From: Verrucomicrobiota bacterium
GTDB lineage: Bacteria > Verrucomicrobiota > Verrucomicrobiia > Chthoniobacterales > SZAS-18
Direction: 5' to 3'
Assembly (NCBI GenBank): GCA_018240025.1
Contig: JAFEGM010000032.1
Span: 129,618-193,617 of the forward strand
Length of the DNA stretch: 64,000 nucleotides
This document shows positions 1 through 64,000 of the stretch, piece after piece (within the stretch, counting starts at the first letter, position 1; the number at the start of each line of letters is the position of its first letter). The notes beneath the pieces were generated by a model that was given only the letters and a program-made list of their open reading frames with translations, did not search any database and had not been told where the DNA came from. A program made the translations under genes and the position numbers.

Positions 1-652
1 GACTCATGGTCGTGACGTAGGCCAACGAGCCCCACGCTTGGGCAGAGACAGGGCCGGTGGGTTGGTGGAGAAAAGACGAGAGGAGATTGACGGGCAGGAC
101 CAGCAGCAGGGCCCAGCAAACCACCTGCCAGCTGCCGAGCTGCGGCGCGATGCGGGCGGCCTCGGCGTAGCCGAAGCTGGCGATGACGGCGGCGGCCAGG
201 AGGATCAGATCGGTCCGGGTGAGCGAGCCACCGCCATTCTCCCAGAGTGCGAAGGCGATGACCGCGCCACTGCCGAGGAATGCCGCCACCCAGAAGAGCG
301 GCTGCGGACGTTCGCCGACCCGCACCATGCCCGCCAACGTGGTGAAGAGCGGCAGCAGACCCAGGATGACGGCGCCGTGGGTGGCCGAGGCGTCGCGGGC
401 ACCATAGCTGGCGCAGAGCGGGAAGAGAATGCCGAGGGCCAGGGCGACGATGCTGACGCTGAGCCACTGACGACCCTGCGGCCGGCGGGCGCCGGCCAGC
501 AAAAGGCAAAGCGCCCCGAGCAGCGCGGCGGCGGCCGCGCGGCCCGAGGCGACGAAGATGGGCGGCAACTCCTGCACGGCCACGCGCGTGGCCGGCAGGG
601 TCAGACTGAAGGCCGCGACACCCGCGAACCCGGAAAGGAGGCCGTTGGACAT
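1..652 (-). CDS. EamA/DMT-family permease, 3' end beyond window
   Basis: Probable inner-membrane transporter of the drug/metabolite transporter superfamily; the substrate cannot be told from sequence. The frame opens at an ATG (650-652, protein start MSNGLLSGFAGVAAF) and runs to base 1 without a stop, giving at least 217 residues. The C-terminal part is cut off by the window edge. Several hydrophobic segments are visible, including an N-terminal helix followed by LPATRVAVQELPP, which resembles the start of an EamA repeat. Full-length members have about 290 residues and ten helices in two repeats, so roughly the last quarter is missing. It lies 34 bp after the DUF2917 gene in the same direction, and both diverge from a MocR-type regulator; shared control is an inference from this arrangement. 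Confidence 0.8.
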   Translation of the reverse strand, partial: MSNGLLSGFAGVAAFSLTLPATRVAVQELPPIFVASGRAAAAALLGALCLLLAGARRPQGRQWLSVSIVALALGILFPLCASYGARDASATHGAVILGLLPLFTTLAGMVRVGERPQPLFWVAAFLGSGAVIAFALWENGGGSLTRTDLILLAAAVIASFGYAEAARIAPQLGSWQVVCWALLLVLPVNLLSSFLHQPTGPVSAQAWGSLAYVTTMS

Positions 653-686
653 CGGGCAGGGGCGGCCGGTCGGGAAAACGAGGTGA

Positions 687-1127
687 TCAGTGGGCACCGC
701 GCAGGCGGATTTGCGCCAGTTCCAGCGCTTCGATCACCGGCAGGTCCCCCGGGCGGCTGGTGTAGCTCTGCCCGGCCACGAGCAGGATGTCGTCACGCTG
801 GCCGTGACCCAGGGTCAGCCAGACTCGGCCGTGGGTGCATTCGATGAAGAGCGGGTCCGAGTGACGCTCGTGATCGCTCCACGTCTCGCCCTTGTGCAGC
901 GTGATCGTGTCCCCCGAGGTGTCGATCTGCCCCACGCCGCGGTAGTCGGGATGGGCCAGGAATTCGTCCAACTCGGCCAGTTCCGCGGACTTCAGTCCGT
1001 CGGCCGCCTCCGCCTGGCTGGCCAGGTGGCGGGGATGGGTGGGGATCTGCCCCTCGATGCTCTGCAGCAGATGGCGGGACAGGAAGTCCTGCAGCGTTTC
1101 GAGGTTCTCAGTGAGGTTCAGTTTCAT
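687..1127 (-). CDS. DUF2917-like protein
   Basis: Small soluble protein of 146 residues when started at the ATG at 1125-1127 (MKLNLTENLETLQDF). A start seven codons upstream is possible, but it would intrude further into the divergent control region. The C-terminal half carries the pattern GRVWLTLGHGQRDDILLVAGQ followed by a proline/glycine turn, a short cupin-like beta segment typical of DUF2917 proteins. The N-terminal half is charged and helical. No enzymatic motif is seen and the function is unknown. It probably forms a two-gene unit with the EamA permease 34 bp downstream and is transcribed away from the MocR regulator. The domain call rests on motif recall, not a search. Confidence 0.7.
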   Translation of the reverse strand: MKLNLTENLETLQDFLSRHLLQSIEGQIPTHPRHLASQAEAADGLKSAELAELDEFLAHPDYRGVGQIDTSGDTITLHKGETWSDHERHSDPLFIECTHGRVWLTLGHGQRDDILLVAGQSYTSRPGDLPVIEALELAQIRLRGAH

Positions 1128-1160
1128 AGGGCGACTCGATTGTCGCATGAGGTTGGTCTG

Positions 1161-1203
1161 GGAACAGTTACAGAATTCTTGAATTGTTACCGGAACAGAT
1201 TAC
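1161..1203. promoter_or_regulatory. Direct-repeat operator candidate between DUF2917 and MocR genes
   Basis: Two near-identical boxes, GGAACAGTTAC (1161-1171) and GGAACAGATTAC (1192-1203), lie in the same orientation, 31 bp apart, which is about three helical turns. They sit in the AT-richer 105-bp divergent spacer. MocR/PdxR regulators are known to bind direct repeats next to their own genes, so this is a plausible autoregulatory operator. No -10/-35 pair can be assigned with confidence. Confidence 0.4.
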
Positions 1204-1232
1204 AAGGACGGGACAGTTCCTCCAGAAGCGCC

Positions 1233-2681
1233 ATGCCCAACGTCGCCGGACACCTCTACGAACAGGTCGCAGACAGCATCGCGGAGATGATCGAAGGCCG
1301 CGTGCTGCGGCCGGGCGATCGCGTGCCCTCGGTGCGCAAGCTGATGGCCCAGCGCGGCATCAGCCGCTCCACCGCCATGCAGGCTTTCCAGATTCTCGAA
1401 GGCCGCGGGATGGTCGAGGCGCGACCGCAATCCGGCTACTACGTCAAGCCACAGGCCGCGCATTTCCTGCCGGAGCCGGAACAGGCCCACCACCATCCGC
1501 ACCACGACGAATACGAGCACGTCGAGCTCGAGGGCACCGCGGCCAGCGTGGCGGCGGTGCTGGAATCCTTCCGTTACCACCCGGAGAACGTGCCTTTCGG
1601 CGTGGCTACGCCGGCCACGGAGCTGCTGCCGAATCGGGCGCTCAATCATTGCCTCGCGCACGCGGCGCGAACCGCGCCGGAATCGGCCAACCAGTACGAC
1701 TTCCCACCCGGCTACGCGGAACTGCGCCGGCAGCTGGCCCAGCGCGCGCCCGACGCTGGTTATCAGGTCGCGATGGAGGAGATCGTCACCACCTGCGGCT
1801 GCATGGAGGGGCTGAATCTGGCCCTGCGCGCGACCTGCCGTCCGGGGGATTCGGTGGCCATCGAATCGCCCACCTACCACGGCCTCCTGCAGGCGCTGGA
1901 GAGTCTCGGCCTGCGGGCGGTGGAGCTGCCGACGCATCCGAAGACGGGGGTCAGTCTCGAAGCCCTGGAGGCGACGCTGCGCAAGACGAAGATCAGCGCC
2001 TGCCTCTTCACGCCCACCTTCAACAACCCGCTGGGCAGCTGCATGCCGGAGGAATCGCGCCGCGTGCTGGTGCAGGACATCCTCGCTCCCCGGAGCATTC
2101 CGCTGATCGAGGACGAGATTTATGCCGATCTCTACCACGGCAGTGAGCGCCCCAAAGCCTGCAAGGCCTTCGACCGGGAGGGGCTGGTCCTGCTTTGCTC
2201 CTCCTTTTCGAAGAACCTCGCGCCTGGTTATCGCGTGGGCTGGATCGTCCCCGGACGCTTCCAGCAGCCGGTCCAGCTGCTCAAGTTCATGAACACGCTG
2301 GCCACGACCACGCACGTGCAGGCGGCCGTGGCCGAGTTCCTGCAATCCGGCGCCTTCGACCAGCATCTGCGCCGGCTGCGGCGGGCGCTGCGCGAACAGG
2401 TGCAGCGCGTTTCGAATGCGGTGGCCGAGTTCTTCCCGGCCGGCACCCGGGTGACGCGCCCGGCCGGCGGCTTCGTCCTGTGGGTCGAGCTGCCCGACCC
2501 CGCCAGCGACACCCGCGAACTGCACCGCGCCGCGCTGCGCCAAGGCATCAGCATCGCTCCCGGCCACATCTTTTCGGCCCGCGGCCGGCACGGGAATTTC
2601 CTCCGCCTGAGCTGCGGGCATCCGTGGAACGCCCGAATGGAGGAGGCGGTGGAGACGCTGGGGAGGCTGGCGGGGAGGTGA
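1233..2681 (+). CDS. MocR-family PLP-dependent transcriptional regulator
   Basis: Transcription factor of 482 residues joining an N-terminal GntR-type winged helix (about 1-75, with RPGDRVPSVRKLMAQRGISR) to a fold-type-I aminotransferase domain (about 100-480). The PLP-binding lysine is seen in SSFSKNLAPGYRVGW, and the PLP-phosphate and ring contacts are suggested by TTCGCMEGLN and LIEDEIYADL. Such proteins sense PLP or an amino acid and usually control a divergent gene; here the divergent partner is the DUF2917/EamA pair. The ATG at 1233 was chosen because the winged helix begins about ten residues later; the open frame extends upstream to 690, but that part is antisense to the DUF2917 gene. 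The ligand cannot be assigned. Confidence 0.9.
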   Translation: MPNVAGHLYEQVADSIAEMIEGRVLRPGDRVPSVRKLMAQRGISRSTAMQAFQILEGRGMVEARPQSGYYVKPQAAHFLPEPEQAHHHPHHDEYEHVELEGTAASVAAVLESFRYHPENVPFGVATPATELLPNRALNHCLAHAARTAPESANQYDFPPGYAELRRQLAQRAPDAGYQVAMEEIVTTCGCMEGLNLALRATCRPGDSVAIESPTYHGLLQALESLGLRAVELPTHPKTGVSLEALEATLRKTKISACLFTPTFNNPLGSCMPEESRRVLVQDILAPRSIPLIEDEIYADLYHGSERPKACKAFDREGLVLLCSSFSKNLAPGYRVGWIVPGRFQQPVQLLKFMNTLATTTHVQAAVAEFLQSGAFDQHLRRLRRALREQVQRVSNAVAEFFPAGTRVTRPAGGFVLWVELPDPASDTRELHRAALRQGISIAPGHIFSARGRHGNFLRLSCGHPWNARMEEAVETLGRLAGR

Positions 2682-2712
2682 GGGGATGCGTTCGGCTGGC
2701 TGAACGTTCTCC

Positions 2713-2900
2713 AGAAACTCGAAGCTCGAAACTCGAAGGAAGCTCGAAGTCCGAAGCTCGAAGTGCCTGCCCGGGCTTCTCCTCCGAGCTGCTACGACTT
2801 GGGCAGTCCACAGGGAGGGCTCCGCCGAAGCGCGCCAGTGAGGAGGCTATTCGAGTTTCGGACTTCCTTCGTGCTTCGAGTTTCGCTCTTCGAGTTTCTC
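2713..2900. repeat. Inverted arms of 7-bp repeats (CTCGAAG family)
   Basis: Bases 2713-2764 are a run of degenerate heptamers (CTCGAAG, CTCGAAA, CTCGAAG, CTCGAAG, TCCGAAG, CTCGAAG), broken once by a four-base insert. Bases 2850-2900 hold the reverse complement pattern (CTTCGAG, TTTCGGA, CTTCCTT, CGAGTTT). The two arms flank about 85 bp of unique sequence between the convergent MocR and subtilase genes. RNA from either strand could fold into a long imperfect hairpin. Confidence 0.75.
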
Positions 2901-2918
2901 TGCAGCACGTGTTCGCGG

Positions 2919-2957
2919 AAAAGAAAAAGCGGTGGCCGGCTAACGCCGACCACCGCT
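2919..2957 (-). terminator. Rho-independent terminator of the subtilase gene
   Basis: Read on the minus strand, AGCGGTGGTCGGC pairs with GCCGGCCACCGCT across a GTTA loop with one mismatch, followed at once by TTTTCTTTT. It lies about 20 bp after the subtilase stop codon. Confidence 0.75.
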
Positions 2958-2977
2958 GGGAACCGATTCGATCGAGC

Positions 2978-5900
2978 TTACGGGAAGATCAGCTCGACGC
3001 GGTAGAACTGCTTGCCGAAGCCGGTCGCGGCCGGGTCGTTGACCGTGAGGTCGGCGCCGGTGCCGACGATGTTCGAACCGACCTGGACCCAGGCGCCGGA
3101 GTCCATCGCGTCACGGTGCATGAGGCGATAGCTCTTGCCCGCGATGCTGCGGAAGGTCACGTCGGCGCCGGTGGTGCCGCTGCGCACGACGTTTACGATG
3201 GCCAGGCTGCTGGCGGCACTGCGCGGGTCGGTGCCGGCGCGGTATTCCTGCAGGTTGGTCATGCCGTCGCCGTCGAAGTCGAGGGCGGCGTCGTTCGGAT
3301 CGTTCGGATTCATGCCGTTGGCGATCTCGTAGGCGTCGGGGATGCCGTCACCGTCGGTGTCGTTCGAGACCGTGAAGTTGAACGAAGCCGTGTTGTTGGG
3401 CGTGTTCGTGTCCGTCTGCAGCAGCGTGGCCGTGCCGGAGATGCTGTTCGCGCCGGCCGCCGGCGTGAACTGGACATTGACCGACGTATTGGCCAGCGCG
3501 GCCAGGATGCCGAAGTTGACCGTGACCGTGTTCGTGCCGGCATTGTAGCTGGCCGTGCCCTGCGCCGGCGTGGCCGTGACCCCCGTGGCCCCGGTGGGCA
3601 GCGGAATGGTCAGGGTGAGGCCCGAGGCCGGATTGGCACCGTTGTTCGTCACCGTGAACGTGCCGGTGACGGTCGGGGTGGTGACGGTGGACGGGATGCC
3701 GCTGATCGCGAGGCTGACGTCGGTCGAGGTCGTGAGACACCCGCCGCCGTTGGTCGTGATGGTCAGCGACCAGCCGGCGAGTGTACCCGAGTCCAGATTC
3801 GCGTCGTCCGAGACGTAGAGAGACCAATTGCCGTTGGGCGAGACCCCGTTGAAGGCCGCCAAGGTGGTGCCCGGGGTGGTCGTCGGCGCTGGCGACGGGA
3901 AGGTGTCGCCCGTGGTCAGGTTGGTCGGCTTGTACGTGCCCGAGGTAATGGCCGTGGTGGTCAGCGAAGCCGTGGCCGCGTCGTCGAAGACGAGGTTCAG
4001 GTTCGTGCCGCCCGCGGTGCCGCCGGCGTCGGACATCGGGATGAGCACCTGGCCGGTGGGCGAGACGAGCATCATGTCGATGTCGGCCGTGAACGTGTGG
4101 GTCAGGCCGGTCAAGGTCAGCACCACCTTGGAGGTATTGCCGCCCATGCCCGAGACCGCGATGTTCGACGGGTAGGGATTCGAGGCGCTGCCGGTGGAGG
4201 CGCCCGTGCCCGTGGCCGGGATGGTGATGGTGCCCGAGCTGCTGAACGTCTGCGTGCCGCCGCCGACGCCCCAGACCTTGGTCAGGTTGGTCAGCGCGGT
4301 AGCGCCCTCCGCCGGAGCGAAGGTGGCCGTGACCGTGCCGGAGCAGGCCGCTCCACCGGTGAAGGTGAAGGAGCGCGAGGCGGTCGCGCCACCGGCGAGA
4401 ACGCCGATGTTCTGCGCCGCCGAGGGCGTGGGATCGAGCACGTTGCCGGTGGCGTTGAGCTTGACCGAAAGCGCCTGGAAGGCGGTTTCGCCAGCGTTGC
4501 GGACGGTCGCATTGACCACCACGACCTCACCCTGATCGGGCCAGGTGTTGGCGGGCGAGGCGCTTTCCGAAGTCAGCACCGCGGAGTCCAGCACCAGCGT
4601 GGCCGCGGTGGCGACCCGGAAGCCGGTGAAGTTGAGCGTCCCGTAGCTGGTGGCACCGTCCTGCAGGGCGAGCGGCAGGTTGTAGGTCGTATTCGAGGCG
4701 CCGTTGACCGTGAAGGTGAACGACTTCGTGACCGTGGCGCCCGGCGCGATGGCCCCGAACGCCTGCGGGCCGCTCGGGCTGCTCACCGGGGTGGTGGCCC
4801 CGAGGGTGCCGACGAGGTTCGTGAACGGCACCGTGCCGTTGTTCTTGACCGACAGATTGACCGTCACGACCTCGCCGATGTCGGGCAGGTTGTTGGCCGG
4901 CGTGAAGCTCTCGGAGGCCAGCGTGTAGCCCGCGGAAATCGGCGTCGGCGGCGAGCCGGCCGTGAGCAGGAAGCTGGCGGTGCCGATGGGCGTGCCGTTG
5001 TCGGTCAGATCGAAGGTCGCGATAATGCTGCCATTGACCGTCGAAGCCGCGGTGAACGTGTACGACTTCGTCACCGAGCCGCTGACCGGGATGGCACCGT
5101 AGCTCTGCGCGGCCGTAGGCGAGGTGACGCCGCCGGTCGCCTGCAGGGTGGCGACGAGATTGGTGGTGGGATTCGTGCCCACGTTCTTCAGCGCGAAGTC
5201 GAAGGTCACGACCTCGTTCGGGTCCGGCAGCGTGTTGGCCGGGGCGAACGACTCCGCCGTCAGCGTGGCGCCGTTGGGGACGACCGGCGCGGCCGAGGTA
5301 TTGTAGGCGTAGAGGGCGAAGTCCTGGTCGAGGGCATCAGCGTCGCCGGGGACACCGTCGGAGTTGATGCTCGTGGCGGTGACCGTGATCGTGACCGTGC
5401 CGATGGTGCCGGCCGGTAGGAAGACGCACTCGACGTTGTTGCGTACGTCGGCGACGCCGCCGGTGACCGAGTTGGCGCCCGTGAAGACGTTGCCGCGGTA
5501 GGTGTTGGCGCCGACCGCCACGGTCAGATCGAGATTGTTCTTGTAGGCGTTGCCGGTGGTGGCGCCGGGGGCGTCGGTCCAGGCCAGGGCGATGCGCACC
5601 GGCTTGGTCGGATCGAGCGCCGTCAGGACGTACGTGCGGGTCTGGCCGGTGGCCGTGAACTTGTCGGCCGTCAGCTGGTCGCGCAGGAAGACCTGGGCGG
5701 TGTCGAACATGCGGCTCATGTCGACCATGCCCATGCCCTGGTTGTTGGAGGGCAGGGTGTCATTCGCGGCCACGCCGGTCATGTAACGCGCCGTGCCCAT
5801 CAGCACGGCCTTGGTCATGGCCGGGCTCGGCGCGGTGCGACCTTTGTTCAGGAAATCCTGGCGGATGAGCGCCGAGGTGCCCGAGACCGCAGGGCAGGAA

Positions 5901-7717
5901 TGGCTGGTGCCGGAGGAGGCGGTGTAGAACTGCTGCCCGGCCGAGGGGAAGAAGTTGCTGCTCACGCCGCCGCAGACGCCGGTGCCGTCGAAGGCCGGAT
6001 CGGCCGTGCCGGTGGCGCTCGGATTGGCGGTCTGCCAGACGCCACCCGTGATGTGGGTGCCGGGCGCCTGGATGTCGGGCTTGACGCGGCTGTCGTCGCA
6101 GGGGCCGCGGCTGGAGAAGCTGATGATGTCGTTGGCGTTGTCCGCGCCGGTATCGGCGATGGCGCAGCCATCGGCTCCGCCGAAGGCCCGCACGTTTTCG
6201 GCGGCGCCCACGCAGATGATGTTCTTGCCGGTGCCGGGGCTGCCGATGGTGTTCACGCCCGAGCCGGAGTTGCCGGCCGAGAAGACGATGACCATTTCCT
6301 GATTCCCCGCGTTGGGCACGGCCGAGCCGGTGGGCTGGGCGTCGCGCACGAGGGCGTCGTAGGACTGGGAGTCGGTGTTGTAGGCACCGCCGACCGCCGC
6401 GCCCCAGGAGTTCGAGCTGATGCGGGCGCCGTCACGATAGGCGCGGGACATCAGGTTCGGGTAGTTCGGGTTGGTAAACGTCCCCGGGTCGAAGATGACC
6501 GAAGAGCCCAGGCGCACGAACGGGGCCACTCCGAGGCCGTAGCGGTAGCCGTTGGCATCGATGTGCGGTGCGGTGTTGAGGTCGTTGTAGCCGCCGATGA
6601 TGTGCGAATTGACCGTGCCGTGGCCGTCCTTACCGGCCAGCGTGCTGCCCGCATTGGCGGTGCCCTCGAGGCGGTTGTAAACGACACGGCTGGTGCCGGG
6701 CCGCAGGCCGGAGACGTACAGGCCGAAGTGGTTGGGCGAGGTCGTGGCGTTGTCGAGGCCGCTGTCCGTGACGTCGACCACGAGGCCCGAGGCCGTGAAC
6801 TGCGCCTGGTTGAAACCCCAGCCAGCCAGCAGGCCGAGATAGCCGCCCGCGGGGTTGTTGCCGGTCAACACGCCGGACATGATCAGGTCCTGGCGCTCGT
6901 CCATCTTCTTCGGCAGCGGGTAGGCCTGGACCGAGACGACATCGGGCTGCGCGGCGATCTGGGCCACGAGGGAGGGATCGACCCGCACGATGATGTTGCG
7001 GTAGTTGAGGTTGTACTCGTCGCGAACCGGCTTCGCCAGCTTGAGCGAGTCGATCAGGTTCGCGGTGACCTCGTTGGCGCGCTTGTCGGCCACCATCTGG
7101 AAGGCAAACAGGTCGGTCGCGGGGATAACCGCCTTGCCCGCCTTGTTCTTGAGCGAGGCATTGGGGTGAATCTTCTGCAGGGCGGTGAAATCGCCGTCCC
7201 ACTGCACCACCCGACTGAGCTCGGGGTGGCTCTGCATCTTGGCGTGGTCCGCCGCCGTGCCGTACACCAGATAGGCATTCTCCGGCAGGTAGGTGACGAC
7301 CTCCAGGCCGGTCTCGACCAGCATCTTGTACCACTCGTTGGTCACCGGACCGGCGAACTGGACGAGGCGGAGCGCCTTGCCTTCGAACGCCATCACCGGG
7401 CGGCGGGCCGCCTGCAACTCATTCGAGCGGGTGAGGAGCGTGCCCGAATTGAGGAAGATGCGGTCGAAGTCCTCGCGCACGCTGACCGCTTTCTCGGTCG
7501 CGAGCGTGGCACGGGGTTGGGCGGACTCCACGACGACAAAACCGCCGTAATCGGCGATGATGCGGCCACCGCCCGCGACGAGGCGCGAGACGGCGTTGCG
7601 GTCGTGGACGATGACTTTGGTCCCGGTGCTGGAGGCACTGGGAGACTGTCCTGTCGCACTCGACAGAACAGCGACGGCCGTGAGGGCGGCCAGAGGTACT
7701 TTATGGCTAAACTTCAT
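2978..7717 (-). CDS. Secreted subtilisin-like (S8) serine peptidase with modular C-terminus
   Basis: Exported endopeptidase of 1579 residues. A signal peptide (1-23) and a long propeptide region precede an S8 domain (about 295-650). The catalytic triad is visible as Asp318 (VVDVTDSG), His366 (KDGHGTVN) and Ser605 (SSGTSHSCPAVSG), with the oxyanion Asn483 in FSAGNSG. Downstream come about three CARDB-like modules (about 810-1120, each with a 'PANxxPDxGEVVxxxxxVxNxG' pattern), a proprotein-convertase P-like domain (about 1150-1330), a DUF11-like module, and a calcium-binding DTDGDGIPD/DFDGDGMTN segment. The last 60 residues form a GKSYRL...FYRVEL module that recurs in two other secreted proteins here. 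It is a single gene with its own terminator. The adjacent small genes resemble protease inhibitors. The natural substrate is unknown. Confidence 0.93.
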   Translation of the reverse strand: MKFSHKVPLAALTAVAVLSSATGQSPSASSTGTKVIVHDRNAVSRLVAGGGRIIADYGGFVVVESAQPRATLATEKAVSVREDFDRIFLNSGTLLTRSNELQAARRPVMAFEGKALRLVQFAGPVTNEWYKMLVETGLEVVTYLPENAYLVYGTAADHAKMQSHPELSRVVQWDGDFTALQKIHPNASLKNKAGKAVIPATDLFAFQMVADKRANEVTANLIDSLKLAKPVRDEYNLNYRNIIVRVDPSLVAQIAAQPDVVSVQAYPLPKKMDERQDLIMSGVLTGNNPAGGYLGLLAGWGFNQAQFTASGLVVDVTDSGLDNATTSPNHFGLYVSGLRPGTSRVVYNRLEGTANAGSTLAGKDGHGTVNSHIIGGYNDLNTAPHIDANGYRYGLGVAPFVRLGSSVIFDPGTFTNPNYPNLMSRAYRDGARISSNSWGAAVGGAYNTDSQSYDALVRDAQPTGSAVPNAGNQEMVIVFSAGNSGSGVNTIGSPGTGKNIICVGAAENVRAFGGADGCAIADTGADNANDIISFSSRGPCDDSRVKPDIQAPGTHITGGVWQTANPSATGTADPAFDGTGVCGGVSSNFFPSAGQQFYTASSGTSHSCPAVSGTSALIRQDFLNKGRTAPSPAMTKAVLMGTARYMTGVAANDTLPSNNQGMGMVDMSRMFDTAQVFLRDQLTADKFTATGQTRTYVLTALDPTKPVRIALAWTDAPGATTGNAYKNNLDLTVAVGANTYRGNVFTGANSVTGGVADVRNNVECVFLPAGTIGTVTITVTATSINSDGVPGDADALDQDFALYAYNTSAAPVVPNGATLTAESFAPANTLPDPNEVVTFDFALKNVGTNPTTNLVATLQATGGVTSPTAAQSYGAIPVSGSVTKSYTFTAASTVNGSIIATFDLTDNGTPIGTASFLLTAGSPPTPISAGYTLASESFTPANNLPDIGEVVTVNLSVKNNGTVPFTNLVGTLGATTPVSSPSGPQAFGAIAPGATVTKSFTFTVNGASNTTYNLPLALQDGATSYGTLNFTGFRVATAATLVLDSAVLTSESASPANTWPDQGEVVVVNATVRNAGETAFQALSVKLNATGNVLDPTPSAAQNIGVLAGGATASRSFTFTGGAACSGTVTATFAPAEGATALTNLTKVWGVGGGTQTFSSSGTITIPATGTGASTGSASNPYPSNIAVSGMGGNTSKVVLTLTGLTHTFTADIDMMLVSPTGQVLIPMSDAGGTAGGTNLNLVFDDAATASLTTTAITSGTYKPTNLTTGDTFPSPAPTTTPGTTLAAFNGVSPNGNWSLYVSDDANLDSGTLAGWSLTITTNGGGCLTTSTDVSLAISGIPSTVTTPTVTGTFTVTNNGANPASGLTLTIPLPTGATGVTATPAQGTASYNAGTNTVTVNFGILAALANTSVNVQFTPAAGANSISGTATLLQTDTNTPNNTASFNFTVSNDTDGDGIPDAYEIANGMNPNDPNDAALDFDGDGMTNLQEYRAGTDPRSAASSLAIVNVVRSGTTGADVTFRSIAGKSYRLMHRDAMDSGAWVQVGSNIVGTGADLTVNDPAATGFGKQFYRVELIFP

Positions 7718-7896
7718 ACTTGCTGGGGTAGAATCAAACGGGTGCCGAGCCTAGGGATTCGCCCGCGGCGAACAATCCAAAACTGGGAATCACAGCAGAT
7801 TCACCCGCCAAATTAGCGAAAAGTCGCCGAACTCTTGCGTTCTCGGCCCCGCTTTCCCCCGGCAAATCGAGGTCGACGGTGTTATCGTCCGCCTGC

Positions 7897-8262
7897 ATGC
7901 GACCGCTGGTTTACCCCGCCATGGTGCTGCTGGCGTCCTTTCCGACCTGCCAGCGATTCCACTCCGTGGTCGTGCCGCAGGCCGAGTCCGGCCGGACCCT
8001 CGAACTGCGCCGCGGGCAGGAATTCGGCCTCCGCCTGAACGTCAGCCCGGATCCCGCCTTGACCTGGCATCTGGTCGACAAGGGCGGGGCCGTCATGGTC
8101 TCGCGACCGGTCACGATTACGGCCAGCGGAACCCAGCTCTGGCGCTTTCGCGCCGACAGTGTCCGGGGCGGTACGCTCCGGATGGAACTGCGGCGTCCCA
8201 ACGACCGCCAAAGCCCGGCGGCCGGGACGTTTTCCGTGGTCCTGCAGGTCAGCCCTCGCTGA
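7897..8262 (+). CDS. Exported chagasin-like (inhibitor I42) protein
   Basis: Exported protein of 121 residues (start at 7897, MRPLVYPAMVLLAS). An upstream ATG at 7879 is possible but places extra residues before the signal peptide. The mature part fits the inhibitor I42/chagasin pattern: a tryptophan strand (DPALTWHLVD), then GTQLWRFRADSVRGGTLRMEL followed by an RRPND segment, and a final FSVVLQV strand. I42 proteins are known to inhibit papain-type cysteine peptidases; the canonical NPTTG loop is not conserved here, so the target may differ. A cysteine in SFPTC near the signal end is a poor lipobox. The gene starts 179 bp from the divergent subtilase gene. The call rests on pattern recognition only. 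Confidence 0.6.
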   Translation: MRPLVYPAMVLLASFPTCQRFHSVVVPQAESGRTLELRRGQEFGLRLNVSPDPALTWHLVDKGGAVMVSRPVTITASGTQLWRFRADSVRGGTLRMELRRPNDRQSPAAGTFSVVLQVSPR

Positions 8263-8286
8263 ACGGGCTGGTCGCCGCGAAACGGC

Positions 8287-8787
8287 TTACTGGGCGGTGA
8301 AGGGGACGACCACCCGGAGCCGGTCCTCGAAACCGGGGACGAACGCATACAACTCGTAGCTGCCGCCGCTGCGCAGATCGCGGGTGCTGACTCGCTCGAC
8401 GAATTCGATCTTCTCGCCCGGATTGATCAGCGACGAGGTCAGCTTCGAATCGAAAGAGCGCGATTCGCTCCAGCGCGTCACGACCCGCCCGCCCGTTTCG
8501 CGCAGCAGGATTTCGATGCGCTGGCCGGTCTCGTTGGTCAGGGTGGCCTGGCTCTTCGAGAGATTGGCGATGGCGATCGTCACGGTCATCGTCTTCCCCG
8601 TGCCGGCCCGGACGGGCTTGGGCGAAAAATCGGCCGTCATCTGAATGCCAGAGTCCTTCGACTTGGGCCCGATGCCGAAGAAACTCCGGCCGGTATTGCG
8701 GCTGGTGGAGTCGAGTTCCTTGACCTTGGAGCAGGCCGGCAGGCAGCAAACGGCGAGGGCGGCGAACAGCAGGGGAGAGGCCTTCAT
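8287..8787 (-). CDS. BsuPI-like proteinase-inhibitor lipoprotein
   Basis: Probable lipoprotein of 166 residues: signal peptide MKASPLLFAALAVCC with lipobox LPAC, acylated at about Cys20. Residues 60-165 match the BsuPI fold: an immunoglobulin-like domain with TGQRIEILLRETGGRVV, TRWSESRSFD and LINPGEKIEF, closely following the 'GqryDf...vWrWS...F...l.pGe' pattern of that family. The founding member inhibits intracellular subtilisin in Bacillus; homologues in other phyla are often envelope proteins of unknown role. It is convergent with the I42-like gene (24 bp apart) and lies near the big subtilase. A longer frame extends upstream to 9186, but the signal peptide fixes the start at 8787. Confidence 0.72.
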   Translation of the reverse strand: MKASPLLFAALAVCCLPACSKVKELDSTSRNTGRSFFGIGPKSKDSGIQMTADFSPKPVRAGTGKTMTVTIAIANLSKSQATLTNETGQRIEILLRETGGRVVTRWSESRSFDSKLTSSLINPGEKIEFVERVSTRDLRSGGSYELYAFVPGFEDRLRVVVPFTAQ

Positions 8788-8874
8788 GGGATCGGGCGGG
8801 AGTGATAGCGTAACCCGGCCCGCGCGCAAATCGCGGTGGCGACACTTCGGGGCGCGATGTATCGCAGCCGGGCC

Positions 8875-9351
8875 ATGCCTCGAATCCGCCTTGTTCTGCT
8901 GCTGCTTCTGGCGGCCTGCCTTCCTTCCCGCGCGCAGGCAGGGGCGCAACGCCAGCCCGAAGTGGCCGTCCGCTTTCTTCTCGCTGCCGATCCGCGCGAC
9001 GGCGCCACCTTCGTGACGACCCTGACCTGGCAGGGCCGGCCGGTCGTCGTTTCGCGAGTTCCGGTGGCTTCGGAGCGGGAGATTGTCTCCATGTATCCGT
9101 TCACGGCCGCGGACGGCTCCTTTGGTTGCGCCTTGCAGCTGAACGATTCGGGCCGGCTCGCCCTGCAGACGATCACGGTGGCTCACCGCGGTGGGCGCAT
9201 GTTCGTGCTCGTGGGCGGTCGGGTGATCACCCCGCTGGCGCTGGATCGCATCGTCTCCGACGGCATCGTCACCATTCCGTTCGGGCTGACCGAGGCCGAC
9301 ATCCGCGCCCTCGGGAAGAGCTTCCGCATCATGCCCGAGGCGCGCCGCTGA
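8875..9351 (+). CDS. Exported protein of unknown function
   Basis: Exported protein of 158 residues with a clear signal peptide (MPRIRLVLLLLLAACLPS, cleavage near AQA-GAQ). The mature part is predicted to be beta-rich. Its C-terminal section (GRMFVLVGGRVITPLAL, then IVTIPFGLTEADIRALGKSF) faintly recalls the SecD P1-head pattern in which a 'gkv' strand is followed by a 'G.fteeeA..la' helix, but this is too weak to name the protein. An earlier in-frame ATG at 8836 would put 13 residues before the signal peptide. It is followed after 17 bp by the M23 peptidase gene, so the two are probably co-transcribed. Confidence 0.7.
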   Translation: MPRIRLVLLLLLAACLPSRAQAGAQRQPEVAVRFLLAADPRDGATFVTTLTWQGRPVVVSRVPVASEREIVSMYPFTAADGSFGCALQLNDSGRLALQTITVAHRGGRMFVLVGGRVITPLALDRIVSDGIVTIPFGLTEADIRALGKSFRIMPEARR

Positions 9352-9368
9352 TCGATCTCTCCTTCGCC

Positions 9369-10436
9369 ATGATGAAAAGTCTCCTTCCCGGCCTGATCGC
9401 CCTCGCCGCGACCGCCGCGCTGCCCGCCCAGCGCCTGACGCTGCCCACGGCGAATGACGCCATCTATCGCGGCGACGGCGAGGCGTTCTACCAGTACATC
9501 GAGCGCAACTTCAAAGGCGTGGAAAGCCGGCCCTGGGAAGGCGGGCAGTACGGGTTCACCCGCAATCCGAACGAATCGGCCATCGGTCTGATCAACGTGA
9601 AGTTCCACGAGGGCGTGGACATCAAGCCCGTCCGCCGCGGACCGACCGGCGAGCCGCTCGACGACATCCTCGCCACGGCTGCCGGCCGGGTGGTCCACGT
9701 CAGTACGGAGGTCCGGCATTCGAACTACGGCCGCTACATCGTCATCGAGCACCGCTGGGGCGGCTCGCCGTACTACAGCCTCTACGCGCATCTCTCCGAC
9801 GTCGCGGTGCAGCCGGGGCAGAATGTCACCCAGGGCCAGCGCATCGCCCGCATGGGCTACACCGGCGCCGGGATCAACAAGGAGCGCGCCCACCTGCATT
9901 TCGAGCTGAATCTCATGCTGACCACGCAGTTCGAGGCGTGGTACCAGGCAGGCAAGCCGCCGGATCCGAATTACCACGGGCTCTACAATGGGCTCAATCT
10001 GGCCGGGTTCGACATCGCCAAGTTCCTCCTCGCGCAGCGGCGGAATCCCGGCCTGACGGTGCCGGAATTTCTGGCCGGGGAAGAGGTCTTCTTCCGCGTG
10101 CTGGCGCCGGCGCAGTCGAGTCCGCCCGACCTGCTGCGGCTCTATCCCTGGATGGGCAGCGCGAGCGGCCCGGCCCCGGCGTCTTGGGAGGTTTCCTTCA
10201 ATCGGGCCGGCGTGCCGCTGCGCATCCAGAAGTCCGATGTGGCGGTGAAGACCCCCACGGTTTCGTGGGTGAAGCCCGCGCCGGTGCCCTACTGGATGCT
10301 GACCCGGCGCCTGATCTATGGAGCGAACGGCAAGGCGGTGCTTTCGCCCTTCGGTCGGCGGCTGGTCGAGTTGATCTGCGCGCTACCGTCGGAGGGACCG
10401 TCGCCGCTCATGCCGGGTGATCGTCCGCAGGAGTAG
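9369..10436 (+). CDS. M23-family (LytM-like) metallopeptidase
   Basis: Exported peptidoglycan-peptidase-type protein of 355 residues. The signal peptide (MMKSLLPGLIALAATAALPA) is followed by an M23/LytM domain at about 75-190, with the zinc ligands in HEGVDI and HLHFEL and the supporting strand YYSLYAHLSDV. The spacing matches active lysostaphin-type enzymes. About 160 residues after the domain have no recognisable motif. A second ATG one codon on (9372) is an equally good start. Its likely role is cleavage of cell-wall cross-links or processing of an exported protein. It probably shares a transcript with the exported protein just upstream. Confidence 0.88.
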   Translation: MMKSLLPGLIALAATAALPAQRLTLPTANDAIYRGDGEAFYQYIERNFKGVESRPWEGGQYGFTRNPNESAIGLINVKFHEGVDIKPVRRGPTGEPLDDILATAAGRVVHVSTEVRHSNYGRYIVIEHRWGGSPYYSLYAHLSDVAVQPGQNVTQGQRIARMGYTGAGINKERAHLHFELNLMLTTQFEAWYQAGKPPDPNYHGLYNGLNLAGFDIAKFLLAQRRNPGLTVPEFLAGEEVFFRVLAPAQSSPPDLLRLYPWMGSASGPAPASWEVSFNRAGVPLRIQKSDVAVKTPTVSWVKPAPVPYWMLTRRLIYGANGKAVLSPFGRRLVELICALPSEGPSPLMPGDRPQE

Positions 10437-10496
10437 CGGCGTCCCGCGGCTCGTGGCACGGCAGGCTCGCAGAATGCAGGCCGGCGAGTCGCGGAC

Positions 10497-10537
10497 TGCA
10501 ATGCGCCGGCCGGTGCAGAGCGCGTTTTTTTGCGCCC
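10497..10537 (+). terminator. Possible terminator after M23 gene
   Basis: A small GC-rich hairpin (CTGCA paired with TGCAG around GCGCCGGCCGG) is followed by GAGCGCG and seven T residues. The stem is short and the T-run is spaced from it, so this is a weak call. Confidence 0.35.
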
Positions 10538-10612
10538 GCACTCTGGCGGCGCGTCGTACGGAAGGCAGGCACGCATTCTGATGAAGAGCGGGCCGACACC
10601 TCTCCACTCACC

Positions 10613-10780
10613 ATGAAGAATCTCTCCTCTTCCGCCGACTCCCGCTCCCTCACCAAGGCCGAGAAGCGCCTGGCGCTTTTCGCCGTCATTTTCGGCCTGC
10701 CGGTCTTCGCCGATGAAACCAGCGCCCGCGGACGCCGCAGTTCCGCATCATCCCGGGGCGGGGCCTCCCGCTGGCGCTAG
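10613..10780 (+). CDS. Possible 55-residue basic protein
   Basis: Short frame from ATG 10613 to TAG 10780. The product begins MKNLSSSADSRSLTKAEKR, continues with a 14-residue hydrophobic stretch (LALFAVIFGLPVFA) and ends in a Ser/Arg/Gly-rich tail. The layout, a charged head, one short hydrophobic segment and a basic tail, could be a small membrane protein or a short signal peptide plus peptide. No family is recognised. It stands alone between the M23 and dynamin genes. Confidence 0.35.
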   Translation: MKNLSSSADSRSLTKAEKRLALFAVIFGLPVFADETSARGRRSSASSRGGASRWR

Positions 10781-10792
10781 GCGCATGCTGGC

Positions 10793-10900
10793 TCACGAGA
10801 CCAGCGCGACTCGCACGCGACCGAAGCGCTGCAGGTAGTTGGGCGGTCCCCGCAGGTCCTCCAAGGTCACGCGCTCGAGGATAGCATCGAAGGTCCCGCG
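10793..10900 (-). pseudogene. 35-codon in-frame remnant after the dynamin stop, M16-peptidase-like
   Basis: Directly after the TAG of the dynamin-like gene the same frame stays open for 35 codons to a TGA at 10793-10795. It includes FDAILERVTLEDLRGPPNYL and ends RVRVALVS. This resembles the last helix and strand of M16 zinc peptidases, where a 'vTlEDl...a..yl....ltvvlv' pattern is common. It has no start codon and no catalytic region. It may be the leftover end of a lost gene, or a stop-codon readthrough extension; neither can be decided from sequence. Confidence 0.3.
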
Positions 10901-12640
10901 CTAAAGCTGCTGCCCCAGCCGCTGAAAGGTCGCTTCGAGCAGCCGGAGGCGCTGGACGATGCCGTCCCAGTGGGCCTGTTCGGGTACGCGCCATTCCTCG
11001 TAGGGGGCGAAGATGCGCATGAGGCGGTCGTAGTAGATCTCCACCAGGCGGGTGAAGATGGTCTCGATCGACTTGGCCAGCGCCCCGCCGCGATCGGTCA
11101 TGGTGACGTGGTAGGCGTCGATCACCTTCGATGCCCGTCCGAAGGCGAAGAGGCCAAAGCGGTCGCCCTGACGCACCTGCCCGAGGCCGGCCATGGCGCT
11201 TTCGAGGCCCAGTTCGGTCAGGCGCCGCACCAGCGCGGCGGACAGGTCGAGAGAGCGATGCTCTTCGCGGGCGATGTAGTCGCCGGCCGCCTCGGCGAAG
11301 ATGTCGTGCATCTCCCCGCGCGCGCTTTCCTCCTTCAGCCCGAGAAAGAGGGAATGCTCGAGTTCCGCGATGACCTCGCGGCGGCGGCGGAAGGCTTGGC
11401 CGGCCACGTCGTCGGGCTCGGCCGGCGGGGTCTGATGGGCCCACTTCTCCACCATGCGGGTAAGCTGAGCCCGGCTGGTGCGCATTTCCGACTGCACCCG
11501 GCCCAGCGCGCTCTCGATCTGTCGCGTGAGGGTGGAGCGCAGGACCGGCTCCAGACCGGCGCGAAAGCTGGCCGTCCAGCGGGCATCGCCCTGCAGCGCG
11601 AGGCGGACGGCATTCAGCGGACGCAGCCGCTCGCGCAGCATCTCCTCGCCGCGCAGCCAGCAGCGATTGAGCGCCCGGTCGAAATCGTAGTGGACGTTCT
11701 CCACCGACTGCAGCTGGTCGCGCGCTTTCGAGGCCAGGCTGCGCACCATTTCGAGGATGGCACTGCGGTCGGCCTCGAGCACCTTCTTCACCGCCTCGCA
11801 GCGCTCCAGCAGCGTGGCGAGTTCCAGGCCGGCCGAGAGCGCGGCGCGGTGCAGTCGGGCGGCTCGCTCCGGCTCGGATTTCAAGATGCCCGCGAGATGC
11901 TCTTCCAGCGCTTCGATGCGGCTCTCCGCGCGCAGCCGCGGTTTGTCGAGCCCGCTCGTCTTCGAGAGCAGCGCGAGCTTGGCGCTGACCGGGAAGATCG
12001 GCAGGCGCGTCCCCAGCCGGTGCTCGCAGATCTGTCCCAGGTGTTTGGTGATCAGATCGATCTCATGGGGCTCGCGCAGGTCGCATTGCTGCACCACGAT
12101 GACGACGCGGCGGAAGAGGTGCTTTTGGAAGCGTTCCAACAGCTCCCAGGACGAGGCGCCCCACGGATTGGTGACCGGGAAAACGAAGAGGATGGCGTCG
12201 GCGTACGGCGCGAAGAACTCGCCCAAGTGCGTCTGCCCGGGTTGAATCGAGTTCGTGCCGGGCGTGTCGACGAGATGAAAATCGCGCAGAAAATTGAGCG
12301 GCCGATAATGGTCGACGAGCTCGGGCCCGCTTTCGACATCGGACTCCTCCAGCGCGAACTGGAACTTGTGCAGCCGGTCCGTGGCTGGCAGCACGCTCGT
12401 CTCGCAGACCTCGCGGCCGAAGAGCGCATTCAATAGCGTCGATTTCCCGGCCTTCACTTCGCCCGCCACCATGAAGATGAAGGGCGCGCGCAGATCAGTC
12501 ACCAGCCGGTGCAACTCTCCCATGGCCGGGGTCGCCAGACCGAGTTCCTGCGCGGTCCGCAGCAGGGAAAAGAGCGCCGTTCCCAGTTCCGCGCGCAACT
12601 CCAGCTGGGCGTCAGCCAAAGGGGGAACAGGCGGAACCAT
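10901..12640 (-). CDS. Dynamin-like GTPase
   Basis: Bacterial dynamin-like protein of 579 residues, probably involved in membrane remodelling or repair. The GTPase domain starts near residue 45: G1 is GEVKAGKST, G3 is LVDTPGTNS, and the position of G4 (normally NKxD) reads QQCD, an atypical but plausible variant. The rest is mostly alpha-helical with heptad-like stretches (about 250-560), as expected for the stalk; no strong transmembrane hairpin is obvious. The ATG at 12638-12640 (MVPPVPPLADAQ) is chosen because the family starts about 40 residues before G1. The open frame continues upstream to 13846 only because of antisense overlap with the TPR gene. It is divergent from the TPR gene across a 195-bp spacer. 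Confidence 0.87.
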   Translation of the reverse strand: MVPPVPPLADAQLELRAELGTALFSLLRTAQELGLATPAMGELHRLVTDLRAPFIFMVAGEVKAGKSTLLNALFGREVCETSVLPATDRLHKFQFALEESDVESGPELVDHYRPLNFLRDFHLVDTPGTNSIQPGQTHLGEFFAPYADAILFVFPVTNPWGASSWELLERFQKHLFRRVVIVVQQCDLREPHEIDLITKHLGQICEHRLGTRLPIFPVSAKLALLSKTSGLDKPRLRAESRIEALEEHLAGILKSEPERAARLHRAALSAGLELATLLERCEAVKKVLEADRSAILEMVRSLASKARDQLQSVENVHYDFDRALNRCWLRGEEMLRERLRPLNAVRLALQGDARWTASFRAGLEPVLRSTLTRQIESALGRVQSEMRTSRAQLTRMVEKWAHQTPPAEPDDVAGQAFRRRREVIAELEHSLFLGLKEESARGEMHDIFAEAAGDYIAREEHRSLDLSAALVRRLTELGLESAMAGLGQVRQGDRFGLFAFGRASKVIDAYHVTMTDRGGALAKSIETIFTRLVEIYYDRLMRIFAPYEEWRVPEQAHWDGIVQRLRLLEATFQRLGQQL

Positions 12641-12835
12641 GCGGGGGTTTACGCAAGCCGCCGCAGAACGGCAAGGGTAAGCTTTGGGATCGGCGGGCTG
12701 CGGCCGTCGGCGCGGGCGGCCGCCGCGGCCGCGGTCGTCCTTCCGGCCACGGGTGAACGAGGTAGTTAAATAAGAAAACAGAGGGACATATCTTGCATTT
12801 CTGGATTCTCGGTCGATGGTCCCGCTTCGCCGCGC
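12641..12835. promoter_or_regulatory. Divergent spacer with AT-rich promoter-like patch
   Basis: The spacer between the divergent dynamin and TPR genes is very GC-rich except for about 12760-12800, which contains GTTAAATAAG and ACATATCTTGC. This is the most promoter-like stretch in the region. No specific -10/-35 pair is claimed. Confidence 0.3.
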
Positions 12836-14044
12836 ATGTCCTCCCAGCCTCCCTCCAGATCGCGTCAACGCCGGCAGCGCTATTCTGGCATCACCCAGCC
12901 GCTCGCGCCGGAATCCTGGGACGAAGCTCCGGCGGCGCCGCCCGCTCCTGAGGCGCCGGCCGAGCCCGGCGTTCGGGAGGTGGCCCCGCTGGAACCCAAC
13001 CCCGTCCCTGCCTCCGCCGCGCTGGAAGAATGGCAGGTCGCCGCGGTCCCAGGGCCGGCCCCCGCCGCGGACCGCTCGGAGTTGCTGGCCCAATCCCAGG
13101 CGCACACCCGCGAAGCTCGGCGGGCCGGGCAGATGCTGGAGCAGGTGACGCCGGCAGAACCGTGGAGTGTGGGGGAGAAGAATCGCTTCCTGCTGCTGGC
13201 CGGCCTTGTGGCGGTCGTGGCGGGCGTGGGCGGCTATCTCCTCGGGCAGCTGACGGCGGTGGGCGCGGGGGCGCGCACCGTTGATTCCGAGCCGAAGTCC
13301 GGCCGGCCCCAGATCGCGGAAGCGCTCAATCCCGAGCAGATCCGGGCGGAGACCTCGGCAGCCTTCACGTCCATGAAGGAACGCCGCTTCGGCGAGGCCC
13401 GGACAAAATTCGCCGCGCTGGCGGCCCGCAGCCCGCACCTGTTTCCGCTCGGCCTGGAGGTGGCCCGCGCCTATCTGTACGAGGGGGCCTTTCTCGACGC
13501 CCAGCAGGCGCTGCAGCCTTATTTTCAGGATTCCCGCACGGCGGGCGAGGCCCACTTCATCCTCGGCCTCGTGCAGATGACGGAACGCAAGTTCCTGGAC
13601 GCCGTCGGCACCTTCCAGAAATCCATCGAGGCCGCGCCCACCCGGGGCGATGCGCACTACATGCTGGCAGAGGCCATGCGACGGGCCGGCAAATCCGAAG
13701 GTGCGTCGCAGCACTACCAGGCGGCTCTCGCGCGCAATCAGGTCGAGACTAACGAACTGACCTACCGTCTGAAGCTCTGGATCTCCCAGGTGCAGGACGG
13801 CACGTTGAGCGAGGCCCGACGGGCGGAGTTGGCCACGGCGGTGCAAAAGCCCGAACTGGGCAGCGAACCGCTGGTGGTCGACGCTGCCGTGCTGCTCAAG
13901 GCCGGCGATTTCGCAGGTTGCGCCCGTCGCCTGACCGAGGCCGGCAGGATGATGGAGCCGTTGCTCTTCAAGGTGGTCCTTTTCGATCCGTTCTTCTCCC
14001 AGGAGTCGTGGCGTCCGGAGCTGGCGCCGTTCTACAAGCGCTGA
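12836..14044 (+). CDS. Membrane-anchored TPR protein
   Basis: Protein of 402 residues. A basic N-terminus (SRSRQRRQRY) and a long Pro/Ala/Glu-rich linker precede one transmembrane helix (about 123-145, FLLLAGLVAVVAGVGGYLLG). After this come TPR-type helical hairpins (about 175-340) with the usual small-residue spacing, for example AHFILGLVQMTERKFLDAV and AHYMLAEAMRRAGKSEGA. It is probably a bitopic inner-membrane protein with a TPR domain on the far side, serving as a docking scaffold; partners are unknown. Its stop codon overlaps the recD2 start in TGATG, so the two are translationally coupled. Confidence 0.8.
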   Translation: MSSQPPSRSRQRRQRYSGITQPLAPESWDEAPAAPPAPEAPAEPGVREVAPLEPNPVPASAALEEWQVAAVPGPAPAADRSELLAQSQAHTREARRAGQMLEQVTPAEPWSVGEKNRFLLLAGLVAVVAGVGGYLLGQLTAVGAGARTVDSEPKSGRPQIAEALNPEQIRAETSAAFTSMKERRFGEARTKFAALAARSPHLFPLGLEVARAYLYEGAFLDAQQALQPYFQDSRTAGEAHFILGLVQMTERKFLDAVGTFQKSIEAAPTRGDAHYMLAEAMRRAGKSEGASQHYQAALARNQVETNELTYRLKLWISQVQDGTLSEARRAELATAVQKPELGSEPLVVDAAVLLKAGDFAGCARRLTEAGRMMEPLLFKVVLFDPFFSQESWRPELAPFYKR

Positions 14045-16215
14045 TGTCCGAGGCGGTCTCCGGCTCCATCGAGCGGGTCACGTTCTTCAACGCGGACAAC
14101 GGCTTCGCCATCCTCCGCGTGGCCGCACCAGGCCGGCGGGAGCTGGCCACGGTGCTTTGCCACCTCCCGACCGTGCAGCCGGGCGAATGGCTGGAGGCGC
14201 AGGGGGAATGGCAGCGTGACCGCGACCATGGGCTGCAGTTCAAGGCCAGCGAGGCCCGCACGGTGCCGCCGCATTCGCACGAGGGGCTGGTGCGCTTCCT
14301 TGGCGGCGGGCTGATCAAGGGCGTGGGGCCGGTCTTTGCGCGCAAGCTGGTGGCGAAATTCGGCGAGAAGATCCTCGATGTCATCGAACACGAGTCGGGC
14401 CGGCTGGAGGACATCCCGGGCGTCGGCCCGGAGCGCCGACGCCGCATCAAGGCGGCCTGGACGGAACAGCGCCAGGTCCGGGACATCATGCTGTTCCTCT
14501 ACCAGCACGGTGCCAGCACGGCCCGGGCGCAGCGGATCTACAAAACCTACGGCGAGCAGGCGGTTGAGGTGGTTCAGCGCGATCCCTACCAGCTGGCGCG
14601 CGACATCCACGGCATCGGCTTCCGCACGGCCGACGGCATCGCGGCCAAGCTCGGCCTGCGGAGCGATGCGCCGGTGCGGCTCGCGGCGGGCCTGCGCCAT
14701 GCCCTGCGCGAAGCCTCTGCCGGCGAAGGCCATGCCGCCCTGCCGCGCGCGGAGCTGCTGGCGGCGGCGGCGCAGCTGCTGGACGCGCCCGAGCTGGCCT
14801 GCGCCCGTGAACTCGAGGCCTGCCTGCAGCGGCGCGAATTCGTGCTGGAGCAGATCGCGGGGGAGCCGCTCGTCTTTCTGCCCCCGCTGCACGCGGCCGA
14901 ACGGGGCATCGCCGAGCGCGTGCGGCGCCTGGCCGCGGCGCCGCGGCTCTGGCCGGAACTCGATGCCGCCGCCGCAGCGGCGCAGGCCGAGCGCGAGACG
15001 GGTCGCACGCTCTCGCCCAGTCAGCGTGCGGCGCTGGGCATTCTGCTCGGCGCCCGGCTGGCGGTGCTGACCGGCGGCCCGGGCGTCGGCAAGACCACGC
15101 TGCTCGACGCCTGGTTACGGCTCGTGGCCGCCCGCGGTGCGCGGGTCGTGCTGGCCGCCCCCACCGGGCGCGCGGCGCAGCGGCTCAACCAGGCCACCGG
15201 CCAGCCGGCGGCAACGCTGCATCGGCTGCTCGAATGGCGCGGGGAGGGCTTCGAGCGGCACGAGGGCCGGCCGCTGGAGGGCGACATCTTCGTGGTCGAC
15301 GAAAGCTCGATGCTCGATCTCCCGCTGGCCCACGCCTTTCTCCGCGCGATCCCCCCGGAGGGCGCGGTGCTCTTCGTGGGGGACGTCGATCAGCTGCCGT
15401 CGGTCGGGCCGGGGCTGGTGCTGCGCAGCCTGATCGACAGCGGCGCGGTGCCGGTGGCGCGTCTGACCGAGATCTTCCGTCAGGCGGCGGAGAGCGGCAT
15501 CGTGACCAATGCGCACCGGATCAACTCCGGTGAGCTGCCTATCGGCGCGACCAAGGATGCCACGAGCGGGGATTTCTTCCTCATCGAGCGCGCGGAGTCG
15601 GCGGAGGTCGCCGCCACCGTGGAGGAAGTGGTGGCGCGTCGCCTGCCGGCGCGCTTCGGGCTCGATCCGCGCCGCGATATCCAGGTCCTGGCGCCGATGA
15701 ACCGCGGAGTCTGCGGCACGCGCGAGCTGAATCGGCGGCTGCAGGCGGTGCTCAATCCGCCGCGCGAGGGCGGGCTTGACGAGGTCGAGCGCTTCGGCTG
15801 GACGTTCCGGACGGGCGACCGGGTCATCCAGCTGCAGAACAACTATGACAAGGAAGTCTTCAACGGCGACATCGGTCGCATCACCCGCGTGGAGGCGGAC
15901 GACCGTGAATTGCGGGTCGCCTTCGAGGGTCGCGAGCGCGAGGTGGTGTACGATTTCAACGAGCTGGACGAACTCGGCCCGGCCAGTGCGATCACGATCC
16001 ACAAGTCGCAAGGCAGCGAGTTTGCCGCCGTGGTCATTCCGCTGGCGGCGGAACAGTATCTGCTGCTTCAGCGCAATCTCCTCTACACCGCCGTGACGCG
16101 CGGAAAGCGCCTCGTGGTCGTGGTCGCACAGCGCAAGGCCCTGCGTCGCGCGGTCTCGGAGACTTCGGCGCGTACCCGACGCAGCGGCCTGCTCGAGCGA
16201 CTGCGCGCGGAGTGA
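14044..16215 (+). CDS. recD2: RecD2-type ATP-dependent DNA helicase
   Basis: Superfamily 1B helicase (5'-3') of 723 residues, of the RecBC-independent RecD2 type. The N-terminal OB-like part (1-95) is followed by helix-hairpin-helix repeats (about 100-210, with IKGVGPVFARKL and IPGVGPERRRRI). The motor domains carry Walker A GGPGVGKTT, motif II VVDESSMLD, motif III GDVDQLPSVGPG, the region around LTEIFRQ, and a C-terminal UvrD-like part with TIHKSQGSEF and YTAVTRGK. Length and order fit the family. The start ATG overlaps the upstream TPR stop by one base, indicating coupling. Its role is in recombination or repair of stalled replication; no recB or recC is near. Confidence 0.93.
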   Translation: MSEAVSGSIERVTFFNADNGFAILRVAAPGRRELATVLCHLPTVQPGEWLEAQGEWQRDRDHGLQFKASEARTVPPHSHEGLVRFLGGGLIKGVGPVFARKLVAKFGEKILDVIEHESGRLEDIPGVGPERRRRIKAAWTEQRQVRDIMLFLYQHGASTARAQRIYKTYGEQAVEVVQRDPYQLARDIHGIGFRTADGIAAKLGLRSDAPVRLAAGLRHALREASAGEGHAALPRAELLAAAAQLLDAPELACARELEACLQRREFVLEQIAGEPLVFLPPLHAAERGIAERVRRLAAAPRLWPELDAAAAAAQAERETGRTLSPSQRAALGILLGARLAVLTGGPGVGKTTLLDAWLRLVAARGARVVLAAPTGRAAQRLNQATGQPAATLHRLLEWRGEGFERHEGRPLEGDIFVVDESSMLDLPLAHAFLRAIPPEGAVLFVGDVDQLPSVGPGLVLRSLIDSGAVPVARLTEIFRQAAESGIVTNAHRINSGELPIGATKDATSGDFFLIERAESAEVAATVEEVVARRLPARFGLDPRRDIQVLAPMNRGVCGTRELNRRLQAVLNPPREGGLDEVERFGWTFRTGDRVIQLQNNYDKEVFNGDIGRITRVEADDRELRVAFEGREREVVYDFNELDELGPASAITIHKSQGSEFAAVVIPLAAEQYLLLQRNLLYTAVTRGKRLVVVVAQRKALRRAVSETSARTRRSGLLERLRAE

Positions 16216-16222
16216 TGCGAGC

Positions 16223-16789
16223 TCAGCCCTCTTCCGCGGCGCCAGCCTCCCGTTGGGGTTTCTTGCGCGCGGCCATTTCGAAGAGCTGCTCGGTCAGTTT
16301 CTCGCTGCGGCGGCGACGACTCTCCTCCGATTTGATCTCCGCGACGACCCGGACCAGCGCACGCTGATTGGAGATCGACATGGCCCGGAAGAGCTCGAGC
16401 GCCCCCGGACGCCGCTGCAGCGCGGCGAGCAATTCGGACGGCAGATTCTCCGGCGGCTGGCGCGGCGGCACCCGCTGCACCTCGACCGTCAGCTCGCTTC
16501 CCAACTGGGCTCGTGCGGCTTTCAGCACGACGGAAGCAATGATCACCCGCAGCCGCCCCGGCCCCGCGGGCAGCAGGGTGCTCTCCCGCTCGAGCCCGGC
16601 CACGCGCAGATTGATCGGCACGTTCTTTTCGCCGGGCTGCACGAGCTTTGCCAGCTGAGTATGATTCCATTCCAGGCAGTGGCCCATGAACCACTTCGAA
16701 ACCGGCGCGGTCAGGCGCACCCAGGGCGCGGCCTTGGCCCGGCGAGGCGGGGGAGCATCGTAGTCGAGATCGCTGACGCGCAGAGGCAT
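16223..16789 (-). CDS. YdeI/OmpD-associated and DUF1905 family protein
   Basis: Soluble protein of 188 residues. The N-terminal half resembles DUF1905, a small beta barrel (INLRVAGLERESTLLPAGPG, then RLRVIIASVVLKAA). The C-terminal half matches the YdeI helical domain: LPSELLAALQRRPGALELF, then SNQRALVRVVAEIKSEESRR. Family members have been linked to antimicrobial-peptide resistance in some bacteria, but the activity is not defined. The start ATG (16787-16789) lies only nine bases after the palindrome at 16799-16819, which therefore falls in the 5' leader. It is convergent with recD2 (seven-base gap). Confidence 0.75.
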   Translation of the reverse strand: MPLRVSDLDYDAPPPRRAKAAPWVRLTAPVSKWFMGHCLEWNHTQLAKLVQPGEKNVPINLRVAGLERESTLLPAGPGRLRVIIASVVLKAARAQLGSELTVEVQRVPPRQPPENLPSELLAALQRRPGALELFRAMSISNQRALVRVVAEIKSEESRRRRSEKLTEQLFEMAARKKPQREAGAAEEG

Positions 16790-16798
16790 GGCTGGTGG

Positions 16799-16819
16799 TC
16801 CGCATTCTCCGAGTGCGGA
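16799..16819 (-). promoter_or_regulatory. Start-proximal palindrome, copy A
   Basis: On the minus strand this reads TCCGCACTCGGAGAATGCGGA, written here as TCCGCA, nine bases, TGCGGA. It is nine bases upstream of the YdeI-family ATG. It is one of four copies of the same palindrome in the window (others at 26152, 26730 and 38145). It could be an operator, or a hairpin in the leader that occludes the ribosome site. Confidence 0.55.
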
Positions 16820-16849
16820 GGGCCCGCGCCCGGAGAGAGCGCAGGAAGG

Positions 16850-16877
16850 CTCGCGCGAAGTCGCGAAGGCGCGAAGA
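16850..16877. repeat. Short 7-bp repeat (GCGCGAA family)
   Basis: The run CGCGCGAAG-TCGCGAAGG-CGCGAAG repeats a GCGAAG core at close to seven-base spacing, upstream of the YdeI-family gene. It resembles the larger heptamer arrays elsewhere but has only about four units. Confidence 0.45.
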
Positions 16878-16991
16878 AAAAAGCACCGGAATTCGAGGCG
16901 CCGGAAGGCCGCGGACTGCGCACAGTTTGCGGCCGTGAACGCAGCCACCGTCGATCGAGTGTCGGGCACCAGGTCGATTCGGAGCGTGCGT

Positions 16992-17846
16992 CTATTCCGC
17001 CGCCACCACCGCGAGATTGTCGATCAGCCGGGTGCGCCCGAAGAAGACGGCGGCGGCGAGCAGCGGCTGCGCGGGCAGGCGGCGGGTGGAGGCGAGCGTG
17101 TCGGCGTCGACCAACTCGAGGTAATCGATTCGGCCGAGCGGGGCCTCTCGCGCCAGCACTTTGCGGGCGGCGGCGAGGACGCGCGCGGTGCTGGTCTCGC
17201 CCTTCCGGATCAGCTCGGCACCGGACTGAAGCGCCCGGCGCAGGGCGGGAGCCTGGGCGCGTTCCTCAGGCGAGAGATAGACGTTGCGGGAACTCATGGC
17301 CAGACCGTCGGCCTCGCGATGCGTCGGCGCGCCGACCAGCCGCACGGGCACATTCAGATCGCGCACCATGCGACGAATGATGGCCAATTGCTGCCAGTCC
17401 TTCTGTCCGAACACGGCGACGTCGGGACGGACGAGGTTGAAGAGCTTGAGCACGATGGTGCAGACGCCGCGGAAATGCCCCGGCCGGGAGGCGCCGCAGA
17501 GTCCGGCGGAGAGGAGGCTTTCGTCCACGAAGACCGACTGTCCCGCTGGCGTCAGATCCTCGGGCGACGGGAGGAATACCGCATCGACCCCCGCCTCGCG
17601 GCAAAGGCGCAGGTCGCGCGCCAGCGGCCGAGGATAGCGCGAGAGATCCTCGTTCGGCCCGAACTGGAGCGGATTGACGAAGATGCTGACGACGACCGCG
17701 CCGCGTTTTCCGACCTGCCGGCGAGCCTCGTGCACCAGCGAAAGATGGCCGTCATGCAGCGCGCCCATGGTGGGTACGAAGGCGACTTTGCGGTCCCAGC
17801 GGGCGGAGCGGCGCGCCATGGCGGCGGCGGTGCGGAGAATCTGCAT
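16992..17846 (-). CDS. panC: Pantothenate synthetase
   Basis: Cytoplasmic ligase of 284 residues that joins pantoate and beta-alanine with ATP to form pantothenate, the precursor of coenzyme A. The nucleotidyltransferase HIGH motif is seen in FVPTMGALHDGHLSLV, the pantoate site in VSIFVNPLQFGPNEDLSRYP, the ATP-site FGQKDWQQLAIIRRMV, and the KMSKS-like loop as MSSRNVYLS. Length and motif order fit bacterial PanC (about 280 residues). No panB or panD lies nearby. It diverges from the MDR oxidoreductase across 91 bp that include a perfect 11-bp palindrome. Confidence 0.95.
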   Translation of the reverse strand: MQILRTAAAMARRSARWDRKVAFVPTMGALHDGHLSLVHEARRQVGKRGAVVVSIFVNPLQFGPNEDLSRYPRPLARDLRLCREAGVDAVFLPSPEDLTPAGQSVFVDESLLSAGLCGASRPGHFRGVCTIVLKLFNLVRPDVAVFGQKDWQQLAIIRRMVRDLNVPVRLVGAPTHREADGLAMSSRNVYLSPEERAQAPALRRALQSGAELIRKGETSTARVLAAARKVLAREAPLGRIDYLELVDADTLASTRRLPAQPLLAAAVFFGRTRLIDNLAVVAAE

Positions 17847-17886
17847 GCGCCTCCCTTCCCGCGGAGGCCGCGCCGACGCAAATCGT

Positions 17887-17913
17887 CATCTGCAACTTTG
17901 AGAGTTGCAGATG
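17887..17913. promoter_or_regulatory. Perfect 11-bp inverted repeat between panC and MDR gene
   Basis: CATCTGCAACT and AGTTGCAGATG pair perfectly around a TTGAG loop. The site is 40 bp before the panC start and 24 bp before the MDR start. It could be an operator serving both genes or a leader hairpin. It has no T-tract, so a terminator role is unlikely. Confidence 0.55.
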
Positions 17914-17937
17914 GCCTGAACGCTTCAATCGTGAGGA

Positions 17938-18936
17938 ATGAAAGCGCTGCACATTACCGGCAAGAACGAACCCCTGGCCTACGTCGAACTCCCCGATCCC
18001 GTGGCCGGGCCGGGCGAAGCGGTCGTGCGCGTACACGCCGCCGCGCTGAACCATCGCGATCTTTGGATCCAGAAAGGGCTCTACGCGGGGCTGAAGTTTC
18101 CCATCGTGCCTGGCTCGGACGGCTGCGGCGTGGTCGAGAGCGTCGGCGAAGGCGTGGAGGCGTCGTGGGTCGGGCGCCGGGTCATTCTCAATCCGGGCCT
18201 GAACTGGGGCGATCGGCCCGAGGCGCAGTCGGCGAAGTTCAAGATCCTCGGCCTGCCCGATGACGGCACGCTGGCCGAGAAGGTGAAGATCGGCGCCGAG
18301 TATCTCGCGCCGGCGCCCGAACACCTCAGCGATGCCCAGGCCGCCGCGCTGCCGCTGGCCGGCCTGACCGCCTGGCGCGCGCTCTTCAGCCGCGCCGGGC
18401 TGAAGTCGGGCGAGAATGTGCTCGTGACCGGCGTGGGCGGCGGCGTGGCGCTCTTCACCCTGCAGTTCGCGGTCGCGGCCGGGGCCAAGGTGTTCGTGAC
18501 CAGCGGCTCCGACGAGAAGCTGCGCCGTGCGCATCTGCTCGGTGCGACCGGTGGAGTGAACTACAAGCACGAGAAGTGGATCGAGGAGCTGAAGGCGCTC
18601 GTGCCCGGCGGCTTCCACGTCATCATCGACAGCGCCGGCGGCGCCAGCTTCCCGAAGCTGGTCGACCTCGCAGCCGTCGGCGGACGCATCGCCTTCTTCG
18701 GCGCCACCAACGGCAACCCGCCGGAGATCGACCTGCGTAAGATGTTCTGGAAGCAGATCTCGCTGCTCGGCTCGACCATGGGCTCGCCGGACGAATTCGC
18801 CGCCATGACGAAGTTCGTCGGCCAGCACGGCCTCGTGCCGGTGGCCGAGACGATCTACCCGCTCGCGCAGGGCCAGGAGGCGTTCACCGCCATGGATAAC
18901 GCGGCACAGTTCGGCAAGATCGTCTGCCTGCCCTGA
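17938..18936 (+). CDS. MDR-superfamily zinc-type/quinone oxidoreductase
   Basis: NAD(P)H-dependent dehydrogenase/reductase of 332 residues. The N-terminal GroES-like domain contains AAALNHRDLWIQKG and PGSDGCGVVESVGEGVE. The Rossmann domain has VLVTGVGGGVALFTLQFA (a GxGxxG variant) and FHVIIDSAGG. The structural-zinc cysteines of classical alcohol dehydrogenases are absent, placing it nearer the quinone reductase/crotonyl-CoA reductase-like branch. The substrate is unknown. It follows a perfect palindrome and is divergent from panC. Confidence 0.87.
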   Translation: MKALHITGKNEPLAYVELPDPVAGPGEAVVRVHAAALNHRDLWIQKGLYAGLKFPIVPGSDGCGVVESVGEGVEASWVGRRVILNPGLNWGDRPEAQSAKFKILGLPDDGTLAEKVKIGAEYLAPAPEHLSDAQAAALPLAGLTAWRALFSRAGLKSGENVLVTGVGGGVALFTLQFAVAAGAKVFVTSGSDEKLRRAHLLGATGGVNYKHEKWIEELKALVPGGFHVIIDSAGGASFPKLVDLAAVGGRIAFFGATNGNPPEIDLRKMFWKQISLLGSTMGSPDEFAAMTKFVGQHGLVPVAETIYPLAQGQEAFTAMDNAAQFGKIVCLP

Positions 18937-18966
18937 GGCGCCTGTCGGTCAGAACAGGAATTCTTT

Positions 18967-19364
18967 GCCTCAAAGAACTCAGAGAACACAAAGGAGGCGG
19001 AGGTTGGTCGGTCCTCTTTTGCGTCCTTGCGTTCTTTGAGGCCCAGATTTTTCCCGCCGACGGTGGCTGGCGGGTCGCACCGTCGCGAGGCCGACCAATC
19101 GCGGAAGCCCCATCTTCCAGCCTCAAAGAACTCAGAGAACGCAAAGGAGGCGGAGGTTGGTCGGGCCTCTTTTGGCGTTTCTTGAGTTCTTTGAGGCCCA
19201 GATTTTTCCCGCCGACGATGGCTGGCGGATCGCACCGTCTCGATGCCGGCCACATCGCGGCACGAGCTATCTTGCAGCCGCAAGGAACTCAGAGAACACA
19301 AAGGAGGCGGAGGTCGGCCGGTCCTCTTTTTGCGTTCCTTGAGTTCTTGAGGCCCAGATATTCC
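18967..19364. repeat. 2.6 tandem copies of a 153-157-bp hairpin unit
   Basis: Units begin at 18967, 19120 and 19277; the last is partial. Each opens with CCTCAAAGAACTCAGAGAAC and CAAAGGAGG, passes through a CGGAGGTTGGTCGG-type loop, and closes with CCTCTTTT and TTCTTTGAGG, so the first 70 bp form a hairpin with roughly 30-bp arms. A spacer with CCCAGATTTTTCCCGCCGACG and a CGCACCGTC segment follows. The array fills the 509-bp convergent gap between the MDR gene and lnt; the rest of that gap (19365-19445) shows nothing recognisable apart from GC-rich sequence with two TAGGGACC repeats. Confidence 0.85.
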
Positions 19365-19445
19365 GCGAGCCACCGGTAGGGACCGCGCTCCCGCGCGTCC
19401 GCGAGCCGCCCACGACGTCGCTTGCGGTAGGGACCACGGCGAGCC

Positions 19446-21122
19446 TCAGTTCCGCGCCGCCCACCACGTGGCGACCGTGGCCACGCCGGCGAAGAGCAGG
19501 CAGAGGATGGAGAAGATCTCGCCCTGCTCGGTGAAGAAGGTGCCGGGCGGATTCGTCCGCACGCGCAGGGAGCTGGCCAGCACGCCGGGGGCGAAGGTGT
19601 CGCCGGCCTCGTCCTTGAGAACGAAGCGCACGCGGCCGAACTCGTCGATCACGCAGGTCACGCCGGTGTTGGCGCAGCGCAGGAGCGGGCGCCGATTCTC
19701 CGCCGCGCGGAAGATGGCGTGGGCCAGATGCTGGGCGGAGCCGGCGCTGCGGTTGAACCAGCCGTCGTTGGTCAGATTGACCAGCAGATGCGTGTCGAGC
19801 TTGACCGCCCGGCGGGTGAGCTCAGGCAGCGTGTCTTCGAAGCAGATCAGCGGCGCCAGGCGCAGCGCAGGCTGGGTGAGGGTGAAGACGACCGGATTCT
19901 TGCCGCGGGCGAAGTCGAGCGGCACCTGCGTTCCCGCGATCCAGGCGAAGAGCGGGAACGACTTCCGATACGGAATGTACTCGCCGAACGGGACGAGGTG
20001 CAGCTTGCGATAGAACTGCGCGTCGCCGCCCTCCTTCGGCAGCAGCATGGCGGCGTTGAAGCAGGCCTGCTTGCCGTCGTCGTCGAAGTCGTAGTCGAGC
20101 GAGCCAATGAGGTAATCGATCTCCGCCTTGGCCCGCAGTTCGCGTACGGTCGCCATGTCCTTCTTGCCCACGAAAATGCCGCGCGGGGTCGACGCCTCGG
20201 GCCAGAGGATGAGCTGCGGCCCGGTGGCGATCGCGATCTCGGTGAACTGCCGCAGCTTGGCCAGCGTCTCGTCCTCGAAGCGCTCGTCGAACTTCTGCTC
20301 CAGCGGCACCGCGGGCTGCACCATGGCGATCTTCAGCTCGGTCTCCTGCGCGGTCGGATCGGTCCGGCTCAGCGTGGCGAATCCGTGCACGAAGACGCCG
20401 AGGATCAGGGCGAGCGTGAGGGTGAAGTCGAAATGCGGCCGGATGCGCCCCGAGCCGATCTCCAGGCGGAAGCGCACGATGGTCGCGGCCGCGATGACGT
20501 TGCTCCAGACGAGCAGAAAGGAGAGTCCGCCCACGCCGGTCCAGGCCGAGAGCTGCACGAATGGCAACTGCTGATGCAGCGCCACGCCGAGCGCATTCCA
20601 ACCGAACGCGAGGAACGTGGCCTCGAACGCGCGCAGCCACTCCAGGCCCGTCCACGCCGCCGCTGCGGCCAGCGCGAGTCTGAGGTTCGCACTGGACGAG
20701 AGAAATGTACGCGGATCGGCCGGGCGCAGAAATCGACCCACGATCCACCCCCAGGCCGCCGGAAAGAGCGCCAGCCAGAGCGAGAGGACGAACCAGCCCG
20801 GCCCGCTCACCTCGGTCAGCCAGAAGAGCGAGACGAGGAAGAAGACGAGCCCGCAGGCATAGCCCAAGGCGAAGGGCCCCGGCTCGCGCGCGACGCCGGC
20901 GAGGCGTGCCTTCCAGCCGGTCGCGGCTGCGCGGGACGGCCCGTGCCAGAGCGCGAGGCAAAGCGGCGTCAGCCCGATCCAGGCCAGCCAGTGCAGCTGC
21001 AGCGGCGGGAAGGCCAGCGCCAGCAGCAGGCCGCTGAGGAGCGCGGACGCCCACAGCCAGGCGGTCGGGAAGGCAGGCGAGGAAGGAGAGGGGAGCGTGC
21101 TCAAGCGTCCGCGACCTATCAT
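19446..21122 (-). CDS. lnt: Apolipoprotein N-acyltransferase
   Basis: Inner-membrane enzyme of 558 residues that adds the third acyl chain to lipoproteins in Gram-negative bacteria. About seven hydrophobic segments precede a nitrilase-like periplasmic domain (about 270-500). Catalytic residues are recognisable: Glu in LILWPEAS and the nucleophile Cys in LAPLICFEDTLPE, with a conserved region FGEYIPYRKSF between them. The start at 21122 (MIGRGRLSTLPSPSS) leaves 22 bp to the upstream DUF2721 gene; the frame's earlier ATGs lie inside that gene. Its presence supports a diderm organism with an outer-membrane lipoprotein pathway. It probably shares a transcript with the DUF2721 gene. Confidence 0.93.
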   Translation of the reverse strand: MIGRGRLSTLPSPSSPAFPTAWLWASALLSGLLLALAFPPLQLHWLAWIGLTPLCLALWHGPSRAAATGWKARLAGVAREPGPFALGYACGLVFFLVSLFWLTEVSGPGWFVLSLWLALFPAAWGWIVGRFLRPADPRTFLSSSANLRLALAAAAAWTGLEWLRAFEATFLAFGWNALGVALHQQLPFVQLSAWTGVGGLSFLLVWSNVIAAATIVRFRLEIGSGRIRPHFDFTLTLALILGVFVHGFATLSRTDPTAQETELKIAMVQPAVPLEQKFDERFEDETLAKLRQFTEIAIATGPQLILWPEASTPRGIFVGKKDMATVRELRAKAEIDYLIGSLDYDFDDDGKQACFNAAMLLPKEGGDAQFYRKLHLVPFGEYIPYRKSFPLFAWIAGTQVPLDFARGKNPVVFTLTQPALRLAPLICFEDTLPELTRRAVKLDTHLLVNLTNDGWFNRSAGSAQHLAHAIFRAAENRRPLLRCANTGVTCVIDEFGRVRFVLKDEAGDTFAPGVLASSLRVRTNPPGTFFTEQGEIFSILCLLFAGVATVATWWAARN

Positions 21123-21144
21123 CCGCCGCGGCGGAAATCCACCG

Positions 21145-21597
21145 TCACTTCGTCTCCGCCGGCGGCTCCGGCACGGTGAAATGCAGACTCTTGGTGGCGA
21201 GGAAGATCTCGCGCAGGAAGCTGACCATCGAGCCCGCAAAGAGCGCCAGTGCGAGGATGAAGAGACACGAGACCGGAATGGCCACGTCGAGCGAGTAGAC
21301 CGCGCCGACAAAGAGCGTGGCGATGACGAAGCAGATCAGCAGCGAGCAGGCCACGCTTTGCGTGATGCCCCGGTGAATGCACTGCGCCCGCGTGTGGATG
21401 ATCCGCAGTTCCGCGGTGGCCTGCTCCGTCGGCCGCGTCGCCAGCATCGCCTCCAGATTGCGCCCGCGATCGACGATGCGCGCGAGTCGATTCACCAGCG
21501 TGGAGAGCGTCACGGCCACGCCCGAGAGGAAAAACACCGGTGCGACCGAGAGCTGAATGACATGAGCGACCGTGCTGGCCTTGAGATCCGTGAACAT
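21145..21597 (-). CDS. DUF2721 membrane protein
   Basis: Membrane protein of 150 residues. The N-terminal segment AHVIQLSVAPVFFLSGVAVTL is followed by a conserved charged region (LVNRLARIVDRGRNLE) and then two closely spaced helices (about 82-103 and 107-127). This arrangement is characteristic of DUF2721, whose function is unknown. The gene lies 22 bp upstream of lnt in the same direction and is likely co-transcribed with it. Confidence 0.82.
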   Translation of the reverse strand: MFTDLKASTVAHVIQLSVAPVFFLSGVAVTLSTLVNRLARIVDRGRNLEAMLATRPTEQATAELRIIHTRAQCIHRGITQSVACSLLICFVIATLFVGAVYSLDVAIPVSCLFILALALFAGSMVSFLREIFLATKSLHFTVPEPPAETK

Positions 21598-21758
21598 GCG
21601 CCCATTCTCCGTCTTCCGGCCGCTCGTGGCCAGCGCGGTGTCGCGCTATGGCAGTGGCAGCCGCTGTCCCCAGCGGCTGAGCGGCAAGCGGACCCCGGCC
21701 GAAAGCCGGTGACCGACCGTCCGAGAACTGCCCTTGAGGACAAGGGCAGCCACTCGCG

Positions 21759-23861
21759 CTATCCCTCCGCGCCCTCGGGCGGGCCCGGCTTGAACTCCGG
21801 CAGGGCCTCGCCGCCGATGTAGCGCGCGAGCCAGCCGCGGAATTCGCCGTACCAGTGGATCGAGTTCTGCGGCTTGAGGATCCAGTGGTTCTCGTTCGGA
21901 TAGTACACCAGGCGCGAGGGCACGCCCATGGCCTGCAGCACGCCGTAGAGCTCGAGGCCCTGGGTGACGGGCACGCGGTAGTCGAGCTCGCCGTGGATGA
22001 CCAGGGTCGGGGTCTTGAAGTTCTTGGCGAAGAACATCGGATTCTGCCGGTTCATGGCCGGGATGTCCCTCCACGGCACGCCGCCGAGGACGTGGTTCCA
22101 GCCGTAGGTGACGTCGCCGGCCCACTGACCGAAGAAGTTGTGCACGCCGGCGTGGCTGATGAGGCACTTGAAACGGTCGGTGTGGCCGAGCAGCCAGGAG
22201 GCGAGATAGCCGCCGTAGCTGCCGCCCGCGGCGGCCATGCGTTGCGGATCGATGGACGGGAACTTGGCCAGCAGATCGTCCGTGCCGGCCATGATGTCGG
22301 CCATGACGACGTCGCCCCAGTTCTCGTTGATATCGCGCGCGAACTTCTCGCCGAAGCCGGTCGAGCCGGTGCGGTTGATGTGCGCGGTGAAGTAGCCGCC
22401 GGCCGCGAAGATGTGCGGATTCCACCGGTAGCCCCAGGTGTCGCGCACCATCGTCTGCGGGCCGCCGTGCAGGATTTGCACGAGGCCGTACTTCTTGCTC
22501 GCATCGTAGCGTGGCGGGTAGACCAGCCACATCTGCACATCCTTGCCGTTGGACTTGAACGTCCGGCTCTCGGTCTTGCCGAGGTCGAACTTGGCCAGGA
22601 GCTCGGTGTTGAAGTTGGTCAGCTGCTTGCGCTGGCCGTTGGCGAGCTCGACCGAGAACACCTCGGTCGGCGCATTCATCGAATCCTGCAGGAAGAAGAG
22701 GCGACCGTTCTTGCCCACCGCCACATCGGCGCAGCTGCCGTCGGGCACCACGGTCTTGAGGCCGCTGCCGTCGGCCGCATTGAGCGAGAAGATCGGCACG
22801 CTGCCCTTGTTCTCGGCGATGAAGTAGAGCGTCTTGCCGTCGGCGCTGAACTTCCAGTCGTCGAAGCCGAGGTCGTGCGCGCCGGAGACGAGCGTGTTCT
22901 TGCCGGTGGCGAGATCGTGCCGCCAGAGCCGGCGGATTTCCCCGGCCTGCACCTCGAGCACCTGGCGGCCGAAGTAGATCGACTTGCCGTCGGGCGCCCA
23001 AATCGGATGCGTGTCGCCCTTCTTGTTGTCGGGCGTGAGATTCTTCGGCTCCTCGCTGCCTTCGGTGCTGACGAGATAGATGTCGTTGTTCGGCTCGTCG
23101 CGGAACGGCGGCGGCGTCGAGTTCATGGTCAAGGCCACGTATTTACCGTCGGGCGAGACGTCGAACTCCACCTCCGCGCTCATCTGGAAGAGGAAGTCGC
23201 GCTTGGGTGTGAGGTCCTTGACCGACTTGTCCGCCACGGTCACGACCATGAGGCGATTGGCCTCGCCGTCGGCCTGCCAGGTGTCCCAGAACCGATAGGT
23301 CCGGTTCTCGCTCACCTTGGCGGAAATCTTGGAGTCCTTGCGCCGCTTCACCTCCTTGGCCATGGCCTTGCGATCGCCCGCCAGCGCCGGCAGCACGCGG
23401 GTGGAGAAGACGATGCGTTTCCCGTCCGGCAGCCAGCGCGGGTGTTGAATGGCGAACGGCAGCTCCAGGATTTCCTGCGCCTCGCCGCCGTCGATGCGGA
23501 TCTGATAGAGCGCCGGCACCTTGTCCTCGCCGCGCTTCGAGGTGAATGCGATCACCTGGCTGTCCGGGCTCCACGTCGGCGCGCCATCGCTGCTCTCCGA
23601 GTGCGTCAGGCGCCGCACTTTGCCGGTGGCGGTCTCGAGCAGGTAGAGGTTCTGCGTGCTCTTGTCCTTTTCGATCGAGAACTCGGTCACCGTGAAGACC
23701 GCATGCGCGCCGTCGGGCGACAGCCGCAGCGTGCCGAGACGCTTCATCGCCCAGATGTCCTGCGGCGTCAGCAGCTTCTTGCCGCCCGGAGCGGCCTCCG
23801 CGGCCAGGTCCGCGAGCGGGAAAGCCGCGAGCACCGCGGCGAGGAGGAACGATTTGAGCAT
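21759..23861 (-). CDS. Exported S9-family (prolyl oligopeptidase-like) peptidase
   Basis: Exported serine peptidase of 700 residues. The signal peptide (MLKSFLLAAVLAAFPLADLAA) precedes a WD40-like/TolB-like beta propeller (about 30-420, with repeats such as APTWSPDSQVIAFTSKRG and HPIWAPDGKSIYFG) and an alpha/beta-hydrolase domain. The triad is recognisable: Ser in AAAGGSYGGYLASWLLG, Asp in HGELDYRVPVTQG, His in NENHWI. This layout is that of acylaminoacyl or dipeptidyl peptidases of family S9 acting on short peptides in the periplasm. It is a single gene; the 161-bp gap to the DUF2721 gene shows nothing notable. The leader includes the left arm of the long inverted repeat at 23949. Confidence 0.92.
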   Translation of the reverse strand: MLKSFLLAAVLAAFPLADLAAEAAPGGKKLLTPQDIWAMKRLGTLRLSPDGAHAVFTVTEFSIEKDKSTQNLYLLETATGKVRRLTHSESSDGAPTWSPDSQVIAFTSKRGEDKVPALYQIRIDGGEAQEILELPFAIQHPRWLPDGKRIVFSTRVLPALAGDRKAMAKEVKRRKDSKISAKVSENRTYRFWDTWQADGEANRLMVVTVADKSVKDLTPKRDFLFQMSAEVEFDVSPDGKYVALTMNSTPPPFRDEPNNDIYLVSTEGSEEPKNLTPDNKKGDTHPIWAPDGKSIYFGRQVLEVQAGEIRRLWRHDLATGKNTLVSGAHDLGFDDWKFSADGKTLYFIAENKGSVPIFSLNAADGSGLKTVVPDGSCADVAVGKNGRLFFLQDSMNAPTEVFSVELANGQRKQLTNFNTELLAKFDLGKTESRTFKSNGKDVQMWLVYPPRYDASKKYGLVQILHGGPQTMVRDTWGYRWNPHIFAAGGYFTAHINRTGSTGFGEKFARDINENWGDVVMADIMAGTDDLLAKFPSIDPQRMAAAGGSYGGYLASWLLGHTDRFKCLISHAGVHNFFGQWAGDVTYGWNHVLGGVPWRDIPAMNRQNPMFFAKNFKTPTLVIHGELDYRVPVTQGLELYGVLQAMGVPSRLVYYPNENHWILKPQNSIHWYGEFRGWLARYIGGEALPEFKPGPPEGAEG

Positions 23862-23948
23862 GGCGAGATGGGGGGAGGGGGCAATACGTGTTCCGGGGCG
23901 GCTGTCTATGGCGGGAGTCGAATCTGGCAGGGATGGCGGGGGCCTGGA

Positions 23949-24306
23949 AAACTCGAAATTCGAAACTCGAACCGAGCGTAGCGAGATAGCCTCTCAAGAA
24001 AAGCCCCAGAGGGAGAGGCAAACTCGAAGGAAACTCGAAGATTGAAACTCGAAGGTGCCACGTTCGGCGGGGGAGAGGGTGTTTGCGTCGCTTCGGTTTT
24101 GGGTTGTTGCTCGCTCTAGGAATGGCTGGGCTTCGCACGACGGGTCGAGATAGACGCGCCACCGCTCCCGGACGCTCAAGCGGGCCCTTCGAGCTTGAAT
24201 CTTCGAGTTTCCTTCGAGTTTGCCTCTCCCTCTGGGGCTTTTCTTGAGAGGCAATCTCGCTGCGCTCGGTTCGAGTTTCGAACTTCGAGTTTCGAACTTC
24301 GCGTTT
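23949..24306. repeat. Long inverted repeat with ~105-bp arms and 7-bp repeats
   Basis: The left arm (23949-24056) and right arm (24186-24306) are near-perfect reverse complements. Each arm contains heptamers (ACTCGAA, GAAACTC, AAGGAAA types) plus a conserved non-heptamer core: CCGAGCG(T/C)AGCGAGAT, CCTCTCAAGAAAAGCCCCAG and AGGGAGAGGC, itself able to fold through GCCTCTC/GAGAGGC. About 130 bp of unique sequence separates the arms. It fills the 470-bp divergent gap between the S9 peptidase and radical SAM genes, so each gene's leader would carry one arm. No transposase or target duplication was seen. Confidence 0.85.
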
Positions 24307-24331
24307 TTCACGGCATGCTGCTCCACCCAGA

Positions 24332-25414
24332 ATGCCCCCCGCCGCCTTCGACCTCGCCAGCATCCGCCGACTCCACGTCGAGCTGACCTCGGCCTGCAAC
24401 GCGCGCTGTCCGATGTGCCCGCGCAATCTCGACGGCGGGCCGGTCAATCCCACGCTACCGGTCACGCAGCTGCGCTCGCGCGAGGTGGAGAAGATGCTGC
24501 CGCCCGACTTTCGCGCGCAGCTGCGGCACGTGCGGTTCTGCGGGAACTACGGCGATCCGATCATGGCGCACGATCTGCCCTCGGTCTGCGCGCTCTTCCG
24601 GGAGTCGAATGCGGAGGTGAAGATCACGGTCCACACCAACGGCGGTCTGCGCGACGTGGCCTGGTGGCGGCGGCTGGCCGCGGTGGTCGACTGCGTGCGC
24701 TTCGGGCTCGATGGCCTCGGCGACACGAACCACCTCTACCGCCGCGGCGTGGCCTGGGAGCACGCGCTGCGCGCCGCCGCCGCCTTCATCGAGGCGGGCG
24801 GCCGGGCGGAGTGGGATTTCCTCGTCTTCCGGCACAATGAGCATCAGGTCGAGCAGGCGCGCGCGCTGGCGGCCGAGCTGGGCTTCGCGCGATTCCAGGC
24901 CAAGCGCACGAAGCGCTTCCTGCGCGACGGCAAGGTCGAGAGCCGCTACCCGGTCCGCAACGCCCGCGGCGCGCTGGAGGCCTATCTCGAAGCGCCGCGC
25001 TCGCCGGAGTGGCGCAACGAAGCGGTGGCCGAGGCCGGCCGCAGCTGGGAGGCCGAGCCGGCCGGCTACGAGGGCTACCTCGCGACCACGCCGATCGCCT
25101 GCAAGGCGCTGCACGAGCACGAGCTCTACCTCAGCGCCGACGGCCGCATTTTCCCCTGCTGCTACCTCGCGCAGATCCACGACGCCGCGCCCGGGTCCGA
25201 TGCGCGCCAGGTCCGCGCGTTGCTGGAGGCGCAGCCCGATGGCCTCGACAGTCTCGACCTGCGACGACACGCGCTGGCCGAAATCGTGGCCGGGCCCGTC
25301 TTCCAGGAAATCGCGCGCCGCTGGGCCCCGACGCCCGACCGCCTGCGCACCTGTGCGAAGCAATGCGGCCAGCGCGATTTCTTCGGCGCGCAGTTTGCGG
25401 CCGCCGCGCCTTGA
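24332..25414 (+). CDS. Radical SAM/SPASM protein
   Basis: Iron-sulfur enzyme of 360 residues. The radical SAM cluster motif is CNARCPMC at about residues 22-29 (in HVELTSACNARCPMCPRN). Conserved follow-up elements are the GNYGDPIMAHDL segment in place of the usual GGEPLL, and HTNGGLRD. The C-terminal third has further cysteines (IACKAL, FPCCYLAQ, CAKQCGQ), consistent with SPASM-type auxiliary clusters. Members of this branch modify peptides or tRNA-like substrates, but no precursor peptide gene is evident next to it, so the substrate is unknown. The next gene starts 14 bp downstream and is probably co-transcribed. The start ATG lies 26 bp after the right arm of the long inverted repeat. Confidence 0.85.
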   Translation: MPPAAFDLASIRRLHVELTSACNARCPMCPRNLDGGPVNPTLPVTQLRSREVEKMLPPDFRAQLRHVRFCGNYGDPIMAHDLPSVCALFRESNAEVKITVHTNGGLRDVAWWRRLAAVVDCVRFGLDGLGDTNHLYRRGVAWEHALRAAAAFIEAGGRAEWDFLVFRHNEHQVEQARALAAELGFARFQAKRTKRFLRDGKVESRYPVRNARGALEAYLEAPRSPEWRNEAVAEAGRSWEAEPAGYEGYLATTPIACKALHEHELYLSADGRIFPCCYLAQIHDAAPGSDARQVRALLEAQPDGLDSLDLRRHALAEIVAGPVFQEIARRWAPTPDRLRTCAKQCGQRDFFGAQFAAAAP

Positions 25415-25428
25415 CCGGATGGAAGGGC

Positions 25429-26151
25429 ATGGCCCGTCCCGATCCCGCCCGTTCCAGCGCCGAGCGCGTGCGCGCCGCCGAGGATAACGTCGCGACCTTC
25501 CCGCGCTGGCTCCTCGTCGGCGCCGGCCTCGCCGTGCTCGCGCTGACCGCCTGGATGCTCGTCGCGCGCCAGGGCGGTCGGCTGCCGGCTGAAGTCCGCG
25601 CCGCCAGCGAGCGCGTCCTGCGCGAGCAGAGCGTGCGGGCCCTGCTCGATCGCGACGTCTCCACGCCCGTCGCGGTGCAGGGCGTCGGCGGCTTCGCCCT
25701 CCTCGCCCCCGTGCGCACGACCGTCCGCAGCCGGATGCCGGAGTTCCGCTGGCGCCCGCTGCCCGGCGCCACGGGCTACCGAGTCTTCGTCGAGCGTCCC
25801 GACGGCGGCCCGCTGGAGAGCCCCGTGCTCGGGCCGAATGACGTCGTCTGGCGCGCCCCCGAGCTGCCCGTCGGCGTCGTGCTCCGCTGGCGCCTGCATG
25901 CTCTGCGCGAGACGGCCGTAGAGGCCGAACTCCCGAAATCCGGCCCCGGCGTCGCATTCAAGATCCTGGCCCCGGAGGACGTGGCCCAGCTCGAGGAAGT
26001 CGAGATCCAGCACCCCCGCGAGCCCTTCCTTCAAGGCGTGGCCCGCGCCCGCCTCGGTCTGCGCAGCGAAGCCCGCCTCGCCTTCGAAGCCGCCAAAGGC
26101 GACCCCACCCGCGCCGCTTTGGCCGCGAAGCTGGCTGCCGAGCTGGAGTAG
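25429..26151 (+). CDS. Membrane-anchored protein with Fn3-like domain
   Basis: Protein of 240 residues with an N-terminal cytoplasmic tail, one transmembrane helix at about 25-46 (WLLVGAGLAVLALTAWMLV) and an extracytoplasmic part. Residues 105-165 look like a fibronectin-type beta sandwich (PEFRWRPLPGATGYRVFVE, then VVLRWRLHAL). The last 60 residues form helical hairpins resembling a TPR (PFLQGVARARLGLRSEARLAF). A start at 25419 is out of frame. It follows the radical SAM gene by 14 bp. The stop codon TAG runs into copy B of the start-proximal palindrome. Function unknown. Confidence 0.75.
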   Translation: MARPDPARSSAERVRAAEDNVATFPRWLLVGAGLAVLALTAWMLVARQGGRLPAEVRAASERVLREQSVRALLDRDVSTPVAVQGVGGFALLAPVRTTVRSRMPEFRWRPLPGATGYRVFVERPDGGPLESPVLGPNDVVWRAPELPVGVVLRWRLHALRETAVEAELPKSGPGVAFKILAPEDVAQLEEVEIQHPREPFLQGVARARLGLRSEARLAFEAAKGDPTRAALAAKLAAELE

Positions 26152-26170
26152 TCCGCATTCTCCGAGTGCA
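26152..26170 (-). promoter_or_regulatory. Start-proximal palindrome, copy B (after a stop codon)
   Basis: TGCACTCGGAGAATGCGGA on the minus strand, one base after the stop codon of the Fn3-like gene. It is the most diverged copy, and the only one not in front of a start codon. It is in the opposite orientation to copy C, which lies 580 bp away across the same spacer. Confidence 0.5.
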
Positions 26171-26729
26171 AGCCACGCGCGGGGACGCACGAAGGTCTCG
26201 CACGAAGGCACGAAGCTACGGACCCTTCGGAGTGCGGCAGGAAGCGCGCGACCCCTCAGGGGCGCGCCCTGCCGCTTTGGCGTCAGTCACGCGCCATAGC
26301 CTGCGCATCGACACGAGCGGGCCTGATGGGGACCTTGATTCGGTCCGCCGAGCCGGCCATTCATCCCCACAGCGCCACTACCCACTGCCCGCCAGCCCAA
26401 GACCTCGGCACCGAGTCGCAGCGGCCGGCGGCGGGCCGCGTCAGTGCACATGCGGCGCTGGCGCAGGGGCGAACGCCAAAGCGGCAGGGCGCGCCCCGGG
26501 GTCGCGCGCTTCCTGCCGCACTCCAAGCGTAGCGCCCGCCGAGTACGTCCGGCCGCCCGTGTCTGCGAACACGACACACGCCGCCCTTTCGACGCGCCGA
26601 AATCCGGCTTCCTTCGTGGCCCGCTGACGCTTCAAGCACCGTCCGTTTCTACCGCAGTCTCCCGTCTCAAGTCTCCAATCCCCCGCCTCCTTACTTCGTT
26701 TCGCGTCTCCGTTCGCTGGCGGTCCAGCC
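26171..26729. other. Non-coding spacer before uvrB
   Basis: Part of the 622-bp gap between the Fn3-like gene and uvrB. Apart from the hairpin units it contains CACGAAG heptamer-like runs (about 26184-26215) and a second heptamer run at 26655-26700 (CAGTCTC, CCGTCTC, AAGTCTC, CAATCCC, CCGCCTC). No credible gene was found. Confidence 0.6.
26231..26524. repeat. Two inverted copies of a GC-rich hairpin unit
   Basis: Copy 1 (26231-26280) reads AGTGCGGCAGGAAGCGCGCG, then ACCCCTCAGGGG, then CGCGCCCTGCCGCTTTGG. Copy 2 (26476-26524) is its reverse complement with one or two changes. Each unit is internally palindromic (GCGGCAGG with CCTGCCGC, and ACCCC-GGGG inside), and the two units form a larger inverted repeat around about 195 bp. 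A third, diverged copy lies at 29149-29200. No coding potential is seen. The element resembles a REP or MITE-like unit. Confidence 0.75.
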
Positions 26730-26748
26730 GCACTCGGAGAGTGCGGAC
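26730..26748 (+). promoter_or_regulatory. Start-proximal palindrome, copy C (uvrB leader)
   Basis: CCGCACTCGGAGAGTGCGG, a perfect 8-bp stem with a three-base centre, ending 25 bp before the uvrB ATG. It is followed by ACTACGCTCCCG and the sequence CCTTCCCC directly before ATG; the same CCTTCCCC-ATG follows copy D. Confidence 0.6.
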
Positions 26749-26773
26749 TACGCTCCCGTCTCCAGCCTTCCCC

Positions 26774-29062
26774 ATGTCCTTCCAACTTTCCGGCACCATG
26801 ACTCCGCGCGGCGACCAGGCGCGGGCGATCGAGCAGCTCACGCGGTCGTTGCGGGCGGGGAACCGGCACCAGACGCTGCTGGGGGTGACGGGGTCGGGGA
26901 AGACGTTCACGGCGGCGAACGTAATCGCGCAGATCAACCGGCCGACGCTGGTGATGTCGCACAACAAGACGCTGGCGGCGCAGTTGTACTCGGAGTTCAA
27001 GCAGTTCTTCCCGGACAACGCGGTCGAGTACTTCGTCAGCTACTTCGACTACTACCAGCCGGAGGCCTACATCCCGCGCTCGGACACCTACATCGAGAAG
27101 GACTCGTCGGTAAACGAGGAGATCGAGCGGCTGCGGCTCTCGGCCACGAGTTCGCTGCTCTCGCGCAGCGACGTGCTGGTGGTGGCGAGCGTGAGCTGCA
27201 TCTACGGACTCGGCTCGCCGGACGACTACCGGGCGATGCTGCTCAGTCTCTCGCAGGGTCAGCAATTGACCCGCGAGCGGCTGCTCGGGCGGCTGGTCGA
27301 CATGCTCTACGAGCGCAATGACATCGCCTTCGGCCGCGGGCGCTTCCGGGTGCGGGGCGATGTGGTCGAGGTGCAGCCGGGCAATCTCGACGACACGGCC
27401 TTCCGCATCGAGTTCTTCGGCGACGAGATCGAGCGGCTGAGCGTCTTCGATCCGCTCACGGGCAACGTGGAAAAGATCCTGCCGATGCTCTCGCTCTACC
27501 CGGCGAAGCAGTTCGTCACGCCGGCCGACAAGATGCGCGTGGCGCTGGGTAGCATCCGCGAGGAACTCGACTTGCGCGTGGGGCAGTTCGAGCGCGAGGG
27601 CAAGCTGCTGGAGGCGCAGCGCATCAAGCTGCGCACGGAGCACGACCTCGAGTTGCTGCAGGAGATGGGATTCTGCAGTGGGATCGAGAACTACACGCGG
27701 CACCTGACCGGACGGCCGCCGGGCGAGGCGCCGTACACGCTGCTCGACTTCTTCCCGGACGACTTCCTGCTCGTGGTGGACGAGTCGCACGCCACCATCC
27801 CGCAGATCGGCGGCATGTACGAGGGCGACAAATCGCGCAAGACCGTGCTCGTCGACTACGGCTTCCGCCTGCCCAGCGCGCTCGACAACCGGCCGCTGCG
27901 CTTCGAGGAATTCATGAAGCGGCCGGGGCAGATCGTGTACATCAGCGCCACGCCGGCGGAGTTCGAATTGGCCAACAGCGTGGTCGGGAACACGACCTGG
28001 ATCCCGCATCGGCGCGCGGCCGAGGGGCGGATCGGCGACGGCGAGGAGGTGCCGGCGCGGCTGCCGGGCTTCCCCGCCGCGGCCGGCGCGGAGCCGCTGC
28101 CGGCGGCGTCGTTGCCGCCCAAGCTGCGCATTCGACGGCCGGGCCAGGAGTCGGCGGAGAGCGAGGCGACCACCGAGCCAACCGTGCCGGCGCCGGACAC
28201 GACCGACGTGACCACGCCGGGCGCGCCGCTCGTCTTCGAGCAGATCATTCGCCCGACCGGCCTGCTCGATCCGCGCATTCACGTCCGGCCGCTGAAGGGA
28301 CAGATCGACGAGACCATCGAGCTCTGCCGCAAACGCGTGGAGGACGGCGAGCGGGTGCTCGTGACCACTCTGACCAAGCGCACGGCCGAGGATCTGACCG
28401 ACTACCTGCGCGATGTCGGGCTGAAGGTGCGGTATCTGCACAGCGACATCGATGCGATCGAGCGGGTGGAGATCCTGCGCGCGCTGCGGGCGGCCGAGTT
28501 CGACATCCTCGTCGGCATCAACCTGCTGCGCGAAGGTCTGGATCTGCCGGAGGTTTCGCTCGTCTGCATTCTCGATGCGGACAAGGAGGGCTATCTGCGC
28601 TCGCAGACCTCGCTCATCCAGACGGCCGGTCGCGCGGCCCGGCATGTGAACGGCGAGGTCTATCTGTTCGCTGACAATGTGACCGGCTCGATGCGGGCGT
28701 TGATCGAGGTGAGCGACTACCGGCGGCGTCGGCAGGAGCGCTACAACGAGCAGCACGGCATCACCCCGCAGAGCGTGCGTCGGGCCGTGCAGGAGAGCCT
28801 GCATTTCGCGCTCAAGGGCCGGCAGGTCGCGGAGAGCGTGATCAAGGAGGGCGGCGGCGACTTCACCGTGACCGAGCTGTTGCGCGAGCTCGAGCAGGAC
28901 ATGGCGACCGCGGCCGCGAATCTCGAGTACGAGCGGGCGGCGGTGTTGCGCGACCAGATCGCCGAGCTGAAGCGCGGCGCCGGGCTGGAGAAGATCGAGG
29001 GTAAGCCGCAGCCGGTGAAGTATGGGCGGGGGCTGAAGCGGGGGAGAACGAAGAGAGCCTAA
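26774..29062 (+). CDS. uvrB: Excinuclease ABC subunit B with an extra insertion
   Basis: Damage-recognition helicase of nucleotide excision repair, 762 residues compared with the usual 660-700. Visible motifs: Walker A LLGVTGSGKTFT; the beta-hairpin YFVSYFDYYQPEAYIP; motif II VVDESHATIPQIGGMY; SATPAEFEL; VTTLTKRTAEDL; INLLREGLDLPEV; QTAGRAAR; and a C-terminal UVR segment (about 700-740). Between SATPAEFELANS and EQIIRPTGLLDP, which are nearly adjacent in typical UvrB, sit about 85 extra residues (27980-28235) rich in Pro, Ala and Glu. The ATG at 26774 fits the family N-terminus; the frame is open upstream, but that part is repeat DNA. uvrA and uvrC are not in the window. Confidence 0.96.
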   Translation: MSFQLSGTMTPRGDQARAIEQLTRSLRAGNRHQTLLGVTGSGKTFTAANVIAQINRPTLVMSHNKTLAAQLYSEFKQFFPDNAVEYFVSYFDYYQPEAYIPRSDTYIEKDSSVNEEIERLRLSATSSLLSRSDVLVVASVSCIYGLGSPDDYRAMLLSLSQGQQLTRERLLGRLVDMLYERNDIAFGRGRFRVRGDVVEVQPGNLDDTAFRIEFFGDEIERLSVFDPLTGNVEKILPMLSLYPAKQFVTPADKMRVALGSIREELDLRVGQFEREGKLLEAQRIKLRTEHDLELLQEMGFCSGIENYTRHLTGRPPGEAPYTLLDFFPDDFLLVVDESHATIPQIGGMYEGDKSRKTVLVDYGFRLPSALDNRPLRFEEFMKRPGQIVYISATPAEFELANSVVGNTTWIPHRRAAEGRIGDGEEVPARLPGFPAAAGAEPLPAASLPPKLRIRRPGQESAESEATTEPTVPAPDTTDVTTPGAPLVFEQIIRPTGLLDPRIHVRPLKGQIDETIELCRKRVEDGERVLVTTLTKRTAEDLTDYLRDVGLKVRYLHSDIDAIERVEILRALRAAEFDILVGINLLREGLDLPEVSLVCILDADKEGYLRSQTSLIQTAGRAARHVNGEVYLFADNVTGSMRALIEVSDYRRRRQERYNEQHGITPQSVRRAVQESLHFALKGRQVAESVIKEGGGDFTVTELLRELEQDMATAAANLEYERAAVLRDQIAELKRGAGLEKIEGKPQPVKYGRGLKRGRTKRA

Positions 29063-29068
29063 ACGGCA

Positions 29069-29409
29069 AGGATCAAGAATCAGGAGCCAGGAATCAAAGA
29101 AGGGACAAGGGGCAAGGGGAAAGGAAGGGAGGGCGCGCAGCGGCTTTGGAGTGCGGCAGGAAGCGGCGAGCTTCGAGCGAGCCGCGCCCTGCCGCTTTCG
29201 CGGATCGAGTTCGGCGGGCGGTCAGCGCGTCCTGATCGATGAGGCAGCGTTTCGGGATTGGGGCTCCGCGGAATGCGGGTTGGCCGCATTTTGCGCTGCC
29301 CGCGCCCGAATCGCGCCGGAGTTCATCCTTTCCCCTTGGCCCTTGTCCCTTCCTTGATTCTTGGCTCTCGGCTCTTGGCTCTTGGCTCTTGGCTCTTGAA
29401 TTCTCCTGC
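29069..29409. repeat. Inverted 7-bp repeat arrays flanking a GC-rich hairpin unit
   Basis: Left array 29069-29131 reads cleanly in heptamers: AGGATCA, AGAATCA, GGAGCCA, GGAATCA, AAGAAGG, GACAAGG, GGCAAGG, GGAAAGG. Right array 29332-29409 reads CCCCTTG, GCCCTTG, TCCCTTC, CTTGATT, CTTGGCT, CTCGGCT, then CTTGGCT three times and CTTGAAT, the complementary pattern. Between them lies the third GC-rich hairpin unit (29149-29200) and about 130 bp of unique sequence. It fills the convergent gap between uvrB and the glycosidase gene. Confidence 0.85.
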
Positions 29410-29450
29410 GTCGGTTTGAGCTCCCCGCTTCCAAACCGCGCCAGAGCCTT

Positions 29451-29565
29451 CCTTACTCCTTGGCTCCTGGACCTTTCTTGATGCTTGACTCTTGAATCTT
29501 GGAGCTTCCCTCCGGGCTGTCGGAACTTCCCTCCGGGCTTCCCTCCTGCCTCTTGGATCTTTCGG
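29451..29565. repeat. 7-bp repeat array overlapping the 3' end of the glycosidase gene
   Basis: On the plus strand it reads CTTACTC, CTTGGCT, CCTGGAC, CTTTCTT, GATGCTT, GACTCTT, GAATCTT, GGAGCTT, CCCTCCG, GGCTGTC, GGAACTT, CCCTCCG, GGCTTCC, CTCCTGC, CTCTTGG. It spans the last 38 codons and the stop of the glycosidase gene, so three heptamers encode seven residues and produce a seven-residue protein period. Confidence 0.8.
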
Positions 29566-30559
29566 CCGCTCCGCTTCCCCACGCTCGCCCCAGCACCTCG
29601 ATCATCTCCGGATCCCGCATGTCGAAATTCTCCGGGTGCTCGCGGCCAGGGATGTCGGCGAAGAACTTCCACCAGAACATGCCTGCCAGCTCCGGAAACG
29701 CGGGGCCTTCGAGGCGAAGGGCGGTTTCGACGCAGCGGCGTCGGATCTCGTCCGCCTGCGGGCCGCCGCTGGCGTAGTCCCACGGCTGGCGGGCGGCCTC
29801 GCTGCTTCGGTTGTAGCCGATCTCGGTGAAGATCACGCGCTTGCCGCGGGCCCGGGCGTAGGCGCCGAGGCGGGCATTGAACTCGCGCCAGCTGCGGTCG
29901 ATCTCGGCCTGCGGCGCGCCGTCGGACTTCGCCAGCGGCGGGTAGGCGCCGATGGCGATGTAGTCGAGCGCGTCCCAGAACGGGATGCGTTCGTAGTCCG
30001 ACCAGTTGGCGTGATAGACCACCTTGCCGCGGTAGACGGCGCGGACGCTGGCGATGATGCGCCGCCAGTCGCGCTCGTAGTAATGCATGTGGTCGTACTC
30101 GTGACCGATGCTGAACATGGCTGCGCCGCCTTCCTCCGCCAGCCGCGCCAGGCCGACGGTCCATTCCTCATACTGGGCGAAGAACCGCTCCCACGCCTCG
30201 CCGGGCGGGAACCAGATGGCGCCGCGCCATTTGAACTTCGTGCCCCAGTAGGCCAGGTGCGGAATGAGGAGCAGCTTCATCCCGCGCTCCCTGGCCATGG
30301 CCATCGCGCGGAGCAGATGCGTCTGCTCCTCGATCGGCCGCCAGCGCACGCCGCCGGATTCCTGGACCTGCGCGTAGGGATGGATGGCGACCCAGTTCAC
30401 GCCGAGCGCCTTGAGTCGGTCGAGCGCCGCGCCGAATTCCGGCCGGCCCCACTCGATGCCGTAGGTCTGGCAGGAGACCGTCATCCCCCGCATGAATGGC
30501 TCCTCCGCGCCGCGCAGGAGACCGGCCCAGAGCAGAAGGAGAACGAGAGCGAGCCGCAC
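29453..30559 (-). CDS. Exported GH113-like glycoside hydrolase with repeat-derived tail
   Basis: Exported protein of 368 residues. The signal peptide (MRLALVLLLLWAGLLRG) is followed by a TIM-barrel domain matching GH113-type beta-mannanases: MRGMTVSCQTYGIEWG at the N-terminus, KALGVNWVAIHPYAQ, the likely acid/base Glu in FSIGHEYDHMH (GHE in place of the common GNE), and the likely nucleophile Glu in VIFTEIGYNRSS. The last 35 or so residues are low-complexity (GSPEGSS, DSPEGSS, KIQESSI, KKGPGAKE) and are encoded by heptamer-repeat DNA that continues from the downstream spacer, so the natural end of the enzyme is probably near WGSGAAE. Substrate inferred only from family. Confidence 0.8.
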   Translation of the reverse strand: MRLALVLLLLWAGLLRGAEEPFMRGMTVSCQTYGIEWGRPEFGAALDRLKALGVNWVAIHPYAQVQESGGVRWRPIEEQTHLLRAMAMARERGMKLLLIPHLAYWGTKFKWRGAIWFPPGEAWERFFAQYEEWTVGLARLAEEGGAAMFSIGHEYDHMHYYERDWRRIIASVRAVYRGKVVYHANWSDYERIPFWDALDYIAIGAYPPLAKSDGAPQAEIDRSWREFNARLGAYARARGKRVIFTEIGYNRSSEAARQPWDYASGGPQADEIRRRCVETALRLEGPAFPELAGMFWWKFFADIPGREHPENFDMRDPEMIEVLGRAWGSGAAERSKRQEGSPEGSSDSPEGSSKIQESSIKKGPGAKE

Positions 30560-30593
30560 AGGCGGAGGTTAGCGGAGGCGGGGGTGGGGCGAA

Positions 30594-30713
30594 AGGTGAG
30601 AGGTGAGAGGTGAGTGGTGAGTGGTGAGTGGTAAGTGGTGAGTGGTGAGTGGTGAGAAGTGAGAGGTGAGAGGTGAGAGGTGAGAGGTGAGAGGTGAGAG
30701 GTGAGAGGTGAGC
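30594..30713. repeat. Array of about 17 heptamers (GGTGAGA/GGTGAGT)
   Basis: GGTGAGA and GGTGAGT units alternate in blocks, with single-base variants GGTAAGT and AGTGAGA, over about 120 bp. It is the most regular of the heptamer arrays. It lies upstream of the glycosidase start (34 bp from the ATG) and downstream of the M12 peptidase gene, both on the minus strand. Confidence 0.92.
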
Positions 30714-30804
30714 AAAGGTAAGGGCACCGAGAGCTCGAAGGCCCGAGCCGAGTACGCGGCGTCGCCGCACATCGTGCCTGAGCTGCCCAGATGCGAGACG
30801 TCCC

Positions 30805-30845
30805 AAAAAAAGAGCGGCAGGCGCGCCGAAGCCCGCCTGCCGCTC
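30805..30845 (-). terminator. Rho-independent terminator of the M12 peptidase gene
   Basis: On the minus strand GAGCGGCAGGCG pairs perfectly with CGCCTGCCGCTC around a GGCTTCGGCG loop, followed by seven T residues. It lies about 60 bp after the M12 peptidase stop codon. The strongest terminator in the window. Confidence 0.88.
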
Positions 30846-30853
30846 GTGGCATT

Positions 30854-30886
30854 CTATCGCCTATGGCCTATCGCCTATCGCCTATT
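30854..30886. repeat. Short heptamer run (TATCGCC family)
   Basis: CTATCGC, CTATGGC, CTATCGC, CTATCGC, CTATTGA: five units of seven bases between the M12 stop codon and its terminator. Confidence 0.75.
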
Positions 30887-30905
30887 GATCCGGCTTCCAG
30901 CCGGA

Positions 30906-33900
30906 TCACGGCGTGCTGACCTGCAGACGCAGGAAGCGGCGCGCGCCGGTAACGGGGTCGACCGGCTGGGTGTCGCGCACTTCGACGTTGAAGGTCGGAG
31001 CCGTGCCGGTCTCGCTGACGAAGCCGGGGCCGCTCGTGGTCGCGCCGCCGGAGCTGGTGGCGATGGTCGTCCACGTCTGCAGGTCGGGCGAAGACTGCAC
31101 CACATAAGTCAGGTCCGTCGCGACGCTGGAGCGATTGAACGTGATGTAGACGTAGGGCACGCCGGCATAGGACTTGATGGCCGCGGTCGGCAGCAGATTG
31201 GCACTTGGCGCGACCGGGCTCAGCCCGAGCGCGTAGGCCAGCAGGTTGAAGACGCCGTCGCCGTTCGGATCGGCCGTGACGGCGGCATTGCCTCCGCTCA
31301 GGCCGAAGCTGCTGAGGTAGTTCGAGGCCGAGGTACGCACGGCCAGCGAGAACGTCTGGTCGGCGTTGCCGCCCGTATTGCTCGCCCGGACCGTGATGTT
31401 CGGGAAGGAACCTGTGCCAGCCGAGGTCGGCGTGCCCGAGAGCAGGCCGCCGGAGGTCAGCGTGATGCCGTTCGGCAGCGTGCCGGCGAAGACCGAGAAG
31501 GTCGGCGCGGGCGAGCCCGTGGCGGTGAACGTGTGGCTGTAGGCCGTGCCGACCGTCAGCGGCGAAGGCGGTGTGGCGCTGGTGATGATCGGCGCGGCCG
31601 AGCAGGTGGTGCAGGTGCGCGAGCTGGTGATCAGCTGGATCGTGTCGATGCGCCAAACCGTCCCCGTGGGAACGACCGAACTGTCGGTCGCCAGGCGCCA
31701 GCGCAGCTGCACGTTCTGTCCACTGGCCGAGGCCGGCAGGTTGGCCAGGGTCGTCGTGTAGGCCGTGTTGGCGCTGCCCGTCCAGGCCGAGCGCCCGGCG
31801 AGCGGATTGCCCGAGCCGCCGGCGATGGTGGCCGTGTATCCGCCCGAGACGAAGCTGCCGCCGGCGGTGACGATGTCGGTGAACGCTCCGCCCGCCACCG
31901 AGATCTCGAGCACGCCGCCGTCGTAGCTGCCGTTGGCATCGGTCTCGAAGACCCAGCGATGCTTGAACTGCACCTGGGCTGCGCCGGCCGGAATGGCCGT
32001 GCTCGGCGAGGTCAGGCTGAGGTCGGCCACGGTCGTGACCGGCGTGGCGAAGACGGCGTTGGGAGCCGTGTCCGGCGTGGTCGTGGAGGTGGTCCAATTC
32101 GTGATCGTGCCCGAGGCCACCGCCGAGACCCAGCCGCTGGGCAGCGCGGGCGCCGTCACGCTGTCGAAGTTCTGCAGCGTGGTGGTGGTCTGCTGGACGG
32201 CGCCGAGGGTGATCACATAGGTCACCGTCCCGTAGCTGGTCGCACCGTCCTGCAACTGCACGGACGCGGTGATGGTGCCGCCGCAGGTCCCGGTGGCCTG
32301 GAACATGAAGGGCCGGGAGACCGTCGCGCCGGAACCGATGACGCCGTAGGTCTGCGTGTTGCCGCCGACCGGCGTGACGCCGCCGCTGGTCTGGAGGGTG
32401 CCGACCAACGCTGCCGTGGTCGAGCCGGAGCCGTTGTTGATCACGGGCAGGTCGATGGTCACGATCTCGCCGGGATCGACCGCGCTGTTCGACGGCGCAC
32501 AGCTTTCCGCCGTCGGTGCTCCGGCGGTGCCGGCCACGAGCAGCGGATTGGCCGAAGCCTGCACCGTGGCGACGAAGGTGCGGACCTGGGCGGCGCCGCA
32601 GATGTCGAGCACGGTCACGCGAATGGTCGTGGCCCCGAGCGTGGCCGCTGCGCCGGGCGAGACGCTAACGACGCCGGCGGCATTGACCGAAACCGTGCCG
32701 CCGCCCGGCAGGGTGGTGGGGGTGACCGTCACCGGCGTCGGTGCGAGGTTGCCGTTGGCATCGGCCGGCGCCGCGCTGGGCGTCACCTGGGCGGTATTGC
32801 CGCGGGCCACGCTGACATTGGTGTAAGTGCCGATGGTCGGGGCCGGGTTCGGCTGCACCACGAGATTGACCGTGCCGGTCGTGGTCGAGCCGATGCTATC
32901 GGTCACGATCAGGGTCATCGGATACGTCCGCGTGGTGTAGGTCGTGACGATGCTGCAGTTCGTCTGCGCGGTGAGCGAAATGGTGCCGGCGTTGATGCTG
33001 GCCGTGACCGTGGCGTCGGCTGGGACGTTGGCGAGCGAGACCGAGAGCGGGTTGCCGTTGGCGTCGCTGGCCGTGCCGACGACCTGCGTGACCGCGCTGG
33101 CCGAGCCGCGCTGGACCGTCACGTTGGGCGAGCCGTTGAGCGTCAGCGTCGGCGCCGCGTTGGTGCTGGTGATGGTCAGGTTGGCGTCGTTGAGGTCGAA
33201 GAAGATGTTGCCGACGGCCTCGACCTTGATGCGGCCCTGCGTGGTCGCGACCTGCGCGACGTTCGGGATCGTGACCGAGGCGCTGCCGTTGTTGGGCACA
33301 TTCGAGGCGAGCGTGAAGGGGAAAGTCAGGCCGCCGTCGGTCGAGAGCAGGATGTTGACGTTGGCGCAGTTGATCCCGTTCGCCGTGGTGCCGGCTACGT
33401 TCCAGGTCACGGTCTGCGTGCTGCCGCCCGCGAGAGTGGCAGCGGTGTTCTGAGAGGTGATGGCGAAGGGACCGGCCGCCGCGACCGAGGTCACGGTCAT
33501 CGAACCAACCTCGACGCCGCCGCCGCCGGCGCGGTTGTCACGCACGGTGACGCGGAAGTTCATCGTGCGGCTGGTGGTCGGGAGGAACTCGCCCGTGGCG
33601 AACGTGTTGACCGTCGCCGGCGGCACGTTGGCATTGTTCAGGATGTAGGTGAGCGAGGGGAAGATGCGGGTCGGACTCGGCGAGGGATCGAACGAGCGGA
33701 AGATCGGCGAAGCGCCGTTGTCGCGCGGGTTGGCGGTCGGATCCTGGGCCGCGCCGCGGTCGAACTGCTCCCAGCAATAGGTCAGCGTGTCGTTGTCGGC
33801 ATCGGTCGCGCTGGCGGTGAGTGCGAACGGTGTCTGGCTCGGGATGGTGCGGTTGGTCAGCGCCGCAATCACGGGCACGGAGTTGCCGGTGTTGGTGAGC

Positions 33901-35204
33901 ACGCGGCAGCTGGCCGAGCCGGCCACCAGCGCGGTGATCTCGTTGTAGCTGATGATGTGGAAGTAGTCGTCGCTGTTCGCCGCCAGATCCTGCGGGCTGC
34001 AGATGCCCGCGTAGGCCATGATGGTCGTACCGCTGCCGGGCTCGTAGGCGGTGGTGGCGTTGCGATTGCCGCCCGAGCACGAGCCGGTGGTGCCGTTGAA
34101 CGGATGGTTGCCGCCGAACTGGTGACCCATCTCGTGCGCCACGTAGTCGATGTCATAGGGATCCTGCGTCGGATTCGAGCGTCCGGTCACGCCGCGCGCC
34201 TTCGAGCCGGTCGCGCAGACGACGCCGAGGCTGGCGACGCCGCCGCCGCCGGTACTGAAGACGTGGCCGATGTCGTAGTTGGCGTTGCCGATGACGGTGT
34301 CGCACTTCGTCTGATTCTCGCTCAACAGCGTGGTGCCGCTGCCGTTCGTGTACCCGTCCGTCGCGCTATCTGTGAAGATGAGAGAGTCGGTGTTGTTGAC
34401 CAGCACGAGGCGGACGGCCACATCGCGCTCGTAGACGGCGCTGACGCGGTTGACCGTGGTGATCATGGAAGCCAGCGCCTGCAGCACCGTGCCCGGATTG
34501 GTCCCGGAGACCGCGGCCGTGTATTCGGCGGTGGCGCCGACGGCCAGACGGTAGGTCCGCAGCTGCGTGCCGGTGGCGTTCGGTGTCGGCGTGGAAGTGC
34601 CTTCGAGGATGGCGCGATCGACCTTCCGCTCGTGCACCAGGCAGGTCCAATCCCGGTTGGCGGTGAAGTTGCGCTTGTAATACGAGATGTAGGTCGAGGT
34701 GTCGTCGCTCCAATAGGGGTCGATGTAGTACTGCCCGCGGGCGGAGAGCACGATGGCGCGGAAGCCCTTCGTGGTGACGTCGATGCGGGCCGTCGCCGTG
34801 CCGTCATCGATCCCCTGAGCCACGTAAGTCTTGAACTGCGGATACTTCTCCGCCAGTTCGCTCTCCATGATGGGCGACTCCATCACCCAGAAGCGGCTGC
34901 TGCCGCCGTAGGGCTGCGGGAGGACGATCTCCACGCCCAACGTCTGCATGGGCCCGGTGAACTCGCGCGGCGCGGCGCGCAGCACCGCGTTCATCCCGGC
35001 GAGGTCGAGCTGCACCGTTCGATAAACCTGCGGCACGATGTCGCGCTTGGCGGTGGCCGCGCGCTCGGGCGTGAGACGCGCCAACATCTCCGCCTCGTTC
35101 ACATCCTTCCAAAGCGCGCCGGGTTTTTGCGCGGAAGCGAGTGGGACAAGGAAGAGACTGGCGACGAGTGCGGCCAGCAAGCCGGGGGGACGGAGGAAGA
35201 CCAT
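30906..35204 (-). CDS. Secreted M12-type (reprolysin-like) metallopeptidase
   Basis: Exported zinc endopeptidase of 1432 residues when started at MVFLRPPGLLAALVA (35202-35204); an in-frame ATG 11 codons earlier is less likely. A signal peptide and about 180-residue propeptide precede the catalytic domain, with the zinc motif HEMGHQFGGNH (about 357-367) and a Met-turn candidate in GTTIMAYAGIC. Downstream is a long tail of immunoglobulin-like modules: a CARDB-like module of the same type as in the subtilase (SNSAVDPGEIVTIDLPVINNG), a jelly-roll-like segment (about 1090-1210), a 'putative Ig' module (PPSPLTVGTAYSHTFTATG), and a C-terminal module with SSPDLQTWTTIA and RRFLRLQV that recurs in two other secreted proteins here. 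It is monocistronic, with a strong terminator. Confidence 0.9.
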   Translation of the reverse strand: MVFLRPPGLLAALVASLFLVPLASAQKPGALWKDVNEAEMLARLTPERAATAKRDIVPQVYRTVQLDLAGMNAVLRAAPREFTGPMQTLGVEIVLPQPYGGSSRFWVMESPIMESELAEKYPQFKTYVAQGIDDGTATARIDVTTKGFRAIVLSARGQYYIDPYWSDDTSTYISYYKRNFTANRDWTCLVHERKVDRAILEGTSTPTPNATGTQLRTYRLAVGATAEYTAAVSGTNPGTVLQALASMITTVNRVSAVYERDVAVRLVLVNNTDSLIFTDSATDGYTNGSGTTLLSENQTKCDTVIGNANYDIGHVFSTGGGGVASLGVVCATGSKARGVTGRSNPTQDPYDIDYVAHEMGHQFGGNHPFNGTTGSCSGGNRNATTAYEPGSGTTIMAYAGICSPQDLAANSDDYFHIISYNEITALVAGSASCRVLTNTGNSVPVIAALTNRTIPSQTPFALTASATDADNDTLTYCWEQFDRGAAQDPTANPRDNGASPIFRSFDPSPSPTRIFPSLTYILNNANVPPATVNTFATGEFLPTTSRTMNFRVTVRDNRAGGGGVEVGSMTVTSVAAAGPFAITSQNTAATLAGGSTQTVTWNVAGTTANGINCANVNILLSTDGGLTFPFTLASNVPNNGSASVTIPNVAQVATTQGRIKVEAVGNIFFDLNDANLTITSTNAAPTLTLNGSPNVTVQRGSASAVTQVVGTASDANGNPLSVSLANVPADATVTASINAGTISLTAQTNCSIVTTYTTRTYPMTLIVTDSIGSTTTGTVNLVVQPNPAPTIGTYTNVSVARGNTAQVTPSAAPADANGNLAPTPVTVTPTTLPGGGTVSVNAAGVVSVSPGAAATLGATTIRVTVLDICGAAQVRTFVATVQASANPLLVAGTAGAPTAESCAPSNSAVDPGEIVTIDLPVINNGSGSTTAALVGTLQTSGGVTPVGGNTQTYGVIGSGATVSRPFMFQATGTCGGTITASVQLQDGATSYGTVTYVITLGAVQQTTTTLQNFDSVTAPALPSGWVSAVASGTITNWTTSTTTPDTAPNAVFATPVTTVADLSLTSPSTAIPAGAAQVQFKHRWVFETDANGSYDGGVLEISVAGGAFTDIVTAGGSFVSGGYTATIAGGSGNPLAGRSAWTGSANTAYTTTLANLPASASGQNVQLRWRLATDSSVVPTGTVWRIDTIQLITSSRTCTTCSAAPIITSATPPSPLTVGTAYSHTFTATGSPAPTFSVFAGTLPNGITLTSGGLLSGTPTSAGTGSFPNITVRASNTGGNADQTFSLAVRTSASNYLSSFGLSGGNAAVTADPNGDGVFNLLAYALGLSPVAPSANLLPTAAIKSYAGVPYVYITFNRSSVATDLTYVVQSSPDLQTWTTIATSSGGATTSGPGFVSETGTAPTFNVEVRDTQPVDPVTGARRFLRLQVSTP

Positions 35205-35526
35205 CCATGAACCAACCCGACCGCGCGGGTTGCGCAATTCGGGAATGGCGGGAAAATGAGGCCCAAATTACCCAAAAGAGGGCGGCTCGAAGGCTGTTTT
35301 ACGCCATGGCACGGTTTGCAGCGCTGAGAGGGTCGGAGAGGGCGGAAATTTAGGACGGAGGGACGGGGAGGACTGGCGGCGATGCCCGCTGCCCAGGCTG
35401 ATCGTAGCAGGCCCGTTGGGCGGAGCGCACCAGCTCAGCATGCAGGCGGAATGCGGCGACCAAACGCTGCGGCCGCCGACCACAAGGTCTTGGCAACGGC
35501 GCGCTGGAAAGATAACCACACGCCCA
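35205..35526. other. Spacer upstream of the M12 peptidase
   Basis: About 320 bp between divergent genes, including an AT-richer stretch (GAAAATGAGGCCCAAATTACC) about 50 bp before the M12 start that may hold its promoter. No gene, repeat or clear site was found. Confidence 0.35.
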
Positions 35527-35871
35527 ATGTCCTCCGTTTTGCGATTTGTCGGCGCTTTCATCGCGAGCCTGGGATTGATTCTTGGAACGATGATCCTACG
35601 CGACACTGCGGGTCGCTTTCATCCCGTGAGGGCTCCGCTGGTAGCCGGTGCCATCCTGCTCCTCGGTATCGGAGTCGCGTTCAGGAAGCGTTGGGCGCTC
35701 TGGTTTTTAGCTTTCGCGTCGGTATACTACGCCGGAGAAATGGCGTATGCCTGCTACGACGGGAAGGTGCCGTTTTCGGTTTCCTTCTTGAACTGCCTGG
35801 GGGCACTCGCTGTGGCTGTTCTCCTCGGGCGGAGAGCTTCGTCGAGCGAACCGGATAGCGAGGCAAGGTAG
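35527..35871 (+). CDS. Small integral membrane protein, unknown
   Basis: Protein of 114 residues with three or four hydrophobic segments: RFVGAFIASLGLILGTMIL (about 5-23), APLVAGAILLLGIGVAF (about 36-52), a Trp/Ala-rich helix ALWFLAFASVYYAGEMAY (about 57-74), and LNCLGALAVAVLLG (about 87-100). The C-terminus is acidic. No family is recognised. The open frame extends upstream to 35416, but the hydrophobic N-terminus suggests 35527 as the start. It lies alone between the M12 peptidase and cyclophilin genes. Confidence 0.6.
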   Translation: MSSVLRFVGAFIASLGLILGTMILRDTAGRFHPVRAPLVAGAILLLGIGVAFRKRWALWFLAFASVYYAGEMAYACYDGKVPFSVSFLNCLGALAVAVLLGRRASSSEPDSEAR

Positions 35872-35982
35872 GGCGCTAGCTGGGGATTCGCTGGACGAGC
35901 GGACGCGCGGGTTAGGCTCCTGCCGGAGCAGCGTTGTCGCGCGTCCACCGTCCACCGCAGCCGGCTTCGCTTGGCCGCCAAC

Positions 35983-36014
35983 AAAAACGCCCGGCTCGCG
36001 GGGCGCGCCGGGCG
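35983..36014 (-). terminator. Rho-independent terminator of the cyclophilin gene
   Basis: On the minus strand CGCCCGGC pairs with GCCGGGCG around an 11-base loop, followed by TTTTTGT. It lies about 36 bp after the cyclophilin stop. Confidence 0.8.
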
Positions 36015-36049
36015 TGGTGGGGAGACCCTCGGTCGGAGCTGATGCGCGC

Positions 36050-36745
36050 TCAGGGCAGCACCGTGGCCGACTTGATGTAGTCGAGGTTCGGGAAGTCCTT
36101 TTTCAGGTAGGCATTCCCCTCGGTCTGGACCTTGCCCTGGAAGGGCCCGTTGCCGCTCGGGGCGCCCTCGCCGTATTCGCCGTTGAGTTTGTCCAGCACG
36201 TCGAGGCCTTCGACCACCTTGCCGAAGGAAGCGAAGCCCATGCCGTCGAGGCGGGCGTTGTCGACCAGATTGATGAACAGCTGCGTGGTGCGCGAGTTGG
36301 GGCCGGAAGTCGCGAAGGTGATGGCGCCGCGGGCGTTGCTGCTCTTGACCGGGTCGTCCGTGATGCGGGCGTTGCGCCAGATCGCGTTGAGCTTCGGATC
36401 GCCGTGAATGCCGAACTGGGCCATGAAGCCCGGGATGACGCGGAAGAAGGCGATGTCCGTGAAGTAGCCCGCCTTCACGAGGTTGAAGAAGCGGTCGGCC
36501 CCCTGCGGAGCGTTGGCGCGGGTGATCTCGAGTACGATCGCGCCCTTCGTCGTGTCGAAGCGTACCTTATACGATTCGGGCGCAGTTTCGGTCAGCTTCG
36601 ACGGATTGGTCAGGTCGGCTGTGGCGGGCGCGGCGGCCGGCGCCTCCTTGGCCGCGGGCGGCGGCGCGGCCGGCTTGTCCTGTGCGAAAGTCGACAGCGC
36701 GCCGAGTCCGGCGCCGAGGAAGAGAGCAAGGAAGGATTTCTTCAT
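36050..36745 (-). CDS. Exported cyclophilin-type peptidyl-prolyl isomerase
   Basis: Folding catalyst of 231 residues that interconverts cis and trans prolyl bonds, exported by an N-terminal signal peptide (MKKSFLALFLGAGLGALSTFA). A Pro/Ala-rich linker (about 23-48) leads to a cyclophilin domain: FFNLVKAGYFTDIAFFRVIPGFMAQFG contains the catalytic Arg in FFRVIPGFM, and TSGPNSRTTQLFINLVDN and FGKVVEGLDVLDKL follow in the expected order. The start at 36745 is fixed by the signal peptide; the frame continues upstream to 37003 only through simple repeats. It is divergent from galE and has its own terminator. Confidence 0.93.
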   Translation of the reverse strand: MKKSFLALFLGAGLGALSTFAQDKPAAPPPAAKEAPAAAPATADLTNPSKLTETAPESYKVRFDTTKGAIVLEITRANAPQGADRFFNLVKAGYFTDIAFFRVIPGFMAQFGIHGDPKLNAIWRNARITDDPVKSSNARGAITFATSGPNSRTTQLFINLVDNARLDGMGFASFGKVVEGLDVLDKLNGEYGEGAPSGNGPFQGKVQTEGNAYLKKDFPNLDYIKSATVLP

Positions 36746-37061
36746 GGGAGCGGGACTGAGCCATAGGGCGCGGGCTCTGTCACGCGGGAGGTGGCGGCGG
36801 GGAGCGGGGGAGCTGAGGAGGAGCGGAGGAGCGGAGGAGGAGGGGAGCCGAAGGCCGTGGAGTGCGTGCGGCTTGCCGCCGCTTTCATCGAGGCAGCTTG
36901 CTGCCGCCGCGGCGGGAATCGGGGGAGCGGGGGCGAGAGTAGGAGTAGGAGTGGGAGTGGGAGTAGGAGTGGGAGTGGGAGTGGGAGTGGCGGCCCCGGA
37001 CACGCTCCGGCGAAAATTGTCCGTTGAATCCGGCCGAAATCTGCGGACTGCCTATTCTCCC
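36746..37061. other. Divergent spacer with purine-rich and GGGAGT repeats
   Basis: The 316-bp gap between the cyclophilin gene and galE holds a purine-rich stretch (36790-36850, GAGGAGCGGAGG-type repeats) and a hexamer array (36935-36990). No gene is supported; long Thr-Pro coding across the array on the minus strand is an artefact of the repeat. Confidence 0.6.
36935..36990. repeat. GGGAGT/AGGAGT hexamer array
   Basis: About nine hexamers alternating GGGAGT and AGGAGT, a pure-purine strand except for one T per unit. It lies about 70 bp upstream of galE. Such a run could adopt non-B DNA and is a likely site of length variation. Confidence 0.85.
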
Positions 37062-38033
37062 ATGAAGATCTTCGTCACCGGCGGGGCCGGCTACATCGGC
37101 AGCAACTGCGTGGACCAGCTCATTCGCCGCGGCGATGAGGTGGTCGTCTTCGACAATCTCACCGAGGGGCACCGGGCGGCGGTGCATCCGCAGGCGAAGC
37201 TGATCGTCGGCGACCTGCAGGACGCGGGCTGCATCAGCGCGGCCATGCAGGCGGAGCGGCCGGATGCGGTCATGCACTTCGCGGCCAATGCGCTGGTCGG
37301 GGAGTCGATGGTCAATCCTTCGAAATACTTCAACAACAACGTGCGGGGCGGTCTCAACCTGCTCGACGCCATGGTCACAGCCGGCGTGAAGCGCTTCGTC
37401 TTCTCGTCCACCTGCGCCACCTTCGGCGTGCCGGAGCGGGTGCCGATCGACGAGTCGGTGCCGCAGCGACCGATCAATCCGTACGGCCAGTCGAAGCTGA
37501 TGTTCGAGGACATTCTGCGCTGGTACGACCGACTGCACGGCATCGTCTTCGTCTCGCTGCGCTACTTCAACGCAGCCGGCGCGGGCGAGACCTACGGCGA
37601 GGACCATCGGATCGAAACGCACCTCATTCCGAACGTGCTCAAGGTCGCGCTCGGGCAGCGGGAGTCGGTCGACGTCTTCGGCGGGGATTACGAGACGCCC
37701 GACGGCAGCTGCATCCGCGACTACATCCACATCATCGACCTGGCCGAGGCGCATCTCCTCGCCCTGACGCGAAAGGAAAGCGCGTTCTACAATCTCGGCA
37801 CCGGCGGCGGCAACTCGGTCTTCGAGGTCATCGAATGCTGCCGGCGCATCACCGGCCATCCCATTCCCGCCGTGGTCAAGCCGCGTCGCCCGGGCGATCC
37901 GCCGCGACTCATCGCTGGCTCCGCCAAGATCGAAGCCGAACTCGGCTGGAAGCCGCGCTTCCAAAAGCTGGATGCGATCATCGCCAGCGCCTGGGCCTGG
38001 CATCAGAAGCATCCGCACGGGTACGGGGATTGA
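37062..38033 (+). CDS. galE: UDP-glucose 4-epimerase
   Basis: Short-chain dehydrogenase-type epimerase of 323 residues interconverting UDP-glucose and UDP-galactose. The N-terminal NAD motif is VTGGAGYIGSNCVDQL. The catalytic residues are recognisable as Ser/Thr in FSSTCATFGVP and Tyr-x-x-x-Lys in NPYGQSKLMFE, with the sugar-binding region LRYFNAAGA and the C-terminal motif CIRDYIHIIDLAEAHLLAL. Length fits bacterial GalE (about 330 residues), though related NDP-sugar epimerases cannot be excluded. The leader GCGGACTGCCTATTCTCCC-ATG resembles the right half of the start-proximal palindrome seen at other genes. Confidence 0.9.
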   Translation: MKIFVTGGAGYIGSNCVDQLIRRGDEVVVFDNLTEGHRAAVHPQAKLIVGDLQDAGCISAAMQAERPDAVMHFAANALVGESMVNPSKYFNNNVRGGLNLLDAMVTAGVKRFVFSSTCATFGVPERVPIDESVPQRPINPYGQSKLMFEDILRWYDRLHGIVFVSLRYFNAAGAGETYGEDHRIETHLIPNVLKVALGQRESVDVFGGDYETPDGSCIRDYIHIIDLAEAHLLALTRKESAFYNLGTGGGNSVFEVIECCRRITGHPIPAVVKPRRPGDPPRLIAGSAKIEAELGWKPRFQKLDAIIASAWAWHQKHPHGYGD

Positions 38034-38144
38034 AGGGCGAACGAAGAGCGACGATTGAGTCGGGTGCTTGAAGGTTGAACCCAGACGTCTCTCTTCCTGC
38101 GCGACCTCCCCCCGATTCTTCGTCTCTCCCTCCCCTGAACCCTG

Positions 38145-38163
38145 CCGCACTCGGTGAGTGCGG
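38145..38163 (+). promoter_or_regulatory. Start-proximal palindrome, copy D (CoA-transferase leader)
   Basis: CCGCACTCGGTGAGTGCGG, an 8-bp stem with a three-base centre, ending 11 bp before the CoA-transferase ATG. The following ATTCCTTCCCC-ATG is like that after copy C at uvrB. Confidence 0.6.
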
Positions 38164-38174
38164 ATTCCTTCCCC

Positions 38175-39530
38175 ATGAGCAAGCACTACCCTGACGCGGC
38201 CAGCGCCCTGGCCGGACTCCTCCACGACCACATGACGGTTGCCGCGGGCGGCTTCGGCCTTTGCGGCATTCCCGAAAACCTCATCGCGGCGCTGCGCGAC
38301 AGCGGCACGACCGGACTGACCATCGTCGGCAACAATGCCGGCGTGGACGACTTCGGCATGGGCGTGCTGCTCAAGACGCGGCAGGTGAAGAAGGTCATGG
38401 CCTCCTACGTGGGCGAGAACAAGGAGTTCGAGCGGCAGGTGCTGGCGGGGGAGCTCGAGTTGGAGCTCATCCCGCAGGGCACGCTGGCCGAGCGGCTGCG
38501 CGCGGGCGGAGCCGGCATTCCGGGCTTCTACACGCGCACGGCCTTCGGCACGAAGCTGGCTGAGGGCAAGGAGACGAAGAGCTTCGGCGGCCGCGAATAC
38601 GTGCTCGAGCCGGCCATCCGGGCCGATGTGGCCATCGTGAAGGCCTGGAAGGGCGATAAATCCGGCAACCTCGTCTACCGGAAGACGGCGCGGAATTTCA
38701 ATCCAATGATCGCCACCTGCGCCGACGTCTGCGTGGCCGAGGTGGAGGAACTGGTCGAGGTCGGCGAACTCGATCCGGACCAGATCCATACCCCGGGCAT
38801 TTTTGTCGACCGCATCATCCAGGGCGCGAAGTACGAGAAGCGGATCGAGTTTCGCACCGTGCAGGGCGCGGCCGTTTCCAAGAAGGAAACGCCGATCCGC
38901 GAGCTCATGGCCCGTCGCGCCGCGCAGGAGCTGCGCGACGGTTACTACGTCAATCTCGGCATCGGCATCCCGACGCTGGTGGCAAACTTCATCCCGGCAG
39001 GCATGAAGGTCACGCTGCAGTCGGAGAACGGTCTACTCGGGATCGGGCCGTTTCCGACCGACGACGCGGTCGACCCCGACCTGATCAATGCGGGCAAGCA
39101 GACCATCACCACGCTGCCGGGCTCGGCCTTTTTCTCGAGCGCCGATTCCTTCGGCATGATCCGCGGCGGGCACATCGATCTCTCGATTCTCGGCGCGCTG
39201 GAAGTGGCGGATAACGGCGACATCGCCAACTGGATGGTGCCAGGCAAGATGGTGAAGGGTCCCGGCGGCGCGATGGATCTGGTGGCTGGCGTGAAGCGCG
39301 TAGTCGCGGTCATGGAGCACACCGCCAAGGACGGCAGCTCCAAGATCCTGACCAACTGCACCCTGCCGATCACGGGCAAGGGCGTGGTCAGCCTCATCAT
39401 CACCGACCTGTGCGTCTTCGAGGTGAAGTCCGGTGGCGGCTTGGTCCTCAAGGAGCTGCACCCTGGCGTGACGCTCGAAGAGGTGCGCGCGAAGACTGCC
39501 GCTCCCTTCGAGGTCGGACTGCCGAGCTAG
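38175..39530 (+). CDS. Fused 3-oxoacid (SCOT-type) CoA-transferase
   Basis: Enzyme of 451 residues moving CoA between succinyl-CoA and 3-oxoacids such as acetoacetate. The A-type domain (1-235) has [19 protein letters not shown] and the B-type domain (245-445) has [13 protein letters not shown] and the catalytic Glu in [11 protein letters not shown]. In many bacteria the two are separate genes (scoA/scoB); here they form one chain, as in mitochondrial SCOT. The junction is [19 protein letters not shown]. Probable role: ketone-body or short-chain acyl metabolism. The gene stands alone, after a copy of the start-proximal palindrome. Confidence 0.92.
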
Positions 39531-39563
39531 GGCCGGCAGAGGCAGGCTTCGCCGGCAGTTACA

Positions 39564-39607
39564 AAAAGGCCAAAAGGCCAGAGTGACCCAGAGTTGGTAA
39601 TCTGGGG
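39564..39607 (-). terminator. Possible terminator of the LOG gene
   Basis: On the minus strand a CCCAGA/TCTGGG hairpin (39588-39607) is followed by GGCC-TTTT-GGCC and five T residues (39564-39580). It is about 130 bp after the LOG stop codon, so the link is tentative. Confidence 0.45.
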
Positions 39608-39739
39608 CTTTGGCCCCCTAGCCCTTTCGTGGCCACGCGAGGACGTCGCGATCCGGCCGGCTACGACATTCGTGAAAAACTATGGCGGGCGCAGGTCGAG
39701 CGCGCGGAGTGAGTGGCCGCCGCCGCTCCGCCGTGGACC

Positions 39740-40324
39740 CTATTTCGTCTCGAACCACTTGGATTCGACCGGCACGTCTCTGGCGGCTTCGATCTGCTCG
39801 AAGATCTCCGGCACGGTGCGGGCGACGCGGAAGAGCTGCATGTTCGAAGGCTTGAAAAAGCGGTCGGCCAGCATGCGCTCGAACAGGCGGATGAGATCGT
39901 CGTAGAATCCGTCCTGATTCAGGAAAACGCATGGCTTCTGCACCACCTCGAGCTGGCGCAGCGTCAGGATTTCCATGATTTCCTCCAGCGTGCCGAAGCC
40001 GCCGGGCAGGGCCACGAAGGCATCGGCGCGGGTCTCCATGAGGAGCTTCCGCTCGCGCATGGTGACGACCGTCACGAGTTCGTCGGCCTCGTCGAAGGCC
40101 AGCTCGAGCGACTTCATGAACTCGGGAATGACACCGACCACGCGACCGCCGGCAGTCTTGGTTTCGCGCGCCACCGCACCCATCAGGCCGGTGTTGCCGC
40201 CGCCGTAGACGAGCCCCCAGCCGCGCTGTACGAGTTCGCGGCCGAGCTCCTCGGCGGCGGCGTAGTATTTGCGGTCGAGCCGGTCGCTCGAGGAGCAATA
40301 GACGCAGAGCAGATTGGGCTTCAC
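39740..40324 (-). CDS. LOG-family protein (TIGR00730-type)
   Basis: Rossmann-fold phosphoribohydrolase-like protein of 194 residues. The LOG signature PGGFGTLEEIMEIL (PGGxGTxxE) and the MRERK segment are both intact, with YGGGNTGLMGAVA near the N-terminus. Members cleave nucleoside 5'-monophosphates to base and ribose phosphate, and some produce cytokinins. The start is a GTG at 40322-40324 (VKPNLLCVYCSSSD); the first ATG of the frame (40399) would overlap the upstream antiporter gene. It follows that gene by 28 bp and is probably on the same transcript. Confidence 0.88.
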   Translation of the reverse strand: MKPNLLCVYCSSSDRLDRKYYAAAEELGRELVQRGWGLVYGGGNTGLMGAVARETKTAGGRVVGVIPEFMKSLELAFDEADELVTVVTMRERKLLMETRADAFVALPGGFGTLEEIMEILTLRQLEVVQKPCVFLNQDGFYDDLIRLFERMLADRFFKPSNMQLFRVARTVPEIFEQIEAARDVPVESKWFETK

Positions 40325-40352
40325 GGGAGGCGGGGAAGGGCGAGTTGTTCTC

Positions 40353-42089
40353 TCAGGGCATGACCTCGGCGCGCTCGCGCAGCCGCACCTCGAGCGCATG
40401 GCGCTTTTCGTCGAGGAGCGAATCCAGCGCGGCGCGGATGGCCACGGTCAGGTCGGAGGCTTCGCCCAGTCGCCCGTAGCTGACGTAGTCGGCCCCGGCC
40501 AGACGCAGATGGACGTATTCGCTCAGCTGCTCGGCCGACACGAGAATCTTGGCCGTCGGGTTCAAGGCCCGCACCTGCCGGACGAGCTTCTCGTTGGTGG
40601 TGCCTTTGAGCAGGCTGTCGGGAATGGTGCAGACGATGACCTCGGCATTCGCGATCCCGGCGTGCGCGAGAGTTTCGCGCTGGCTGATGTCGCCGTAGGT
40701 CACATGGATGTCGCGCCGCTTGAGCTCCGCGTGGACGTGCGGGTTGAAATCGACCACCGCGATTTCCTCGCGCAGTTCGGGATGGGTGCGGACCAGTTCC
40801 TCGACCAGCGAGCTGGCGGTGCGGAAGAAGCCGAGCAGCACGACCTTGTGCGCGCCGCCGTGCGAGTGGCCTTCGCCGGGGCTGTGCTCGCCGGCATCGA
40901 GGTCGCGCAGGCCGGCTTTTTTCAGCAGCGGGATGGTCCCGCGCACGATGCTGTCGGACTTGGCGATCGCGAGGCTCGAAATCGCCGCCAACGCGGCGAA
41001 GGCGAGCGAGACCGAACCGGTAATCTCCGCGCTGACGTGGCCTTCCTTGGCGCCCAGCGCGAGGACCACGAGCGAGAACTCGCTCAGCTGCGCCAGATTG
41101 AGCGAAGGCAGGAAACTCATGCGTAGCCCCGAACGCATCAGGTAGAGCGGCGTGAAGGTCGTGATGAAACGGCTCGCCACCACGAAGAGCGAGACGATCA
41201 GCGCCCACTTGGCCAGCGAGAGGGTGGGCATCGGGATGGTCATGCCCAGACCCACGAAGAAGAGCGTGACGAAGAAATCGCGCAGGCTGGTGACCTTGGC
41301 CGTGACGTCGAGCGCGTAGGGGAAGGTGGAGAGCGAGACGCCCGCGACCAGCGCGCCCATCTCGCGGGACAAATGCAGCCGCGAGGCAAACTCGCCGACC
41401 ATGAAGCACCAGGCCAGCGCGCCGACCAGCACCAGCTCGGGCAGGCGGGCCACGCTCTTGAAGATGGCCGGCAGCACGTAGCGCGAGACCAGCAGCGAGA
41501 CCGAGACCAGCACGGCTACGCGGGTGAGCGAGAGCAGCAGCACCAGCGGGTTGAGATTGTTCAGGCTCGGCTGAATGGCCAGGAAAAGGATGGCGGCAAG
41601 ATCCTGCAGCACCAGCACGCCGAGGGTGATGCGGCCGGCGAGCGTATCGAGCTCGCGCTTCTCGTACAGCACCTTGACGATGATGACCGTGCTGCTGAGG
41701 GCAGCGCCTATGCCTAGATAGAGCGCATCCCAGTTGCCCGCCTTACCCAGCGAGAAGCCCAGCAGCAGGAAGAAGATGATGCCGATGGCCACGCCAACGC
41801 CGATCTGCACGCCCGCGGTGACCAGGATCGATTTACCGGCGGAGAGGATCTTTTTCAGATCGATCTCCAACCCGATCATGAAGAGCAGAAATATTAAGCC
41901 TAAGGCTGAGATCGTGGCGATGGAGTCCGGGTTCTCGACCCAGGCCAGCGCAGCCGGGCCGATGAGGAAACCGCCGGCGAGATAGGCCAGGATGACCGGC
42001 TGGCGGGCGATCTGCGCCACGACGCCGAGCGCCCAGGCAAAGCCGATGCAGACCGAAATTTCGCGAATGAGGACGTCGTGACCGGACAT
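40353..42089 (-). CDS. CPA2-type cation:proton antiporter with TrkA-N domain
   Basis: KefB-like membrane protein of 578 residues exchanging K+ or Na+ for protons. About twelve hydrophobic segments (1-385) include LAYLAGGFLIGP and GAALSSTVIIVKVL, and the ion-binding region LLVLQDLAAILFLA with the conserved Gln-Asp pair. A histidine-rich linker (EHSPGEGHSHGGAHK) leads to a RCK/TrkA-N NAD-binding domain (about 425-540, KVVLLGFFRTASSLVEEL). Start chosen at MSGHDVLIREI (42089); a start 21 codons upstream is possible. It lies 81 bp after the MscS gene and 28 bp before the LOG gene, all in one direction, which suggests an ion-homeostasis unit. Confidence 0.9.
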   Translation of the reverse strand: MSGHDVLIREISVCIGFAWALGVVAQIARQPVILAYLAGGFLIGPAALAWVENPDSIATISALGLIFLLFMIGLEIDLKKILSAGKSILVTAGVQIGVGVAIGIIFFLLLGFSLGKAGNWDALYLGIGAALSSTVIIVKVLYEKRELDTLAGRITLGVLVLQDLAAILFLAIQPSLNNLNPLVLLLSLTRVAVLVSVSLLVSRYVLPAIFKSVARLPELVLVGALAWCFMVGEFASRLHLSREMGALVAGVSLSTFPYALDVTAKVTSLRDFFVTLFFVGLGMTIPMPTLSLAKWALIVSLFVVASRFITTFTPLYLMRSGLRMSFLPSLNLAQLSEFSLVVLALGAKEGHVSAEITGSVSLAFAALAAISSLAIAKSDSIVRGTIPLLKKAGLRDLDAGEHSPGEGHSHGGAHKVVLLGFFRTASSLVEELVRTHPELREEIAVVDFNPHVHAELKRRDIHVTYGDISQRETLAHAGIANAEVIVCTIPDSLLKGTTNEKLVRQVRALNPTAKILVSAEQLSEYVHLRLAGADYVSYGRLGEASDLTVAIRAALDSLLDEKRHALEVRLRERAEVMP

Positions 42090-42170
42090 GGAGAGGAGGG
42101 GCCGCGCCAGCAGCGGCGCGGGGTCCGTTATCCAATCTCCCTGTTCGCGCAACGTCGCGCTTCCTCTTCT

Positions 42171-43736
42171 TCACAGCTCGAAGAACGCACGCAACCGCGT
42201 GAGGAAGTTCTCCTGATAGCTGCTGTGCCGCGCCGGATCGACCGGAGCATGGCCATTGACCGTGCGCTGCGCGTGTCCCTCGGTTTCGAGCCGCCGTCGC
42301 GCCAGCAGGTCGGAAAGCCGCTGCACCAGGCTCTCTTCGCGGCTCAGAAGGCTGGCGAAGACCTTCTTGGTGATCTCCAGCACCTCGCAATCTTCGCTCG
42401 CCTGCACCGTGGCGCTGCGCGGCTCGCCGGTCAGCAGCGACATCTCGCCGAAGCAGTCGCCGGCGCGCAGCCGCGCCACTTCGCTGGACTCGCCGCCTGC
42501 GCCCCGGACCAGGACGCTCGCGACCCCGCTGACGAGCACGAACATGGAATCGCCCGGCGCCTGCTCCACGATGATGCGCTCCCCGCGGCCGAAGGTCCGG
42601 GTGGGGCATTTCTCCAGCAAATGGTCGAGATGTTCCGTATCGAGCACCTGGAACACCGGCTGTGACTGCAGGCGCGCCCGCAGCTCCTCGTGGCGGGCGC
42701 CATGGCGTCGGCCGTCGGTGCGCGGACGCGGGGCCAGCTGCACCGTGCGGATGGGGAAGGGGATGCCGATCTCGGCCCGGCGCAGGGCGTACCAGATGTT
42801 GGTGCGCACGCCGTCGGCGATCTGCAGGTGGCGGTGGTGGTTGATGATCCAATACCGCACCTCGTAGAGCACCGCCGAGTCCCCGAAGTTCTTGAGAAAC
42901 ACATCCGGCTCCGGCTTGGCCAGCACGTCCTCCACCGCCGCCGCGGCCGCGCGCAGCACCTCGCGCACTCGGTTGGGCGGTGCGGCGTAATCGACGCCCA
43001 CCTCGATCCGGAGCGCATGCGGTCGCGAAAGCTGATGCCCGTGCCGCTCGTGACCGGAGAAGTTGGTGATCGTCTCGCTCGTGATCTTCGAGTTCGGGAC
43101 GTCGAGCACGATGTTGTCGAGCGTGCGGAAGCGGGTAGAGCGCCAATTGATCTCCACCACCTGCACGTGCTGGTGCTCGATCAGCACCCAGTCGTGCACG
43201 TGGAAAGGCCGGCTGATGTAGAGCGTGATCCCCGAGAGGATGTTGCCGAGCACGTTCTGGGCGGCGAAGCCGATGGCGATGGCCACGATGCCCGAACCGG
43301 CGATCAGGCCTGGAACCTGCACGTCGTAGTCGATCTGCAGGACCAGCAGCACCGTGGTCACGAAGGCCAGGAGCGAGACCACCTCGCGCAGGAAGCGCGG
43401 CATGGGCTGGTGGCGCTTGGTCTCGAAGAACCACGGCAGCAGCCCGAACGTCACCACCGGCAGCAGGGCGTGCACGCCGCAGAGGATGGCGAGTGCGGCC
43501 GACTCGCGGCGGCCGGGGAGAGCCGGCGCGAGGAGCACGATGGCTCCGTAGAGCCCCAGGCTCGCGGCCGCGACCTGGTAGCTCAGGCCCAACTGCAGGT
43601 GCAGTCGGCGCTTCAACGCCCGACCGGTCACCAGCAGGATCAGGTAGGTGACGAAGACGACGCCACCGAAGCCCACGATCCGCTGCCAAAGCGGCAGTTC
43701 CTGAAAGGCAGCGTGGACGCTTTCGAGTGAGATCAT
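42171..43736 (-). CDS. MscS-type channel with C-terminal cyclic-nucleotide-binding domain
   Basis: Small-conductance mechanosensitive-type channel of 521 residues. Four hydrophobic segments lie in the first 170 residues; the pore helix and beta domain are in LIAGSGIVAIAIGFAAQNVLG and NILSGITLYISRPF, then VNSKITS-like VLDVPNSKITSETI. From about 355 to 470 is a cNMP-binding fold: GERIIVEQAPGDSMFVLVSG, RLRAGDCFGEMSLLTGEPRSATV, the phosphate-binding cassette with FGEMSLLTGEPRSA. This matches known bacterial cyclic-nucleotide-gated channels of the MscS superfamily, which respond to ligand rather than tension. Its place just before a K+/H+ antiporter gene supports a shared osmotic or potassium role. 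Confidence 0.92.
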   Translation of the reverse strand: MISLESVHAAFQELPLWQRIVGFGGVVFVTYLILLVTGRALKRRLHLQLGLSYQVAAASLGLYGAIVLLAPALPGRRESAALAILCGVHALLPVVTFGLLPWFFETKRHQPMPRFLREVVSLLAFVTTVLLVLQIDYDVQVPGLIAGSGIVAIAIGFAAQNVLGNILSGITLYISRPFHVHDWVLIEHQHVQVVEINWRSTRFRTLDNIVLDVPNSKITSETITNFSGHERHGHQLSRPHALRIEVGVDYAAPPNRVREVLRAAAAAVEDVLAKPEPDVFLKNFGDSAVLYEVRYWIINHHRHLQIADGVRTNIWYALRRAEIGIPFPIRTVQLAPRPRTDGRRHGARHEELRARLQSQPVFQVLDTEHLDHLLEKCPTRTFGRGERIIVEQAPGDSMFVLVSGVASVLVRGAGGESSEVARLRAGDCFGEMSLLTGEPRSATVQASEDCEVLEITKKVFASLLSREESLVQRLSDLLARRRLETEGHAQRTVNGHAPVDPARHSSYQENFLTRLRAFFEL

Positions 43737-43924
43737 GGGGAGGCACCGAGAGCCGGGCGCAGCGCAGTGCGCCTAGCCCCCTGCGGCAGGCAGTCTGTTT
43801 TCGCGGGAGTCACGGGCGGGTCAAGTTAATCGCACCGACCGGGGTCGATTCGTGAGTGGAATCCGCTCGCTCGCATCTCGCGCTGGACAGCCCCCAAAAA
43901 CCGCTTACCTATCCTGCTCTGCTC

Positions 43925-43996
43925 GCGCGGTTAGCTCAGTGGTAGAGCGCTTGCTTCACACGCAAGAAGTCGCAGGTTCGAACCCTGCACCGCGCA
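43925..43996 (+). tRNA. tRNA-Val (anticodon CAC)
   Basis: A complete cloverleaf of 72 nt. Acceptor arms GCGCGGT and ACCGCGC pair perfectly, with discriminator A. The D arm is GCTC-AGTGGTA-GAGC, the anticodon arm CTTGC-TTCACAC-GCAAG gives anticodon CAC, and the T arm is GCAGG-TTCGAAC-CCTGC. The 3' CCA is not encoded. It stands alone, next to the universal stress protein genes. Confidence 0.96.
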
Positions 43997-44026
43997 TTTC
44001 TCCTCACGCCCGGCCGGCGCTGACGC

Positions 44027-44566
44027 TCACTCCACGAAGTCGCGCTCCTGCTCGCGCACCACCAGCACCGGACAGGGCGCATAGCGCACCACGCCCTCGG
44101 CGGTGCTGCCGAGGATGAGGCGCTTGAGCCCGGTGTAGCCGTGCGTGCCGATGACCACCAGATCGGCCGGCAGCTCGCGCGCGGCCTTGATGATCTGGTC
44201 GCGCGGCTGGCCGGTGCGCAGGACCGTCTCCAGACGGCAGCGGTGCGGCGGCAGTTCCGTCTCCACCTTGGCCACCTCCTCGGCGGCCTGGCGGCGGGCG
44301 TCGGCATAGAAGCGCTCGATGTCTTCGCCGGCGATGAAGCCGCCCGAGCTCTCGACCCAGCTGTAGGCATCCGTCGGCAGTTCGACGACGTGGAGAATGG
44401 TCACCTCGGCACCGCTCAGTTCCGCCAGGCGCAAGGCGTAGCGCAGCGTCTTGCGCCCATTGTCCGAGAAATCGATGGGCGCGAGAATGTGCTGCAGCCG
44501 GATGGCCTGGCCGGCGGCCGGCTGAGGGGTGGCGGCGGTGGTGGGGGGCGCGGCTTCAGTGGTCAT
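44027..44566 (-). CDS. Universal stress protein (single UspA domain)
   Basis: Cytoplasmic protein of 179 residues. A Pro/Ala-rich N-terminal extension (about 1-22) precedes one UspA domain (25-175): LQHILAPIDFSDNGRKTLRYAL at the start and the ATP-binding pattern VIGTHGYTGLKRLILGSTAEGVVRYAPCPVLVV (GxHGxxG-9x-GS) at the end. ATP-binding Usp proteins respond to starvation or energy stress. It lies 94 bp after the tandem Usp gene, same direction. It is convergent with tRNA-Val, 30 bp away. Confidence 0.92.
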   Translation of the reverse strand: MTTEAAPPTTAATPQPAAGQAIRLQHILAPIDFSDNGRKTLRYALRLAELSGAEVTILHVVELPTDAYSWVESSGGFIAGEDIERFYADARRQAAEEVAKVETELPPHRCRLETVLRTGQPRDQIIKAARELPADLVVIGTHGYTGLKRLILGSTAEGVVRYAPCPVLVVREQERDFVE

Positions 44567-44660
44567 GGTGGTGGAGGGGGACAGGAGAACTTCCTTCGGA
44601 ATTGGTCACCGTCTCACCGCCGGTTGGCCGAGGTTGCGGTCGGATTGTGTCGCCGCGGCC

Positions 44661-45680
44661 TCAGGCGGGCGGTTCCTCGGCCACCTTGCGATCGACCGGC
44701 GGGCGGACGATGAGGACCGAACACGGCGCGGCGTGCAGCACCCGCTGGGCGGTCGATCCGAGCAACGCGAGGTTCCAGGCCGAAGTTCCCTGCGCCGCGA
44801 GGACAATGAGACCGACGCCGGCGGCGCGGGCCGCCTCCACGATGCGGTCGGCCGCCAGGCCCCGCAGGACCAGCGGCTCGGCGCGCACTCCCGCGGCCTC
44901 CCAGCTGACGCAGGCGTCCTCCACGACCTTGGCGGCAGCGTCGCGGATGTTCTCGTAGAGCGTTTCCACCCCGGTGCCGTGCGGCCCGAAATCCGGGCGG
45001 CCGACGGCGTATTCCTGCGGCAACATGACGTGCAGGAGGGTCATCTCCGCGGTCGCCTCGAGGGCGATCTCACCGCCGACCTCGACGGCCAGCTGAGCAC
45101 TCGGCGAGAAGTCGGTGGCCACGAGGAGATGATGCAAGCCGAGCGGAGGAGCGGCCATTCCACGCACACCGGGGCCGAGCGGCGACAACTGCTGCGGAGG
45201 CTGCACCACCAGCACCGGACACGGTGCGTAGCGCGCCACCTGCTCGGTGACGGCGCCCATCGCTCCGGCCCGCCCGCCGGTGCGGCCGTGCGTGGCGATC
45301 ACCACCAGATCGGCGTGGTACTCGGCCGCGGCCTGGGTGATGCGGCACGCGCTCGGGCCTTCGCTGATGACGGCTTCGACGCCGAATCCGCCCCGCCGGA
45401 GGCTGGCGGCGACCGCGCGCAGTTCCTCCTCCGCCTCGCGATAGACGGCGCTGCGATACGCCTCCAGCTGCGGGGGGGTCGCCTGCAGCCCAACGGCGGC
45501 CCCGACGAGGTAGTCGGCGTCGTCGAAGACGTGCAGGAGGACGATCTGTGCCTGGATTTGCGTCGCGATCTGTTCGGCGCAGCGCCGGGCATGACCGGCG
45601 GCGGGCGAGAAGTCGGTCGGCACGAGGATGGTACGTAACCGGTCGGCGAGCCGAGGGCGTGGGGGGGCGACGCCTTGCAT
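44661..45680 (-). CDS. Tandem-domain universal stress protein
   Basis: Protein of 339 residues with two UspA domains. Domain 1 (about 15-165) has TILVPTDFSPAAGHARRCAEQ and the intact ATP motif VIATHGRTGGRAGAMGAVTEQVARYAP. Domain 2 (about 180-325) has HLLVATDFSPSAQLAVEV and the degenerate loop VLAAQGTSAWNLALLGSTAQRVLHAAP, in which the GxHGxxG glycines are partly lost, so this half may not bind ATP. It is followed by the single-domain Usp gene and preceded by hflX at 87 bp, suggesting a stress-linked cluster. Confidence 0.92.
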   Translation of the reverse strand: MQGVAPPRPRLADRLRTILVPTDFSPAAGHARRCAEQIATQIQAQIVLLHVFDDADYLVGAAVGLQATPPQLEAYRSAVYREAEEELRAVAASLRRGGFGVEAVISEGPSACRITQAAAEYHADLVVIATHGRTGGRAGAMGAVTEQVARYAPCPVLVVQPPQQLSPLGPGVRGMAAPPLGLHHLLVATDFSPSAQLAVEVGGEIALEATAEMTLLHVMLPQEYAVGRPDFGPHGTGVETLYENIRDAAAKVVEDACVSWEAAGVRAEPLVLRGLAADRIVEAARAAGVGLIVLAAQGTSAWNLALLGSTAQRVLHAAPCSVLIVRPPVDRKVAEEPPA

Positions 45681-45767
45681 GCCACAAGTTCGCCGTCAGC
45701 GAACCGTCCGACTCACCGGGCATTGTCCTACCTCGCCCGGACCTTGGCTCTCCGGACCTTGGCCCTC

Positions 45768-47105
45768 TTACCCGGACACGCGTTCCGTTTCCTCTTCGAG
45801 TTCGCTGATCTCCGGCGTGGGCTGCACGTAGGGCTTCAACTGCTCGGCCACGCGCGGCGGCAGCACCGCGATGAGATGCGTGCCGTCGTCTCGTACCTCG
45901 CTGGATTGCACGCGGCCAGCGCGATGCGCCAGCGCCAGCAGATCGCCCCGCTCGTGCGGCAGGAGGAGTTCGAGCACCAGCGGCCGGTCCGCCAACAATC
46001 CGCCGCAGCGGTGCAGCAGCTCGTCGAGGCCTTCGCCGGTCTTCGTGGAGATGAAGATCGGGTCTGGGAAATGGCGCTGCAGCGGCGCCCGGGCGTCGGC
46101 ATCGGGCAGCAAGTCCACCTTGTTGAGGACGGTCAGGATCGGCTTCTCGTGCGCGCCGAGTTCCTCCAGCACGCTCATGGTCGTGCGATGAAATTCGAAG
46201 ATCTCGGGGTCGCTCGCATCGAGCACGTGGACGAGAAACTCGGCCAACATCGCCTCTTCGAGGGTGGCTTTGAATGCTTCCACCAGGCGCGTCGGCAGCC
46301 GCCGGACGAAGCCCACCGTGTCGGTCAGCAGCAGCGTCTGGCCGCTGGGGACCTCCACCCGCCGGGTGGTAGGATCGAGCGTGGCGAAGAGCTTGTCCTC
46401 CACCAGCACGTCGGCCCCGGTCAGCTTTTTGAGCAGCGAGGATTTGCCGGCGTTGGTGTAGCCGACGATCGAGGCGCGGGGCAGGGGAATGCGCTGGCGG
46501 CGCTTGCGCTGCGTGGCCCGCTGGGCGCGGACCTCCTCGAGTTCCTCGCGCAGTTTCTCGATCCGCCGGCGCGTGAGGCGGCGGTCGATTTCGAGCTGCG
46601 ACTCGCCCTCGCCCTTGCCGCCGAGGCCGCCGCCCTGCTGTCGGTTGAGATGGCCCCAGGCCCGCGCCAGGCGCGGGAGCGAATACTCGGCCCGGGCCAG
46701 CTCGATCTGCAGGCGGGCTTCCCGGGTCTGGGCGCGGCCGGCGAAGATGTCGAGAATGACCTCCTCCCGGTCGATCACCGCCAGGCCGGACAGTTGCTCC
46801 CAATTGCGCTGCTGTCCGGGCGTCAGCTCGTTGTCGAAGACGATGACCTGCGCGCCGGCCTCTTTCGCCTCGGCGATGAGCTGTTCCGCCTTCCCGGAGC
46901 CGATCCAATAGCTCGCCTGGGGTTTCGCCACTTTGACGAGCCGCTCGCCCACGATGGGCAGGCCGAGCGTCCATACGAGTTCGGACAGTTCCTGCAGCAG
47001 CGACTCGCCTTCGCGCGCGGTGTCGGCTCCGACGTGCGCTCCAATGAGGAACGCGCGCGCTCCGGCCGTCGTGGGTCTTTCGGCGATCTCAGCCATAGAC
47101 GGCAT
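45768..47105 (-). CDS. hflX: GTPase HflX
   Basis: Ribosome-associated GTPase of 445 residues that splits or rescues stalled ribosomes under stress. The N-terminal HflX domain (about 30-190) contains KPQASYWIGSGKAEQL and VIFDNELTPGQQRNWEQL, and a glycine-rich loop LNRQQGGGLGGKGEGESQLE. The G domain has G1 VGYTNAGKSSLLKKL, G3 DTVGFVRRLP and G4 NKVDLL. The start is put at 47105 (MPSMAEIAE); 47096 and 47159 are in-frame alternatives. It lies upstream of two Usp genes in the same direction. An old annotation as a phage-lysogeny protein modulator does not reflect its function. Confidence 0.93.
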   Translation of the reverse strand: MPSMAEIAERPTTAGARAFLIGAHVGADTAREGESLLQELSELVWTLGLPIVGERLVKVAKPQASYWIGSGKAEQLIAEAKEAGAQVIVFDNELTPGQQRNWEQLSGLAVIDREEVILDIFAGRAQTREARLQIELARAEYSLPRLARAWGHLNRQQGGGLGGKGEGESQLEIDRRLTRRRIEKLREELEEVRAQRATQRKRRQRIPLPRASIVGYTNAGKSSLLKKLTGADVLVEDKLFATLDPTTRRVEVPSGQTLLLTDTVGFVRRLPTRLVEAFKATLEEAMLAEFLVHVLDASDPEIFEFHRTTMSVLEELGAHEKPILTVLNKVDLLPDADARAPLQRHFPDPIFISTKTGEGLDELLHRCGGLLADRPLVLELLLPHERGDLLALAHRAGRVQSSEVRDDGTHLIAVLPPRVAEQLKPYVQPTPEISELEEETERVSG

Positions 47106-47207
47106 GCGTCGTCCGAAAAACGTCGCCGGGCAATGGTCGGTTCGCCGCGTCGGCGTCACCGCCCGGCCACTTTCAGCCGAGGCCCCGCGCAGGCGGGTCG
47201 CGCTCGA

Positions 47208-48185
47208 CTAGGCCGCGGCGATCAACTCGGCGAACTTCGCCAGGTCGATGTTCCCGCCGGAGACGACGCAGACGAACGGGCCCTCTCCGGCCCGACCGCT
47301 CAAGGCCGCCGCCACCGAGAGGCAGCCGGCACCTTCGGCGATCACGCGCGCCTTCTCAGCCAGCAGACGCATGGCCCGCCGGGTTTCGTCGAGGCTGACC
47401 ACGACCGAGCCGTCGAGCAGCGGACGCACGCGTTCCCACATGCGCGGCATGACGCTGCGGCCGCCCGCGCCGTCGACGAAGGAGGCCTTCCAGCCGGCGA
47501 ACTCACTCGGTTCGCCGCGGCGGAGCGAAAGCTCGAACGGGGCCGCCGTTTCGGGCTCGGCGCCGAGCAGACGCACGTCGGGGCGCAGCGCCTTGAGGGC
47601 GCTGCCGACACCGGCCAGAAGTCCGCCGCCGCCCGCGGCCGCCAGGACGGTGCGGACGTCGGGCGCGTCCTCCAGGATCTCGAGCGCCATGCTGCCGTGG
47701 CCGGCGATGAAATGATGGTCGTCGAACGGATGCACCAGCGTGCCCTCCACCCCGTCGAAGGCGTGCACCTGCAGCGCTTCCCAAGCCACGTCGAACGGCA
47801 CGGGGATCAGCCTGGCCCCGAGGGCGCGCATGCGCTCGAGCTTGGTGGCGGGCGCGTTCTCGATCACCACCACGCTGCACGGCACGCCGGCCGCGCGGGC
47901 CGCGTAGGCCACGCCCTGGCCGGCATTCCCGGCACTGATCGTCCACACGCCGCGGGCGCGGGCCTCGTCGCCCAACTGCTGCACCGCGTTGACGGCACCC
48001 CGGATTTTGTAGGCGTTGGTCGGCTGGAGATTCTCCAGCTTCAGCCGGATGTCCGGCGCGTCGGGCCCGAGGTTCAGCCGGACGAGCGGTGTGCGCAGGA
48101 TGGTGGGAGCGATGCGCTGGCACGCGGTTTCGATCTCGGCGAGCGCGATGGGCCGGACCGGGGGAAGCAGCGAGGCGGCGGACAT
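47208..48185 (-). CDS. PLP-dependent serine/threonine dehydratase-like enzyme
   Basis: Fold-type-II PLP enzyme of 325 residues (start at MSAASLLPPVRP). The PLP lysine lies in QPTNAYKIRGAVNAV, the phosphate-binding loop in LAAAGGGGLLAGVGSAL, and the asparagine loop in TISAGNAGQGVAYAA. It lacks the regulatory C-terminal domain of biosynthetic threonine deaminase, placing it with catabolic Ser/Thr dehydratases, racemases or hydroxy-aspartate dehydratases, which cannot be separated by eye. It is divergent, at 80 bp, from an ornithine cyclodeaminase-like gene, a pairing that suggests joint amino-acid degradation. Confidence 0.87.
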   Translation of the reverse strand: MSAASLLPPVRPIALAEIETACQRIAPTILRTPLVRLNLGPDAPDIRLKLENLQPTNAYKIRGAVNAVQQLGDEARARGVWTISAGNAGQGVAYAARAAGVPCSVVVIENAPATKLERMRALGARLIPVPFDVAWEALQVHAFDGVEGTLVHPFDDHHFIAGHGSMALEILEDAPDVRTVLAAAGGGGLLAGVGSALKALRPDVRLLGAEPETAAPFELSLRRGEPSEFAGWKASFVDGAGGRSVMPRMWERVRPLLDGSVVVSLDETRRAMRLLAEKARVIAEGAGCLSVAAALSGRAGEGPFVCVVSGGNIDLAKFAELIAAA

Positions 48186-48265
48186 GGCGCACATCCTTGG
48201 CCACCAAGCGGTCAGCGCCAGCGGAAATGCGCTGGCGTCGCGGACCGGCCCGGCCAGCGTCGGCC

Positions 48266-49210
48266 ATGCGTTTCATCGATCGCGCGGAAGTTGCCCGGCG
48301 CCTGACCTATCCGTGCTGCATTGCCCTCGTGCGCGACGCCATGGTGGCATTCTCGACCGGCGAGACCCGACAGTTGCTGCGCTCCATCCTGCCGCTTTCG
48401 GACGGTCGACTGTTCGGCGTCATGCCTGGCGCGCTCAGTGCGCAGGGAGCGTTCGGGGCGAAGTTGATCAGCGTCTTCCACGGCAATGCGGAGCGGGGGC
48501 GCCAGTCGCATCAGGGCGTGGTGGTGCTTTTCGACGGCGAGAGCGGCGAACCCGTCTGCCTGCTGCACGCGGGCGAGATCACCGCCATCCGCACCGGCGC
48601 CGCCAGCGCCGTCGCCACCGCCGCCCTGGCGCGTCCGGAGGCGGCTCGACTGGCCATTCTGGGCTGCGGCGAACAGGCCCTCTCCCACGCCCGGGCGCTG
48701 GTGGTGGTGCGTCCGATCCGGGAGATCGCGCTCTGGGGGCGCTCCCTGCCGAAGGCGCAGGACCTCGCTCGCCGGCTCGCGGCGGAACTCGCGCGGCCGG
48801 TGCTGGCCCACGCCGACGCTCGGGAGGCCGTAGCGGAAGCGGACGTCATTTGCACCGTCACTTCCGCGAGCGAGCCGATTCTCCAGAGCGCCTGGGTGCG
48901 GCCGGGAACGCACATCAATGTGGTGGGATCGAGCCACGCCGGTCCGGTCGAGGTCGACCACGATCTCGTGGTGCGCGCGCGTTTCTTCGCCGACAGCCGC
49001 GAGGGCGTGCTGCGGCAGGGTGCGGAATTTCTGCGCGCCAAGGAAGCCGGCCTGATGGATGACGCACACCTCGCGGGTGAAATCGGCGAGGTCCTGGCCG
49101 GCCGGGTCGGCGGCCGGCGCAATGCGCAGGAGGTGACCATCTACAAATCGCTCGGCCACATTGCGCAGGACTTGGCCAGCGCCTGGTGGCTGTATCGCAG
49201 CGAAGAGTAA
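48266..49210 (+). CDS. Ornithine cyclodeaminase/mu-crystallin family enzyme
   Basis: NAD(P)-dependent enzyme of 314 residues. The N-terminal half has FGAKLISVFHGN and VVLFDGESGEPVCLLHAGEITAIRTGAASAVA, a typical substrate region of this family, and the Rossmann half has LAILGCGEQALSHARAL. Family members include ornithine cyclodeaminase, alanine dehydrogenase and ketimine reductases; the divergent dehydratase-like gene makes an imine or keto-acid reductase role plausible, but this is inference. The start is an ATG at 48266; the frame is open upstream, but that part is antisense to the neighbouring gene. Confidence 0.88.
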   Translation: MRFIDRAEVARRLTYPCCIALVRDAMVAFSTGETRQLLRSILPLSDGRLFGVMPGALSAQGAFGAKLISVFHGNAERGRQSHQGVVVLFDGESGEPVCLLHAGEITAIRTGAASAVATAALARPEAARLAILGCGEQALSHARALVVVRPIREIALWGRSLPKAQDLARRLAAELARPVLAHADAREAVAEADVICTVTSASEPILQSAWVRPGTHINVVGSSHAGPVEVDHDLVVRARFFADSREGVLRQGAEFLRAKEAGLMDDAHLAGEIGEVLAGRVGGRRNAQEVTIYKSLGHIAQDLASAWWLYRSEE

Positions 49211-49287
49211 TCCCTCCCGCGGCCGGCGGCCCCGTGCCTGGCTTGGTTTCCGACTTGTGCGCCGCGCCGCACGTCGAATGGTGCCCG

Positions 49288-49539
49288 ATGCATCTCCCCG
49301 ACTGGGCTCCGCTGGTGGCGATCGGGATGGTCGCCGGATTCCTCGTCGGTCTGGCCATCAAGGGCGGCGGAGTGGCCGGCTTTTTCGGCGACCTCGTGGT
49401 CGGTGGACTAGGCGGGCTCGCCGGGCCCAAGCTCTTTCAATTCGCGGGCGTGCAGGCTTCCAGCCAACTCGGGCTGCTGCTCTTTGCCGCGATCGGGGGC
49501 TGCGCGCTGGTGGGGCTTTTCCGCATCGTTTCGAAATGA
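49288..49539 (+). CDS. GlsB/YeaQ/YmgE-family membrane protein
   Basis: Very small membrane protein of 83 residues with three hydrophobic segments: LVAIGMVAGFLVGLAI, VAGFFGDLVVGGLGGLAGPKLF and GLLLFAAIGGCALVGLFRIV. Glycine spacing, length and helix order match the transglycosylase-associated/stress-response family named after YeaQ, YmgE and GlsB. Its biochemical role is not established. The ATG at 49288 was preferred over one at 49186, which lies inside the preceding gene. It follows the ornithine cyclodeaminase-like gene by 77 bp. Confidence 0.75.
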   Translation: MHLPDWAPLVAIGMVAGFLVGLAIKGGGVAGFFGDLVVGGLGGLAGPKLFQFAGVQASSQLGLLLFAAIGGCALVGLFRIVSK

Positions 49540-49600
49540 CCGAGAGGCGAACATGCGCCCGTTCGTTTGACAACTTTGTGAAACAAAGTGATGCTTCCGC

Positions 49601-50392
49601 ATGCCTCACGAACTCGACGTGGATTTCTGGGTGGCGGAGTTTGCGCGCAACCGCCTGGGCCGTCCCGAGCCGCGCTGGTCGGCGCCGCTGAAGCTGGATC
49701 CGAGCGCGCGACCGCTGCTCGAGCAGTCACTGGCGGAATTTCAGCTGGGCGACGGCGGCGGGCCGGCGGCGCTGATCGCGTGCGATGCCTCCGTCTATCG
49801 CACCAGCCAGCCCGGCCTGGAACGCGTGGTGGACCTTTGGTTCGAAGAGGAGAAGGAGCATTCGCGGCTCCTCGGCGGGCTGCTGCGTCGTTATGGCGTG
49901 CGGCCGATCGAAGGGCATTGGAGCTTTAGCCTGTTCCTGCTCGTGCGGCGCTGGTTGGGCGTGCGTTTCGAGCTGCAGGCCCTGACGCTGACGGAGCTTT
50001 CGAGCACGGCCTACTACCGCCTGCTCCGTCGCCACGGGGGCGATCCGGCGCTGCACGACGTCTGCTCCCTCATCCTGCGCGATGAGGCCGGCCATCTCCG
50101 CTTTCAGCGGGCCCGGCTCGAGGCGGCCGGAGCGCCCTGGACGGGTTGGAAGCGGTTCTGGTGGCGCAGCCAGTTCCGAGTTTGTGGCTACGCGGCGGCT
50201 GCGGTGTTGTGGTCCAGCCACGGCTCGTGTTTGCGGGCGCTCGGCGCGACGGCGAGCGAGTTCTTCGGCGAAGCCGGACGGCTCTTCGACGCCTTCGTAC
50301 GGCGGATCGAGCGCGGCGCAGCGGCGAGCCTGTCGCGCGCCCAAGCCGGCGTAAGTCAGCGACTTTTTGCGGCAAAGCGACTCAGCGGGTAG
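49601..50392 (+). CDS. Ferritin-like (diiron) protein
   Basis: Helical protein of 263 residues with two candidate carboxylate/histidine iron motifs: EEEKEHSRLL (about 83-92) and RDEAGHLRF (about 163-171), plus a Glu in LTLTELSSTAYYRLL between them. The ExxH spacing is that of the ferritin-like diiron superfamily. The C-terminal 60 residues (about 185-205) are more hydrophobic and contain a stretch CGYAAAAVLWSS. Specific family and substrate are unknown. Its 3' end overlaps the convergent kinase gene by 11 bp. Confidence 0.72.
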   Translation: MPHELDVDFWVAEFARNRLGRPEPRWSAPLKLDPSARPLLEQSLAEFQLGDGGGPAALIACDASVYRTSQPGLERVVDLWFEEEKEHSRLLGGLLRRYGVRPIEGHWSFSLFLLVRRWLGVRFELQALTLTELSSTAYYRLLRRHGGDPALHDVCSLILRDEAGHLRFQRARLEAAGAPWTGWKRFWWRSQFRVCGYAAAAVLWSSHGSCLRALGATASEFFGEAGRLFDAFVRRIERGAAASLSRAQAGVSQRLFAAKRLSG

Positions 50393-53300
50393 GGATCGCT
50401 GCGAGTTCGAGATCGAGCAGCGTGAGGTCCCATTCGAAGAGCTGATGCAGGCCGGCAAAGAGCCGCAGGCGCGAGGCATCCGGCGAGAATGCGAGGTCGT
50501 GCAGTGCGCCGACCCAGGGGGGCGCTTCGAGCCGATGCCGAATCCTCCAGTCCGACGTCGCGCGGATTTCGACCTCGTTGGCGCCGCTTTGGGTGGCGAC
50601 CCAGCGGCCATCGGGCGACCACGTCACCCGCGCGTAGGGTTCGCCGGTCAATGTAGCGGTCCAGCGTTGGATCGCCGTGAGGTCGACGACGCGAAGGACT
50701 CGATACTCGGATGGAGTTCCGATCAGCAGGTGGTTGCCGTCGGGTGACCAATCCACCTGGGCATGCGCGCCAGGCTCCAGGGTTCGTCGGAGGTCCGGTC
50801 TGGCCAGGTCGACGATCTCGATCAAGGGACGTTGATTCCCGAGCAGGGCCGCTTGGTCGCGCTGCGGGCTGAAACGCGCGGCGAAATACCCTTCACCAGT
50901 CCGGAGCAGGCGGGCCCGCGCAGGATCGCCGTCCGGCCAGAGCCAGAGCTTTCGCTCGCCCGGCGTGGCCACCAACCAGCCGCTGCCGGCGGGCCCCGCC
51001 GCGAGGACGAGACCGGGGCCGAGCGACTCCGCCGCGAGCCCGGCGGGCGTCAGGCGCTGCACCCCACTGCTCGAGGTGCTCGTCACCACCGTTCCTGGCG
51101 GATCGACCGGAAACGCGGTGCGGTCTCCCGCCGGAACGCAGGGCACCTCGCGCACTGTGCGCTCGCGGAGATTCCAGATTCGCACGAGCCCTGGATCGCA
51201 GGTCACCGCCCAGGCACGAGCGGCGTCCAGCTCGAGGCCAAAGTACTCCGGACCCAGGCGGCGGGAGGCCGGAAACTCCCGCAACACTTCGGGCAGCCGG
51301 ACGGCGAGTACGTCGAACTGCAACTGGGTTCGGAAGGCCGTCAGGCGCCTACCGTCCGGGGACCAGGCGAGGGCGCGTTGCGCCGCACTGCCCAACCAGA
51401 GCTGCTCCCCGCTGCTGGCGTCCCACCAGCGCAGGCTGCGGTCGGACGAGAGGGTGGCCAGGATCCGGCCGGACGGATGGAAGGCCAACATGCTGGGCGG
51501 CTGGGAATGTCCGCTGAGGCGAGCCAGCGCCGCGCCGGAAACGGCGCTCAGGACCCACACCTCGCTGCGCTCCCGCTCCGCCACCGCCAGCCGGGAGCGG
51601 TCGGCCGTCCACGCCGGCTCGGTGGCGGTGCAGGCCAATGGGAGGCGCCACTCGATGAGTGTCTGCGTGCGCGCCTCCACCCGATCTGGGAAGCCGACCA
51701 TCACGCTGCCGCCGCCACGGGGCGCGACCCAAAGTGCACCCTCGGTGACGGCGACGTTCGCGGTTGAACCATCGCGACCGCGCCGCACGAGCCAGCCATC
51801 GGTGCGTTGCCAGTACCAGCCGTCCTCGTCATCGAACGCGGTGATCGCCGGCGCCCCGCGGACGGCTGGGAGGTTCGGCCCGAGGGGCGTTTGGGTGACC
51901 AAATCCCAAAGCTGAGTGCCGCCGTCGGCATGGATGACCCGCAAGAAGAGGCCGCTGGGTGAGAAGCGAAAATGCTCGCAAGCGGCCGCCCCTGGATTGG
52001 GCAGCGTGGCCACAATGCGGCCGTCGTCGACCGCCCGCAGCACCGCGTCGCCCGGCTGACTGCTCTCGCGTGGGGCCGCGCAGGCATAGCGCGTGAAATC
52101 GGCGGAAAGACCGACGGTAGAAAGATACGAGCGCAGCGAGACCGGCTGGTGGCGTTCCTCCCAACTGGCATCGGGCAGGGCCAGCGCCGCCGCCGCCTCG
52201 GCCCGCCAGGCCAGGTCCTCCGCGGAGCCCGGGCCGGCCCGCTGTAGCAGGCGGAGCGCCTCGAGACTCTGCCCTTGCTGGCCGCTGCGCCGCAGTCCGC
52301 GCGCTTGGGCGACCAGCGCTTCGCGCAAGGCGGCCCGCTCGGCGGCCGTGGCCGCGCGGGCCTGCGCCAGGGCGCGGCTCAAGTCGCGATTTCCCTGCCA
52401 GAGGGCCGCGGCGCCCCCGAAGGTGCCGAGGAGCAGCAGCGCGCTCAAGCCGGCCAGGGCGGGATTGCGCCGGCTCCAGCTTTGCAGTCGCTCGAACGGA
52501 CCGGCCGGGCGGGCGCGAATGGGGACTCCAGCCCGCCAGCGGCCGAGTTCGGCCGCGAACTCGGCCGCGGAGGGGAGGCGCGCGGCGGGCGATTTCTCCA
52601 ACGCCCGCAGCGCCAGAATGCCGAGGTCGCGCGGCACGTCGGCGGGTAGTGGGTCGGGCGTCCGGTCGGCCACCTGCCGCAGCAGATGGGTCAGCGTCTC
52701 GCCGCGAAAGGGAGGTCGGCCGGCCAGCAGTTCATAGAGAATCGCCCCAAGCGCATACACATCGCTCGCCGTGGTGGCGGCGCGGCCGCCTCCTTCGGCC
52801 ACTTCCGGCGCGACGTAGGCCGGGGTGCCCAGGACGTTTTGGGTGAGCGTCAGCGCGTGGTCGGTGTCGGTCAGCTTGGCAATGCCGAAGTCGCTCACGA
52901 AAGGGCGTCCCGCTTCGTCGAACAGCACGTTCGACGGCTTCAGATCGCGGTGTAGCACGCCGCGCGAGTGCGCGAATTGCACCGCCTCGGCCAGGGTCTG
53001 CACCAGTTCGGCGATGGCCGACCAACGCCCGCGGTAATCAGCCAGCCGCTCGGCCAGCGAGCCGCCAGTGGCCAGCTTCATCGTGAACCAAGGCAGGCCG
53101 TCGTGCTCGCCGGTGGCGTAGAGCGGCAGGAGCGCGGGGTGATCGAGGCCCGCGACGGTTGCGGCCTCGAGCCGAAAGCGAGCCACCGCCCCCGGGCTGG
53201 CCGCGAGCTGCGGCAGCATCATTTTCAAGGCGACCTCGCGCGCCGGTTCGAGCTGGCGGGCGCCATAGACGATACCGGCGCCGCCGCGGGCGATTTCACC

Positions 53301-53438
53301 GAGAATCTCGAGTCCGGGCAGCCGAAGAGCCCCGTCGACCGCCGGCTGATCGAGGCAGCCGCCAAAGGCACAGGCCGCGCACAGCTCGCCGGCCGCGCGC
53401 AGGGGCGCGCCGCAATCGGGGCAGCGGAATTCGGCCAT
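50382..53438 (-). CDS. Ser/Thr protein kinase with C-terminal beta propeller
   Basis: Membrane-spanning regulator of 1018 residues. A zinc-ribbon-like N-terminus (FRCPDCGAPL, LCAACAFGGC) precedes an intact Hanks-type kinase (about 43-310): glycine loop GEIARGGAGIVYGA, VALKMM lysine, HRDLKPSNVLF, SDFGIAKL, YVAPEVAEGG. A transmembrane helix (about 330-350, PALAGLSALLLLGTFGGAAALW) and a short coiled region follow. From about 440 to the end are WD40/PQQ-type propeller blades (AFHPSGRILATLSSDRSLRWWD, AWSPDGRRLTAF). Such fusions are common in Planctomycetota and Verrucomicrobiota. The ECF sigma gene lies 284 bp upstream in the same direction, a known pairing in which the kinase regulates the sigma factor. 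Confidence 0.93.
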   Translation of the reverse strand: MAEFRCPDCGAPLRAAGELCAACAFGGCLDQPAVDGALRLPGLEILGEIARGGAGIVYGARQLEPAREVALKMMLPQLAASPGAVARFRLEAATVAGLDHPALLPLYATGEHDGLPWFTMKLATGGSLAERLADYRGRWSAIAELVQTLAEAVQFAHSRGVLHRDLKPSNVLFDEAGRPFVSDFGIAKLTDTDHALTLTQNVLGTPAYVAPEVAEGGGRAATTASDVYALGAILYELLAGRPPFRGETLTHLLRQVADRTPDPLPADVPRDLGILALRALEKSPAARLPSAAEFAAELGRWRAGVPIRARPAGPFERLQSWSRRNPALAGLSALLLLGTFGGAAALWQGNRDLSRALAQARAATAAERAALREALVAQARGLRRSGQQGQSLEALRLLQRAGPGSAEDLAWRAEAAAALALPDASWEERHQPVSLRSYLSTVGLSADFTRYACAAPRESSQPGDAVLRAVDDGRIVATLPNPGAAACEHFRFSPSGLFLRVIHADGGTQLWDLVTQTPLGPNLPAVRGAPAITAFDDEDGWYWQRTDGWLVRRGRDGSTANVAVTEGALWVAPRGGGSVMVGFPDRVEARTQTLIEWRLPLACTATEPAWTADRSRLAVAERERSEVWVLSAVSGAALARLSGHSQPPSMLAFHPSGRILATLSSDRSLRWWDASSGEQLWLGSAAQRALAWSPDGRRLTAFRTQLQFDVLAVRLPEVLREFPASRRLGPEYFGLELDAARAWAVTCDPGLVRIWNLRERTVREVPCVPAGDRTAFPVDPPGTVVTSTSSSGVQRLTPAGLAAESLGPGLVLAAGPAGSGWLVATPGERKLWLWPDGDPARARLLRTGEGYFAARFSPQRDQAALLGNQRPLIEIVDLARPDLRRTLEPGAHAQVDWSPDGNHLLIGTPSEYRVLRVVDLTAIQRWTATLTGEPYARVTWSPDGRWVATQSGANEVEIRATSDWRIRHRLEAPPWVGALHDLAFSPDASRLRLFAGLHQLFEWDLTLLDLELAAIPTR

Positions 53439-53722
53439 GCTCCTCGTTAGCGGCCCGCGCGTCTCCGAGCAACGTCCGTCACGCCGCGCGGCCGGCTAGG
53501 GACCATCCTGGGAGAGCACCTGCGATAGGAATTCCGGCTTACCCGTCGGCTTCACGAGCTTCCAGGAGTAGATCGGATAGAACAGGCACTCGATTTCCCT
53601 CTCACTCTCCGCCCGGCGCGGCCAAGGCCGGCAGGGCGGAGGCGCAAACGAGGAGTTGGAGAGGATCCGGAAGAGCATGACCGAGGGGGCGCAGAACCGG
53701 CCGAGGCGCAAGAGCCGACTGT
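53439..53722. other. Spacer between ECF sigma and kinase genes
   Basis: A 284-bp gap. A 71-codon open frame (53496-53711, minus strand) has no recognisable features and unconvincing composition. The leader of the kinase gene probably lies here. No repeat was found. Confidence 0.35.
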
Positions 53723-54427
53723 CTATGTCGGCGCGCCGTGTCCGCCCATGAGTGCGCGTTGCAGCAACGCCATCTCCCCGTCGACCTCGTCGGGCGCGCC
53801 CACCGTCAGTGCGACCTCGCGCCGTAGCAGCGTGCGGAAGGCACCACGCACGCGGTGCACATCGCTCTTCAGCGCGGCTAGGGAGAGTCCGGCGCTGCGG
53901 GCAGCCTCCTCGTAGGGCGGAACATCCGTCGAACCCGGCAGGAAGCGTCGCAGAACGGCGAAATGGCCGACCTCGCGCCAGTCGTCGTGCAGGCGTTGCA
54001 GCGCATGGCCGAGGAGCTCGCGGGCCCAGCGCTCGTCGAAGGCGTCGACCGCAGCCTGCTCCCCGGCGGGCACGCTGTCAGGGGCGAGCGAATCGAGGCT
54101 GACCGTGGTGACCGCACCGCCGCGCTTCTGCGCCGCGAGGCGGTCGGCCCGGTCGCCCAGAAAGCGTTTCAGCGCGCCAAGCAGGAAGGAGCGAAAGCGC
54201 CCGCGATCGCGGTCCACGCGTCGCAGCGTCTCGCGTTCCTGCAGGTGCAGGAGGAAGTCGTGCGCCACGTCCTCGACCTCGTCCGGGCGGATCCCCCGCC
54301 AGCGCAGGAACTCGAGAATCGCATCCCGGTACCGCTCGCACAGATGCCCGAAGGCCCGCGCCTCGGCGTCGCCACCGCCGGCGGTGCGGAGCGCGAGTTG
54401 GGTCCAGCGGGTGGTCGGGAAATCCAT
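53723..54427 (-). CDS. ECF-type RNA polymerase sigma factor
   Basis: Alternative sigma factor of 234 residues. Region 2 is visible as FGHLCERYRDAILEFLRWRG, and VEDVAHDFLLHLQE (the 'D.aQ..f' core helix), followed by RGRFRSFLLGALKRFLGDRADR. Region 4 is AARSAGLSLAALKSDVHRVRGAFRTLLRREV, a helix-turn-helix for -35 recognition. The sequence type matches the Planctomycetes/Verrucomicrobia ECF groups found beside Ser/Thr kinases with propeller domains; phosphorylation control by the adjacent kinase is inferred. No anti-sigma gene is seen. It begins 110 bp from the divergent membrane-protein gene. Confidence 0.92.
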   Translation of the reverse strand: MDFPTTRWTQLALRTAGGGDAEARAFGHLCERYRDAILEFLRWRGIRPDEVEDVAHDFLLHLQERETLRRVDRDRGRFRSFLLGALKRFLGDRADRLAAQKRGGAVTTVSLDSLAPDSVPAGEQAAVDAFDERWARELLGHALQRLHDDWREVGHFAVLRRFLPGSTDVPPYEEAARSAGLSLAALKSDVHRVRGAFRTLLRREVALTVGAPDEVDGEMALLQRALMGGHGAPT

Positions 54428-54537
54428 GGGGCTCCGGCGATATTCGTCGCCGCGGTGCGTCGCGCCGCAAGAATCGTTCGCGTCCGTCCGGGCTCGTTTG
54501 ACGACAGGCCCACCCCCGGGAACGGTCGGGTTCGCAC

Positions 54538-54858
54538 ATGTGGCGTCTGCTCCTCCTTCGCCTCCTGACCGCCGGCGTGGTGGCGGGTCTGCTCCTCTTC
54601 CTTGCGGTTCTCGCACTCAGCGCGGTCGATGGCCACGGCAAAGGCGACGCCCTCCGCGCGCCCGAAGGCGGGCTCTTGCGCGGGGTCGTCGAGCGCTATC
54701 GCGCCGGCGAGCACTCGGGGCGCGAGTTCGCCAAGCGCTGGGGGCACGAGACGATCACCTGGACCTTTCTTGGCGCGGCCGGCGGAGGTTTGTTTCTCGC
54801 CTTCAGCGGCGTGTTGCCGTGGTGCCGGCGGGAGTTTCTCGATCTGCCCCATCGCTGA
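54538..54858 (+). CDS. Small two-helix membrane protein, unknown
   Basis: Protein of 106 residues with a long N-terminal helix (LLLRLLTAGVVAGLLLFLAVLALSAV), a charged loop (about 30-70, containing VVERYRAGEHSGREFAKRWGHE) and a second helix (TITWTFLGAAGGGLFLAFSGVL). The polar loop would face outside or inside depending on topology, which the charges do not settle. No family recognised. The next gene starts five bases after its stop codon, so the pair is probably co-transcribed, divergent from the ECF sigma gene. Confidence 0.65.
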   Translation: MWRLLLLRLLTAGVVAGLLLFLAVLALSAVDGHGKGDALRAPEGGLLRGVVERYRAGEHSGREFAKRWGHETITWTFLGAAGGGLFLAFSGVLPWCRREFLDLPHR

Positions 54859-54863
54859 TCCGT

Positions 54864-55361
54864 ATGCAACGTCGCCGACCATTCCTGGCCTGCGCACTTG
54901 GCGCGCTCCTGCTGTCCTCGGTTGCGCCCTGCGCTGTGGCCGCCGACCGGCAGGCGGTCAGCGGCACGCCCACCTTGGCGGGAAGGCCGATCGAACGCTT
55001 CGTGCTGCTCGCGCCGATCGTCGTGCCGGCGGCGAAGATCGGACCCGTGCAGGGTGGATTCCTGCTGCTGGCCGGCCAGTACGTGCCGGTGGCGCAGGAC
55101 GCGGAGGGCGTCTTCTTCCAGTCGCGCAACGGCATTCGCCGGGGGTATGGCGACGAGGGGCTGGATGACGGCGGCGTCTGGGTCAGCAAGACCAAGGGCG
55201 GCGTAATGGTCCCCTATTCCGGCCGCGCCGCGAAGCTGAGCGAGCCGGTTCTGGTGCGCTGGAACAGCCCGCTTCCGCTCGACGACATGCGCCAGTTCCG
55301 TACGGCCAGCGCGCAGAAGGGGAATGCAAAGGCTCCCCGCAACACGGCTGGAACCAAGTAG
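54864..55361 (+). CDS. Exported protein of unknown function
   Basis: Exported protein of 165 residues with a signal peptide (MQRRRPFLACALGALLLSS, cleavage near AVA-ADRQ). The mature part is predicted beta-rich, with GGFLLLAGQYVPVAQDAEG and FFQSRNGIRRGYG. The C-terminus is Lys/Ala/Thr-rich. No family is recognised. The start lies five bases after the previous gene's stop codon; the open frame reaches back to 54105 but only antisense to the sigma gene. A 97-bp spacer separates it from the giant gene. Confidence 0.65.
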   Translation: MQRRRPFLACALGALLLSSVAPCAVAADRQAVSGTPTLAGRPIERFVLLAPIVVPAAKIGPVQGGFLLLAGQYVPVAQDAEGVFFQSRNGIRRGYGDEGLDDGGVWVSKTKGGVMVPYSGRAAKLSEPVLVRWNSPLPLDDMRQFRTASAQKGNAKAPRNTAGTK

Positions 55362-55458
55362 GCGAGCCCCAGCGGGCAAACCGGGAAAAATCCTGCAACT
55401 TTCCTCCCGGGCTTCCTGAGGACTGGGCAGGCGGGCTGTGTGCCGCCCGGATGTCCCT

Positions 55459-58400
55459 ATGAATGCCTCATCGTTTTCGGCGCGCTTTTGCGCCAGTCTG
55501 CTCGGCCTGGCCTTGCTCTTCAGCCCGCCGCCGCAGTCCACGCGGGCGCAGTCGACCGCCGATGCGCTGGCCTTCACCGCGGCGCCCCAGTTCGTGTCGG
55601 GGTCGGGGTGGCGGCTGACTTTTCGGTCCGAGCCCGGGCGCCAGTACCGCATCGATCGCAGCGTCGACCTGCAGAACTGGACGCTCGATATCGGCACCGT
55701 CACCGCGGCCGGGACGAGCACGCTCTTCGTCGACCCCGACCAAACCACGGCCGGGCGTCGGTTCTGGCGCGCGGTGCTGCTGCCCGGCGACGCCCAGGCG
55801 CCGGTCATCGGCGGGGTCGATGCGCGCATCCTGCTGGTCGGCGGTGTGCCGGCGCTGCAGTTCCGGGTCACGGCCAGCGACAACGTGGCGGTGGCGGGGG
55901 TGCTCTTCCTCGACGGCGTCAGCGCGCCGCTGGGCGAGGGGGCGTTCGATGCGGCCGAGGCGCTTTGGAAGATCACCCAGCCGCTGCCGACCGACACCTT
56001 CGCGGTGCGCGAGGTCAAGGCCCGGGCCCGCGACGCCGCCAACAACACGGCCGACTCGCCGCTGGCCCGCTTTACGCTTTTCGACCCGACCCGCTTCGCG
56101 CGGCTCGACGGCGCGGGCAATCCGTTGCGCGGCGCGCCGCCGACGGTCGATGCGCTGGGCAACCTCGGGCCGTTCGCCATGTTTGCGGGCGGCGGCGGAG
56201 CGCTCGGCACGGGCGCCGATCTCGTGCTGCGCTTTCCGAACGGCGCGCGCGTCGTCACCCAGGGCACGCAGAAGTTCCTCGAATTCAACCAGGTCAGCGC
56301 GGCGTTCGGTGCTGAGAGCCCATTCGAAATCGCGCAGAATCCGCCCATCATCCAGCGCGGTGGGTCGCGACCTTCGCCGCAGGCGCTGCTGACGCCGCGG
56401 CAACTACCCATCGGCGCGCTGACCGTGAGCGACCTCCTCACGGCGCTCGATCTGCCCGCGACCGACGGCCTGCCGGTCCGAATCTTCCAGCGCTTCGAGA
56501 CACGCCTGCGGGCTGGCTCGCTCCTGCCCGAAGGATGGGTCGCGCCGCAGTTCGAGTTCGATCCGGCCAAGTTCCCCGGCCTGCCCACGCTCTCCGCCAT
56601 CTATCAGGGGCTGGTGCTGGACCTGAGCGATCCGCGCGCAGTGCGGATCCCGTTCCACGGCGAGATCCCGCTGACCGACGGCACGCCCAATCCGCCCGTG
56701 CTGCGCGTGCCGGCCGAGAATCCGCTCTGGCTGACGCTCCGCGCCGAGGGCTCGGTCGCGCTGGAAGGCCGCGCGGAAGTCAGCATTCCTGCGACCGGCC
56801 TGCGCATCCGCGTCGGGGTGCGTCTCGACGATCCGAACTACCGCCTGCGGGTCAGCGCCGACACGCCCGAGGTGGCGCTGATCGACCAACTCGCGCCGCG
56901 GCTGCCCGCTCCGCCGGCCAGCGTCAATGCCGCACAGTTGGACGCCGAATCTGCGCGACTCGCCGCGCTGCAGCGCGCCGTGCGGCATTTCACCGCGGCC
57001 GCGCTCGGCGGCGCGCCGACGCCCACGACGTCGGCGGGGCTGGCCGCCCAGGTGCCGTTCGCGCCGCCGACGGAAATACCGGTGCTCGCGCACCTGCTCG
57101 AAGCGTGGACCGAGAGCGCGGCCAGCGGCGGATTGGGGACGATCGAGCCCGCGCCCTTGCTCGCGCTGCAGAACTTTGCCCGGCAGCTCGCGCTCGCCGG
57201 CGGGGCCGCCCGCGACCTGCGGGCCATCGCCTCGGATCTCGCGGCAGTGGTGCGCGCGCGCCAGATCCTCGCCTCGGCCACGCTGCAGCCGGCGCTCGAC
57301 TCGGCATTGGCCGACCTCGAGGCCGCAGCAATCGCCCGCGCCAGCGAGCCGGCAGGCACCGCCACCTTGACCGATCTGGTGGCCACGCTGCGCGCACTGG
57401 CCGAAGCCAAGGCTGCCTATCAGGCCATCGGCCGCACTTTTCCGGTCACCCTGCTGGCCGGGCTCGATCGCCTCGTCAACGACCTGCTCGCCGCCCGGGC
57501 GCGCAGCCTCGGAGTCACCGCCAGCGCGTATGCGCCGCTGGCCGGCGGCCCCGTGGCGGCGCTCGGGCGGTTGCCGGCCCTGCAGCAGATGCGCGATCTG
57601 CGCGACCTGCTCGCCGCGGCCCAGGCGCTCGGGCTCCAGCCGGCGGCGGGCAATTTCTCGGTCTTCACCGCGCCGGTGGGGGAACTGGTCAATCAACTCG
57701 CCGCCCGCGCGACCGATCTGCTCAACGTGGCGGCCGTCGAGGCGGAGTCGCGGCGCGACTACCGCGCGGTCCTCAGCGCGCTGGAGGATCTCATCGATCT
57801 CGTCGCGCTCCGGCAGGCCGGGTTCTTTCCTTCGGCCGGAGCGGGCGCGCTGAATGCCGCCGGTCTGGCCGCGACGCTGAGCGCGAGCTTGGTGAACCGC
57901 CTCGACGCCGCCTCGCTGGCCGATCTCGCCAAGCCCGTGGAGGAGCGGGCCTGGTTCGACCGGGCCGGCGATCTCGTCCGGCTGACGAACGTCCTGGCCG
58001 ACCTCGACGCCGCCGCGCCCGCGCTGACCTTCGCGGCTGGCCCATTCACTCGCGCCATCAATGCCATGGAGCCGGCGCTCGGCGCAGCGGTCAATGCGGG
58101 CGCGCTGGCCGGGGTGGCGCGTCCGGGCGATCTCGTTCGTCTGCTCGCCGCCGGGTCGCTGCACGATCGGCTCGCGCGGCGTTTCGGCGGCACCGGTGTG
58201 CGCTGGGACAATGACCGACTCCCGCAGGTGGTGGCGCGGCTGACCGTGCTGGCGCAGACGCAGAAGAGCTGGAGCGAGCTGTTCGACGCAGCCGGCGTGC
58301 TCCTGGCCGAGGCCGAGCAGATCCGTCTCGAGGCCCTCCGCGCCGGCGCGAACCAGGCCGACCTCGCGGTGCGTCGCACGCGTTATCTCGACCAGACCGC

Positions 58401-61400
58401 GGCCCTCGTCGCCGTCGCGAGGACGGTGGGACTCGCGGTGCAGGCCGATGTCTCCACGCGCCGCGGCGCGGCCGGTCCGGCGGCTTTCGCGTTCCAACTG
58501 CCGGGCGAGGTGCAGGTCATGGACCCATGGGGCGCGCTCGACTTCGTGCGCACCACCGGTGCCCTGCGGGGCGCGATCGGCGGCCGGCTGCTCCTGCCGG
58601 GTCTGCTCGGCACGACCCAGCTCGACGTGAAGTCGCTGACGTTGAGCAATCGCGGCGCCTTCGATCTGACCGCGAGCGGGACCATCGATGCCATGCCGCT
58701 GGGCACGCTGACTGGCTCGCTCGAGGTCCTGCCGCGGCGGCCTCTGCGACTGAGTTATCGGCCCGGGCAGCCGCTGGCCGTGGCCGGCAGCGCGCGGCTC
58801 ACGCTCAGCAACGGCTTCTTCTTCGAGGGCTACATCGATTTCCGCGACCCGCTCTACAAGTTCGGCGCGGCCACGGGCGGACTGCGCTTCGACCTCGCCA
58901 ACCGCCTGCTCGTCGACCTGCCGCCGAACGTGAACTTCTCCGCCGTGCCCGCGCAGACGGCCGCGGTCTGGGCCGGTTATCTGCAGCAGCTCGGCGCCAG
59001 CGTCGAGCCGCTCATCGACCTCGCGCAGACGCCGCTGCTCGGGCAGCCCGGCCGGCCACCGGAGTTCCGCGATCCGGCGCTCGCGTTCCAATACGCCGAT
59101 CTCGGCGCCTGGGTGGCCGCGCTCCGGGTCGATGCCTCGTTCGCCACGGCCGGCACTGTGGGCAGTCTGCTCGGTTTCCTGCGCGAGCATCTCGCCAATG
59201 CCAGCACCGGCGCGGCCCAGCTCGCGGGTGGACTCGAACTGCAGCGCAAACAGCAGGAGCTGACCGCGCTCAACGCCCAGCTGCGCGCGACGGTGGAGGC
59301 GCTCCCGGCGGGCGGTCTGCGCGATCAGGTGAAGCTCGACCCCGCCGTGCGGGCTTACGCGCAAACGGCCACGCCGCGGGTGCGGCAGGTGCTGCAGGAC
59401 CCGCTCTCGGCCGCCAGCGCGGAGAATGCCCGCGTGGCCGTGCGTCTGGCGGCCGATCACGACGCGACCTTATCGGCGCTCGGGTTATCGCCCGCCTTCG
59501 TCGGCGATCCCATCTACGCGCAGATCCTGGAGATCGGCTTCGGCAACCGCCTGACGGAACTCGGCCTCAGTGCAACGACAGGGCAGGTGGCCAATGCGAC
59601 GACCTTCGAGGCGCTCTCCCGGGTGCAGATCGTCGACGCCCTCGGCGAACTCGCCGATCTCAAGGCCACCCAGCAGCTCGCCGCCGGCGGCACGGTCGAT
59701 GCCCGTTTTCTTCAGGCCTCGCTCGAATTGGCGCGTCGCCTGCGCAACCTGACCGCGGCGGCGTTGCAGGCGACGCCGACTTCGGACTGGCAGCGGCAGA
59801 CTGAGCTGCAGCGCGATCTCGTCTATCTCGCCGTGGGCGATCAGGCCGGTCAGCTCGTGGTCGATGCGACGCTGCGCGCCCAGCTGCAGAGCGACCTCGC
59901 GGCCGCCGAGGCCGCCAGTCCCACCCTCGCCGCCGCGCGCGAGGCCGATGAGCAGGCTCGCGCCGCCAATCCGCTGTACGAAGTCTGGGCGCAGGTGCGC
60001 GATCAGCTCCGGCGGCTCGGCACCACTCCGACCACGCTGGACGAGGCCGCTCGCACCCGCGTCCGACGCGAGATGCAGGCGCGGCTCGACACCTTCGCGG
60101 TCAGGCTCCCGCTCTCGCCCACGGCCATCGCCGATCTCTCGCGCGATCTGCGCGATCTGGCGGAGTTGGTCGGCTCCGCCCAGGACCTGCTCGGGCCGGA
60201 CGATCCCGTCTCCGCCTCGGCCCGCACCAAGCTGGCCGAGACCTCGATCACGATCCCCGGCGTGGCTAACGCCCAACGCGCGTGGTGGGAATTGACCGAG
60301 TATGCGCGCCTCGTGAACGAGGCACTCTCTCGGCGGCCGAACCTCGTCGGCACCGCGGCGGGCAACGCCCTGCGCGGCGCACTCGACGCTTCGCTCACCT
60401 CGGCGCTCGGCCTGATCAATGCGCTCAAGCCGCAGATCCAGGCGAATCGGCCGTTGGACATCCGCCTGCCGGGCAATCTCGTCGTGCGGCGCGCCTTCGG
60501 CGATTTCCTCTACCGGCGCACGCCGCCGCTCTTCACGGCCACCTTCGGCGGACAGTTCGAGTTCCCGGAGATCAACACGCGCTTCACGCTCAACAGCGCG
60601 AGCATTTCCTCCACCGGTGCCTGGTCGCTGAATCTGGCGGCCTCGGGCGACCTCAACGCGGGTGGCGACGGACTGCGTTATCGGATCAACTCGTTCTCGC
60701 TCAGCGGCACTGCGGCCGGCGGCCTGAGCAGCGGCAGCGGTGCCGGCCAGTTGCTGGTGGCGCGAGCCGATCAGCCGACCGCACCGCCGGACGTGTACGA
60801 CGTCACGCTCTTCTACGGCCAGCCCGGCGGCACCGGGCCGCGCGTCTTCGACCTCACCACCACGGCCACCGGGAAGTTCGTCTTCGATCCGAACTTCGTC
60901 GTCTTCAACGCCACGCTCGGGCTGCGCTTCACCACCGATTTCACCGGCGGCCGCCTCTCGACCAGCGGCACGGCCGGCTTCTTCGCGCGGGGCGTCTTCA
61001 ATGCGGCCACCTGCACGCCGAACGACTTCGAGTGCACGATCGAGAACGCCGGACTCGTCTACACTTACTCGCCCAGCGGCTTCACGGTTGATCTCAATGG
61101 CGGCACGCTCCTCCTGCCCGTCTTCCAGCAGGTGGTCGGCAGCGTGGCCTGCAGCGGCACGGGGCCGTTGGCGGATCGCCCCGCGACGCCGGCGCCGCCG
61201 AGCGTCACGCTGAGCGCGCCCCTGCGGCTGGCGGTCACCTACGCGCAGGGCAGCACGCCTTCGAGCGTCACCTTCGGCACGCCGGGCGGACAGCCGCTCG
61301 ACGTCGCCTTCGCCAATCTCGGCCTGGCCATTCCGGGGCTGCCCGACTTCCGACTCGACATCTGCTCGGCCACGCTCCGCTTCCCCTTCACGCCCGGCGC

Positions 61401-64000
61401 GTTCCCGATCCTGCGCGACTTCAATGCGAAACTCGAGCTGCCGCTGCCGAACGACGCGAACGGCCAGCCGCAGCGCGTGCGCACCCGCATTGCCGGCAAG
61501 AACTGGCGCACCAACGGCTTCCCCGAGCAACTCAGCGTCACGCTCGATCAGAACTTCCGCGTGGTCGACACGCCCAATCTCAAGCTCGAGATCCTCGCCA
61601 GCGTGGCCGATTGCAGCAGCCAGCCCGCCGGTCTCGACTTCTTCACCGAGCCCGGGCCGAATGCGGGCGAGACGACTAACGCCTTTCGCATTCGCGGCGG
61701 CGCGCGGATCGAGACCGATGTCGTGCGCGATGCGGGCACCGGCGGGTCGGTCGCCATCGGCACGTGCGGCACGCTCACCCTGCGCTTCGACTACAACGGG
61801 GCGGGCGTCTTCCAGCGGGTGCGGCCGGAGATCGGGTTCAATCAAATCACGCTGAGCGGCCAGTTCCGGCTGGGCGGGCCTGAGGGCATCGAGCTCACCG
61901 GGCCGAGCGGCGGCGCGACGCCGGCCACGATCTCACTACAGAATCTCCCCAACTTCCTGGCGCCGAGCGCGGCAAATCCGTTCCAGATCCGGCTAGATGG
62001 CCGCGTCACCTTCGGCGCGTTCGGGGCGTTCGTGCTCGACAATGCGTTCTTCAACTTCGCGGGTCCCGGATTGCCCACATTCAGCGGACGCATGGCGCTG
62101 GTGGCCGGTCAGCAGCTGCAGCTTCTGCAGAGTTCGTCGGCCCTGCCGGTGACCATCACGGAAGTCGGTCTGACCTTCGCCAACAATCTGCCGCTCGATC
62201 AGGCGTTCCGACCGCAGAACCTGCAGATCGATCTGAGCGGCTTCGCGGACTTCAAGCTCCCCACCGGCCAGGGCGACGCCACCGCCACCGGCGATGCTGG
62301 TCCGGGCAGCAAGATCCCGCGGCTGTTCTTCGCGCTCGATCATTTCCGCTTCAGCTTCCCGAACGGCTTCGCAGCGCCGCCCACGGTTTCGACCAACGGG
62401 CTGACCGGTGAGATCCAGAACCTGAGCGTGGGCGATTTCGTCGGCCTGACCGGCGGTCTTTCGCTGCAGGGACTGCAGGGGCCGGCCGAGGCGATCACGA
62501 TCGGCGGCGTGGTCGGCACCACCATCAAGGGCGTCGGCGCGAAGGTCGCGCTGGCCGCCAAGATGTCGGGGCTCGTCTCGCTCTGCCTCGACCTCAACCT
62601 CGGTCCGGCCGGCATTCCCATCGACGGCGGCGCGCTCGGCGGCGTGTTGCTGACCGGAGCGAGCGGCGGCGTGAACTTCGCCAATCTCGGCGCGCCCGAT
62701 CCCTGCAGCGCCTTTGCCCGCCTCGGCTTCGGCCGCGACGGACGTCCGCTGGCCGCGGCGCGCGGTTCGGCGCTGGAGCGAGCCCGCCTGGCCGAACCCG
62801 TGGGCCTGCCGTGGGGCGAGGCCTTCGCGCGGGCCGATGCCTTGGAGCGCACGGCCGGCCGCAGCTTGAACTTCGACGCGGTGCCGATGGTGCAGTCGCC
62901 CGATCCGCGCGTGGCCGAGGAACGGCGGGCTCGCGCCGCCGCGCTCGAGGTCGCGGCGCTGCAGGGCGTCACGCTCGATCTGCCCGGCGACTGTCCGACG
63001 GGCGATTGCCCGCCCGCCACGCTCAACCTGCTCTGCCAGCTGCATCCCTCGCACGGCCAGCCGCCGGGGGCAGGTAACTACAACGGCCTCTTCGCGGGCG
63101 ACACGATCGTGAAGTTCACCTCGCTCTCCAGCGGGCAGGTCGACGCCATCATCACCGCCGCCGGACTCGACGGCCTGCTCGGCAGCGCCGGGGTCGGGCA
63201 GAGCACGAGCAATGCGACCATCGCGGCCCAGTTCTCCACCCAGGTGCGCAGCACGGTCAGCGGGCTCATCCCGCGCCTGCCGCAGGGTGCGCCGGGGGAG
63301 ATCGACGTGAACCTGGCCATCGAGGACGCGCTCGACCTGCTGCGCGACACGCTGCGGAACACCACGCGCTCGGCGCTCGATCTCGCCACCGGTGGGCTCA
63401 GTCCCCGCGACGCCCTGCGCAAGGCGGGTTACGCCGGCCTCAAGTGCCAGGACATCACGCTCAAGCTGCAGGGCACGCTCAGCCACGCCGCGGTCTCGAC
63501 CTTCCTCGCGCTCGACGGCGGCTACACGGTTTCCACGCGTGGCTTCGGCAGCATCGCCGGCGCGCTCAAGCTCGTGGGCATTCCGGTCGGCACGGCCAAT
63601 CTCTCGCTCGCGCTCAGCAACGCGACCGGCGATTTCGCCCCGCTGCTCTGCGGTTCGGTCGATGTGGGCCTCGGTCCGTTGGAATTCGGCGGGCTGCGGC
63701 TGCGCTTCGATCCGGGTCTGAACACGAACGCCGTGCTGACCGCGCTGGGCACGTTCGTAACCGGACTGGCCGGCGACGCTGCCGAAGCGATCTACCAGAT
63801 GATCGACGCCGCCAACGGCCCCGGGGTGACGGCCAATCGCGGCACGCCGCTGGTCAACTTCTTCCAGCCGAGCTACGCGGCCGGCGTGCCGGCCGACAGC
63901 CGCCTGACGCCGGCGCAGCAGCAGGCCGTGCTCGCGCAGCTTTTCAATCTGCAGAATCTCACCGCCATCGCCGGACTTTCGCCGGCCGGACTCGCCACGC
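55459..64000 (+). CDS. Giant exported protein, runs off window (>2,840 residues)
   Basis: One frame runs from ATG 55459 to the last base with no stop: 2,847 complete codons. The N-terminus is a signal peptide (SARFCASLLGLALLFSPPP, cleavage near TRA-QST). Residues about 45-110 form a module (GWRLTFRSEPGRQYRIDRS, VDLQNWTLDIG, RRFWRAVLLP) that also ends two large secreted peptidases here. Residues about 480-990 and 1165-1655 are helical, Ala/Leu/Arg-rich, coiled-coil-like blocks. Beta-rich segments alternate with these (for example YKFGAATGGLRFDLANRLLV and GQFEFPEINTRFTLNSASI), often with repeated G-x-F/L patterns and few cysteines. No enzyme motif is seen. It is probably a surface or periplasmic structural protein; the organisation is unlike any family I recognise. 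Confidence 0.88.
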   Translation, partial: MNASSFSARFCASLLGLALLFSPPPQSTRAQSTADALAFTAAPQFVSGSGWRLTFRSEPGRQYRIDRSVDLQNWTLDIGTVTAAGTSTLFVDPDQTTAGRRFWRAVLLPGDAQAPVIGGVDARILLVGGVPALQFRVTASDNVAVAGVLFLDGVSAPLGEGAFDAAEALWKITQPLPTDTFAVREVKARARDAANNTADSPLARFTLFDPTRFARLDGAGNPLRGAPPTVDALGNLGPFAMFAGGGGALGTGADLVLRFPNGARVVTQGTQKFLEFNQVSAAFGAESPFEIAQNPPIIQRGGSRPSPQALLTPRQLPIGALTVSDLLTALDLPATDGLPVRIFQRFETRLRAGSLLPEGWVAPQFEFDPAKFPGLPTLSAIYQGLVLDLSDPRAVRIPFHGEIPLTDGTPNPPVLRVPAENPLWLTLRAEGSVALEGRAEVSIPATGLRIRVGVRLDDPNYRLRVSADTPEVALIDQLAPRLPAPPASVNAAQLDAESARLAALQRAVRHFTAAALGGAPTPTTSAGLAAQVPFAPPTEIPVLAHLLEAWTESAASGGLGTIEPAPLLALQNFARQLALAGGAARDLRAIASDLAAVVRARQILASATLQPALDSALADLEAAAIARASEPAGTATLTDLVATLRALAEAKAAYQAIGRTFPVTLLAGLDRLVNDLLAARARSLGVTASAYAPLAGGPVAALGRLPALQQMRDLRDLLAAAQALGLQPAAGNFSVFTAPVGELVNQLAARATDLLNVAAVEAESRRDYRAVLSALEDLIDLVALRQAGFFPSAGAGALNAAGLAATLSASLVNRLDAASLADLAKPVEERAWFDRAGDLVRLTNVLADLDAAAPALTFAAGPFTRAINAMEPALGAAVNAGALAGVARPGDLVRLLAAGSLHDRLARRFGGTGVRWDNDRLPQVVARLTVLAQTQKSWSELFDAAGVLLAEAEQIRLEALRAGANQADLAVRRTRYLDQTAALVAVARTVGLAVQADVSTRRGAAGPAAFAFQLPGEVQVMDPWGALDFVRTTGALRGAIGGRLLLPGLLGTTQLDVKSLTLSNRGAFDLTASGTIDAMPLGTLTGSLEVLPRRPLRLSYRPGQPLAVAGSARLTLSNGFFFEGYIDFRDPLYKFGAATGGLRFDLANRLLVDLPPNVNFSAVPAQTAAVWAGYLQQLGASVEPLIDLAQTPLLGQPGRPPEFRDPALAFQYADLGAWVAALRVDASFATAGTVGSLLGFLREHLANASTGAAQLAGGLELQRKQQELTALNAQLRATVEALPAGGLRDQVKLDPAVRAYAQTATPRVRQVLQDPLSAASAENARVAVRLAADHDATLSALGLSPAFVGDPIYAQILEIGFGNRLTELGLSATTGQVANATTFEALSRVQIVDALGELADLKATQQLAAGGTVDARFLQASLELARRLRNLTAAALQATPTSDWQRQTELQRDLVYLAVGDQAGQLVVDATLRAQLQSDLAAAEAASPTLAAAREADEQARAANPLYEVWAQVRDQLRRLGTTPTTLDEAARTRVRREMQARLDTFAVRLPLSPTAIADLSRDLRDLAELVGSAQDLLGPDDPVSASARTKLAETSITIPGVANAQRAWWELTEYARLVNEALSRRPNLVGTAAGNALRGALDASLTSALGLINALKPQIQANRPLDIRLPGNLVVRRAFGDFLYRRTPPLFTATFGGQFEFPEINTRFTLNSASISSTGAWSLNLAASGDLNAGGDGLRYRINSFSLSGTAAGGLSSGSGAGQLLVARADQPTAPPDVYDVTLFYGQPGGTGPRVFDLTTTATGKFVFDPNFVVFNATLGLRFTTDFTGGRLSTSGTAGFFARGVFNAATCTPNDFECTIENAGLVYTYSPSGFTVDLNGGTLLLPVFQQVVGSVACSGTGPLADRPATPAPPSVTLSAPLRLAVTYAQGSTPSSVTFGTPGGQPLDVAFANLGLAIPGLPDFRLDICSATLRFPFTPGAFPILRDFNAKLELPLPNDANGQPQRVRTRIAGKNWRTNGFPEQLSVTLDQNFRVVDTPNLKLEILASVADCSSQPAGLDFFTEPGPNAGETTNAFRIRGGARIETDVVRDAGTGGSVAIGTCGTLTLRFDYNGAGVFQRVRPEIGFNQITLSGQFRLGGPEGIELTGPSGGATPATISLQNLPNFLAPSAANPFQIRLDGRVTFGAFGAFVLDNAFFNFAGPGLPTFSGRMALVAGQQLQLLQSSSALPVTITEVGLTFANNLPLDQAFRPQNLQIDLSGFADFKLPTGQGDATATGDAGPGSKIPRLFFALDHFRFSFPNGFAAPPTVSTNGLTGEIQNLSVGDFVGLTGGLSLQGLQGPAEAITIGGVVGTTIKGVGAKVALAAKMSGLVSLCLDLNLGPAGIPIDGGALGGVLLTGASGGVNFANLGAPDPCSAFARLGFGRDGRPLAAARGSALERARLAEPVGLPWGEAFARADALERTAGRSLNFDAVPMVQSPDPRVAEERRARAAALEVAALQGVTLDLPGDCPTGDCPPATLNLLCQLHPSHGQPPGAGNYNGLFAGDTIVKFTSLSSGQVDAIITAAGLDGLLGSAGVGQSTSNATIAAQFSTQVRSTVSGLIPRLPQGAPGEIDVNLAIEDALDLLRDTLRNTTRSALDLATGGLSPRDALRKAGYAGLKCQDITLKLQGTLSHAAVSTFLALDGGYTVSTRGFGSIAGALKLVGIPVGTANLSLALSNATGDFAPLLCGSVDVGLGPLEFGGLRLRFDPGLNTNAVLTALGTFVTGLAGDAAEAIYQMIDAANGPGVTANRGTPLVNFFQPSYAAGVPADSRLTPAQQQAVLAQLFNLQNLTAIAGLSPAGLAT

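What the first reader, a model, noticed from the sequence alone, without database searches (positions are those of the whole stretch)
55459..64000. Exported protein of more than 2,840 residues with unknown architecture
An open frame of 8.5 kb without stop begins with a signal peptide and alternates coiled-coil-like helical blocks with beta-rich segments. No known adhesin, polyketide synthase or TolA-like signature is evident. It sits downstream of a kinase/ECF pair and two small envelope genes.
Basis: seen in the sequence. Interest (0 to 1): 0.65.

Follow-up and report, generated by a model that had tools for sequence, protein, structure and literature searches.

The report
Giant exported protein, unnamed core family
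This open frame is the first half of a 5,838-residue exported protein whose central part belongs to a previously unnamed family of giant bacterial proteins, found patchily in Verrucomicrobiota and a few other phyla and distantly related to the uncharacterised DUF6603 proteins.

Summary
The frame runs past the window to window-equivalent base 72975: 5,838 aa, about 605 kDa, one intact ORF. It has a signal-peptide-like start and no other transmembrane segment. The window's 2,847 aa match no Pfam, NCBIfam or PDB family. The unseen half carries HYDIN/ASH-type Ig domains, two laminin-G-like lectin domains, YCF48/BNR repeats and a single-copy cysteine-tipped C-terminal domain. A core of about 1,700 aa (residues ~1600-3320) is conserved at 25-35% identity in more than 35 other giants (2,700-6,110 aa), mostly Verrucomicrobiota, but also Algoriphagus, Planctomycetota, Myxococcota and a Syntrophobacteraceae MAG. 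It is rare: 9 of 384 genomes of the class, and only this one of 213 in the order. AlphaFold gives helical hairpins followed by about 35 long antiparallel strands; Foldseek finds LptD, chorein and apolipoprotein-like sheets, all with low TM-scores. The Algoriphagus and Syntrophobacteraceae forms lack a signal peptide and start with a DUF6603-type N-terminal domain (hhalign E 9e-7). The core's beta domain also resembles DUF6603 (E 5e-4). Function is unproven. Most likely it is a cell-surface or extracellular binding scaffold; a hydrophobic-groove role is the main rival.

The parts
55459..64000 (+). Giant exported protein, first 2,847 of 5,838 aa; the gene continues beyond the window to window-equivalent 72975
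   Evidence: colinear relatives
55459..55551 (+). Signal-peptide-like N-terminus (residues 1-31)
   Evidence: Sequence itself; hydrophobic N-termini also in most verrucomicrobial relatives. No predictor run
55573..55812 (+). N-terminal 'YxIxRSxDLxxW' module (residues 39-118), shared with other exported-type ORFs of the genome and of relatives
56230..56991 (+). Conserved beta-type block (residues 258-511), 33-38% identical in G049/G088/G117
56992..58242 (+). First Ala/Leu-rich helical block (residues ~512-928)
   Evidence: Composition; alignment
58243..58683 (+). First copy of the beta module (residues 929-1075), a repeat of the start of the main beta domain
   Evidence: A2 profile vs N-terminal part E 5e-14
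59059..60258 (+). Second Ala/Leu-rich helical block (residues ~1201-1600)
60259..62868 (+). Core part 1 (residues 1601-2470): helical hairpin then about 35 antiparallel strands; its C-terminal third shows remote similarity to DUF6603
62950..64000 (+). Core part 2 (residues 2498-3324, continuing outside the window): CPxGDCPPATVNxxCQPHP ... DYFPHGGxLG ... YxPAPNPP; helical bundles alternating with beta meanders
53723..54427 (-). ECF sigma factor (start probably 54427), divergent from the giant
   Evidence: similar neighbour in L038, L042, L027
50382..53438 (-). Ser/Thr kinase with C-terminal WD40-like repeats
54538..54858 (+). Small hydrophobic ORF (106 aa), not conserved next to relatives
54864..55361 (+). 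Small exported-type ORF, not conserved next to relatives

Best explanation
A single 605-kDa exported protein that most likely acts as a cell-surface or extracellular binding scaffold. Shown: one intact ORF; a hydrophobic start and no other transmembrane segment; helical hairpins alternating with long beta meanders; a conserved core found in more than 35 other giants; Ig-like, laminin-G-like and YCF48/BNR modules in the C-terminal half. Inferred: Sec export to the envelope or outside; the core forms an elongated stalk or groove; the C-terminal modules bind glycans or proteins; the neighbouring ECF/kinase pair controls expression.
For: Signal-like starts in nearly all complete verrucomicrobial members and no other hydrophobic span. 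ASH/HYDIN Ig, two LamG_3, YCF48 and a weak PEGA hit in the C-terminal half; ASH/HYDIN Ig and YCF48 again in L056, L035, L051 and L037, LamG_3 in L056 and L035. Colinear core in over 35 loci. Patchy distribution, more like a niche surface protein than housekeeping. Literature: most bacterial giant genes are surface proteins or PKS/NRPS (Reva & Tummler, as cited in PMC5177795). An ECF or ECF-kinase pair also lies next to the giants in L038, L042 and L027: 3 seen against about 0.5 expected within 4 kb at this genome's ECF density.
Against: Two relatives (Algoriphagus, Syntrophobacteraceae) lack a signal peptide and show no C-terminal binding modules, so the core may not have arisen as a surface stalk. 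No known anchor or sorting signal; the C-terminal domain has no paralogue in the genome. Binding was not tested; ASH-type Ig and LamG-like domains also occur in enzymes and structural proteins. The ECF excess is small and rests on one genome's ECF density.
Confidence: 0.5

Rival explanations
1. The core is a long amphipathic beta groove that carries hydrophobic ligands or lipids, working like AsmA/VPS13-type bridges, LptD or apolipoprotein-type sheets, with the Ig/LamG part as a docking region.
For: About 35 consecutive long antiparallel strands. Strand faces are amphipathic: none of 2,000 shuffles reached the observed total, and the hydrophobic face is 6% charged against 26% on the other face. 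Foldseek: LptD best (E 3e-5); apolipoprotein B and MTP among weak hits; a mimivirus chorein-domain protein second in the viral library (E 1.2e-3). Lipid-enzyme-like neighbours of the unsecreted homologues: patatin and a PhoD-like phosphatase overlapping the Syntrophobacteraceae gene.
Against: TM-scores are only 0.10-0.18 with rmsd above 12 A. No Pfam AsmA/TamB match. hhalign to E. coli TamB, YhdP and LptD is null. Any soluble beta sheet is amphipathic. Rare and patchy, unlike housekeeping lipid bridges.
Confidence: 0.27
2. A delivery or attack protein: a giant surface weapon or toxin-like protein used on other cells, as proposed for PVC giants.
For: PVC giants have been read as predatory weapons (PMC12057145). 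A Paenibacillus DUF6603 gene lies roughly 10 kb from baseplate-like and GH-E nuclease genes.
Against: No toxin, peptidase or peptidoglycan-hydrolase domain found in the giant; no linked secretion or immunity genes seen; no match in phages or viral contigs.
Confidence: 0.1
3. A periplasmic or cell-shape structural protein rather than a surface one.
For: Ig-like and PapD-like domains were noted in a planctomycetal giant suggested to act in cell shape (PMC5177795).
Against: LamG-like and BNR modules are commoner outside the cell; patchy distribution within the order argues against a basic structural role.
Confidence: 0.1

Closest known systems
DUF6603 (Pfam PF20248), uncharacterised proteins of about 850-1,400 aa in actinomycetes, haloarchaea, Rhizobium, Paenibacillus and others
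   Same: N-terminal helical domain shared with the unsecreted homologues (hhalign E 8.8e-7, prob 91.5%); beta domain remotely similar to core part 1 (score 46 against a shuffle maximum of 23.5)
   Different: No HMM match. The window protein lacks the DUF6603 N-terminal domain, has a signal peptide and is several times longer, with core part 2 and Ig/LamG modules
Giant surface proteins of the PVC superphylum (PMC5177795, PMC12057145)
   Same: Size above 15 kb, exported-type start, Ig-like and lectin-like modules
   Different: Those were grouped by size only; this core family is not named in the papers found
AsmA/TamB/YhdP and VPS13-type repeating beta-groove proteins, LptD
   Same: Long runs of antiparallel strands
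   Different: No sequence or profile similarity; TM-scores at most 0.18

Membership tests
DUF6603 (PF20248) | Match to the Pfam model | tested here: not met
   hmmscan of the window protein, L058, L045 and all A2/A3 members: none; own genome none
DUF6603 (PF20248) | N-terminal helical domain of DUF6603 proteins | tested here: not met
   Absent from the window-type giants (E 0.54) but present in Algoriphagus and Syntrophobacteraceae homologues (E 8.8e-7)
DUF6603 (PF20248) | Profile similarity of the beta domain | tested here: met
   hhalign E 4.8e-4, score 46.1 against a maximum of 23.5 in 40 column shuffles; reversed control E 0.03. Remote homology only
AsmA/TamB/YhdP superfamily | Pfam model or profile match | tested here: not met
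AsmA/TamB/YhdP superfamily | Continuous hydrophobic beta groove | tested here: inconclusive
Multidomain surface adhesin | Signal peptide plus extracellular binding modules | tested here: met
   Signal-like start; ASH Ig, LamG_3 and YCF48; no predictor for the signal peptide
Multidomain surface adhesin | Surface anchor or sorting signal (LPXTG, PEP-CTERM, T9SS-CTD, autotransporter barrel) | tested here: not met
   C-terminus ...VCLLGCP, no Pfam match, single copy in genome
Multidomain surface adhesin | Adhesion or binding activity | not testable with these tools
   Needs experiment
PKS/NRPS giants | Ketosynthase, condensation or adenylation domains | tested here: not met

The most novel reading that the evidence does not exclude
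A previously unrecognised superfamily, joining DUF6603 and these exported giants, of long beta-groove proteins that hold or pass hydrophobic molecules, which in Verrucomicrobiota became extracellular carriers or bridges with lectin-like docking ends.
Probability: 0.2. Interest if true: 0.85.

Novelty: new variant of a known kind. Interest (0 to 1): 0.5.

Why it matters
It turns a lone giant ORF into a defined family with a conserved core of about 1,700 residues that the profile libraries searched do not name. Members occur in a cultured Pelagicoccus and a cultured Algoriphagus, so it can be tested. It also gives a first lead linking the uncharacterised, widely spread DUF6603 proteins to exported giants.

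Tried and rejected
Single-sequence search of genome contigs found nothing; the six-giant alignment was needed. Chance ORF: rejected by codon bias and colinear homologues. AsmA/TamB/LptD by profile: null. Viral or plasmid origin: no relatives in phages or viral contigs; the one plasmid hit covers 93 residues at the crystallin-like stretch of the Algoriphagus protein only. Conserved histidines as a metal or active site: dropped, because the window protein has Tyr in FPYGG where most have His. C-terminal domain as a shared sorting signal: single copy. Neighbours of DUF6603 genes as a clue to function: no informative domain. Papers on DUF6603: none held.

Full report
Observation. The + strand frame starting at ATG 55459 has no stop before 64000. 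The window lies at G000:C47:129618-193617. Reading on in the contig, the frame ends with TGA at window-equivalent 72975, giving 5,838 aa and about 605 kDa. Codon-position GC of 0.68/0.54/0.89 is typical of a real gene here. No other member was found among the 213 genomes of the same order. That order includes 0.9-Mb genomes and is probably Chthoniobacterales; this is my inference from the genome sizes, not a tool result.

Anatomy. Residues 1-31 look like a signal peptide. No 19-residue window elsewhere is hydrophobic enough for a membrane span. Residues 39-118 match a module found in two other places of the genome and in relatives. Then come a conserved block (258-511), an Ala/Leu-rich helical block, a first copy of the beta module (929-1075), a second helical block, core part 1 (1601-2470) and core part 2 (2498-3324). 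The first beta module is a true repeat of the start of core part 1 (hhalign E 5e-14). Beyond the window there are ASH/HYDIN-type Ig domains, two LamG_3 domains, YCF48/BNR repeats and a weak PEGA hit, ending in a domain of about 450 aa with a cysteine-rich tip (...CARVESGGVCLLGCP) that has no second copy in the genome. The first 2,847 aa match no Pfam, NCBIfam or PDB sequence family.

Relatives. Only the N-terminal module matches in near relatives. A search of 188 class genomes with residues about 1615-2514 found five other giants with frames of 4,334-4,953 aa. Their alignment found 35 loci in genome contigs. These are mostly Verrucomicrobiota MAGs, plus Pelagicoccus mobilis (4,857 aa), Algoriphagus antarcticus (2,915 aa, Bacteroidota), and Planctomycetota, Myxococcales and Syntrophobacteraceae MAGs. 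The core aligns over about 1,500-1,800 residues in complete members. The gene from the Opitutales MAG L043/G139 is 38% identical from residue 2511 to the very end. In the tree the window protein sits, on a long branch and with moderate support (83/78), near L056, L038, L027, L028 and L035. The family is rare: 4 of 388 genomes of the phylum sample, 9 of 384 of the class sample, 1 of 213 of the order.

Structure. AlphaFold of core part 1 (26 sequences, pLDDT 76.5, pTM 0.54) gives two long helices and then about 35 consecutive antiparallel strands. Core part 2, modelled on the Algoriphagus protein (pLDDT 76.4, pTM 0.68), alternates helical bundles with beta meanders. Foldseek found LptD for part 1 (E 3e-5, TM 0.15), weak TamA/BamA, LptD and apolipoprotein-type hits for part 2, and a phage tail fibre and a mimivirus chorein-domain protein in the viral library. 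These agree on long antiparallel sheets but do not establish a shared fold. Strand faces are amphipathic beyond shuffling, which any soluble sheet would show.

Link to DUF6603. The Algoriphagus and Syntrophobacteraceae homologues lack a signal peptide. A 14-protein DUF6603 alignment matches their N-terminus over 183 columns (E 8.8e-7, prob 91.5%). It also matches core part 1 over 157 columns (E 4.8e-4, score 46.1; the largest of 40 column shuffles was 23.5). The two matches are colinear and the reversed controls are weaker. I take this as probable remote homology, not membership: the Pfam model does not match, and the window protein lacks the DUF6603 N-terminal domain.

Neighbourhood. The ECF and WD40-kinase genes are divergent from the giant. 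A similar pair lies directly upstream of the giant in L038 with the same orientation, an ECF-kinase pair lies upstream in L042, and an ECF gene lies just downstream in L027. With 19 ECF hits in this 6.3-Mb genome, about 0.5 would be expected within 4 kb of the 35 loci by chance. The excess is suggestive only. The unsecreted homologues are preceded by a patatin gene and by a PhoD-like phosphatase gene that overlaps the giant by 4 bases (the PhoD reading is from sequence, not from an HMM).

Mechanism. Shown: a giant intact gene, exported-type start, helical/beta architecture, conserved core, binding-type modules in the C-terminal half. Inferred: Sec export; an elongated core that presents the C-terminal Ig/LamG/BNR modules; ECF/kinase control. 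I put the surface or extracellular scaffold reading at 0.5, a hydrophobic-groove carrier at 0.27, and attack or structural roles at about 0.1 each.

Limits. E-values of hhalign are for single comparisons. MAG genomes are incomplete and several members are split or cut. No signal-peptide predictor and no model coordinates were available. Both structure models have moderate confidence.

Noticed in passing
L003 13314-19001 (window-equivalent about 85696 onward): Another long exported-type ORF (1,896 aa, still open at the end of the fetched stretch) about 13 kb downstream of the giant.
   Followed up: no
L045 5673-8117: PhoD-like phosphatase ORF overlapping by 4 bases the unsecreted homologue in a Syntrophobacteraceae MAG; a patatin gene precedes the Algoriphagus homologue (L058 4646-6271).
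   Followed up: partly
L058, about residues 1990-2026 of the giant: A beta/gamma-crystallin-like insert; among the core members scanned it was seen in the Algoriphagus homologue only.
   Followed up: no
L081, L082, L083, L085, L086, L076: DUF6603 genes on plasmids of haloarchaea, Streptomyces, Rhizobium and Paenibacillus sit in runs of large unnamed genes; those scanned have almost no Pfam matches.
   Followed up: partly
L076 1-7000 and 14389-17115: Paenibacillus polymyxa plasmid p-YT9A: baseplate-like genes, DUF4280 and a GH-E nuclease roughly 10 kb from a DUF6603 gene.
   Followed up: no
L028, L049, L050: The giant appears as two adjacent ORFs, either frameshifted in the assembly or truly split.
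   Followed up: no
L039/L051 and L048/L049: Two MAGs (KLAP45 and PLM2.Bin11) each carry two members of the family.
   Followed up: no
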